Source: Bacteroidota bacterium (lineage in GTDB: Bacteria > Bacteroidota > Bacteroidia > JABEUT01). From it: 34,938 nucleotides of DNA. The DNA lies in contig JABDCA010000029.1 in NCBI GenBank assembly GCA_013288345.1, forward strand, positions 1 through 34,938, read 5' to 3'. The position numbers and the translations under genes were made by a program. The notes beneath the pieces are model-generated. The model was not told the origin of the DNA. It saw only the letters and a list, made by a program, of their open reading frames with translations, and searched no databases. Shown in pieces: positions 1 to 34,938 of this stretch (within the stretch, counting starts at the first letter, position 1; each line of letters begins with the position of its first letter).

Positions 1-402
1 CGTTACGATGACCTTACAGGCATTTTTGGCTTGCCTAATGTTTCTGGTGTGGGTATTTCATTTGGTGCCGACAGGATATATGATGTGATAGAAGAGTTGG
101 GTAAATTCCCGCAAGGGGTTACCAGTTCAACGAAAGTAATGTTCGTGAATTTTGGCGAGACCGAAGCTTTGTATTGTCTGCCTTTGGTTGCAACATTGCG
201 TAAGAATAACATAAGCACAGAGCTGTACCCTGATGCTGCTAAGTTTAAAAAGCAAATGGGTTATGCCGATGACAAGAAGATAGCCTATGTGGTTTTTGTA
301 GGGGCCGATGAAATGCAGAAAGGTGTATTGAAGTTGAAGAACATGACAACAGGAGAAGAGAAGGAAATTAAGTCAGATGAATTAATAAAGCATATTGTAT
401 GA
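1..402 (+). CDS. hisS: Histidine--tRNA ligase, C-terminal part (5' truncated by window)
   Basis: Frame 1 is open from base 1 to the TGA at 400-402, giving about 133 residues with no start inside the gene. The class II synthetase motif 3 is visible near the beginning (GVGISFGADRIYD, with the ATP-binding Arg). It is followed by the alpha/beta anticodon-binding domain (VMFVNFG...LVATLRKNNISTELYP...KIAYVVFVGADE) typical of HisRS. The enzyme charges tRNA-His in the cytoplasm. The stop overlaps the start of hutH by four bases (ATGA), so the two are probably translated from one message. The catalytic domain lies outside the window. Confidence 0.95.
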   Translation, partial: RYDDLTGIFGLPNVSGVGISFGADRIYDVIEELGKFPQGVTSSTKVMFVNFGETEALYCLPLVATLRKNNISTELYPDAAKFKKQMGYADDKKIAYVVFVGADEMQKGVLKLKNMTTGEEKEIKSDELIKHIV

Positions 403-1880
403 AGCTTTTTGCCATAAACAGTAAAATAGATTTTGTTGCCATTAAGAACATTCTTGCTGATAAGGCACGCATTGCACTTTCTGAAGATGCTGAAAAGAGA
501 ATTGATAAGGCACGTAAATATTTAGATAAGAAACTGGCTTCATCAAAAGAACCTGTTTATGGTATTAACACCGGCTTTGGCTCATTGCGTAATGTAAAGA
601 TCGATACGAAAGATTATAGCCAGTTACAGACAAACCTCTTGCGTTCTCATGCCTGTGGTAGTGGGGCAGAGGTTCCTGCTGAAATTGTAAAGCTTATGCT
701 TTTGCTCAAAGTGCAATCTCTCAGTTATGGGCATTCAGGCGTTGATGTCAGCACAGTAGAAAGGCTTATTGAGTTTTATAATAATGATATTCTCCCTGTA
801 GTATATGAGCAGGGTTCGTTGGGCGCTTCGGGCGACCTGGCTCCGCTTGCACACTTGTGTTTGCCATTAATAGGCGAAGGTGAAGTTTATCACAATGGAA
901 AGAAAAAGAGTGCTGCTGCTTTATATAAAGAGCTGAAATGGAAACCCCTTTCGCTTAAACCTAAAGAAGGCCTTGCCTTGCTTAATGGCACCCAGTTTAT
1001 GAGCGCTTATGGCACATGGCTTATTTTACAAGCACAAAGCCTTACCATTATGGCAGATACTATTGCGGCTATGTCGCTCGATGGATTTGACTGCCGACTG
1101 GAGCCTTTCAATAAACTGGTACAGGATGTGCGTCCGCATAAAGGACAAAGAGAATGCGCTGCCTTTATTTTGCAAACCCTGAAAGGAAGTAAAATAGCAA
1201 GTCGTAAAAAAACTGATGTACAGGACCCTTATTCTTTCCGTTGTATACCGCAGGTGCATGGCGCAATACGCGATGTTGTGGAGCATGCGCAAAGTGTTTT
1301 GCTTAAAGAAATTAATTCGGTAACCGATAACCCGCTCATCTTTCCAGATGAGGATGAAATTATATCAGGTGGTAATTTTCATGGGCATCCGCTGGCAATG
1401 GCATTCGATTATTTGGCTATTGCAATGGCCGATCTGGGTAATATATCTGAACGCAGAACCTATAAGCTTATATCGGGCGAAAGAGGATTGCCTGCATTTT
1501 TAGTAAAAGCACCGGGACTTAATTCAGGCCTTATGATTTTGCAGTATTGTGCAGCTTCGGTTGTTAGCCAGAATAAACAATACGCAACCCCTGCATCGGT
1601 AGATAGTATTGTGTCATCGAACGGACAGGAAGATTATGTTAGCATGGGTGCTAACGCTGCCACCAAGTGCTATAAGGTAGTTCAGAACCTTAAGACGGTA
1701 TTGGCTGCTGAACTTATTACAGCAGCTCAGGCAATTATCTTCCGCAGGCCCGATAAAACATCTCCTGCATTAGAAACCATGCTTGCGAAATTCCAAAAGC
1801 AAGTTCCTTTTATTGATAAGGACAGGGTGATATATGAAGCCATACAAAAGAGTGTGGCATTTATTGAGAGTAGCCTTTAA
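399..1880 (+). CDS. hutH: Histidine ammonia-lyase
   Basis: 493 residues, the usual length for the family. The enzyme deaminates L-histidine non-oxidatively to urocanate and ammonia, the first step of histidine catabolism. The Ala143-Ser144-Gly145 triad that cyclises into the MIO electrophile sits in GSLGASGDLAPLAHL. The N-terminal YGINTGFGSL motif carries the catalytic Tyr, and GQEDYVSMG is the C-terminal signature. The SH in NLLRSHACGSG is typical of histidine rather than tyrosine or phenylalanine lyases. The ATG overlaps the hisS stop (ATGA). No hutU, hutI or hutG is present in the window, so the rest of the pathway must be elsewhere or absent. Confidence 0.95.
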   Translation: MKLFAINSKIDFVAIKNILADKARIALSEDAEKRIDKARKYLDKKLASSKEPVYGINTGFGSLRNVKIDTKDYSQLQTNLLRSHACGSGAEVPAEIVKLMLLLKVQSLSYGHSGVDVSTVERLIEFYNNDILPVVYEQGSLGASGDLAPLAHLCLPLIGEGEVYHNGKKKSAAALYKELKWKPLSLKPKEGLALLNGTQFMSAYGTWLILQAQSLTIMADTIAAMSLDGFDCRLEPFNKLVQDVRPHKGQRECAAFILQTLKGSKIASRKKTDVQDPYSFRCIPQVHGAIRDVVEHAQSVLLKEINSVTDNPLIFPDEDEIISGGNFHGHPLAMAFDYLAIAMADLGNISERRTYKLISGERGLPAFLVKAPGLNSGLMILQYCAASVVSQNKQYATPASVDSIVSSNGQEDYVSMGANAATKCYKVVQNLKTVLAAELITAAQAIIFRRPDKTSPALETMLAKFQKQVPFIDKDRVIYEAIQKSVAFIESSL

Positions 1881-1886
1881 GCCTTA

Positions 1887-2040
1887 TAGCCCAAACCCCT
1901 AAAGGGGCTTTAACGAAATAGTAATTATTTTATAGGTCTTCAACAGGCTCAGACTGACGAACCTTAGTCATGTTGAGCTTGTCGAAACATACAGCGAATT
2001 CCAAATGAAATTTCAAAGCCCCTTTAGGGGTTTGGGGCTA
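1887..2040. repeat. Nested palindromic intergenic repeat
   Basis: The outer arms, 1887-1911 and 2015-2040, are near-perfect inverted copies that differ by one C. Each carries the core CCCCTAAAGGGG, which can itself fold. Inside lie a second, imperfect inverted pair at 1939-1958 and 1967-1986 (about 15 of 20 bases match), of the type ttcgacaagctcaacatgac. The element fills the gap between the convergent hutH and TPR genes. It looks like a non-coding REP/MITE-like unit and could act as a bidirectional transcription barrier. No ORF is present within it. Confidence 0.8.
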
Positions 2041-2048
2041 GCGATAGA

Positions 2049-3944
2049 TTATCGAATTCCTTTAATAGTATCTTTTCCTTGCGTTGGCAAAGCGCTTAAT
2101 CCCTTTTTAGCATCAGCAAGGTCTGGCTTTAAAATTAAAGCAGAGTTCCAGGCATAGCGTGCAGAATCAAATTGCTTTAAGGTATAATAAGCACCGCCAA
2201 TATTGTACCATAGGTCTACGTTATTATTATCGCAATGCAGACCAAGTTTTAATTCATTTAACGATTCACGTACTTTGCCTTGTGAGGCATACTGTAAAGC
2301 TTCATTTAAAAATGCCCTGCCAAGCAATTGCCCCGAACCTTGTAAAGGCGGGTAGTTTACATTTATTTGTTTGGCGGTATCCATATATCGCTTTGCCATA
2401 TCAGGATTGTTGAGCGATAAATAACAAACTGCAAGGTTGTAATAACTTACATCGTAAGTTTTGTAAAGCACTATCGATTTTTGAAGGTATATAATAGCTG
2501 TATCCAATAAGCCTGTTTTTCTCTTTTCATTCCCGGGTGTTTGTGCAAGCCTTGCATAGCCCGCACCTGCATTGCCATTTACCATAAAACTATTGGGTAC
2601 TGTTTTTACATCAGCAATAAATAAGGTGGTGTCATTTTTCCATTCCTTGTTTCGCTGGAATGTTTCTGCTCCGCATAAAACCACAAGTATAATAGCAATA
2701 GGAGTAATGATGAGCTTTTTCTGTGCTAGCTGCAAATTTTCCAATAACTTATATAAGCCAAATGAGATTAAAATAACAAACCCCAGTGATGAATGAAAGG
2801 CAAGGCGCTCGCCTATAGTAGCACCAATGTCCATTACAAAGTTTGATATGAGTGCAATGTTCAATAGGAAAAAGAAAACAGGAAATGCCAATATGTTTCT
2901 CTTTAATGTCAACATTACTCCCCATATTCCAATTGCTATGTAGGTGAATATCGATAGCCATACAGAAAGATCTGTAAAGCTGTGATAAGGTATTTGAGCA
3001 TAAGAGTAGTCGGCAGATAAAGGGTGTGGCAAAAAGAGCAGAATGATGTATTTGCTTAATACAAATAGTTCAGTAGCTATTTTTTGTACAGGTGTTGCAT
3101 ATAAATAGGGATTGGTAAGTATCTTATCATTCTGCAGGCTATGGGGAATACCTACTGTGGTAAATCGAATAATTAGATAAAGAGCCACTACTCCGAAATA
3201 CGGAATAGCCTTTTGTAAAGCTTCCGCAGGCTTTTCATCAGATAATAAGTAAAACAATAGTGGCAGCAGAACAATTAAAGTAACAGCATATTCTTTCGAT
3301 AGCAAAGCCAGGAAGAATGCACCCATACCCAGTATAAGATGCTTCATCTGTTTTTCTGCTATATACTTTAAGCTGAAAATAAACGTAAGCATGATGAGTG
3401 TTAACGATAATATCTCGTCGAGACTTTTTATGTTGGCAACAACCTCTGTATGTATTGGGTGTATAGCAAATAATAAAGTGGCGAGGAATGCGATGTCTTC
3501 GCCACCGGTAATCTTTTTTAAAAGGAATCCGCTTAAGAAGTAGAAAATAGAAATAACACAGAGTATATATGCCAATACACTTATAAGATGCCTTGCTGTT
3601 GGCGATTCACCGAACAGTTGGTGTTCAATGGCAAACACAATAACCGAAAGCGGACGGTATCTTCCGCCAGAAAGCTGTTGGTTTTTGCCGGCATGCATAT
3701 ACTGGTTATAGCTATCGAAGGTATCGTTCGAAAGTATTTTGCTTATGCCTGAAAATCCTTTTTGAACGTATGCGTTATTCTGAATAACCAATGAATCATC
3801 AAGAGCGTATTCATTACTTGCTGTGTTAATGTAGAACATGAAAGCAACAGCAGCCAGTATAGCACATTTAATGTTAAAGCTGAAATTAAAAACCATTGAT
3901 GGAGTAGCTTTTACAGGAGTAGGAGCAGGGCTTTTTTTATTCAT
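2049..3944 (-). CDS. TMTC-like multi-pass membrane protein with TPR repeats (copy 1)
   Basis: 631 residues, ATG at 3944. The N-terminal ~420 residues are strongly hydrophobic with many membrane spans, and the last ~200 hold TPR-like repeats (DLWYNIGGAYYTLKQFDSAR). The first extracytoplasmic loop has the acidic pair D49-D50 (EYALDD), and residues 162-177 read HPIHTEVVANIKSLDE. Both patterns recall the TMTC/DUF1736 GT-C glycosyltransferases, which in animals are protein O-mannosyltransferases. By inference this copy transfers a sugar from a lipid carrier to exported proteins; the donor and acceptor are unknown. It is a tandem paralogue of the gene 16 bp upstream and the last gene of a three-gene operon. 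Confidence 0.8.
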   Translation of the reverse strand: MNKKSPAPTPVKATPSMVFNFSFNIKCAILAAVAFMFYINTASNEYALDDSLVIQNNAYVQKGFSGISKILSNDTFDSYNQYMHAGKNQQLSGGRYRPLSVIVFAIEHQLFGESPTARHLISVLAYILCVISIFYFLSGFLLKKITGGEDIAFLATLLFAIHPIHTEVVANIKSLDEILSLTLIMLTFIFSLKYIAEKQMKHLILGMGAFFLALLSKEYAVTLIVLLPLLFYLLSDEKPAEALQKAIPYFGVVALYLIIRFTTVGIPHSLQNDKILTNPYLYATPVQKIATELFVLSKYIILLFLPHPLSADYSYAQIPYHSFTDLSVWLSIFTYIAIGIWGVMLTLKRNILAFPVFFFLLNIALISNFVMDIGATIGERLAFHSSLGFVILISFGLYKLLENLQLAQKKLIITPIAIILVVLCGAETFQRNKEWKNDTTLFIADVKTVPNSFMVNGNAGAGYARLAQTPGNEKRKTGLLDTAIIYLQKSIVLYKTYDVSYYNLAVCYLSLNNPDMAKRYMDTAKQINVNYPPLQGSGQLLGRAFLNEALQYASQGKVRESLNELKLGLHCDNNNVDLWYNIGGAYYTLKQFDSARYAWNSALILKPDLADAKKGLSALPTQGKDTIKGIR

Positions 3945-3960
3945 TCAACACTTTCTGCGT

Positions 3961-5841
3961 TTACTTGATACCTGCAACATTATTCACCTGCGGAGGTAAA
4001 GCAGCCAGGCCCTTCTTGGCAAGGTCATAATCGGGCTTTAACTGTAAGGCTGCATTCCATGCATAGCGTGCCGAATCCCATTGCTTGATTGTAAAATATG
4101 CTCCGCCAATATTATACCAAAGGTCAGGATTGGTATTATCAGCCATCAATCCTTTTTTTAAGGCAATTATGGCTGCTGGTGCATTATTTACTTTGCCATC
4201 TTCCATTGCCTGATTCAAGTATGAATGTGCTAATAAAGGAAAGTATTGTTTTAAATTAGGATGGTCGGGGTATAGCTTGCGGGCGTACTCCCAGTATTTT
4301 TTTGCAGAGTCTGGTATCTCTAACTTATAAAATGCAATACCCAGGTTGAGGTAGCTATTGGTATAAGTAGGGTGCATTTCAATTGACCTGCGCAAATACT
4401 TTATTGATTTATTAATATCCTCGCTTACCAAAGCTTTACCTGCTTTGCTGGTATCTTTTACCGCTTCAGCCATATCAAGGTAGCGGGCACCGGCATTGCC
4501 TAATACCATAACACTATTGGGTACAACGTTTACATCGTGCGTAAACAGAGTAACATCACTGTGCCATTGGAGGTTCCGGGTGGTACACTCTATGCCGCAA
4601 AGCACAATTAGTATAAATGATCCGCTGAGAACTATCTCTTTCTTTCGGGCAAATTCGGGGCTTCGGATAATAGCGTAGGCAAGCAATACTATAAAACCAA
4701 GTGAAGAGTGGAATGCCAAACGTTCGCCCATTGTAGCACCTACGTCAACAACAAAGTTAGTTACCATTGCCAGGTTAGCCAGGTAAAAGAAAATCGGGAA
4801 GGCAAGTATTTTCTTTTGCATCAATAGTTTTATTCCCCAGTAAATTATTGCCCCGTAAGAAATTATGCACAACCATACTAAAGGGTCAGCAAAATTGCGA
4901 TAAACCAACTGGTTATATGAATAATCGCTTGAGAGCGGATAAGGAAAGAATAACATAAAAAGGTATTTTCCCAAAACATAAATTTCTGATGCTTTCTTCT
5001 GCGAATGAGTAGCAAGCATATAAGGGTTGTTGAGAATCTCGTCGCTTGGCACATTGTGCGGTACGCCAACTGATTTTATGCGTATTAGCATATACAAAAC
5101 GGCAACACCCAAATAAGGAAGTGTATTTGTAAATACAGAAATAGGCTCTTTTTTTGCAACCGTATAAAATAAAATAGGTAACAGAAAAATAAGGGTGAGT
5201 GCATATTCTTTAGCCAACAATGCCAGGAAAAAAAACAATGCTCCCAGGTAAAGATCTTTTCCTTTTCTATCCTCTTTTTCAGCTTCGGAGTATCGCAAGG
5301 CGAAAATAAAAGTGAATAATATGCACATAAGCGACAGCATTTCGTCAAGGCTCTTAACGTTAGCTACTACTTCGGTATGCATTGGGTGTATGGCAAAAAG
5401 CATAGATGCAAGAAATGCAATGTCTTCCCCCTTTTTTAAATTTCGTAGCAGATGGTTATTCAGAAAGTAAAAGACCACCAGTATACAAGCCATATATGCC
5501 AGTATGCTTATAGCATGACGAAACAAAGGATCTTCGCCGAAAAAAGCATGTTCGATAGCAAAAACCACAATAGATAATGGCCTGTACCTACCACCGGCAA
5601 GCATCTGGTTGGCATTCATCTGGTGGTAATAGCTATAATAGGCATCGTGGCTCATTATGCCTTTTATACCATCAAAGCCTTGTTGTACGAATTCGTTCTT
5701 TGTAATTACTATACCATCATCCAATGCATATTCGTTATTTATTGAATCGGCATAGAATACTAACCCCAATGCAAGCAGGATGATACACTTTACTTTAAAG
5801 CTGAAGTTAAAAACAGATGTTGAGATGGTACCTTCTTCCAT
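3961..5841 (-). CDS. TMTC-like multi-pass membrane protein with TPR repeats (copy 2)
   Basis: 626 residues with the same architecture as the downstream gene: a GT-C-like hydrophobic domain with D41-D42 in NEYALDD, the motif HPMHTEVVANVKSLDEMLS, a GGRYRPLS segment, and C-terminal TPR units (DLWYNIGGAYFTIKQWDSAR). The two proteins are collinear and very alike at the ends, more divergent in the membrane core, as expected of an older tandem duplication followed by specialisation. The ATG at 5841 shares a base with the stop of the upstream caspase-like gene (TAATG), which suggests translational coupling. Role as a glycosyltransferase is inferred from motifs only. Confidence 0.8.
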   Translation of the reverse strand: MEEGTISTSVFNFSFKVKCIILLALGLVFYADSINNEYALDDGIVITKNEFVQQGFDGIKGIMSHDAYYSYYHQMNANQMLAGGRYRPLSIVVFAIEHAFFGEDPLFRHAISILAYMACILVVFYFLNNHLLRNLKKGEDIAFLASMLFAIHPMHTEVVANVKSLDEMLSLMCILFTFIFALRYSEAEKEDRKGKDLYLGALFFFLALLAKEYALTLIFLLPILFYTVAKKEPISVFTNTLPYLGVAVLYMLIRIKSVGVPHNVPSDEILNNPYMLATHSQKKASEIYVLGKYLFMLFFPYPLSSDYSYNQLVYRNFADPLVWLCIISYGAIIYWGIKLLMQKKILAFPIFFYLANLAMVTNFVVDVGATMGERLAFHSSLGFIVLLAYAIIRSPEFARKKEIVLSGSFILIVLCGIECTTRNLQWHSDVTLFTHDVNVVPNSVMVLGNAGARYLDMAEAVKDTSKAGKALVSEDINKSIKYLRRSIEMHPTYTNSYLNLGIAFYKLEIPDSAKKYWEYARKLYPDHPNLKQYFPLLAHSYLNQAMEDGKVNNAPAAIIALKKGLMADNTNPDLWYNIGGAYFTIKQWDSARYAWNAALQLKPDYDLAKKGLAALPPQVNNVAGIK

Positions 5842-6410
5842 TACAGGTAAAATAATTTAAACTGAAGTCTTCTGGTAAAGCTCCTGTAGTTTTTTGTTAT
5901 TGCCTTATCAAGCATACGTATATCCTTGTACTGCTGAAACATTTCTATAAGTATCATATCGAATGCTGAACTTTCTACAAAATTAATTTCTGTTTCGAAA
6001 CCACAAACACATAATGCACCTGTAGCCTCTAAAAACCTTTTTATGGTTTTTTCGTCAGTATTAAGTGTCTTGCAACTTCCAAAGTGTAATATTTTATCGT
6101 GACAGCTATCGTGAAGCATATCACCTAACTCATCCAGCGTAACAAATTCCTTGCCTACCTGTATGCTTTCGGGCTTACCATGAAAAGCAAAATAGGCAAT
6201 GGAGTAGTTAGCGTATTTTTTTAGTTTCCATAGCGAAAGGTAGTATTCCAGATTTTCCCGGGTACCGCATTGCTTATATATATAGTTAATACCAAGATTC
6301 TGTTGTAAAAAAGTAAGGGCAGCACCTATACTCGAATGGTCGCGCATATCTTTTTGCCAGTCGCCCTCTAAACAAAATACATTCTTTTTATAGCTCTGCG
6401 CTAAACCCAT
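5841..6410 (-). CDS. Caspase/CHAT-like His-Cys dyad protein, possibly DUF6642-like
   Basis: 189 residues from the ATG at 6410. A strand ending in His77-Gly78 (YFAFHGKPE) and a later strand ending in Cys113 (ILHFGSCKT), 36 residues apart, match the His and Cys of the caspase/gingipain/CHAT clan CD fold. The segment after it (CVCGFETEINFVESSAFDMILIEMF) resembles the CHAT pattern. No signal peptide, membrane span or other domain is present, so it is probably cytosolic. It resembles what I recall as DUF6642, but I cannot confirm this. The reading frame extends to a TTG at 6434, but a promoter element covers that codon, so ATG 6410 is preferred. It leads an operon with the two TMTC-like genes. Confidence 0.65.
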   Translation of the reverse strand: MGLAQSYKKNVFCLEGDWQKDMRDHSSIGAALTFLQQNLGINYIYKQCGTRENLEYYLSLWKLKKYANYSIAYFAFHGKPESIQVGKEFVTLDELGDMLHDSCHDKILHFGSCKTLNTDEKTIKRFLEATGALCVCGFETEINFVESSAFDMILIEMFQQYKDIRMLDKAITKNYRSFTRRLQFKLFYL

Positions 6411-6431
6411 AACCTGTTTTTTAATGCCCGG

Positions 6432-6439
6432 CAAAAATA
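6432..6439 (-). promoter_or_regulatory. -7 promoter element for the caspase-like/TMTC-like operon
   Basis: On the minus strand this reads TATTTTTG, a full match to the Bacteroidota consensus TAnnTTTG. It would place transcription start near 6426, about 15 bases before ATG 6410. No clear -33 element was seen. Confidence 0.5.
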
Positions 6440-6474
6440 ATGCTAAAAAAGCGGCGGTAATACCACTATTAACC

Positions 6475-6482
6475 TATATTTG
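6475..6482 (+). promoter_or_regulatory. -7 promoter element for the coiled-coil/zapA/rny group
   Basis: TATATTTG matches TAnnTTTG and lies 33 bases before the ATG at 6516. It is divergent from the element at 6432-6439, so both operons appear to start from one 105-bp intergenic region. The -33 element is not obvious. Confidence 0.5.
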
Positions 6483-6515
6483 GCTGAAAATTAGATTTTT
6501 TTCAAAAACCTGACC

Positions 6516-6803
6516 ATGAAGGACTTGGACAAGAGGCTTGAGAATATTTACAAAGAAATAGAAAAAATTTTATCTTTGCAGGGCGAGTTACAGGACACTG
6601 TCAAGAAGCTTAAATCTGATAATCAGGAGCTTGCAGGTAAATTGAAGGTCGTGGACGAGCAGTTAAAAAGAGCCAGGGAAGTCGGTGAAACGGCCCAACT
6701 GGACAAACAAAAACATAACACACAACATAACCAGGAAATAAATAATAAAATAGACGAACTCTTAAGTGAAGTAGAGCGATGTATTACATTGCTGAAAAAT
6801 TAG
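6516..6803 (+). CDS. Small coiled-coil protein upstream of zapA (ZapB-like)
   Basis: 95 residues, ATG start. Almost the whole chain is a predicted coiled coil: residues 1-60 show heptads of Leu/Ile spaced among Lys, Glu and Gln (LDKRLENIYKEIEKIL, LQDTVKKLKSDNQEL), then a short Gln/His/Asn-rich linker and a second helix (INNKIDELLSEVERCITLL). There is no membrane span. It lies 18 bp before zapA and is probably co-transcribed. The size, coiled-coil character and position suggest a Z-ring accessory protein acting with ZapA, as ZapB does in other bacteria, but this is inference from context. Confidence 0.75.
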   Translation: MKDLDKRLENIYKEIEKILSLQGELQDTVKKLKSDNQELAGKLKVVDEQLKRAREVGETAQLDKQKHNTQHNQEINNKIDELLSEVERCITLLKN

Positions 6804-6821
6804 CAAACAAGCAGAGATACA

Positions 6822-7100
6822 GTGAAAACCAATACAATAAAAGTAAATATCTCAGGCAGGGAATACCCGGTAAACGTAACACCCGATACGGAGGCAGCCA
6901 TGAAAAAGGCAGCTATCCTTATTAACGAACAGGTGAAGAACTATTCCTCCTCCTACGCTATAAAAGATCCGCGCGATCTTTTAGCTATGTGCGCGTTACA
7001 GCTTGCTTTTCAGCATATTGAACAAGTAAATACAGTACAGGTTAACGAAAAGGTAGAACAAAAGGTAAAAACCATCGAAAACTTATTGCATTTAGTTTAG
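6822..7100 (+). CDS. zapA: Cell division protein ZapA
   Basis: 92 residues from a GTG start. The N-terminal globular part (IKVNISGREYPVNVTPDTEAAMKKAAILINEQV) and the helical C-terminus, with the motif DPRDLLAMCALQLAFQ, are characteristic of ZapA. The protein binds and cross-links FtsZ filaments at the division site in the cytoplasm. It sits between a coiled-coil partner gene and rny, an arrangement common in Bacteroidota. The upstream ATG-less context means the GTG is the first usable start. Confidence 0.85.
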   Translation: MKTNTIKVNISGREYPVNVTPDTEAAMKKAAILINEQVKNYSSSYAIKDPRDLLAMCALQLAFQHIEQVNTVQVNEKVEQKVKTIENLLHLV

Positions 7101-7148
7101 TAAGGTAGTCAGCTTCTTTTTTTAAGGGTTCATAAAATAAACATCTCA

Positions 7149-8705
7149 ATGAACCTAGATATAGTAACCATTATTGTAATTGCCGCCGCTGCCGTTGTAG
7201 GCCTTGGGCTTGGCATATTAATTACCGCCACCATTATTCGTAAGAATATTGAGAAAAAGGGGCAGGAAATAATTAAAGATGCTGAAAGGCAGGCTAATAC
7301 CATGAGAGATAAGAAGATGCTTGAAGCCAAGGAGCGCTTTTTACAACTTAAAGGTGAGCATGAACAGCAAACCATTGAGAAAACCAAGAACATTAACCTT
7401 ACTGAAACAAGGACCAAGCAAAAAGAACAAGCTGCATCGCAAAAACTTGAACAGGTTCAGCGTAAGGAAAAGGAAACTGATAACCTTAAGAACAGCCTTA
7501 CCGAGCAACTTAAAATAGCCAGTGTTAAAAACGAAGAGTTGTCGAAGATGCACCAAAGGCAAATTCAGCAGTTAGAAGTTATTTCGCAGACTTCGGCTGA
7601 AGATGCTAAAACACAATTAATAGAATCACTGAAGTCAGATGCCAAATCGCAGGCTACTGTGCTTATTAAAGAAATAGTGGACGAAGCTAAGCTTACCGCT
7701 AATATGGAAGCCAAGAAGATCATCATACAGTCTATACAACGTATGGGTGTGGAGCAGGCAGTAGAAAATGCTGTTGCTGTATTTAATATTGAAAACGATG
7801 AAATGAAAGGCCGTATTATTGGCCGAGAAGGACGTAATATACGTGCACTTGAAGCTGCGACCGGTGTTGAAGTTATTGTAGATGACACCCCGGAAGCTAT
7901 TATTATTTCGTGTTTCGATCCGCTAAGGCGCGAAATAGCCCGTATGGCACTGCACCAATTGGTTACTGACGGACGTATTCACCCTGCACGTATTGAAGAG
8001 GTGGTGCAAAAGTGCCGCAAGCAATTAGAAGATGAAGTTGCTGAATTAGGTAAACGTACAGTAATTGATCTTGGTTTAAATAACCTGCATCCGGAACTTA
8101 TCAGGTTGGTTGGTAAAATGAGATACAGGTCATCATACGGACAGAATTTATTACAACACTCGAAAGAGGTTGCTAACCTGGCTGCTACTATGGCTGCTGA
8201 ATTAGGATTGAACCCTAAAGTAGCTAAGCGTGCTGGTTTGTTACATGATATTGGAAAAGTACCTGATGAAGAACCTGAATTGCCACACGCAATTTTGGGT
8301 ATGAAGCTTGCAGAGAAATACAAAGAGAAACCTGAAATATGCAACGCTATTGGCGCTCACCACGATGAAATAGAAATGAACAGTTTGTATTCTCCAATTA
8401 TACAGGTGTGCGATGCTATATCGGGTGCACGCCCGGGTGCAAGGCGCGAAATGGCGGAGCAGTATATTAAGCGTTTGCGCGACCTTGAGGCTTTGGCAAT
8501 GTCGTATAAAGGTGTAGAGAAAACATATGCTATACAAGCCGGTAGAGAACTGAGGGTAATTGTAGGCAGCGAAAAAATTACCGATAAGGAAGCAGAAGTA
8601 ATGTCATTTGAGATAGCGCAAAAAATACAAAATGAAATGACCTATCCCGGCCAGGTAAAAGTTACAGTCATTCGCGAAACAAGAGCGGTAAGTGTAGCTA
8701 AGTAA
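7149..8705 (+). CDS. rny: Ribonuclease Y
   Basis: 518 residues, normal length. Order of domains: one N-terminal membrane anchor (about residues 5-27), a long charged coiled coil to about residue 200, a KH RNA-binding domain with the GREG loop at 225-228 ([13 protein letters not shown]), and an HD domain with H366-D367 in [11 protein letters not shown]. It is the membrane-bound endoribonuclease that starts mRNA decay. ATG 7149 keeps the full anchor. Forty-eight bases separate it from zapA, with no terminator seen, so it may share a transcript with the division genes. Confidence 0.95.
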
Positions 8706-8739
8706 TTTTTGCGGAATTAGTGGTTTGTTAGTTTAAAAT

Positions 8740-8757
8740 GCGGGTATATTTACCCGT
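8740..8757 (+). other. Small hairpin after rny
   Basis: The arms GCGGGTA and TACCCGT (one G-T pair) flank a TATT loop. There is no clear T-tract, so it is not a standard terminator. It overlaps TATATTTA, one base off the -7 consensus, and lies 20 bases before the glycosyltransferase start, so it could be a weak terminator or part of that gene's promoter. Confidence 0.3.
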
Positions 8758-8777
8758 AATTATTTGCGGGAGTATAT

Positions 8778-9884
8778 ATGGCCAAAATCCTATTCTTAGC
8801 TGACATAAACTCGGCACACACATCTAAGTGGGCTCTGTCATTGGCAGCTAAAGGTTTTCAAATAAGTATCTTCAGTCTGAATAAGGCAAAAACAAATTGG
8901 TTTCTGGGCAATACAAACATCGAATACTTATCAGATAGTATTGCAACTGAAGTTGCATCAAAAAAAGAAGCAGGGAAGATATCTTATATCAAAGCTGTGG
9001 GGCCGCTCAAAAAAGTAATCAAGTCTTTCAAGCCTGATATTGTACACGCTCACTATGCCAGCAGTTATGGCTTATTAGGTGCACTTTCGGGTTTTCATCC
9101 TCTCATTACTTCAGTATGGGGAAGCGATGTATATGAGTTTCCAAAAAAATCATTTTTACATAAGCTTTTGTTTAAGCGGAATCTTAAAAAAGCCGATTGT
9201 GTATTGTCTACCAGCCAATCTATGACTACTGAAATAGCTAAATACACTGCGTCAAAAGTAGAGGTAACTCCTTTTGGTATCGATATTGATGTATTTAAGC
9301 CAATGAAGGTAAAATCGTTATTTAATGAAGGCGATATTATTGTTGGTACTATAAAATCATTAGAGCCAATCTATGGCATACAGTATTTAATCGAGGCATT
9401 TGATATTCTATGTCATAAGCATACCGACTTGCCTTTGAAGTTGCTTATCGTAGGAGGTGGTTCACAAGAGACCAACCTGAAACAATTGTGTGCAATGAGT
9501 GGCTTAAAAGACAAGGTAATATTTACCGGCCCTGTAGATTTTAAAGAGGTGCCTGCGTACCATAATATGCTTGATGTGTATGTGGCGCTTTCGGAAAGTG
9601 AGAGTTTTGGAGTTGCAGTTTTGGAGGCTTCAGCGTGTGGTAAGCCTGTTGTGGTTTCGAATGTTAGTGGCCTTACCGAAATAGTTGAAAATGGTACCAC
9701 AGGTATAATTGTTCCCCGCAGGAATGCAAAAGTTGCAGCAACTGCAATTGAAAAACTTATTAAGGATAAAGAGTACGCTTTAAAAATGGGCGAGAACGGA
9801 AGAAAGAGGGTAGAGGAACTATATAACTGGTCGAACAACATAAATGATATTGTTCAGATATATAATACTGTACTTAACCGGTAA
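8778..9884 (+). CDS. Glycosyltransferase family 4 (GT-B fold)
   Basis: 368 residues, ATG start. The N-terminal acceptor domain (ILFLADINSAHTSKWALSLAAKG, then PDIVHAHYASSYGLLG) and the C-terminal donor domain (VPAYHNMLDVYVALS, ESESFGVAVLEASACGKPVV, with the E-x7-E pair) are those of GT4 retaining glycosyltransferases. It should add a sugar from a nucleotide donor to a lipid-linked glycan on the cytoplasmic face of the membrane. Three bases separate it from the next glycosyltransferase. It is the first gene of the polysaccharide locus. Donor specificity cannot be read from the sequence. Confidence 0.85.
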   Translation: MAKILFLADINSAHTSKWALSLAAKGFQISIFSLNKAKTNWFLGNTNIEYLSDSIATEVASKKEAGKISYIKAVGPLKKVIKSFKPDIVHAHYASSYGLLGALSGFHPLITSVWGSDVYEFPKKSFLHKLLFKRNLKKADCVLSTSQSMTTEIAKYTASKVEVTPFGIDIDVFKPMKVKSLFNEGDIIVGTIKSLEPIYGIQYLIEAFDILCHKHTDLPLKLLIVGGGSQETNLKQLCAMSGLKDKVIFTGPVDFKEVPAYHNMLDVYVALSESESFGVAVLEASACGKPVVVSNVSGLTEIVENGTTGIIVPRRNAKVAATAIEKLIKDKEYALKMGENGRKRVEELYNWSNNINDIVQIYNTVLNR

Positions 9885-9887
9885 GGA

Positions 9888-11123
9888 ATGAAGCTTATTA
9901 TACTCACTCAATATTTCCCCCCTGAAGTTGGTGCACCACAAAACCGCCTTTACGAAATAGCGGTACGTTTAAAGCAAAAAGGTGTGGATATTGAAATCCT
10001 TACCACTATGCCCAATTACCCTAAAATGGAAATACATGAAGGGTATAAAGGCAAATGGTACGTAAAAGAAAATATGGACGGCATGACCGTGCATCGCTCG
10101 TGGATATGGGTAAGCAAAAGCAAAGGCATATTCTCAAGGCTAATGAATTATTTCTCTTTTGTGTTTTCCTCTATGTGGGTTGGTAGTTTTAAATTGGGCA
10201 AAGCAGATTACCTGCTTTGTGAATCTCCGCCACTGTTTTTGGGCCTTTCCGCATTGGTACTAAAATGGATCACTGGCGCTAAGCTTATCTTTAATGTATC
10301 TGACTTGTGGCCTGAAACGGCAGAGAAACTGGGGCTGATAAATAATCGCTTTCTGCTTTCTGTAACAAAAAAACTCGAGGAGCATTTATATAAAAAGGCA
10401 GTATTGGTAACCGGGCAAACACAAGGGATAGTGAAAAATATTCAAGATAGATTTCCCAGTAAACCCCTTTATTGGTTGCCTAATGGGGTTGATATGGCCT
10501 TTTACAATGAACAAGAGATTGAAAGTGGTTGGAGGGGAAAAAATGGTTTTGGTCCAGGCGATTTTATAGTACTATATGCCGGTATAATTGGCCATGCACA
10601 GGGGCTTGATGTGGCTTTGCATGCTGCACAGCAGACTAAAGAATATCCAATCAAATGGATTTTATTAGGCAGCGGTCCGGAGAAAGAAAGATTGGTAGCA
10701 CTTAAAGAACAAATGAAACTCGATAACCTGTTTTTCTTTGAACCATTACCCAAATCTTCTATGCCTGGCATTTGGAAGTCAGTTGATGTTTCACTCGTAC
10801 CTTTACGCCGTATTGATTTATTTAAAGGTGCTATACCATCTAAAATATTTGAATCGCTTGCTATGAAAAAGCCATTGTTATTAGGAGTAGAGGGCGAAGC
10901 AAAGGATTTATTTATTGATGAAGGCAAAGCAGGCCTTGCTTTTATTCCGGATGATGGTAATGATTTAGCTGATAAAGCAATGCAACTATATAATAACAGA
11001 ACCGAACTCGCTACACTGGGTGCAAATGGCCGTAATTATGTAAGCGTTAAATTTAACCGCGATACTATTGCAGCAAACTTTTATACGCTTCTTGCAAATT
11101 TGAACAATGGCACAGGTAAGTAA
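9888..11123 (+). CDS. Glycosyltransferase family 4, WbuB-like
   Basis: 411 residues. The start (LIILTQYFPPEVGAPQNRLYEIA), the middle (AKLIFNVSDLWPETAEKLGL) and LPNGVD fit the WbuB-like subgroup of GT4, which includes enzymes proposed to transfer N-acetylfucosamine in O-antigen synthesis. Sugar specificity here is inference. The E-x7-E pattern is looser than in the upstream enzyme (LFKGAIPSKIFESLAMKKPLLLG). Its stop overlaps the following membrane-protein gene by 17 bases, which supports one polysaccharide operon. Confidence 0.85.
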   Translation: MKLIILTQYFPPEVGAPQNRLYEIAVRLKQKGVDIEILTTMPNYPKMEIHEGYKGKWYVKENMDGMTVHRSWIWVSKSKGIFSRLMNYFSFVFSSMWVGSFKLGKADYLLCESPPLFLGLSALVLKWITGAKLIFNVSDLWPETAEKLGLINNRFLLSVTKKLEEHLYKKAVLVTGQTQGIVKNIQDRFPSKPLYWLPNGVDMAFYNEQEIESGWRGKNGFGPGDFIVLYAGIIGHAQGLDVALHAAQQTKEYPIKWILLGSGPEKERLVALKEQMKLDNLFFFEPLPKSSMPGIWKSVDVSLVPLRRIDLFKGAIPSKIFESLAMKKPLLLGVEGEAKDLFIDEGKAGLAFIPDDGNDLADKAMQLYNNRTELATLGANGRNYVSVKFNRDTIAANFYTLLANLNNGTGK

Positions 11124-12309
11124 AATAAAATATGCATTGCTTTGCCTGGTGCCATTTATGATGTGCGTTTACCAGTATGGAGCTGCATGGCCTACCATAG
11201 GGTACCTTGTGTTTTGGTTTATTGAGGGCGATTTAAAACGTAAAGGCAATGCCATTATAAAAAACAAATATGTATTGCTCTTTGCCGGTTTTTATTTGCT
11301 GTATGCAATAAGCATGTTATTTACCTATAAGTCCGATAATAGCCTATCTGCATTGCAAGTAAAACTTAGTCTTTTTGTATTCCCCTTGTTATTGATTTCA
11401 GAAGGGGAGATAGATATAAAGAAACAGAAAATGTTCATCTATTCATTTATAGTGGGTTGTGTGGTAACTGGCCTCATTTGCATTGGATACGCTACATGGA
11501 ATCTTTTTGCAAACAACATTTTCGAGTTTCAATATATGAAGTACTCAATTTTGTTGCACCCCAGTTACTATTCCATGTATATAGATATGGCTATGGTATT
11601 CACTTTTTATCTTTTTACTACAAATGCAATTGTATTAAATAAGTTAGAGAAGCGCTTTCTTGTGTTTTCTATCTTATTCCTTTTGTTTACCCTTGTCCTG
11701 TTGCAATCTAAAATGGGTATGTTCATCTCTGCCGGGGTGTTTGCTTTGCTTTTGGTAAGATATAGTATGATGCGCAGCTATAAGTCGGCGGCCTGGTTAT
11801 TAGGTGCAATGCTGATTGTTTATTTTACCACTTTTCATTTTTTAATTGGTGGCAGATCAAGGGTTGTAGGTGCTGCTGATGTGATTAAGACCAATCAAAT
11901 AAGTGCAGGTTCTACTGAGTCTACCCAGGTAAGGTATTATGTATGGAAGGCTGCTTTAGAAGTAATAAAAGAACACCCTATTGTGGGAGTTGGCACAGGT
12001 AATTCATCAGAAGTATTGGTAAAGCAATATTTGCAAGATGGCTATACGGGTGCAGCAAAAGAAAACCTGAATGCTCACAATCAATATTTGCAGACTACAG
12101 TAGTAATGGGAGTGGTAGGCCTTTTAACTCTTCTGGCTTGCCTGTTGTTCCCATTTATTAAAACTATAAAGGAAAAACGTTTTGTTTACGGAATGTTCCT
12201 GGCCATTGTAGCTGCTAACTTTTTGGTTGAGGCCATGCTCGAAACGCAAAGTGGTACAATATTCTACGGACTGTTCAATTCGTTGCTTATGTTTAATTTT
12301 GTAATATAA
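11107..12309 (+). CDS. O-antigen ligase/polymerase-like membrane protein
   Basis: 400 residues with about ten to twelve hydrophobic segments. A larger loop after the middle contains RYYVWKAALEVIKEHPIVGVGTGN followed by LNAHNQYLQ, the Wzy_C pattern shared by WaaL ligases and Wzy polymerases, with the conserved Arg and His. It would either join undecaprenyl-linked glycan to a lipid acceptor or polymerise repeat units at the periplasmic face. Which of the two cannot be told from sequence. Starts inside the end of the preceding glycosyltransferase gene. Confidence 0.8.
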   Translation: MAQVSKIKYALLCLVPFMMCVYQYGAAWPTIGYLVFWFIEGDLKRKGNAIIKNKYVLLFAGFYLLYAISMLFTYKSDNSLSALQVKLSLFVFPLLLISEGEIDIKKQKMFIYSFIVGCVVTGLICIGYATWNLFANNIFEFQYMKYSILLHPSYYSMYIDMAMVFTFYLFTTNAIVLNKLEKRFLVFSILFLLFTLVLLQSKMGMFISAGVFALLLVRYSMMRSYKSAAWLLGAMLIVYFTTFHFLIGGRSRVVGAADVIKTNQISAGSTESTQVRYYVWKAALEVIKEHPIVGVGTGNSSEVLVKQYLQDGYTGAAKENLNAHNQYLQTTVVMGVVGLLTLLACLLFPFIKTIKEKRFVYGMFLAIVAANFLVEAMLETQSGTIFYGLFNSLLMFNFVI

Positions 12310-12318
12310 ATTGATACT

Positions 12319-13524
12319 ATGATAAGCTTTTCGCCCCCACGTATTGATGAGAAAATAGTGCAAGCTGTTTCTGAAGTATTGCGTTCTGGCTGGATAACCA
12401 CAGGGCCCAAGACAAAGCTGTTTGAAAAAAAGATAGCTGAATACTGTGGTGTGCAGTCTGTGTTATGCCTTAATTCGGCCACTGCAGGATTGGAATTAGC
12501 TTTGCGTTGGTATGGAGTAGGAGCAGGCGATGAAGTTATTTTGCCTGCATATACTTATGCTGCTACTGCTAATGTGGTAATGCATTGTGGTGCAACGCCT
12601 GTTTTGGCTGATGTAAATAAAGACGATTTTAATATTTCACTTGCTGAGATTGAAAAGAAGATAACCAATAAGACCAAGGTAGTAATGCCTGTTGATTTTG
12701 GTGGCTTGCCTTGCGACTATAATACCATAATGAAATTGGCAGAAGCCAAGAAAGGTAAGTTCATTGCTAAAGGTGAGAATCAAAAGAAACTTGGACGTAT
12801 TTTAGTTTTGGCCGATGCTGCGCATTCATTTGGTGCATGGTATAATGGTAAGCGCACAGGAGTATTGACAGATATATCGGTGTTCTCTTTCCATGCAGTA
12901 AAAAATCTAACCACTGCCGAAGGTGGTGCCATGGCCTTTAACCTGCCTGCACCGTTTAGCAATGATGATGTATATAAGAGTCTTTGTGTTACATCACTAC
13001 ATGGGCAGAATAAAGATGCTTTAGCTAAAAGCCAGAAAGGTAATTGGAAGTACGATATTATTGAGCCTGGTTACAAATGCAACATGACCGATATTATGGC
13101 TGTTATTGGTATGATTGAGCTGGAGCGATATAGCGATGATACATTGATACGCAGGAAGACAATTGTGGAGGCGTACTACAAAGCTCTTGCTAAATATAAC
13201 TGGGCAGAATTACCTCTATTTAAGGATGCTAACAGGGAATCCTCGTATCATTTGTTTCCATTAAGGATAAAGGGCATTAGTGAAGAAAAGCGTGATGCGA
13301 TAATTCAGAAAATATTTGATTGCGATGTATCGGTAAACGTGCATTTTATACCATTGCCTATGCTGAGTTTTTATAAGAACTTAGGATATAACATCAAGGA
13401 CTATCCTGTTGCATACGACAATTTTTCCCGCGAAATATCATTGCCTGTTTTTTACGACCTTACTGATGAGCAGGTTAAAACTGTGGTTTATGCAGTTGTG
13501 AAATCAGTACAAGAGATTATTTAA
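12319..13524 (+). CDS. DegT/DnrJ/EryC1/StrS-family sugar aminotransferase
   Basis: 401 residues, a PLP enzyme of fold type I. The Schiff-base lysine is K195 in FSFHAVKNLTTAEGG; LADAAHSFGAWYNG supplies the Asp for the PLP ring nitrogen; ITTGPKTKLFE and LNSATAGLELAL are N-terminal family motifs. Such enzymes transfer an amino group from glutamate or glutamine to a keto-sugar nucleotide, making an amino sugar for surface glycans. It has a short insert around residues 140-155 (KKGKFIAKGENQKK) compared with the plain family pattern. It lies nine bases after the ligase-like gene. Confidence 0.88.
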   Translation: MISFSPPRIDEKIVQAVSEVLRSGWITTGPKTKLFEKKIAEYCGVQSVLCLNSATAGLELALRWYGVGAGDEVILPAYTYAATANVVMHCGATPVLADVNKDDFNISLAEIEKKITNKTKVVMPVDFGGLPCDYNTIMKLAEAKKGKFIAKGENQKKLGRILVLADAAHSFGAWYNGKRTGVLTDISVFSFHAVKNLTTAEGGAMAFNLPAPFSNDDVYKSLCVTSLHGQNKDALAKSQKGNWKYDIIEPGYKCNMTDIMAVIGMIELERYSDDTLIRRKTIVEAYYKALAKYNWAELPLFKDANRESSYHLFPLRIKGISEEKRDAIIQKIFDCDVSVNVHFIPLPMLSFYKNLGYNIKDYPVAYDNFSREISLPVFYDLTDEQVKTVVYAVVKSVQEII

Positions 13525-13531
13525 TATTTTA

Positions 13532-13608
13532 TGCCACTAAAACACAAAATCTCTAAATCCCACAAAGTTTTTTTAGTGGATTTTGGTGTCTTGGTGTTTT
13601 TGTGGCAA
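13532..13608. repeat. Imperfect inverted repeat in the polysaccharide operon
   Basis: The left half (TGCCACTAAAACACAAA...) and the reverse complement of the right half (TGCCACAAAAACACCAAG...) align over about 35 bases with several mismatches, so the unit can form a long hairpin. It occupies most of the 102-bp gap between the aminotransferase and the sugar transferase. It resembles the CCACAAAGACACCAAG-type dispersed repeats common in environmental bacterial genomes. No coding potential. Confidence 0.65.
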
Positions 13609-13626
13609 TGATTTTTTGATGATTAG

Positions 13627-14214
13627 ATGATAAAAAGACTTTTCGATATAATAACAGCCCTAATTGGTATTATAATCCTTTCTCCTTTTTTATTCATAAT
13701 TGCCTTACTCGTTATCATTGATTCTCGCGGAGGAATATTTTATAAACAAGTTAGAGTAGGTAAGGATATGAAGGAATTTAAGCTCTTTAAGTTTCGCACC
13801 ATGTTTACTGATGCCGATAAAAAAGGTTTGCTTACTGTGGGTATGCGCGATAACCGCATTACCCGAATGGGTTATTATTTGCGCAAGTACAAATTAGATG
13901 AACTGCCACAACTGTTTAATGTGCTTATAGGCAATATGAGCATGGTAGGCCCGCGCCCTGAGGTGCCCAAGTATGTGGCCATGTATAGCGATGAACAAAA
14001 GAAAGTGTTGAGTGTTAAACCCGGCATTACTGACTACGCCTCTATTGTGTATGCCAACGAAAATGAAATATTGGCAAATGCTCCAAACCCTGAAGATGTT
14101 TACATAAGCAAAATAATGCCCTCTAAACTCAAACTAAACCTTAAGTATATTGATGAAATGGGGCTAATGACGGACTTGGGTATTATAGTTAAGACGCTGG
14201 GGAAGGTGTTTTAA
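13627..14214 (+). CDS. Initiating sugar-phosphate transferase (PglC/WcaJ-type phosphoglycosyl transferase)
   Basis: 195 residues, the length of the small monotopic phosphoglycosyl transferases. It has one N-terminal hydrophobic helix with a central Pro ([15 protein letters not shown]), the conserved FKFRTM motif, [21 protein letters not shown] with the catalytic Asp-Glu pair, and [13 protein letters not shown]. It moves a sugar phosphate from a nucleotide sugar to undecaprenyl phosphate, the first step of repeat-unit assembly. The stop overlaps, tail to tail, the stop of the minus-strand gene that follows. A repeat separates it from the upstream aminotransferase gene. Confidence 0.93.
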
Positions 14215-14903
14215 AACGAAGGGCAGCCCATGACGACATGTCGTTTCCAACCTTTTTCCTGTTTAAGAACCACCTTGAAATCTGCATCTGGCATTTCAAA
14301 AGGTATGAAAGTAAAAGTTCTCCTTTTGTATAAAGAGCAGTAAACAATTATCGTTATTTTTTTCTTTGATAAACTGTCTGGTATTGGTAAGTCGAATCTG
14401 CCATTCGAGTCAGTTTCTGTATAAATACCCTGATCTTTTATGCTAATCCCAGCATGAGCTATCGGTTCTTTTGTCTTTTTGTCAATTATTATTCCAGGTA
14501 TACTTAACTCACTATGGGTATTTTCTTTTTTCTCCTTTTTGTCTTGGCTAATATTGTTTTGTACGGGTGTATGAGTAGGTGTACTTGTTTGCCCATTTGC
14601 ACTTGTTGCAACTCCTGCTAACAAAGCTGCACTTAGTAATGCTCTGTTAAGTAATGTATTTGTTTTCTCCGGTGCAATTGTCATTGGCCTGTTTAGCTGA
14701 TAATTCTCAAACATACCGCACAGCTTACCTTTTGACTTAAGCAAAAAATCAACCAGTTCTTTATCTGTATAATTAGTAAAGTCAATAACAGTAAAATCGC
14801 AATTACTGCAATGGCGCCCACTTGCATTAGGTGTCATATCGTCCCAATCCCTCTTTTTACATGGGTTAGGCATAATAACTGTTATATCTTTTGGCTTCTT
14901 CAT
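14211..14903 (-). CDS. Membrane protein with N-terminal four-Cys motif and C-terminal carboxypeptidase-regulatory-like domain
   Basis: 230 residues. The N-terminal 65 residues have C15, W20-x2-M23, GRHC32-x2-C35, VIDFT and C62, a pattern that looks like a small metal-binding or redox module. A hydrophobic segment follows (residues ~85-105, ALLSAALLAGVATSANG), then a Thr/Lys-rich linker, then a beta-sandwich of the carboxypeptidase regulatory type (IPGIIIDKKTKEPIAHAGISI...TDSNGRFDLPIPD). The topology implied is Cys module inside, beta domain in the periplasm. It is the third gene of a tightly packed minus-strand group, one base after the preceding stop. Function is not known to me. Confidence 0.75.
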   Translation of the reverse strand: MKKPKDITVIMPNPCKKRDWDDMTPNASGRHCSNCDFTVIDFTNYTDKELVDFLLKSKGKLCGMFENYQLNRPMTIAPEKTNTLLNRALLSAALLAGVATSANGQTSTPTHTPVQNNISQDKKEKKENTHSELSIPGIIIDKKTKEPIAHAGISIKDQGIYTETDSNGRFDLPIPDSLSKKKITIIVYCSLYKRRTFTFIPFEMPDADFKVVLKQEKGWKRHVVMGCPSF

Positions 14904-14904
14904 T

Positions 14905-15330
14905 TTATAAGAACCTCACAATACTCGGGCTACTATATTCTTCCATCTGTATTTTCACCTTAGCGGGTAGTTTCCAAGTCTTTACTTCAATTGTTTTACT
15001 TAGGTAATGATTTTTGTAAAATAATAATGTCAATTTTTTCCCTATCATGCTATCAGGTAAAAACAATTCAAATCTTCCGCAGCTATCTGTTTGAACTCCA
15101 ACGCCGTTAACTATACTATCAACACCTCTCATGGTTTCTTCTTTTTTCGCGCCTCTGGTCATAACCAGTACTCCTGATATAGCTGTCTTTGACTTCCACA
15201 CGGTTACTATACCTCGTATACGGTGTTTTGCAGAATCGAGATGCTTACCGTTATTGGCTTGTTTTTGTGCAATAATAGGTGTTGAAATTATAATGAATAG
15301 AAAATAAAATAATTGATGCTTTAATTTCAT
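14905..15330 (-). CDS. Exported carboxypeptidase-regulatory-like beta-domain protein
   Basis: 141 residues from the ATG at 15330. An N-terminal signal peptide (LKHQLFYFLFIIISTPIIAQ) precedes a beta-rich domain (IRGIVTVWKSKTAISGVLVMTRG...VQTDSCGRFELFLPDSMIGKK) of the same type as the C-terminal half of the downstream neighbour, with the shared TDSxGRFxLxxPDS stretch. The reading frame extends back to a TTG two codons earlier, but the ATG overlaps the upstream stop in an ATGA arrangement, so it was chosen. Periplasmic or surface location is likely. The role is unknown. Confidence 0.75.
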   Translation of the reverse strand: MKLKHQLFYFLFIIISTPIIAQKQANNGKHLDSAKHRIRGIVTVWKSKTAISGVLVMTRGAKKEETMRGVDSIVNGVGVQTDSCGRFELFLPDSMIGKKLTLLFYKNHYLSKTIEVKTWKLPAKVKIQMEEYSSPSIVRFL

Positions 15331-15773
15331 CTGCAATTATTACCGGTCAATGGAATACTCGGTTTCGTCATCCATAATTGGGGCTCCCGAACATAAAATG
15401 GATGTTCCGTAGTTGCAAACCATGATGACCAATTATCATATTGAGCAGGTATATTACCTGTATAGTTCAAAAATCTTTCTACTTCCATATCATTAGTTTT
15501 TATGAGAGTAGGGCATATTTTTACACCATCGATTATTAAAGTAGTTATACATACCCTTTGACCACCGTCTCTCATAAATGTATTGTTTGCAGAATCTGTT
15601 TTGATTGCGGTAGGAGTTGTGTTGTTTTCCGGATATACAATTCGTGAACGCAGTTTCCTGAGTAATTCTTTATATTCTTTTGTAGTGTCAGGTATAGTTT
15701 GAGAGATTGCTCTTGATGAAATAAAGAAAGCAATTACACCAAGTAAAAAACAGGAAATTTGTTTTGATTTCAT
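15327..15773 (-). CDS. Exported hypothetical protein
   Basis: 148 residues. Signal peptide at the N-terminus (ISCFLLGVIAFFISSRAISQ). The mature part has no family I recognise; it contains two Cys (RVCITTLIIDGVKICP) that could form a disulphide, one C-terminal Cys, and several Trp near the end (YDNWSSWF, QLWM). It is the first gene of the three-gene group 15773-14211 and overlaps the next by four bases. The neighbours are both carboxypeptidase-regulatory-like proteins, so it may work with them in the envelope. Confidence 0.65.
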   Translation of the reverse strand: MKSKQISCFLLGVIAFFISSRAISQTIPDTTKEYKELLRKLRSRIVYPENNTTPTAIKTDSANNTFMRDGGQRVCITTLIIDGVKICPTLIKTNDMEVERFLNYTGNIPAQYDNWSSWFATTEHPFYVREPQLWMTKPSIPLTGNNCR

Positions 15774-15829
15774 TCTTGTGGATTTGATAAGCGAATGTAG
15801 GAAAACAAAAAGAGAAAAACAATGGCTGC

Positions 15830-16027
15830 TTAGCGTAGGCTTTGCCCCATTATTCCTTTAACAATCATGAAGACTCCTATACCCAAAAGTAAAGTGCCAA
15901 AGAAGATACTCTTGTAAACCTGTGCCCTATTATTTTTCATAACCGCCCAGTTCTTGTAATCATCATACAAAATATATGCTGCAAGGCTTATTGCACCAAG
16001 GCCTAATAGTAAAAGCGTGAAATTCAT
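15830..16027 (-). CDS. Small two-TM membrane protein
   Basis: 65 residues: a hydrophobic helix (FTLLLLGLGAISLAAYILY), a polar loop (DDYKNWAVMKNNRAQVYK) and a second hydrophobic helix (SIFFGTLLLGIGVFMIVKGIM). No known family. Its pattern of two clean helices and a charged loop suggests a real gene rather than chance. A TAAGTTTG element lies four bases before the ATG, so the transcript may be leaderless or the match may be accidental. Confidence 0.55.
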   Translation of the reverse strand: MNFTLLLLGLGAISLAAYILYDDYKNWAVMKNNRAQVYKSIFFGTLLLGIGVFMIVKGIMGQSLR

Positions 16028-16031
16028 AGTG

Positions 16032-16039
16032 CAAACTTA
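16032..16039 (-). promoter_or_regulatory. -7 element before the small membrane protein
   Basis: The minus strand reads TAAGTTTG, a full match to TAnnTTTG. Only four bases separate it from the ATG at 16027, which would require a leaderless message. Confidence 0.3.
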
Positions 16040-16087
16040 CAGTTTTAAAGGGATAGATATAATTCACTTCGATTTATCTGGCGATAG

Positions 16088-16150
16088 ACAGGCAAGCTCA
16101 GTGTGACTTATTTCGGAATTCGATATTGGATGTTCAATATTCGATATTCA
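16088..16150. repeat. Repeat fragments in the gap before the metallophosphoesterase gene
   Basis: Bases 16088-16107 end in CAAGCTCAGTGTGAC, resembling the inner unit of the repeat at 1939-1986. Next to it, 16120-16150 has two copies of CGATATT in a stretch of TTCAATATTCGATATTC type. Both types of sequence are known as dispersed intergenic repeats. The rest of the 131-bp gap shows nothing else. Confidence 0.4.
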
Positions 16151-16158
16151 AACTGAAT

Positions 16159-17406
16159 TTATTTTCTAAATTCAATGAGTGTTATTTCAGGCAACATACC
16201 AACCCTACCAGGGAAGCCTATATGGCCCAAGCCACGGTTAACATAAAGGTGTTGTTTGAGTTGAGTGTAAAGTCCGTGCCAGCGTTCGTAACGCCATTGC
16301 ACCGGGCTCCATTGCCAATCTCCTATACGTATGCCAAATTGCATGCCGTGCGTATGGCCTGCCAGGGCAAGTTGTATATCTGTCTTTCCGGCTACTTCTA
16401 CATCCCAGTGTGATGGGTCGTGTGAAAGCAAAATGCGGAATGGAGTATTCTCGGTTCCTTTTACGGCTAAAGGCAGTTGCCCATACTGAGCAAATGGCGG
16501 TGTGCCCCAGTTCTCTACTCCTATAATTGCAATTTGCTGACCGTTCCTGGTAATGATTCTGTTCTCATTCAACAACAAGTCGAAGCCAGCTTTTCTTTCT
16601 AATTCAGCCAGAGTATTAAGATTAGCAATTTTGGCTTCTTTGCTTTCCCATTTCACGTAGTCGCCATAATCGTGGTTGCCGAGTATTGCGAATTTACCCA
16701 ATGGCGCTTCCAGTTTTTCTAAAATACTTACAAAGCCTCTCAGTTCTTCGGCCACATTATTAACCATATCGCCGGTAAAGAATATAATATCGGGCTTAAG
16801 GTTGTTTATCATATCTACCGCCTTTGCAACTTGATCTTTGTGTTTATAAAAACTGCCAATATGCAAATCAGATATTTGCACAGCCCTTAATCCGTCAAAT
16901 GCATCGGGTAGGGTATCGAACTTTATGGTTTCTTTCAGTACTTTAAAATCGAACCTGCCTACTAAAATGCCACGGACTATAAATACAAACAGGGTAAAAG
17001 CAATTATTGTACCTGCAATAAGCAGCCAGTCCATGTTGAGTCGCAAATTAGTGCTATGTATAAACAAATGATTAAGGCCAATGTAAGCCCCTTGTATAAG
17101 GCCATAAAGCAATACAAATACTGTAAAGAAAAGTTTAGGCAATATGTCTGACATGATAATGCCCATACCCTGAAAGCCATTGTAGGTGCGCAATAAATTT
17201 AGTTTGCGCGAAAAAGAACCCATTATGTAAAACAATATGAGCCCTATTGCTACTGTTTCTGCAATGTAAATGGCCTTGAAAAGCTTCAGGAATGTGAGGA
17301 ATCCCGCATGAGCAAGTAAATGGCTCCAGCCATAATAAGCTCCACCTTCAATAAGTATAAGGAATAGTGGAACCATCAAAAACGTTATAGGTGACCTTCG
17401 ACGCAT
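16159..17406 (-). CDS. Membrane-anchored metallophosphoesterase (calcineurin-like)
   Basis: 415 residues. About four to five N-terminal membrane spans (to residue ~150) precede a calcineurin-like domain: D180-x-H182 in SDLHIGSF, FTGDMVNN, LGNHDYGDY, a His in LSHDPSHW, and LAGHTHGMQFG. These supply the ligands of the two-metal site. The family hydrolyses phosphate esters; some members act on lipid substrates such as UDP-diacylglucosamine, but the substrate here is unknown. The start (ATG 17406) is 34 bases from a divergent lipoprotein gene, so the two share a very short promoter region. Confidence 0.9.
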   Translation of the reverse strand: MRRRSPITFLMVPLFLILIEGGAYYGWSHLLAHAGFLTFLKLFKAIYIAETVAIGLILFYIMGSFSRKLNLLRTYNGFQGMGIIMSDILPKLFFTVFVLLYGLIQGAYIGLNHLFIHSTNLRLNMDWLLIAGTIIAFTLFVFIVRGILVGRFDFKVLKETIKFDTLPDAFDGLRAVQISDLHIGSFYKHKDQVAKAVDMINNLKPDIIFFTGDMVNNVAEELRGFVSILEKLEAPLGKFAILGNHDYGDYVKWESKEAKIANLNTLAELERKAGFDLLLNENRIITRNGQQIAIIGVENWGTPPFAQYGQLPLAVKGTENTPFRILLSHDPSHWDVEVAGKTDIQLALAGHTHGMQFGIRIGDWQWSPVQWRYERWHGLYTQLKQHLYVNRGLGHIGFPGRVGMLPEITLIEFRK

Positions 17407-17415
17407 AAAAATCGT

Positions 17416-17423
17416 TATATTTG
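17416..17423 (+). promoter_or_regulatory. -7 promoter element for the coiled-coil lipoprotein
   Basis: TATATTTG, a full match to TAnnTTTG, lies 17 bases before the ATG at 17441. The -33 region would fall inside the N-terminal codons of the divergent metallophosphoesterase gene. Confidence 0.5.
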
Positions 17424-17440
17424 CAAGATTTTATAAAACT

Positions 17441-18319
17441 ATGAAAAAGACAAACTACATGAGAATCTTAAATATAGTCGTTTTAGCCTGCATTTTACTC
17501 TTTGTTGGCTGTAAAAATGATGATAAGCAGAAAATTAAGGATTTAAGCTACCAGGATTCAGTGCTGGGTTCTAAGAACCATGCCCAGGATTCATCTATAA
17601 TGGCGTATGTTAAATCGTATAATGATATACAAGACAACTTAGATTCTATAAAGGCAAAGGCCAAGTTGCTTACCATTGCTAACAGCGGAGAAGGACTTAG
17701 CCAAAAAGACCAGATAATTGCCGATATGCGTGCCATAGGCGATTTAATGATGAAGAACAAAAAGGAAATTGCCCGTTTGGAGTGGAAATTGAAAAAGGTA
17801 AACGGCAACAATGCCGAACTACAAAAGATGATTGCCCGCCTGAATGAAGAAGTAACTGCTAAAGACGCTGAAATAGCTGCTTTGCAAAGCCAGTTAGCAG
17901 AATCGAATGCTTCGCTGAAGGATGTGATAAACAAGTTTAATGATAGCATGAAGGTTATTACCTCGCAAAAGGAGCAGATAAGCGACATGACTGCTGAAAT
18001 GAACACTGTTTATTATGCAGTAGGTACAGCAAAAGAATTAAAGAAGAATGGAATTATAAAGAAAGAAGGAGCAGTTATTGGACTTGGAGGAGCAGAGGAG
18101 TTGAAAAAAGATTTCAATACTGCGTACTTTACCAAAGCCAATGGCAGCACATTACATAGCCTTCAGCTTTACAGCAAATTTGTTCAGCTAGTTACCGTTC
18201 ACCCAAGCGGTACCTATGTTGTAGGTGGCAGCGACAAAGCTGATTCAATTGTTATTACCGATCAAAAACAATTCTGGAGTCAATCAAAGTATTTAGTAAT
18301 TATTGTAAAACAACACTGA
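17441..18319 (+). CDS. Coiled-coil lipoprotein
   Basis: 292 residues. The N-terminus is a lipoprotein signal with lipobox LLFVGC, so the mature protein starts at Cys24. A long helical coiled coil spans about residues 85-190 (KKEIARLEWKLKKVNGNNAELQKMIARLNEEVTAKDAEIAAL and beyond). A C-terminal globular part of about 100 residues follows (VYYAVGTAKELKKNGIIKKEGAVIGLGG). This layout is common among Bacteroidota lipoproteins of unknown function. Anchored in the inner or outer membrane, facing the periplasm. Followed 22 bp later by a serine hydrolase gene on the same strand. Confidence 0.8.
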   Translation: MKKTNYMRILNIVVLACILLFVGCKNDDKQKIKDLSYQDSVLGSKNHAQDSSIMAYVKSYNDIQDNLDSIKAKAKLLTIANSGEGLSQKDQIIADMRAIGDLMMKNKKEIARLEWKLKKVNGNNAELQKMIARLNEEVTAKDAEIAALQSQLAESNASLKDVINKFNDSMKVITSQKEQISDMTAEMNTVYYAVGTAKELKKNGIIKKEGAVIGLGGAEELKKDFNTAYFTKANGSTLHSLQLYSKFVQLVTVHPSGTYVVGGSDKADSIVITDQKQFWSQSKYLVIIVKQH

Positions 18320-18341
18320 GCTTAATCCTCAAAGCCGGCGT

Positions 18342-19574
18342 ATGGTAAAAAAACATATTTACCCAATAGTACTTACAATAGCGGCAGTTAGTGTAATCTA
18401 CGCCTTTGTGGGCAGCACCACAAGTCAAGGAAAACCAGAAAAACACGAAGGCTTTTCGCCAGATAAACCCAAAGCAATAGCAGTAGCAATGCCTAAGTTG
18501 AAAGACTCAATGGCCTTGAATGCTTCTGAGCAATACGAGTCACATAAAATAGATTCGTTCTTTCATGCACTTTCAAAAAGAGCAAAGTTTAATGGCAATG
18601 TATTGGTGGCACATAGCGGAAAGGTACTTTACAAGGGCTCTTTTGGTGTGTCGAATTATAAAACAAAAGATCAGCTAAGCGATTCTTCTGAGTTTCAGTT
18701 AGGCTCCGTATCGAAGCAGTTTACTGCAGTTGCAGTTATGATGCTTAAAGAACAAGGTAAGCTTGATTACAGCGATAGTATTCAAAAGTTCTACCCTGAT
18801 TTCCCTTATAAAGGCATTACTGTGGGTATGTTACTTGCACACCGTTCGGGCCTGCCAAACTATATGTACTTATGTGGTAATGTATGTAAGGACCAGAAAA
18901 CGCCTATGGATAACCAACAAGTAGTTCAGTTGCTTATCGAACGTCATCCTCCAAAGTATTTCCCGGCTAACCATAAGTTCGAATACAGCAACACCAATTA
19001 TTGCTTGTTAGCTGCAATTACCGAAAAGGTAAGCGGAGTTTCTTTCGGAGAGTTTTTGCGTTACAAAATATTTATGCCACTGGGTATGAACCATACTTAT
19101 ATTTATGATAAAGCCGATACTCTTATACCCAATTGTGTAACAGGCTACAATGCTAATTACAAAAAGGCAGGCTACGACTTCCTTGATGGTGTTACAGGTG
19201 ATAAGGGCATCTATTCTACTACCGATGATGTATTGAAATGGGATCAGGCTTTGTATACTGATAAACTTTTAAAACAATCGACCTTAAAAGAAGCCTTTAC
19301 ACCCCACAGCCGCTGGATGAATGAACATAATTACGGTTATGGATGGAGACTTGTAATATTCGACCACGATACCTTGGTTTATCACGATGGCTGGTGGCAT
19401 GGCTTTAACGCTGCTTTTATGCGCGACATTAAAGGCAAGAATACCATTATTGTATTAAGTAACCACGTTAACTGGTGCATTAACCAAAGCCGCGACCTGC
19501 TTACCATGTTGCGTGAAGAATCGGAAGAGGATGGCGGGACAACTACTGCATCTGTTAGAAGCACAAGGAACTAA
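18342..19574 (+). CDS. Serine hydrolase of the beta-lactamase/class C (AmpC-like) family
   Basis: 410 residues. A hydrophobic N-terminal segment (YPIVLTIAAVSVIYAFVGS) is a signal peptide or anchor. The nucleophile motif is S122-V-S-K125 in LGSVSKQFTA; the second motif is Y215-S-N217 in EYSNTNY; the third is H348-D-G350 or H353-G354 in HDGWWHGFN, replacing the KTG of true beta-lactamases. The family includes peptidases, esterases and D-amino-acid-related hydrolases, so antibiotic resistance should not be assumed. It lies convergently, two bases from the DUF4835 gene end. Confidence 0.85.
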   Translation: MVKKHIYPIVLTIAAVSVIYAFVGSTTSQGKPEKHEGFSPDKPKAIAVAMPKLKDSMALNASEQYESHKIDSFFHALSKRAKFNGNVLVAHSGKVLYKGSFGVSNYKTKDQLSDSSEFQLGSVSKQFTAVAVMMLKEQGKLDYSDSIQKFYPDFPYKGITVGMLLAHRSGLPNYMYLCGNVCKDQKTPMDNQQVVQLLIERHPPKYFPANHKFEYSNTNYCLLAAITEKVSGVSFGEFLRYKIFMPLGMNHTYIYDKADTLIPNCVTGYNANYKKAGYDFLDGVTGDKGIYSTTDDVLKWDQALYTDKLLKQSTLKEAFTPHSRWMNEHNYGYGWRLVIFDHDTLVYHDGWWHGFNAAFMRDIKGKNTIIVLSNHVNWCINQSRDLLTMLREESEEDGGTTTASVRSTRN

Positions 19575-19576
19575 GC

Positions 19577-20491
19577 CTACTGAGCCACTTTTAGCTTGGC
19601 GTATTTATCTATATCGGTTGGGTCAATAGAATTCAGCAAAGAATAAACACTTGATTTTTCATCATTCGGAGCTTCTGAAAAGATATTGGCAATTTCAGTT
19701 GCTTTAGCATTAAAGAATAGAGCAATATTGAAGTTTGCCGGTTTATCATTATACACTTGTTGTACAAGATTCAAGGCATCTAATACTTCTGCACGGCCTT
19801 TTTCAGGAGTAGTATACATTACATCGAGCCCAAGGCGATGATACTCATACATGGCTCTGCGCAATGGTGCAAAATAGGTTTCATCTAATAAATTAGTAAT
19901 TAATGCATAGCGTGTTTGGTCACCGTCTAATGGGTTCCAGCCCTTTTCTCCTGAGTTTTGCGCATTAGTAGTTATGGTTTGTGCCTTCAGGAAATAAGCT
20001 GTTCCTCCGTTCAAAGAAAATGAATCGTAGTCGTTGCCGATAATTATATAAGCGTAGTAAGAAAGAAGTGAGGTGATATTATCGGAATAGGCATTAATGT
20101 TGAATATAATGGGCTGGTTCAAATTGTAAACAATGTGGACAAAATTATCCTGATAGTTGAACATCGCAGAATTTAACGAAGATTTGTACACCGGCCTGCG
20201 CGCCTGCACTTGCAGTGTTGCATTAAAATCGCCGGGAGCATTTTCGGCAGTCATATTAAAATACAGCGTACAATCTATTTTTTCCTGGTTACCAAAATTG
20301 TCGTTTGTGAATTTGGTGTTATTCATAAACTGGGTAATGGCACCTTTCAGGTTTGTAAAAAGCAATTGGGCTGCTGCATCCTGTATTTGTGGCGATACAA
20401 TGTCTACCGTGCAGTTAAGCTCTTGCGCCATGCTTACAGTAGGCGCAAGCAAAAGTATAAGTGAAATATGAAAAACTACTTTTTTAAACAC
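19577..20491 (-). CDS. DUF4835 family exported protein
   Basis: 304 residues from a GTG at 20491. Signal peptide (VVFHISLILLLAPTVSMAQ), then ELNCTVDIVSPQIQD, the opening typical of DUF4835, followed by a beta-rich middle and a helical C-terminus (RRAMYEYHRLGLDVMY). The domain is conserved next to coaBC in many Bacteroidota and its role is not known. It overlaps the end of coaBC by 16 bases and is the last gene of the bamD operon. Probably periplasmic. Confidence 0.85.
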   Translation of the reverse strand: MFKKVVFHISLILLLAPTVSMAQELNCTVDIVSPQIQDAAAQLLFTNLKGAITQFMNNTKFTNDNFGNQEKIDCTLYFNMTAENAPGDFNATLQVQARRPVYKSSLNSAMFNYQDNFVHIVYNLNQPIIFNINAYSDNITSLLSYYAYIIIGNDYDSFSLNGGTAYFLKAQTITTNAQNSGEKGWNPLDGDQTRYALITNLLDETYFAPLRRAMYEYHRLGLDVMYTTPEKGRAEVLDALNLVQQVYNDKPANFNIALFFNAKATEIANIFSEAPNDEKSSVYSLLNSIDPTDIDKYAKLKVAQ

Positions 20492-21699
20492 GATACAATA
20501 TAGGTTACAATATCTTTAGCTACTTCTGTCTTAGGCTTTAACGCAAAATCGAGGGCTTTATTACGCTTGTCAATTATAGTAATTTTGTTTGTATCGCCAC
20601 CTGGGCCTGCGCCTTTGTCGCGGGCAGAGTTCAACACTATGGCATCAAGGTTCTTGCGTTTTAGTTTCTCTGTGGCATTCTTCCGTTCATTATTTGTCTC
20701 GAGTGCAAAGCCAATAAGCAGTTGCCCTGCTTTTTTCTTTTTACCTAATTCGGTTAATATATCTGGGGTATGGCCAAGTTTCAATGTCAGCCCTGCATCC
20801 GATTTCTTTATCTTTTCAGTTGCTTTGGTAATAGGTCTAAAATCAGCCACTGCTGCCGACATTACTGTTATATCTGCTTTGGCAAATTCTTTTATACAGG
20901 CATCGTGCATCTCTTGCGCGCTTGTTACAGCAATTAATTTAATGCCTGTGTTAAAAATTGTAACATGAATGGGTCCATGCACCAAGGTAACTATTGCACC
21001 CTGACTGGCAAGCCTTTCGGCAATTGCAATACCCATTTTACCGGAGGAAAAATTACCTATGAAACGAACAGGATCAATAGCTTCGTATGTGGGCCCGGCT
21101 GTAACTAAAACCTTTTTACCTGCTAAAGGGAGGGTGTTTTTATTGTTTTTTTTTTGAGCGAAAGCATCCTTATTAGAAAGGAAAGCTATGATGTGCTCCG
21201 GTTCAGCCATTCTGCCCTCGCCATACAGGCCACTTGCAAGTTCTCCGTCTTCAGCAGGAATAATAATATTCTTAAAAGATTTTAGCTTTTCAAGATTTGC
21301 TTTGGTTGCCGGGTGTATGTACATCTCCCTATCCATAGCAGGGGCAACATACACAGGGCACGAGGCTGATAAATAGGTCGCCAGTAAAAGATTATCGCAA
21401 AAGCCATTTGCCATTTTAGCAATGGTCTTGGCCGATGCAGGAGCAATGAGTATCAGGTCAGCCCAATTGGCTAATTCCACATGGTTGTTCCATGTGCCAT
21501 CGGCCGAACTGAATTCGCAATAAACAGGATTTTTTGAAAGGGTAGAGTAGGTGAGTGGAGCAACAAAATCTTTAGCTGCGGGGGTCATTATAACCTTAAC
21601 CTGTGCACCTGCCTTAACAAGCAAACGAACAAGCATAGCAGCCTTATAAGCAGCTATGCTTCCGGTAACACCCAGTAAAATTTTTTTACCCTGTAACAC
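20476..21699 (-). CDS. coaBC: Bifunctional phosphopantothenoylcysteine decarboxylase/synthetase
   Basis: 407 residues from a GTG at 21699. The N-terminal CoaC flavodoxin-like decarboxylase has ILLGVTGSIAAYKA and the catalytic H73 in WNNHVELANWADL, with APAMDREM in place of PXMNXXM. The C-terminal CoaB synthetase begins near residue 190 with KVLVTAGPTYEAIDPVRFIG and FSSGKMG. It joins cysteine to 4-phosphopantothenate and decarboxylates the product, on the route to coenzyme A. It follows the omega gene by 15 bases, an order conserved in Bacteroidota. Confidence 0.95.
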   Translation of the reverse strand: MLQGKKILLGVTGSIAAYKAAMLVRLLVKAGAQVKVIMTPAAKDFVAPLTYSTLSKNPVYCEFSSADGTWNNHVELANWADLILIAPASAKTIAKMANGFCDNLLLATYLSASCPVYVAPAMDREMYIHPATKANLEKLKSFKNIIIPAEDGELASGLYGEGRMAEPEHIIAFLSNKDAFAQKKNNKNTLPLAGKKVLVTAGPTYEAIDPVRFIGNFSSGKMGIAIAERLASQGAIVTLVHGPIHVTIFNTGIKLIAVTSAQEMHDACIKEFAKADITVMSAAVADFRPITKATEKIKKSDAGLTLKLGHTPDILTELGKKKKAGQLLIGFALETNNERKNATEKLKRKNLDAIVLNSARDKGAGPGGDTNKITIIDKRNKALDFALKPKTEVAKDIVTYIVSCLKK

Positions 21700-21714
21700 A
21701 GCAGGGATTATTGA

Positions 21715-22050
21715 TTAAAGAGTTTCTTCCTTCTTGTCATCAGCCATACGGTAGTAAACTTTACCGTCGATGAATTCCTGGGCCGCAATAGAAGCAGGCT
21801 TAGGAAGGCGCTCGTACATCTTTGATATTTCTATCTGTTCAACGTTTTCGTAAACTTCTTCCAGTGTATCGGTCTTCGATGAAAACTCTTCAAGTTTGCC
21901 ATCAAGTTCTTCTTTCATTTCAGCACTAATTTGGTGTGCTCTTTTAGCAATGATAGAAATGGTTTCGTAAATATTGCCGGTCTGAGCTTCCATTTTCCTT
22001 ACATCTCTTGTAATGGTTGATGCCGGTGCGTTACTTTTTTTGAAGTCCAT
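21715..22050 (-). CDS. rpoZ: RNA polymerase omega subunit family protein
   Basis: 111 residues. The stretch GNIYETISIIAKRAHQIS, then a charged acidic linker and PKPASIAAQEFIDGKVYYRM, is the Bacteroidota form of the Rpb6/omega fold: helix, linker, and a conserved AAQEF motif. Omega binds and stabilises the beta' subunit of RNA polymerase. The gene lies between bamD and coaBC, its usual place in the phylum. N-terminal residues 1-20 are longer than in proteobacterial omega. Confidence 0.85.
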   Translation of the reverse strand: MDFKKSNAPASTITRDVRKMEAQTGNIYETISIIAKRAHQISAEMKEELDGKLEEFSSKTDTLEEVYENVEQIEISKMYERLPKPASIAAQEFIDGKVYYRMADDKKEETL

Positions 22051-22071
22051 GTTTATTTGGTATTAAGATTT

Positions 22072-22884
22072 TTATGAATTTTTCTGTTGGTTCATTGCAC
22101 TATTATACAAACTTTCAGCCTCTTTTAAATAATCGCTCTTTGGGTAATTGTCCACAAATTTAAGATAATCTTCGATAACTTTCTGTAATCTGGCCTTCTT
22201 TTGCCATTCTACGCTGTTTGATGCAAACAAATAATCGCACTTAATGATGAGAAAATATGACTCTTCGTTGTACTTGCTGTTAGGGTATGAACTAACATAA
22301 TTGGTAAGTGCGGTGCTTGCAGAGTGGTAGTATTCAGTGATATAGTAGCCTTTTGCAATTTCAAAGTACTTCTTTTCCAGCTTATTCCTGAGTAAGTCAA
22401 TGTACTTGTTACACTCTTTTATTTTATCGCTGTTTGGGTAATCATCTACAAAGGTCTGGAAGGCTTCAATGGCCTTTTTAGTGTCAGTTTGGTCAAGGCT
22501 ATAGGTTGGTGATAGCAAATATTCGCAAAAAGCCTTCATAAATTCACATTCTTCAGCCCTTGGTGTGTGCGTGTAGGTATGGAAGTAGGTATTGAAGTAG
22601 AAGCCTGCCATTACATAATCACCAACGTAGTAGTTGCTGTAAGCATAGTAATACGATATATCCTGGGCCTTTTCGGTACCGCGGTAAATGCTTAAAAGCT
22701 GTTCGAATAACTGAAGAGCCTTAATATAGTCGGCAGTTTTGTAGTACTTAAGGGCAGCATCGTATTTAGCCTGTGCATCGCCGCTCTTCTGAATTTTGTT
22801 GTATTCGCCACCACACGATGAGAATAATAACCCGGTCGCTACAGCTAAAACAATAAAAATATGTTTAAAATATCTTACCATCAT
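22072..22884 (-). CDS. bamD: Outer membrane protein assembly factor BamD
   Basis: 270 residues. A lipoprotein signal ends in LLFSSC with Cys24, then TPR repeats typical of BamD run through the protein (YDAALKYYKTADYIKALQLFEQLLSIY, FMKAFCEYLLSPTYSLDQTDTKKAIEAFQTFVDDYP). BamD is the essential lipoprotein partner of BamA for inserting beta-barrels into the outer membrane. Two successive ATG codons (22884 and 22881) are possible starts. It leads the operon bamD-rpoZ-coaBC-DUF4835. Confidence 0.92.
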   Translation of the reverse strand: MMVRYFKHIFIVLAVATGLLFSSCGGEYNKIQKSGDAQAKYDAALKYYKTADYIKALQLFEQLLSIYRGTEKAQDISYYYAYSNYYVGDYVMAGFYFNTYFHTYTHTPRAEECEFMKAFCEYLLSPTYSLDQTDTKKAIEAFQTFVDDYPNSDKIKECNKYIDLLRNKLEKKYFEIAKGYYITEYYHSASTALTNYVSSYPNSKYNEESYFLIIKCDYLFASNSVEWQKKARLQKVIEDYLKFVDNYPKSDYLKEAESLYNSAMNQQKNS

Positions 22885-22898
22885 TTTTTTGAGACTTG

Positions 22899-22906
22899 CA
22901 AAGGTA
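22899..22906 (-). promoter_or_regulatory. -7 promoter element for the bamD operon
   Basis: The minus strand reads TACCTTTG, a full match to TAnnTTTG, 14 bases upstream of the ATG at 22884. The implied leader is very short, under 10 bases. The remainder of this 118-bp gap shows nothing else. Confidence 0.5.
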
Positions 22907-23002
22907 CAAAATTTATTGAAACACCTCCTGGCTTAATTATATCAGGTTATAACTCGGTTTTGCCCTGAAAATTGTATGTGCTGTGATAGTAGTTTTAATA
23001 TC

Positions 23003-23524
23003 CTAATTAACCTTTGCTGCAAGGGTGAGCAACGATTTTGAGATCAAAAGTCCATTATACTCAATATATTCCTTATTCAGTTCGAATTTGGTTTTGTAGT
23101 CATCATCTTCATCAAGGTACACACTTATTGATGCTCCTTTTTTGCTAAAGCCTTCTTTATCGCATATCAGCAAAATGTGTTTGCCTTTAAACTGTTCGCT
23201 TATCTTTTTAATATTTCCACTTTGCGAAGGGGCAATGAACAATATGCTGCAGTTAGTCGCATCATCTAACGACGTAAGTGTTTTAACTGCAATATTTTTT
23301 GCTCCAACGTGTTTGCCAATTACGGTCTTCTTTAATTCATCCGATAAAGGTGTATTTCCGTAAACACCAATAACAAACTCAGTGCTGTTATCATTCTTTG
23401 GCCATTCTATGTACTGGGTAAAATTATATACATACATAGCTGCCATCTTGTAATTAAGCGTTTGTGCACGCATAGTTACAGATGTAAGTAAAACAGTAAT
23501 TAATATGATGGCTCCCTTTCTCAT
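23003..23524 (-). CDS. YfiR family periplasmic protein
   Basis: 173 residues with a signal peptide (IILITVLLTSVTMRAQ). The motif LNYKMAAMYVYNFTQYIEWP is the YfiR/DUF4154 opening, and GVYGNTPLSDEL, CSILFIAPSQSGNI and KHILLICDKEGFSKKGASIS follow the family pattern. YfiR in Pseudomonas is a periplasmic repressor of a diguanylate cyclase; in Bacteroidota such genes commonly sit next to a TonB-dependent receptor. ATG 23524 overlaps the stop of the receptor gene (ATGA), so it is the second gene of a coupled pair. Confidence 0.85.
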   Translation of the reverse strand: MRKGAIILITVLLTSVTMRAQTLNYKMAAMYVYNFTQYIEWPKNDNSTEFVIGVYGNTPLSDELKKTVIGKHVGAKNIAVKTLTSLDDATNCSILFIAPSQSGNIKKISEQFKGKHILLICDKEGFSKKGASISVYLDEDDDYKTKFELNKEYIEYNGLLISKSLLTLAAKVN

Positions 23525-25593
23525 TTCTTGAAATTTAAAGAGTAGGTTAAGCGTATCTCATATTCGCGCGATATAGAAGGAAGCGGTGCATGGCTACCGT
23601 TATAAGGCTGTATAAACTCGTAATCGGCATTAAATATGTTGTAACAGCCAATACCCGCTCGCAGCCTGCCTATTTTATATTGTATGAAAATGTTGGCAAG
23701 TGTAGTAGGTGAGAATTTTTTTACATAAGCGCCCGTATCTCCATATACATAGCCATATCGGTTACCAAACCAGGATACAGTTGGAGTAATACTTAACGCT
23801 GGTGTTGCATTATAGCTAACCGATAAATTCACTTTATTGGCAGCAAAACCCAATGTCATATCATTGTTTCCCGGTACCTGGTAAGCTGGTACTACTGTTT
23901 TGCCGGCAGTAGTGTAATACGAATAGTTTACATCTACATAGCCCCAGGTGTCTTTTATCTTATAATCGAATTCTGCACCACGTGTACCTTGTTTCGGGAA
24001 GTTATCATACCCTTCATAATTACCAGATGTATTTTTTGATGTATCAACATAATACACAATTGGGTTTTGAGTGGTAATATCGAAGAAGTTAACGGTACAG
24101 AACATATTCGACCCGATTTCTTTGCCAATTTCTAATTCTATAACAGTAGTGTATTCCGGTTTTATAGTGCCATTAAGGCTTAGGTCTATATTCTCTATAC
24201 CCGGTGCACGGAACGAATTACTGTAAAGCAATTTGAAATTCCATGAGTTGATCTTTCGCATAATACCAAGCCGAGGTACAAACGAAGAACCATAAGCTGA
24301 GTTGTCATCGTATCTTGCCCCAAGCATAAGGCTGGCTATATGGTATCGGAACAATACCTGTGCATATCCTGCAGCATTGCTATAGCCAAAATTATTCTTC
24401 CCATTACTGAAGAATTGCGTGTCCATTCCGCCCAAAGTAGCATAGTTGTAATAAAACTCGGTACCGGCAACAACGTTTATTTTTTTAGTAACATCATATA
24501 ACATAGTAAGGCTGCCACGGTACTGTTGTGCTGTTTTATCGTAAATGGTATAGGAAGAATCGGCAGGGGCTACTATCCCGTTAAAATTCCATGGTTTTTG
24601 GTTCTTGTAATTCAGTAATGGAGTCAGGGTTATTTTATCACTCAGTTTCCAATCGTACTTTAACTCGGCATATTCCGAAATAAAGTTGTTCGGATAAGCC
24701 TGGGTGGTAACTGGGCCATAGTTATCGCGGGTTGTTGTCTGGTAGTTATCATAAATACCCCGAAAGCTAAGTCCTTTGTAGTGTATGCCTAAATTAAGGT
24801 TAGTAGGGTCGAGGTTTGCATTACCGATCATGGAATAGCTATTGCCACTAAGATCGGTATAGGTATTATCGCTTCGGTTGGCTTGCCCAATAAAGCCAGA
24901 AAGGCTATAGCTGAAGTCTTTTATTTTATCTCCTATAGAAAGGCTCAGATCTCTATAGCCTAATGCTCTTGCTGTTTGTCCGTAGCTTGCCGTAGCAGTT
25001 AGGCCTTTAATGTCCTCTCCATCTTTGGTTATAATGCTTATTACGCCATACTCTGCAAAACCACCATAAATAGCAGAGCCGGGGCCACGTATAATCTCAA
25101 TGCGCTTTATCTGACTTACATCAAAATGATTGCCGAATTGTAATGAAGAATACAATAGTTCGTTCATTTCCTGTCCGTCGAGCAGCAATAATACTTTGCC
25201 TTCTTCGGCCCAGTTACCCCGCATACCAATACTTACATTGCCCTGCACATCTACTGCAAAATCAATACCCGGTACAAGGCGCAGCACATCAATCAGGTCA
25301 CGTGCGCCTGATTTTTCAATTTCATCTTGTGTTATAAGTGTAACTACACTGGGCGATTTGCGCTGTGAGAGTGATTTTTTTGATGCAACCCCTATACGTG
25401 AATTGATCATAGACTCCATTTCGCTCGATACTCCCGATTCCTGTATTTTCAGTAATTGCTCGAGGGTCATATTGGAAATAGAGGCAGAGTCAATAGGAAT
25501 GTGAGTAGAATCTTGCTGGGCGACAAGCCATAGCGGAGAACCTATAAGGAGGAAAATAAAAACCGAAATGGCTCTATGGAGGAGGTTTTTCAT
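23521..25593 (-). CDS. TonB-dependent receptor
   Basis: 690 residues from the ATG at 25593 (an upstream TTG codon is less likely). Signal peptide, then a plug domain (SPSVVTLITQDEIEKSGARDLIDVLRLVPGIDF, RIEIIRGPGSAIYGGFAEYGVISIITKDG) and a 22-strand-type barrel ending YEIRLTYSLNF. The TonB box is not evident. The 60-residue stretch before the plug (MTLEQLLKIQESGVSSEMES) matches receptors often paired with YfiR. It takes up a ligand across the outer membrane using TonB energy; the ligand is unknown. Overlaps the YfiR gene by four bases. Confidence 0.92.
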   Translation of the reverse strand: MKNLLHRAISVFIFLLIGSPLWLVAQQDSTHIPIDSASISNMTLEQLLKIQESGVSSEMESMINSRIGVASKKSLSQRKSPSVVTLITQDEIEKSGARDLIDVLRLVPGIDFAVDVQGNVSIGMRGNWAEEGKVLLLLDGQEMNELLYSSLQFGNHFDVSQIKRIEIIRGPGSAIYGGFAEYGVISIITKDGEDIKGLTATASYGQTARALGYRDLSLSIGDKIKDFSYSLSGFIGQANRSDNTYTDLSGNSYSMIGNANLDPTNLNLGIHYKGLSFRGIYDNYQTTTRDNYGPVTTQAYPNNFISEYAELKYDWKLSDKITLTPLLNYKNQKPWNFNGIVAPADSSYTIYDKTAQQYRGSLTMLYDVTKKINVVAGTEFYYNYATLGGMDTQFFSNGKNNFGYSNAAGYAQVLFRYHIASLMLGARYDDNSAYGSSFVPRLGIMRKINSWNFKLLYSNSFRAPGIENIDLSLNGTIKPEYTTVIELEIGKEIGSNMFCTVNFFDITTQNPIVYYVDTSKNTSGNYEGYDNFPKQGTRGAEFDYKIKDTWGYVDVNYSYYTTAGKTVVPAYQVPGNNDMTLGFAANKVNLSVSYNATPALSITPTVSWFGNRYGYVYGDTGAYVKKFSPTTLANIFIQYKIGRLRAGIGCYNIFNADYEFIQPYNGSHAPLPSISREYEIRLTYSLNFKK

Positions 25594-25677
25594 CAAAAGG
25601 GGTAGGTCACGAAATTAATAAAATATTTATTATCCTTATCTCAGCCTTAACCTAAATCTAAACATAACTCCTTGATA

Positions 25678-25709
25678 TTTGCGTATTTAACAGATACATG
25701 CTATATTTG
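25678..25709 (+). promoter_or_regulatory. Complete -33/-7 promoter for the PorP/SprF-family gene
   Basis: TTTG at 25678-25681 and TATATTTG at 25702-25709 are separated by 20 bases, exactly the Bacteroidota TTTG-N19-21-TAnnTTTG layout. It lies 22 bases before ATG 25732, and overlaps the longer ORF that begins at 25672, so that longer N-terminus is unlikely. Confidence 0.7.
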
Positions 25710-25731
25710 TTTTTTGTTACCTACCATTTAT

Positions 25732-26790
25732 ATGCGCAAGCTAATCAGGTTTAGTTTATTTGTTTTGTGTATATCGGGCACTTCTGCTTTCGCGCAAGAT
25801 GTTCATTTTTCACAGTTTTACGAATCTCCGCTTACCTTAAACCCTGCATTGTGCGGTGTATATAATGGCCAAATTTTTGCCGAAGTGAATTACCGTAGCC
25901 AATGGGCAAGTGTAATGGGCGGAGGTGACGGTTTTAATACTATGGCCGCTACAGTGGAGCTACATAATATTATGAAAAAATGGACCAAGGGATATATTTC
26001 TCCCGGGCTTTCATTTTATAATGATAAATCGGGCGATGCCAGTATTGGTATTACTGAAATTAACCTTACTGTAGCAAGTGGTATACTTTTAGGAGAGAAG
26101 AGCTCGCTTGCAGGAGGTATTCAGGCTGGCTGGTCGCAGCACAGTATTAATTTATCGGGTTTAAGCTGGGATAACCAGTATATAAACGGAAATTATGATG
26201 CCAATGCCTCAACGGGTGAAACATCTATGGGGAATAGTTTTTCTTATGCCGATTTTTCTGCCGGCTTATCATATAGTTATGGAGTTGGCCAAACCAATAT
26301 GACATCGAACGATCAGTTTAAAGCCAACGTAGGTGCAGCCATATTTCATGTAAACGAACCTAATATGTCGTATTATAACCAGACTGGCCCAGGCACAAAG
26401 CTGTATATGCGTTATGTAGCACATGGCTATGCTGAATACGGACTTCCTAATTCGAATATTGCATTGGTGCCCGGCTTTGTTTATTACCAACAAGGCCCTG
26501 CCAGCGAGGTTGATTTGGGTTTGAAGATTCGTTATATACTTAAGCAAGAAAGTAAGTACACCGGTATTAATAAAGGTACAGCAATTGATATTGGGGGTTA
26601 TTACCGCGTTGCTGATGCAGCAATAATACTCACCCAAATAGAATTTGCCAACTATGCATTAGGCTTTAGTTACGATTTTAATACTTCAGCACTCACCACT
26701 GCTTCATCTGGCCGTGGCGGTTTCGAACTCTCACTGAGATTTATTAACCCGAACCCTTTTATGAGTTCGGGAACTAATTCTATGTTTTAA
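25732..26790 (+). CDS. PorP/SprF family type IX secretion/gliding outer membrane protein
   Basis: 352 residues from the promoter-supported ATG 25732. Signal peptide (RLIRFSLF-like, ending SAFAQ) followed by DVHFSQFYESPLTLNPALCGVYNG, the family hallmark. The remainder alternates short amphipathic strands and Gly-rich turns as in a 14-strand outer membrane barrel, ending FELSLRFINP. Members bind T9SS components or anchor surface adhesins. It is 36 bases upstream of a PorE-like gene and is probably co-transcribed with it. Confidence 0.88.
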   Translation: MRKLIRFSLFVLCISGTSAFAQDVHFSQFYESPLTLNPALCGVYNGQIFAEVNYRSQWASVMGGGDGFNTMAATVELHNIMKKWTKGYISPGLSFYNDKSGDASIGITEINLTVASGILLGEKSSLAGGIQAGWSQHSINLSGLSWDNQYINGNYDANASTGETSMGNSFSYADFSAGLSYSYGVGQTNMTSNDQFKANVGAAIFHVNEPNMSYYNQTGPGTKLYMRYVAHGYAEYGLPNSNIALVPGFVYYQQGPASEVDLGLKIRYILKQESKYTGINKGTAIDIGGYYRVADAAIILTQIEFANYALGFSYDFNTSALTTASSGRGGFELSLRFINPNPFMSSGTNSMF

Positions 26791-26826
26791 TTTATAAAAT
26801 CAATCCCCGGTACATTTCATAAAATT

Positions 26827-28821
26827 ATGAGAGCACTCTCAAAACTGTTTATCTGCTTATTTATTCCGGGATATGTAACTGCACAAGTACACAACGTTAA
26901 GTTTAAAAAGGGGAACTTTAAAGATAACCCTGTAGGGTTTAAGCATGCTGTGCAAAAATTAGCAGAGGGTAACCAACATATTCAGAATGGGGAATATGGT
27001 GCAGCTTTATTGGCATACCTGAGTGCCGATTCGTTAAATCCTAACAATGCCGACCTGAATGCTAAAATAGGTGTGTGTTATTTGAATACAGTAAGTAAAA
27101 CCAGGTGTCTTCCTTACTTCAGGCTTGCCCACGAAATAAAAAAGAAAATATCGAAACGGATAGATTATTTTTTAGGAAGAGGTTACCAATTGAGTTGCCA
27201 ATGGGATAGCGCCATTGCTGAATACCAGCTAGCACTTAAAAAATCACCGGCTGATAAAGACGATATTAATAAACTTATAAATGAATGTAATAACGGAAAC
27301 GATTTAATGCAACGCCCCGTTAAAACAACAATGGAAAACATGGGCACTAATATAAACAGTACTTATTCTGACTATCGCCCGTTAATTACTGGCGACGGTA
27401 AAGAGATGGTTTTTACTTCGTGCAGGCATAGTAATTTAAGTACCGATTTTCATCCTGTAACAGGAGAATATACGTCGGATATGTTTTTAACGCACAACAA
27501 AAATGGTGTTTGGGATACTGCTGAAGGTATTGACCCACCCGTAAATACTATTGATAATGACGAAAGCGTTTATCTTACTCCCGATGGTAAAACACTTTAC
27601 TTGATGCGCGAAAACCGTAGTGGTGACATATACAAAAGCAGTTATTCTGAGGTCAGGGGTTGGTCGCTACCGGTGGCTTTGAGCGATACTATTAATTCTA
27701 TTTATACTGAATCATCCATGTGTCTTTCGCCCGATGGAAAGACCATGTATTTTGTGAGCAACAGGTCAGGTGGAATAGGAGGGAAGGATATTTATACATC
27801 AAGCCTGAAAGATGACAGCACCTGGGGTACACCTGTAAATATGGGCAGTGTAATCAATACTTCCTATGACGAGGATGGTGTATTTATGAACCCTGATGGT
27901 AAAACACTTTACTTTAGTTCGAAAGGGCATAACACCATGGGTGGCTACGATATTTTTATGACTACCAAAGACAGTGGTAAATGGTCGGAGCCTAAAAACC
28001 TTGGGTATCCTATTAACACACCTGATGATGATGTATATTTCAGTACATCTGATGATGGATATTACGGGTACTATGCAAGAGCGACAGATCAGAATAAGCT
28101 CGACATATTCCGTGTATCAATGGCTGCTTTTATGCCAAGAGAATGGATATATAAGGGAACTATAACAGATTCTGTTTCGCATGAAAAACTGAAAGTGGCG
28201 CTTGAATTCTTTGATAAGGCACAAGGCAATAATTCACCCTTTGGCCCCGATACTGTAAGCGGCGATTATTCATTAACACTGCCTGCAAAACATACATACG
28301 CCATACGCATACGTGCCAAAGGTTACAAAGATTATAGTATAGACATTACAGTGCCTGATACAGCTATGTACCGCAATGCAATACAAAATATTGTGTTAAC
28401 CAAGCTTGCAGGTTCAGGCGGGTTACTTGCTTCGGGCCTACCGGCTATGAATGATTCCTGTGCACCTAAAATGGCTGTGCTAATGGAGCGTTTTAAAGGC
28501 GTGGTAAAAGATACTGGAGTGATGAAAAGCGCAATTGCGCACATGGATGCATCCTTCTGTTTAAAGAGTATGAAGTTTACCATACAGGTCGGGCTATTCC
28601 ATTCTGCCCAAAAGTTTACCAAGCAATATGGCAAAAAAGCTTTAATGGAAAAGCTACCTGATGGTACCACTCGTGTTACTTCTGGTTTATTCCCTACTTA
28701 CGAAGAGGCTCACAAGTCGCTTGAACAGCTTAAGAAGAAAGGTGTGAAAGATGCGTTTATAACTGGTATATATAATGGTAAAAGATATATACTAAAGGAT
28801 CTGTTGCATCCTGCGAATTAG
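26827..28821 (+). CDS. PorE-like envelope protein: TPR, WD40-like propeller, carboxypeptidase-like domain, SPOR-like C-terminus
   Basis: 664 residues. Signal peptide, TPR region (residues ~40-150), a PD40/WD40-like propeller with repeated DGKxLYF motifs (~175-435; TPDGKTLYLMREN, SPDGKTMYFVSNRSGG, NPDGKTLYFSSKG), and a carboxypeptidase-regulatory-type domain (~440-525). This order matches PorE-like proteins of T9SS. Instead of an OmpA peptidoglycan-binding end, the last ~80 residues (FTIQVGLFHSAQKF ... TTRVTSGLFPTYEEA) look like a SPOR domain, which also binds glycan strands. It abuts a PorP/SprF gene. Its stop overlaps the convergent M1 gene by four bases. Confidence 0.8.
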   Translation: MRALSKLFICLFIPGYVTAQVHNVKFKKGNFKDNPVGFKHAVQKLAEGNQHIQNGEYGAALLAYLSADSLNPNNADLNAKIGVCYLNTVSKTRCLPYFRLAHEIKKKISKRIDYFLGRGYQLSCQWDSAIAEYQLALKKSPADKDDINKLINECNNGNDLMQRPVKTTMENMGTNINSTYSDYRPLITGDGKEMVFTSCRHSNLSTDFHPVTGEYTSDMFLTHNKNGVWDTAEGIDPPVNTIDNDESVYLTPDGKTLYLMRENRSGDIYKSSYSEVRGWSLPVALSDTINSIYTESSMCLSPDGKTMYFVSNRSGGIGGKDIYTSSLKDDSTWGTPVNMGSVINTSYDEDGVFMNPDGKTLYFSSKGHNTMGGYDIFMTTKDSGKWSEPKNLGYPINTPDDDVYFSTSDDGYYGYYARATDQNKLDIFRVSMAAFMPREWIYKGTITDSVSHEKLKVALEFFDKAQGNNSPFGPDTVSGDYSLTLPAKHTYAIRIRAKGYKDYSIDITVPDTAMYRNAIQNIVLTKLAGSGGLLASGLPAMNDSCAPKMAVLMERFKGVVKDTGVMKSAIAHMDASFCLKSMKFTIQVGLFHSAQKFTKQYGKKALMEKLPDGTTRVTSGLFPTYEEAHKSLEQLKKKGVKDAFITGIYNGKRYILKDLLHPAN

Positions 28822-31800
28822 AACGCCCTGCCAATTCCAATTACCCATCTCATCTGAACATAGTTTTGTTCCATTGCCGGAACCTGGTTCAGGAAAAATG
28901 GCATATCGAAACGAATAGTTAGTGGCTTTGCTAATTGCAACGCGCCCCATTTCTGTATAGTTAAAGCCATTCCAATTCCTGCATCGCAATGTATATTGCT
29001 GAATATAATGTTTTGAGGCGTGGTTCCAGTAAACGGAAATGTAACCGGAGTGGCACTGATTACGCCTGCATCGCCAAACAAATAAGTACTGAGCGCTAAA
29101 GCATTTTTCAAAAACTTTGGGTTGAAATGAACCAAGTGGTTGAAATCAAGTTCAGCATTTATAGAGGCTCCGGTAGAACCGGCATAAGCAAAGTTATAGC
29201 GGCTATTGATATTCCTGGAATCGAATGGAGGGAATAGGTAGCCTGCATAACCTCTTAGGTCGAGCCCACCGCCTTGTTGAAAGTGGTTTACATCGGAGCC
29301 ATAACCAACCCATTGCGCAGGTACTATGCCCTGTGCACGTGTAAAGGCATTATCCATTAACTGTTCGGGGTTAGCGCCTGCTGCATATAGTTCAGATTCG
29401 TATGGAATATTTCCTGTACCATATTGCCCGAATATGCGTGTATGGAGTGTAAGTTTATGTCCAAGTTGCTGCGTGTTTATTACTGTAAGTGTCGTTTGTG
29501 AGTAGTTATAATTCTGGGTGAATGCAGCGCTCCTCAGGTTGAAATCAATGTTCCCTCTGCCTGATGCAGAGTACTTATAATCGTGCTTTATACCAATTTT
29601 TATGATGTTGTTGTATTTGTAGGGCAGCCATAATTCAGGATAGAGTAGGTAATTGGTATCCCACACATGCGGACGGTACATTATCTGCGCCTCTGCGTAA
29701 ATGGTGTACTTATTCGAATTGTCTTTTAACTGAAAGCGCAGTTTACCTTCATCAAGCCCATCCATACTTTGGGCATAAAAGTTTACAGATGAATTGTGAA
29801 TGAATTTCTCTGTGGCAGTCTGGTAGCTTATGGTACCAGAAATCAATTGATGGCCATAACTACCCAGGTTGTTTTGGAATATTGCTGTATTGAACAATAG
29901 GTTAGCGCTCAGGTTGTGCAAAAAGAGCATATAATCGCCATGCATATGTATGCCTAATTGTACACCATCAACACCATTATACCAAAGTGATGGGCCAAAG
30001 AAGGCTTCGTAATTGGTCCAATCGGGACTGTTATATACCTTCGAATCGAAGTAATACTTAATCGGGAATGGCTTAGTGTTATTAAGCATATTCACATCTC
30101 CCAGTCGGTTGGTTGTATCTATTTGTACTTTGTCAATGCCACCGGGAATTATAACTGTAGCATCATAATAGGGTTGTACTTTTCCCCAGCCGATCCAACG
30201 AGGCAATTTTGTAGCCGATGTTTTCTTTTCGAACCATCCGTTAGGGATGTAGAAATTATAGACACTGTCTTTTTTTGATGTTACGGCAAAATCAATTGGC
30301 ATTTGCATTTCGCCTTTGCGTAAAAATCTTATTATATATTGGTCCTTCTCTTTTCCTTTCTTTACTGATTGTATTCCATAATCAAGACTTTTAGGGGTGT
30401 TAAGCCATTCATCAAAAAACCAGGTAAGGTCAGCATGTGTATATTCGGTAATGGCATTTCTGAAATCGTTCAGGTAAGGGTGGCAGAATTTCCACTCGGC
30501 AAAATAATGCTGCATAGCCCCAAAGAACAGCGAATCGCCCAATACATATTGCAGGTTGTAAAGCATGGTGGCTCCTTTGTAATAAACCTGTGAATACCCT
30601 CCATCATGGCCAAGCATGCTATGGAAGTCATCGCTTTGGGTGTTGAGTGTTACATCTTTTGTTCCGTAGCTATTGCTGGTGCGGGTAGCCATTTGCTTAC
30701 CAATAATGTTTTCAGTAAAGTCGCTTTCGCCCCATATATAGTTATATAAATAACCGCTGTATGCCCAGTCCTGCCGGAACAGATCTTGCTTGTAGTACTT
30801 ACGTATGTAATTTGAAATAGGCACACCCTGTACCTCGTATGGCCCATTCAATTGATTGTATGTCCAGCATTCTGCAAATTCGGTAAAACCTTCATCGAGC
30901 ACTGCACGGTAGGTTTCATTGCTGCCAAGCATACCAAAGAACCAATTGTGGCTAACCTCATGTGTAAGTGTACCCAGGTAATCGGGGTAGCCACCACCAT
31001 CAAGTGTTATCATAGGGTATTCCATACCATCGCGTGCATCGGCTACAATCATTTGCGGATAGCCATACATGCCAAAGAATTTCGAATTACATGCAATTAC
31101 GCCTGCTGTATAGCCTGCAGCATCCTGCCAGCGGTGTGCATGCATTTCCTCAGCAAACGAATAGCATTTTATTCCATGCCATGTTGCAAGGCCTATCCTA
31201 TAAGTTGGGTCGGCAGTAAGTGCAAAGTCATGCACATTCTCGGCATGATACAACCATGTTTTAGGTGTATTGGTTCGCACTACAACTACAGTAGGTGAGG
31301 CGCTTTCGTTGGTCTTATTTTTAAAGTTCCGGATATCTAACCTACTCATAAGGTTATCAGGCAGCACTTCACTTTCATTCAATAATGTACCAGTTGCACC
31401 ACATATATAGTTATTGGGTAGGGTAAAGGCTATATCATATGTCCCGAAGTCGCCATAAAATTCATGTGCAAGGTGCTGTTCCACATCCCAGCCGAATTTT
31501 TTATCGTACACGCACATACGCGGGTACCAGTGCACTACATCGTATTGTTTGTAAACAGTGTCTTTGTTTTTACTAGCCCATGCAATAAACATTTTCATAC
31601 GGTTACGCACAGTGCCGCCATTATCGAAATAGGTTTTAAATTTCAAGCGGAAAGTCATGGAATGCCCCGGTAGTAATGGCTTGGTGAGCCATACTTTCAT
31701 TACGGTATTATCTATTTCTGTTTTCAGGGTTGAGTTTTCTGCACTGATTTCGGTTACCTGGCAGCCCAGGTCATGGCTTTCGTATTTGCCGAATTTCAGT

Positions 31801-32138
31801 TTGTAGCCACTGTTTTCGTATGCAGAGGTATAATAGGAGTGTTTGTTTTGTGCGTTGGAGTAGAGGTGAAAGAATACATAATTCAACGTGTCAGGAGAGT
31901 TGTTCCAGTATAAAAGTGTTTCGGTTCCATCAATTATATCAGTTGAGTCGTTTAAAGATGCTGTAATAATGTAATGCACATCTTGCTGCCAGTATCCTTT
32001 ATAGGGTGGGCGGTTTTGCCAGTAATACTGATTGCTTACGCTGCGGTAGTTATCGGCAGGGAAGCTATAATCCTGTGCAAGCCCATTATAACATAGGCTT
32101 GACAATATAAAAAGTATAAAGAGTACTCGCTTTTTCAT
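28818..32138 (-). CDS. M1-family metallopeptidase with a C-terminal Omp85-like barrel
   Basis: 1106 residues with a signal peptide. The M1 zinc site is H393-E-V-S-H397 with E416 exactly 18 residues further (DEGFTEF). Upstream, GMEYP at 371-375 replaces the GxMEN exopeptidase motif. The final ~400 residues are not typical M1: they alternate amphipathic strands, contain L961-R-G-Y964, and end RWVIGIGRAF. The LRGY resembles the (V/L)RG(F/Y) loop-6 motif of Omp85 proteins, and its distance of 143 residues to the C-terminal Phe matches that family. No POTRA domain is evident. Predicted to be anchored in the outer membrane. Confidence 0.8.
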   Translation of the reverse strand: MKKRVLFILFILSSLCYNGLAQDYSFPADNYRSVSNQYYWQNRPPYKGYWQQDVHYIITASLNDSTDIIDGTETLLYWNNSPDTLNYVFFHLYSNAQNKHSYYTSAYENSGYKLKFGKYESHDLGCQVTEISAENSTLKTEIDNTVMKVWLTKPLLPGHSMTFRLKFKTYFDNGGTVRNRMKMFIAWASKNKDTVYKQYDVVHWYPRMCVYDKKFGWDVEQHLAHEFYGDFGTYDIAFTLPNNYICGATGTLLNESEVLPDNLMSRLDIRNFKNKTNESASPTVVVVRTNTPKTWLYHAENVHDFALTADPTYRIGLATWHGIKCYSFAEEMHAHRWQDAAGYTAGVIACNSKFFGMYGYPQMIVADARDGMEYPMITLDGGGYPDYLGTLTHEVSHNWFFGMLGSNETYRAVLDEGFTEFAECWTYNQLNGPYEVQGVPISNYIRKYYKQDLFRQDWAYSGYLYNYIWGESDFTENIIGKQMATRTSNSYGTKDVTLNTQSDDFHSMLGHDGGYSQVYYKGATMLYNLQYVLGDSLFFGAMQHYFAEWKFCHPYLNDFRNAITEYTHADLTWFFDEWLNTPKSLDYGIQSVKKGKEKDQYIIRFLRKGEMQMPIDFAVTSKKDSVYNFYIPNGWFEKKTSATKLPRWIGWGKVQPYYDATVIIPGGIDKVQIDTTNRLGDVNMLNNTKPFPIKYYFDSKVYNSPDWTNYEAFFGPSLWYNGVDGVQLGIHMHGDYMLFLHNLSANLLFNTAIFQNNLGSYGHQLISGTISYQTATEKFIHNSSVNFYAQSMDGLDEGKLRFQLKDNSNKYTIYAEAQIMYRPHVWDTNYLLYPELWLPYKYNNIIKIGIKHDYKYSASGRGNIDFNLRSAAFTQNYNYSQTTLTVINTQQLGHKLTLHTRIFGQYGTGNIPYESELYAAGANPEQLMDNAFTRAQGIVPAQWVGYGSDVNHFQQGGGLDLRGYAGYLFPPFDSRNINSRYNFAYAGSTGASINAELDFNHLVHFNPKFLKNALALSTYLFGDAGVISATPVTFPFTGTTPQNIIFSNIHCDAGIGMALTIQKWGALQLAKPLTIRFDMPFFLNQVPAMEQNYVQMRWVIGIGRAF

Positions 32139-32395
32139 GGAAGGTTATAAGGCTGGCAATATTACGCACAATTATAATAATAAGGGGAAGTAGAGCCAAA
32201 GTTGTATTGTAGTCAATAAGAACAATTAGGTTTTAAATTGACTGCTATTGCTTCGGCCTAAGTTATGTGGTGTTAACTATTAAATAACATATAAATAACA
32301 CTATATTTAGTTATGGTTAATAAAAAAAGTTATTGAAAACTTGGAAATGAGCTTTCTTAAGCCCTATATTTGTTTACAAAGACACAATAAATTAT
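32139..32395. other. Divergent intergenic region, mostly unassigned
   Basis: This 257-bp AT-rich gap separates the minus-strand M1 gene and the T9SS cargo gene. It holds a likely promoter for the cargo gene (separate entry). For the M1 gene, the minus strand has TAATATTG at 32157-32164, one base off the -7 consensus and 18 bases from the ATG. No ORF or RNA gene was seen in it. Confidence 0.4.
32341..32372 (+). promoter_or_regulatory. -33/-7 promoter for the T9SS cargo gene
   Basis: TTG at 32341-32343 and TATATTTG at 32365-32372, 21 bases apart, with the -7 fully matching TAnnTTTG. The ATG at 32396 follows 24 bases later. Confidence 0.55.
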
Positions 32396-33652
32396 ATGAA
32401 AAAAACGCTACTATGCGGTTTTGTAATGCTATCCCTGGCATGCACAGTTTCCGCTCAAGTCAAAATTTTATTTGATGCCACCAAGGCTGAATCAGCTGCG
32501 AATGCCGACTGGGTGATTGATGCTGATTTGCACGATTTAGGATTTACCGGGGGACCGGCAAAAGTAGGTGGAGGAAATGAATCTGACCCTCAACGATATC
32601 CTACTCCCCTTCAAAGTACCGTTACAAGCACCACGCCGGAAACATACTGGGAAGGTTCTTTATCGGCCTGGGGAATTGACTGTGTAAAACAAGGATATGA
32701 AGTTGAAACACTTACTGCCTTTGATTCTATAACCTACGGCAATAAAGCACATGCACAAGATTTGAGCTATTACAAAGTATTTATTGTGGATGAGCCGAAT
32801 ATTAAGTTCACTACAAAAGAGAAGCTGGCAATGATGAATTTTGTTCAGAATGGTGGTGGCTTATTTATGATATCGGACCATTGTGTATCGGATAGGAACA
32901 ATGATGGATGGGATTCACCGATGATATGGAATGATTTTATTAAGAACAACCCGGTTAAGAATAACCCATTTGGCATAGAATTCGATTCGCTCAACTTTTC
33001 ACAGACTACTACTAATATTGCCAACAATGCTACCGATTCTATACTTCATGGCCCTTTTGGTAATCCAACTGAAATGATGTGGAGCAATGGTACCTCAATG
33101 ACTTTATTTCCTGCAGTGAATCCTACCGTTCAGGCTGATGTATATATGACAGGTGTTTCTAATACAGGTACAAAAAGCGTAATGTTCACACATGCCAGGT
33201 ATGGTTTAGGTAAAGTTGCTGCCGAAGGAGACAGCTCTCCACCCGATGATGGAACAGGAGACCCTAACGACAACTCATTATATAATGGCTGGACCAGCGA
33301 TGCGAGTGGTAATCATGAACTGATCATTATGAATGCTACAATATGGCTTGCTTTAGAAACCGCGCCTACAGCAGTAAATAATATTTCAGTAACACCTACA
33401 AAGTTCGAAGTATACCCAAACCCTGTGTTTGGCGCCGGGCGTATTAAATATGTATTAGATGAGTCAGGTCCTGTATCTATAAATATGTACGATGTAACCG
33501 GAAAGATGGTTAAGACTATATTTAGCGGACAAGCAGATAAAGGATTACAGATTGTAGAATTCAATAGCAGCGAATTGCCGCAGGGCGTTTATTTCTGCCG
33601 TTTAGAATCCGATCACCTTACTCAAACACAAAAGGTAATTATAACCAGATAA
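32396..33652 (+). CDS. Secreted protein with T9SS type A sorting domain; GATase1/ThuA-like N-terminal domain
   Basis: 418 residues. Signal peptide ending ACTVSAQ. The N-terminal ~300 residues resemble the class I glutamine-amidotransferase/ThuA fold (VKILFDATKAES, YYKVFIVDEP, FVQNGGGLFMISDHC), but I cannot identify a complete catalytic triad. The C-terminal ~75 residues start VYPNPV at 339-343 and include SINMYDVTGKMV, LPQGVYFCRL and the end QKVIITR, the type A T9SS sorting signal removed when cargo is attached to the surface. A strong terminator follows. Confidence 0.85.
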   Translation: MKKTLLCGFVMLSLACTVSAQVKILFDATKAESAANADWVIDADLHDLGFTGGPAKVGGGNESDPQRYPTPLQSTVTSTTPETYWEGSLSAWGIDCVKQGYEVETLTAFDSITYGNKAHAQDLSYYKVFIVDEPNIKFTTKEKLAMMNFVQNGGGLFMISDHCVSDRNNDGWDSPMIWNDFIKNNPVKNNPFGIEFDSLNFSQTTTNIANNATDSILHGPFGNPTEMMWSNGTSMTLFPAVNPTVQADVYMTGVSNTGTKSVMFTHARYGLGKVAAEGDSSPPDDGTGDPNDNSLYNGWTSDASGNHELIIMNATIWLALETAPTAVNNISVTPTKFEVYPNPVFGAGRIKYVLDESGPVSINMYDVTGKMVKTIFSGQADKGLQIVEFNSSELPQGVYFCRLESDHLTQTQKVIITR

Positions 33653-33678
33653 TATAAAGAGTATCCTATTTAGTATTG

Positions 33679-33710
33679 AGCCCTGCAGGAATGCGGGGCT
33701 TTTTCTTTTC
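33679..33710 (+). terminator. Rho-independent terminator after the T9SS cargo gene
   Basis: Stem AGCCCTGCA/TGCGGGGCT (nine pairs, one G-T), loop GGAA, then TTTTTCTTTT. It begins 27 bases after the stop and closes this transcription unit. Confidence 0.85.
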
Positions 33711-33746
33711 TTAACCTACTTCAAGTGGTTTTAGCTTATGTAGATG

Positions 33747-33754
33747 TATTTTTG
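33747..33754 (+). promoter_or_regulatory. -7 promoter element for the ygiD-like gene
   Basis: TATTTTTG matches TAnnTTTG and lies 17 bases before ATG 33772. The -33 element is weak. Confidence 0.45.
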
Positions 33755-33771
33755 CTTTGGAACTTTGAAGT

Positions 33772-34644
33772 ATGGAAAGGCGAGAGTTTATAAAATACTT
33801 AGGAATATTACCTTTAACACCTGCAGCTATGAAATTGAACGAGCTAAATAAAATTGTAGAGCACTATAGTACTACTGACCCAATGCCTGTATTGTTTATA
33901 GGCCATGGTAACCCCATGAATGCAATTGAAGAAAATGAATTTACTAAAGGCTGGGCAGAAACTGCAAAGTCTTTACCGAGGCCTAATGCTATATTATGTG
34001 TATCGGCTCACTGGGAAACGGATGGAACCTTTGTAACTGCAATGGATAAACCACCTACCATACACGATTTTGGCGGGTTTCCACAATCGTTGTTTGATGT
34101 GCAGTACCCGGCACCGGGTAGTCCATCACTGGCAAAAGATGTAAAAGATGGAATTACCGATGTACCAATCGGCCTTAATACCGATTGGGGCCTCGACCAT
34201 GGTGCATGGGTGGTGGCTTCGCGCTTATACCCGAAAGCAGATATACCTATTATACAGTTGAGTCTTAATTATGGAAAATCAGCCCAATGGCATTACGATC
34301 TGGCTAAAGAACTTGCTTTTCTGCGCCGTAAGGGAGTTTTAATAATTGGAAGCGGTAACATGGTACATAACCTGGGTGTATTAAACTGGAAAGATGATAA
34401 GCCATTCGATTGGGCGGTTGATGCTAATGAAACCATGAAGAAGCTCATTACCACACACGACTACCAATCGCTGATAAATTATAAAACACTTGGTTCTGCT
34501 GTACAAATGGCTATACCAACACCTGAGCACTATCTGCCACTTATATATACACTAGCATTACAAGGCGATAAGGAAAACATAACACTCTTTAATGATAAGA
34601 CTGTTATGGGCTCTATTGCTATGACCTGCCTGAAAATAAGTTAA
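33772..34644 (+). CDS. ygiD: LigB-type extradiol dioxygenase, 4,5-DOPA dioxygenase (YgiD) family, with Tat-like N-terminus
   Basis: 290 residues, about 30 longer at the N-terminus than the bare family. The catalytic part starts MPVLFIGHGNPMNAIE, with zinc-binding candidates H45, H80 (SAHWE) and H199 (MVHNLG), plus WGLDHGAW. YgiD-family enzymes cleave the ring of catechols such as L-DOPA. The extra N-terminal segment begins MERREFIKYLGILPLTPAAM, close to a twin-arginine signal, though its hydrophobic core is short, so export is uncertain. Transcribed alone behind the promoter at 33747. Confidence 0.85.
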   Translation: MERREFIKYLGILPLTPAAMKLNELNKIVEHYSTTDPMPVLFIGHGNPMNAIEENEFTKGWAETAKSLPRPNAILCVSAHWETDGTFVTAMDKPPTIHDFGGFPQSLFDVQYPAPGSPSLAKDVKDGITDVPIGLNTDWGLDHGAWVVASRLYPKADIPIIQLSLNYGKSAQWHYDLAKELAFLRRKGVLIIGSGNMVHNLGVLNWKDDKPFDWAVDANETMKKLITTHDYQSLINYKTLGSAVQMAIPTPEHYLPLIYTLALQGDKENITLFNDKTVMGSIAMTCLKIS

Positions 34645-34721
34645 AAGTGTAAAATGAAAAATTGAAAGTTATGGAAATAAGTAGAGATTATTTTTTACTT
34701 TCACTTTTCAAAATTTGAATC

Positions 34722-34938
34722 ATGGCACAGATAGATAAAGAAACCCTCGACTTTCTTACCAAACTAAAGAAGAACAATAACCGTGACTGGTTTACTGCCA
34801 ATAAGTATAAGTATGTTAAGGCACACGAGAATGTAACAGAATTTGTTTCAGATATTATAAAAGGAATAAGCGCTTTTGATAAGAGTGTACTTAAACTTGA
34901 GCCCAAGAAATGCGTGTTCAGGATATACCGGGACGTGC
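34722..34938 (+). CDS. DUF2461 domain protein, N-terminal part (truncated by window)
   Basis: ATG 34722 opens 72 residues to the window edge. IDKETLDFLTKLKKNNNRDWFTANKYKY and the CVFRIYRDV stretch at the end match the conserved start of DUF2461 (TIGR02453) proteins, where FRIYRDVRF is followed by the rest of the domain. The family is small, cytosolic and of unknown function. It follows the dioxygenase gene by 77 bases of A/T-rich sequence with no clear promoter. Confidence 0.8.
   Translation, partial: MAQIDKETLDFLTKLKKNNNRDWFTANKYKYVKAHENVTEFVSDIIKGISAFDKSVLKLEPKKCVFRIYRDV

Follow-up and report, generated by a model that had tools for sequence, protein, structure and literature searches.

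In the papers covered here, few fusions of an enzyme to an Omp85 barrel are described, namely those of the patatin and "metallo" types. Patatin-Omp85 proteins such as PlpD carry an N-terminal enzyme and a C-terminal 16-strand Omp85 barrel on one chain. PMC11116518 describes the PlpD enzyme as a patatin-like phospholipase accompanied by a POTRA domain, and PlpD illustrates how an enzyme domain alters the way such a barrel must be understood. The "Metallo" subfamily of Heinz and Lithgow (2014; PMC4104836) has a hydrolase-like domain before the Omp85 barrel, which is assigned to PF00149 and called a metalloprotease there; the ten Omp85 subfamilies given in that paper include no M1 fusion.

The window analyzed here, a stretch of 34,938 nucleotides of contig JABDCA010000029.1 from a member of the Bacteroidota, contains an ORF with the same predicted order of parts, enzyme and then barrel, on one chain (Table 1). 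Its enzyme is a zinc peptidase matching PF01433, peptidase M1, and it has no POTRA domain, in contrast to PlpD. PF00149, a metallophosphatase family, and the patatin domain both had no Pfam match in the window ORF. The initial annotation doubted that an M1-Omp85 fusion was an established class; in keeping with this, no description of one was found among the titles and abstract openings listed in searches of the open literature, and the word "peptidase" is absent from the main text of the Bacteroidota BAM paper PMC12611786. The fusion is a widespread form of enzyme-Omp85 fusion that was not found described in this literature. Pfam and NCBIfam name the M1 half alone and miss the barrel, although the barrel match spans 65 of 120 sampled genera of the class, mostly in single copy. 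The fusion would give the Omp85 superfamily a branch that bears a peptidase and lacks POTRA.

Table 1. Features of the M1-barrel ORF in the window
Feature	Coordinates	Strand	Basis
Whole ORF, 1106 aa, M1 peptidase and predicted Omp85-type barrel	28818..32138	minus	ORF listing, translation
Signal peptide, residues 1-22 (MKKRVLF...GLAQ)	32073..32138	minus	Type and cleavage site by eye; helix 2-17 in AlphaFold2 model
M1 peptidase region, residues ~23-673	30120..32072	minus	PF01433 on 391-578, AlphaFold2 strands and helices, Foldseek
GMEYP, residues 371-375, at the place of the GxMEN exopeptidase motif	31014..31028	minus	Sequence, survey conservation
Zinc site H393-E394-x2-H397 ... E416	30891..30962	minus	Sequence, survey conservation
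Predicted 16-strand barrel, residues 710-1106	28821..30011	minus	Two AlphaFold2 models, Foldseek, hhalign
LRGY, residues 961-964, loop 6 between strands 11 and 12	29247..29258	minus	AlphaFold2 models, survey
E996 on strand 12	29151..29153	minus	AlphaFold2 model, survey
FGDAG, residues 1021-1025, strand 13, with D1023	29064..29078	minus	AlphaFold2 model, survey
C-terminus RWVIGIGRAF, residues 1097-1106	28821..28850	minus	Last strand 1099-1103 and terminal Phe

Occurrence of the fusion and its M1 peptidase half

A search with the whole protein gave some match in 57 of 60 related genomes, its own included, and a single match covering at least 1,000 query residues in 36 of the 60; the rest were a mixture of fragmentary or split matches and of other M1 proteins. 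These counts and the retention of the key residues described below show that the fusion is not a chance product. A profile of the barrel region (A2), built from the window ORF and 63 of 80 loci after 17 near-copies, fragments, or loci with no long ORF were dropped, was more specific than the whole protein. Within the class, its matches covered 123 of 198 genomes and 65 of 120 genera. One barrel match per genome was found in 116 of the 123, and the best match lay within an ORF of 1,050 to 1,150 residues in 98, several of the shorter ORFs being at contig ends. When the phylum was sampled evenly, A2 matched 29 of 148 genomes, comprising the window's own genome, 22 genomes outside the class with stand-alone barrels of 403 to 472 residues, and 6 others; partial A2 matches in ORFs of 994 to 1,071 residues were found in 9 genomes of this sample. 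The 80 loci lie on named contigs, nearly all from Bacteroidota, which derive from metagenome genomes except for one isolate, Taibaiella soli. Since the search for them relied on DGMEYPM and WFFDQW-like patterns, this set cannot give a frequency of active-site loss. The survey used below comprises 117 loci (30 from the search of the 60 genomes, plus sets of 1, 6, and 80) picked from whole-protein and barrel-profile matches, with many of those cut at contig ends left out.

The reading frame runs for 1,106 codons without a stop and overlaps by 4 bases the convergent plus-strand gene at positions 26827 to 28821. It begins with a hydrophobic N-terminal signal, MKKRVLFILFILSS...GLAQ, in which no lipobox is visible by eye. 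In the AlphaFold2 model, the M1 region consists of an N-terminal beta domain, the catalytic domain, and a beta domain of residues 587 to 673, in this order. The Pfam match to Peptidase_M1 scores 48.8 bits against a cutoff of 27.7, and H393, E394, and H397 of the HEVSH sequence, with E416, form an HExxH-x18-E zinc site with the spacing of M1 enzymes; the uninterrupted 1,106-residue ORF with a full M1 zinc site reported in the initial annotation is borne out. The ORF lies far under the NCBIfam PepN equivalog cutoffs, with a partial match to pepN_strep_liv of 38.5 bits (cutoff, 591.2). When the full model was compared with the PDB by Foldseek, the best 50 matches were all M1 aminopeptidases, with a top E value of 4.5e-22.

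The zinc site and fold are like those of the soluble M1 aminopeptidases (PepN, ERAP1, IRAP, LTA4H, and ColAP), which differ from the window ORF in having no membrane barrel and in having GxMEN where the window ORF has GMEYP. In the latter motif the Met-Glu pair is retained and Tyr takes the place of Asn. The Glu of GxMEN binds the N-terminus of the substrate, and because both the zinc site and this Glu are kept, the M1 half is likely to be an aminopeptidase. The alteration of the motif pointed out in the initial annotation is real, but the nonstandard specificity read from it does not stand, since GMEYP is common to the clade. It occurs in the survey and in 17 of 17 M1 paralogues, so it is ordinary for this M1 branch and was rejected as a mark of special specificity.

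Assignment of the C-terminal barrel to the Omp85 superfamily

The C-terminal third is predicted to be a divergent Omp85-type 16-strand barrel. AlphaFold2, run on the whole protein with 64 alignment rows, gave a model (pLDDT, 84.1; pTM, 0.82) with 16 strands across residues 710 to 1103, and the model of the barrel alone (pLDDT, 86.1; pTM, 0.84) again had 16 strands. From the last M1 strand (673) to barrel strand 1 (710) there are about 36 residues, forming a linker with one short helix of 4 residues and one short strand. In both models a loop of about 79 residues between strands 11 (896 to 910) and 12 (990 to 998) carries LRGY, in which Leu replaces the Val or Ile of (V/I)RG(F/Y); the 10-residue block with LRGY averages a pLDDT of 68 when the whole protein is modeled and 89 when the barrel is modeled alone. 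E996 is within strand 990 to 998, and D1023 (F1021-G-D1023-A-G1025) is within strand 1014 to 1029. Loop 6 of Omp85 proteins sits between strands 11 and 12 according to PMC4890855. The loop-6 Arg, the Asp of (F/G)xDxG on strand 13, and a strand-12 Glu, the last published for CdiB, are described for Omp85 proteins in PMC7644211, and R962, D1023, and E996 occupy these positions.

These residues are strongly conserved in the survey. R962 and D1023 are each present in 115 of the 117 rows, the other two being gapped, and E996 is present in 114, with one row gapped, one having Gln, and one having Ala. The terminal Phe, F1106, which lies 142 residues past Y964, is found in 114 of 117 rows. Among the 75 ORFs of the 80-locus set that are long enough to be judged, 72 have [LIVM][RN]G[YF] at 130 to 155 residues before the end, and L084, L088, and L115 have not. 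A search for RGY, E, and DxG in this order matched 108 of 117 fusion rows, 8 of 11 stand-alone barrels, 17 of 20 BamA proteins, 10 of 11,700 shuffles, and none of 17 paralogues, 29 other Omp85 proteins, or 480 background ORFs, but it carries no weight because the pattern was written after the family had been seen, and the BamA matches are possibly at another DxG site.

The fold comparison points to the Omp85 superfamily, as the initial annotation had proposed. Foldseek gave 139 PDB matches at an E value of ≤0.001 for the barrel model, the best 50 of which are all BamA or TamA, with a top E value of 9.9e-11; across these 50, the query TM score is 0.38 to 0.50 and the root mean square deviation is large, 7.4 to 15.5 Å. 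The sequence models behave differently. The C-terminal 423 residues of the window ORF have no Pfam family match, no Pfam or NCBIfam Omp85 model recognizes the barrel, and the Omp85 model named in the initial annotation (Bac_surface_Ag, PF01103) matched none of 64 barrels at an E value of ≤1. The cutoff of such a model bounds a search and does not describe a feature of structure. When PDB sequences were searched by hmmsearch with the barrel profile, nothing was obtained up to an E value of 10, and hhalign comparisons with single Omp85 groups of proteins from the same class were weak, with probabilities of 0.5 for BamA, 38 for TamL-like proteins, 2.5 for small Omp85 proteins, and 0.7 for mid-size ones. 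Such results are what a barrel unrelated to Omp85, with convergent or chance RGY and DxG motifs, would give. This explanation is nevertheless very improbable in view of the BamA and TamA folds, the orthologue G036, which matches PF01103 at 23.1 bits, just below the cutoff of 24, and the comparison with a pooled Omp85 profile of all 49 proteins. Pooling was chosen after the weak single-group comparisons and gave a probability of 85 and a score of 51.8, with scores of 43 to 61 when one group at a time was left out. The controls scored lower, at ≤16.7 for 30 column shuffles, 16.4 for the reversed profile, and 20.6 for a PorP family (8 proteins); true Omp85 groups compared with the rest scored higher, at 85 to 134. 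In the alignment of the merged profile (probability, 75), LRGY, the strand-12 Glu, and the strand-13 motif are in register. Because the pooled-profile score is above its controls, the predicted barrel is, as judged by profile comparison, a divergent but real Omp85 relative, and with the fold comparison the assignment, including the loop-6 position of RGY, stands despite the failure of PF01103.

A POTRA domain had no Pfam match in the window ORF, and there is no beta-alpha-alpha-beta-beta unit in residues 587 to 709 of the AlphaFold2 model. The superfamily is defined by the barrel in PMC4104836, which includes architectures without POTRA, and POTRA is named as characteristic of the superfamily in PMC11116518; the window protein is a member by the former definition and a nonmember by the latter.

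Stand-alone barrels, paralogues, and loci without a working peptidase

Stand-alone barrels from other classes (L193 to L202; 11 proteins of 403 to 465 residues) belong to the same barrel family, with an hhalign probability of 100, but have no M1 part, unlike the window ORF. A separate M1 gene beside them was considered and rejected, as there was no M1 match in 10 regions. Genes for an acetate kinase and a caspase-domain protein are among the neighbors of the L193 barrel. Another set of M1 proteins, the paralogues, comprises 17 loci with open frames of 980 to 1,065 residues, all 17 of which have HExxH. About 400 further residues follow their M1 part, and 3 of the 17 end in Phe. By hhalign, their C-termini show a probability of 86.5 with the stand-alone barrels and 14 with the window's family, and the paralogues may represent a second M1-barrel line.

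The two His and two Glu residues of the zinc site are intact in 108 of the 112 survey loci that could be assessed. Five loci were left unjudged: L020 has an in-frame stop, L231 and L232 are at contig ends, L303 was cut by the choice of region, and L310 is a short piece. The M1-like part of L149 is full length and contains no HExxH, and L149 has no Pfam match. Three loci, L228, L229, and L230, retain the barrel but lack the M1 catalytic domain. L228 and L229 are open frames of 445 and 444 residues in which a signal-like start is followed directly by the barrel. At L228, Pfam identifies the genes preceding the barrel as members of the BrkB/YihY and NadC families, and the same pair was recognized by eye at L229. 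In L230 (614 residues), all that is left of the M1 region is a stretch of about 50 to 60 residues matching its end, and the first ~180 residues show no match to the fusions. The loop-6 residues are also retained in the loci without a working M1 part.

A quick tree was rooted at the midpoint and assessed by SH-aLRT; it has long branches, which leave exact placements unsure. In it, L228 and L229 cluster at a support of 99 with three intact fusions from the same family, L230 is a long branch in a fork with a support of 89 that also holds intact fusions, both from its own family and from others, and the stand-alone barrels of other classes are on one side of a branch with a support of 100. Because L228, L229, and L230 branch with intact fusions, we read the tree as suggesting that the peptidase was lost secondarily at least twice while the barrel and its loop-6 residues were kept. 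Loci with a lost or dead M1 domain provide a natural test of the barrel working alone.

These losses bear on what the barrel does. It could be a plain anchor of a periplasmic peptidase with no function of its own, and the retention of fusion and zinc site in nearly all assessable loci is in line with this. We regard this explanation as unlikely, given that the barrel persists at three loci lacking the M1 catalytic domain, of which two encode a signal peptide of their own and follow a BrkB/YihY-like gene, that L149 has lost its zinc site, and that the loop-6 residues are retained in these loci too. Since the barrel outlives the peptidase in some lineages, it would do more than anchor. A more far-reaching proposal, which we offer tentatively and hold to be rather doubtful, is that the barrel is an active outer membrane insertion or translocation machine of the Bacteroidia with its own processing or quality-control peptidase; the stand-alone form would then be older, the M1 part having been gained in the Bacteroidia and lost at least twice while the machine was kept. 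The M1 losses are equally compatible with a barrel that retains a structural role alone.

Predicted orientation, role, and gene neighborhood

Prediction and comparison give good support to the architecture of the fusion, and from the following considerations we infer its orientation and role. The protein is probably an aminopeptidase that is anchored in the outer membrane, faces the periplasm, and is carried by a barrel with an additional role. The chain would be exported and the barrel inserted into the outer membrane, with the M1 peptidase, the N-terminal two-thirds, held below the barrel on the periplasmic side. The N-termini of Omp85 proteins are periplasmic, and both ends of an Omp85 barrel with an even number of strands lie in the periplasm; this topology and the linker of about 36 residues would place the M1 domain in the periplasm. 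On the inner side of the outer membrane, the M1 part would most likely trim peptides or faulty outer membrane clients.

Alternatively, the barrel could itself export the M1 domain, which would then be displayed on the cell surface. Type Vd secretion is the name for surface export of the PlpD type. The order of enzyme and then barrel is the same as in PlpD, for which such export was first proposed, and the superfamily includes translocators. However, for PlpD, the nearest analogue to have been studied, PMC11116518 places the enzyme domain, formerly regarded as surface displayed, in the periplasm. In addition, the stretch from 673 to 710 is short and contains a helix and a strand in the AlphaFold2 model, and the POTRA domain is absent. 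Export of this kind is accordingly improbable in our estimation, and the short linker, the topology of Omp85 N-termini, and the precedent of PlpD make surface exposure of the M1 domain unlikely by analogy.

The gene neighborhood was surveyed at 75 loci with neighbors, with families named by eye except for the NadC-like and BrkB/YihY-like ones, which were identified by Pfam on L228. No neighbor family is general across these loci, and none of the frequent families directly adjoins the window gene. The commonest is a PKD-like surface protein (17 of 75 loci), followed by a flippase-like membrane protein and RlmH-like, NadC-like, and BrkB/YihY-like proteins, each at 15 of 75 loci.

Gene pair convergent to the fusion gene

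The gene encoding the M1 peptidase-barrel fusion converges, with an overlap of 4 bases, on a pair of genes encoding a PorP/SprF-family protein and a TPR-PD40-SPOR protein, a pair that resembles type IX secretion.

Coordinates of the neighboring gene pair in the window
Feature	Position (nt)
PorP/SprF-family protein, then TPR-PD40-SPOR protein	25672-28821

Altered and probably misplaced relatives of the fusion

One full-length homolog (L149) has lost the M1 zinc site and kept the barrel motifs. In two orthologs (L020 and L310, in genomes G058 and G208, respectively), the reading frame is broken or carries in-frame stops, which could reflect either decay or sequencing error. The fusion is also present, at 44% identity, on a contig assigned to an Azovibrio restrictus metagenome genome (L099), a placement that is probably a binning error.

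Related barrels without an M1 part and a possible second M1-barrel line

Stand-alone barrels of 403 to 465 aa (L193 to L202), which are kin to the window's barrel and lack the M1 part, are found in other classes of the phylum. In L193, acetate kinase adjoins the barrel, and a caspase-domain protein and phosphotransacetylase lie farther away. A second M1 protein family, with open frames of 980 to 1,065 aa at 17 loci (L145 to L162, excluding L149), has a long C-terminal part that resembles these stand-alone barrels (hhalign, 86.5), and it is possibly another M1-barrel line, one without the RGY motif.
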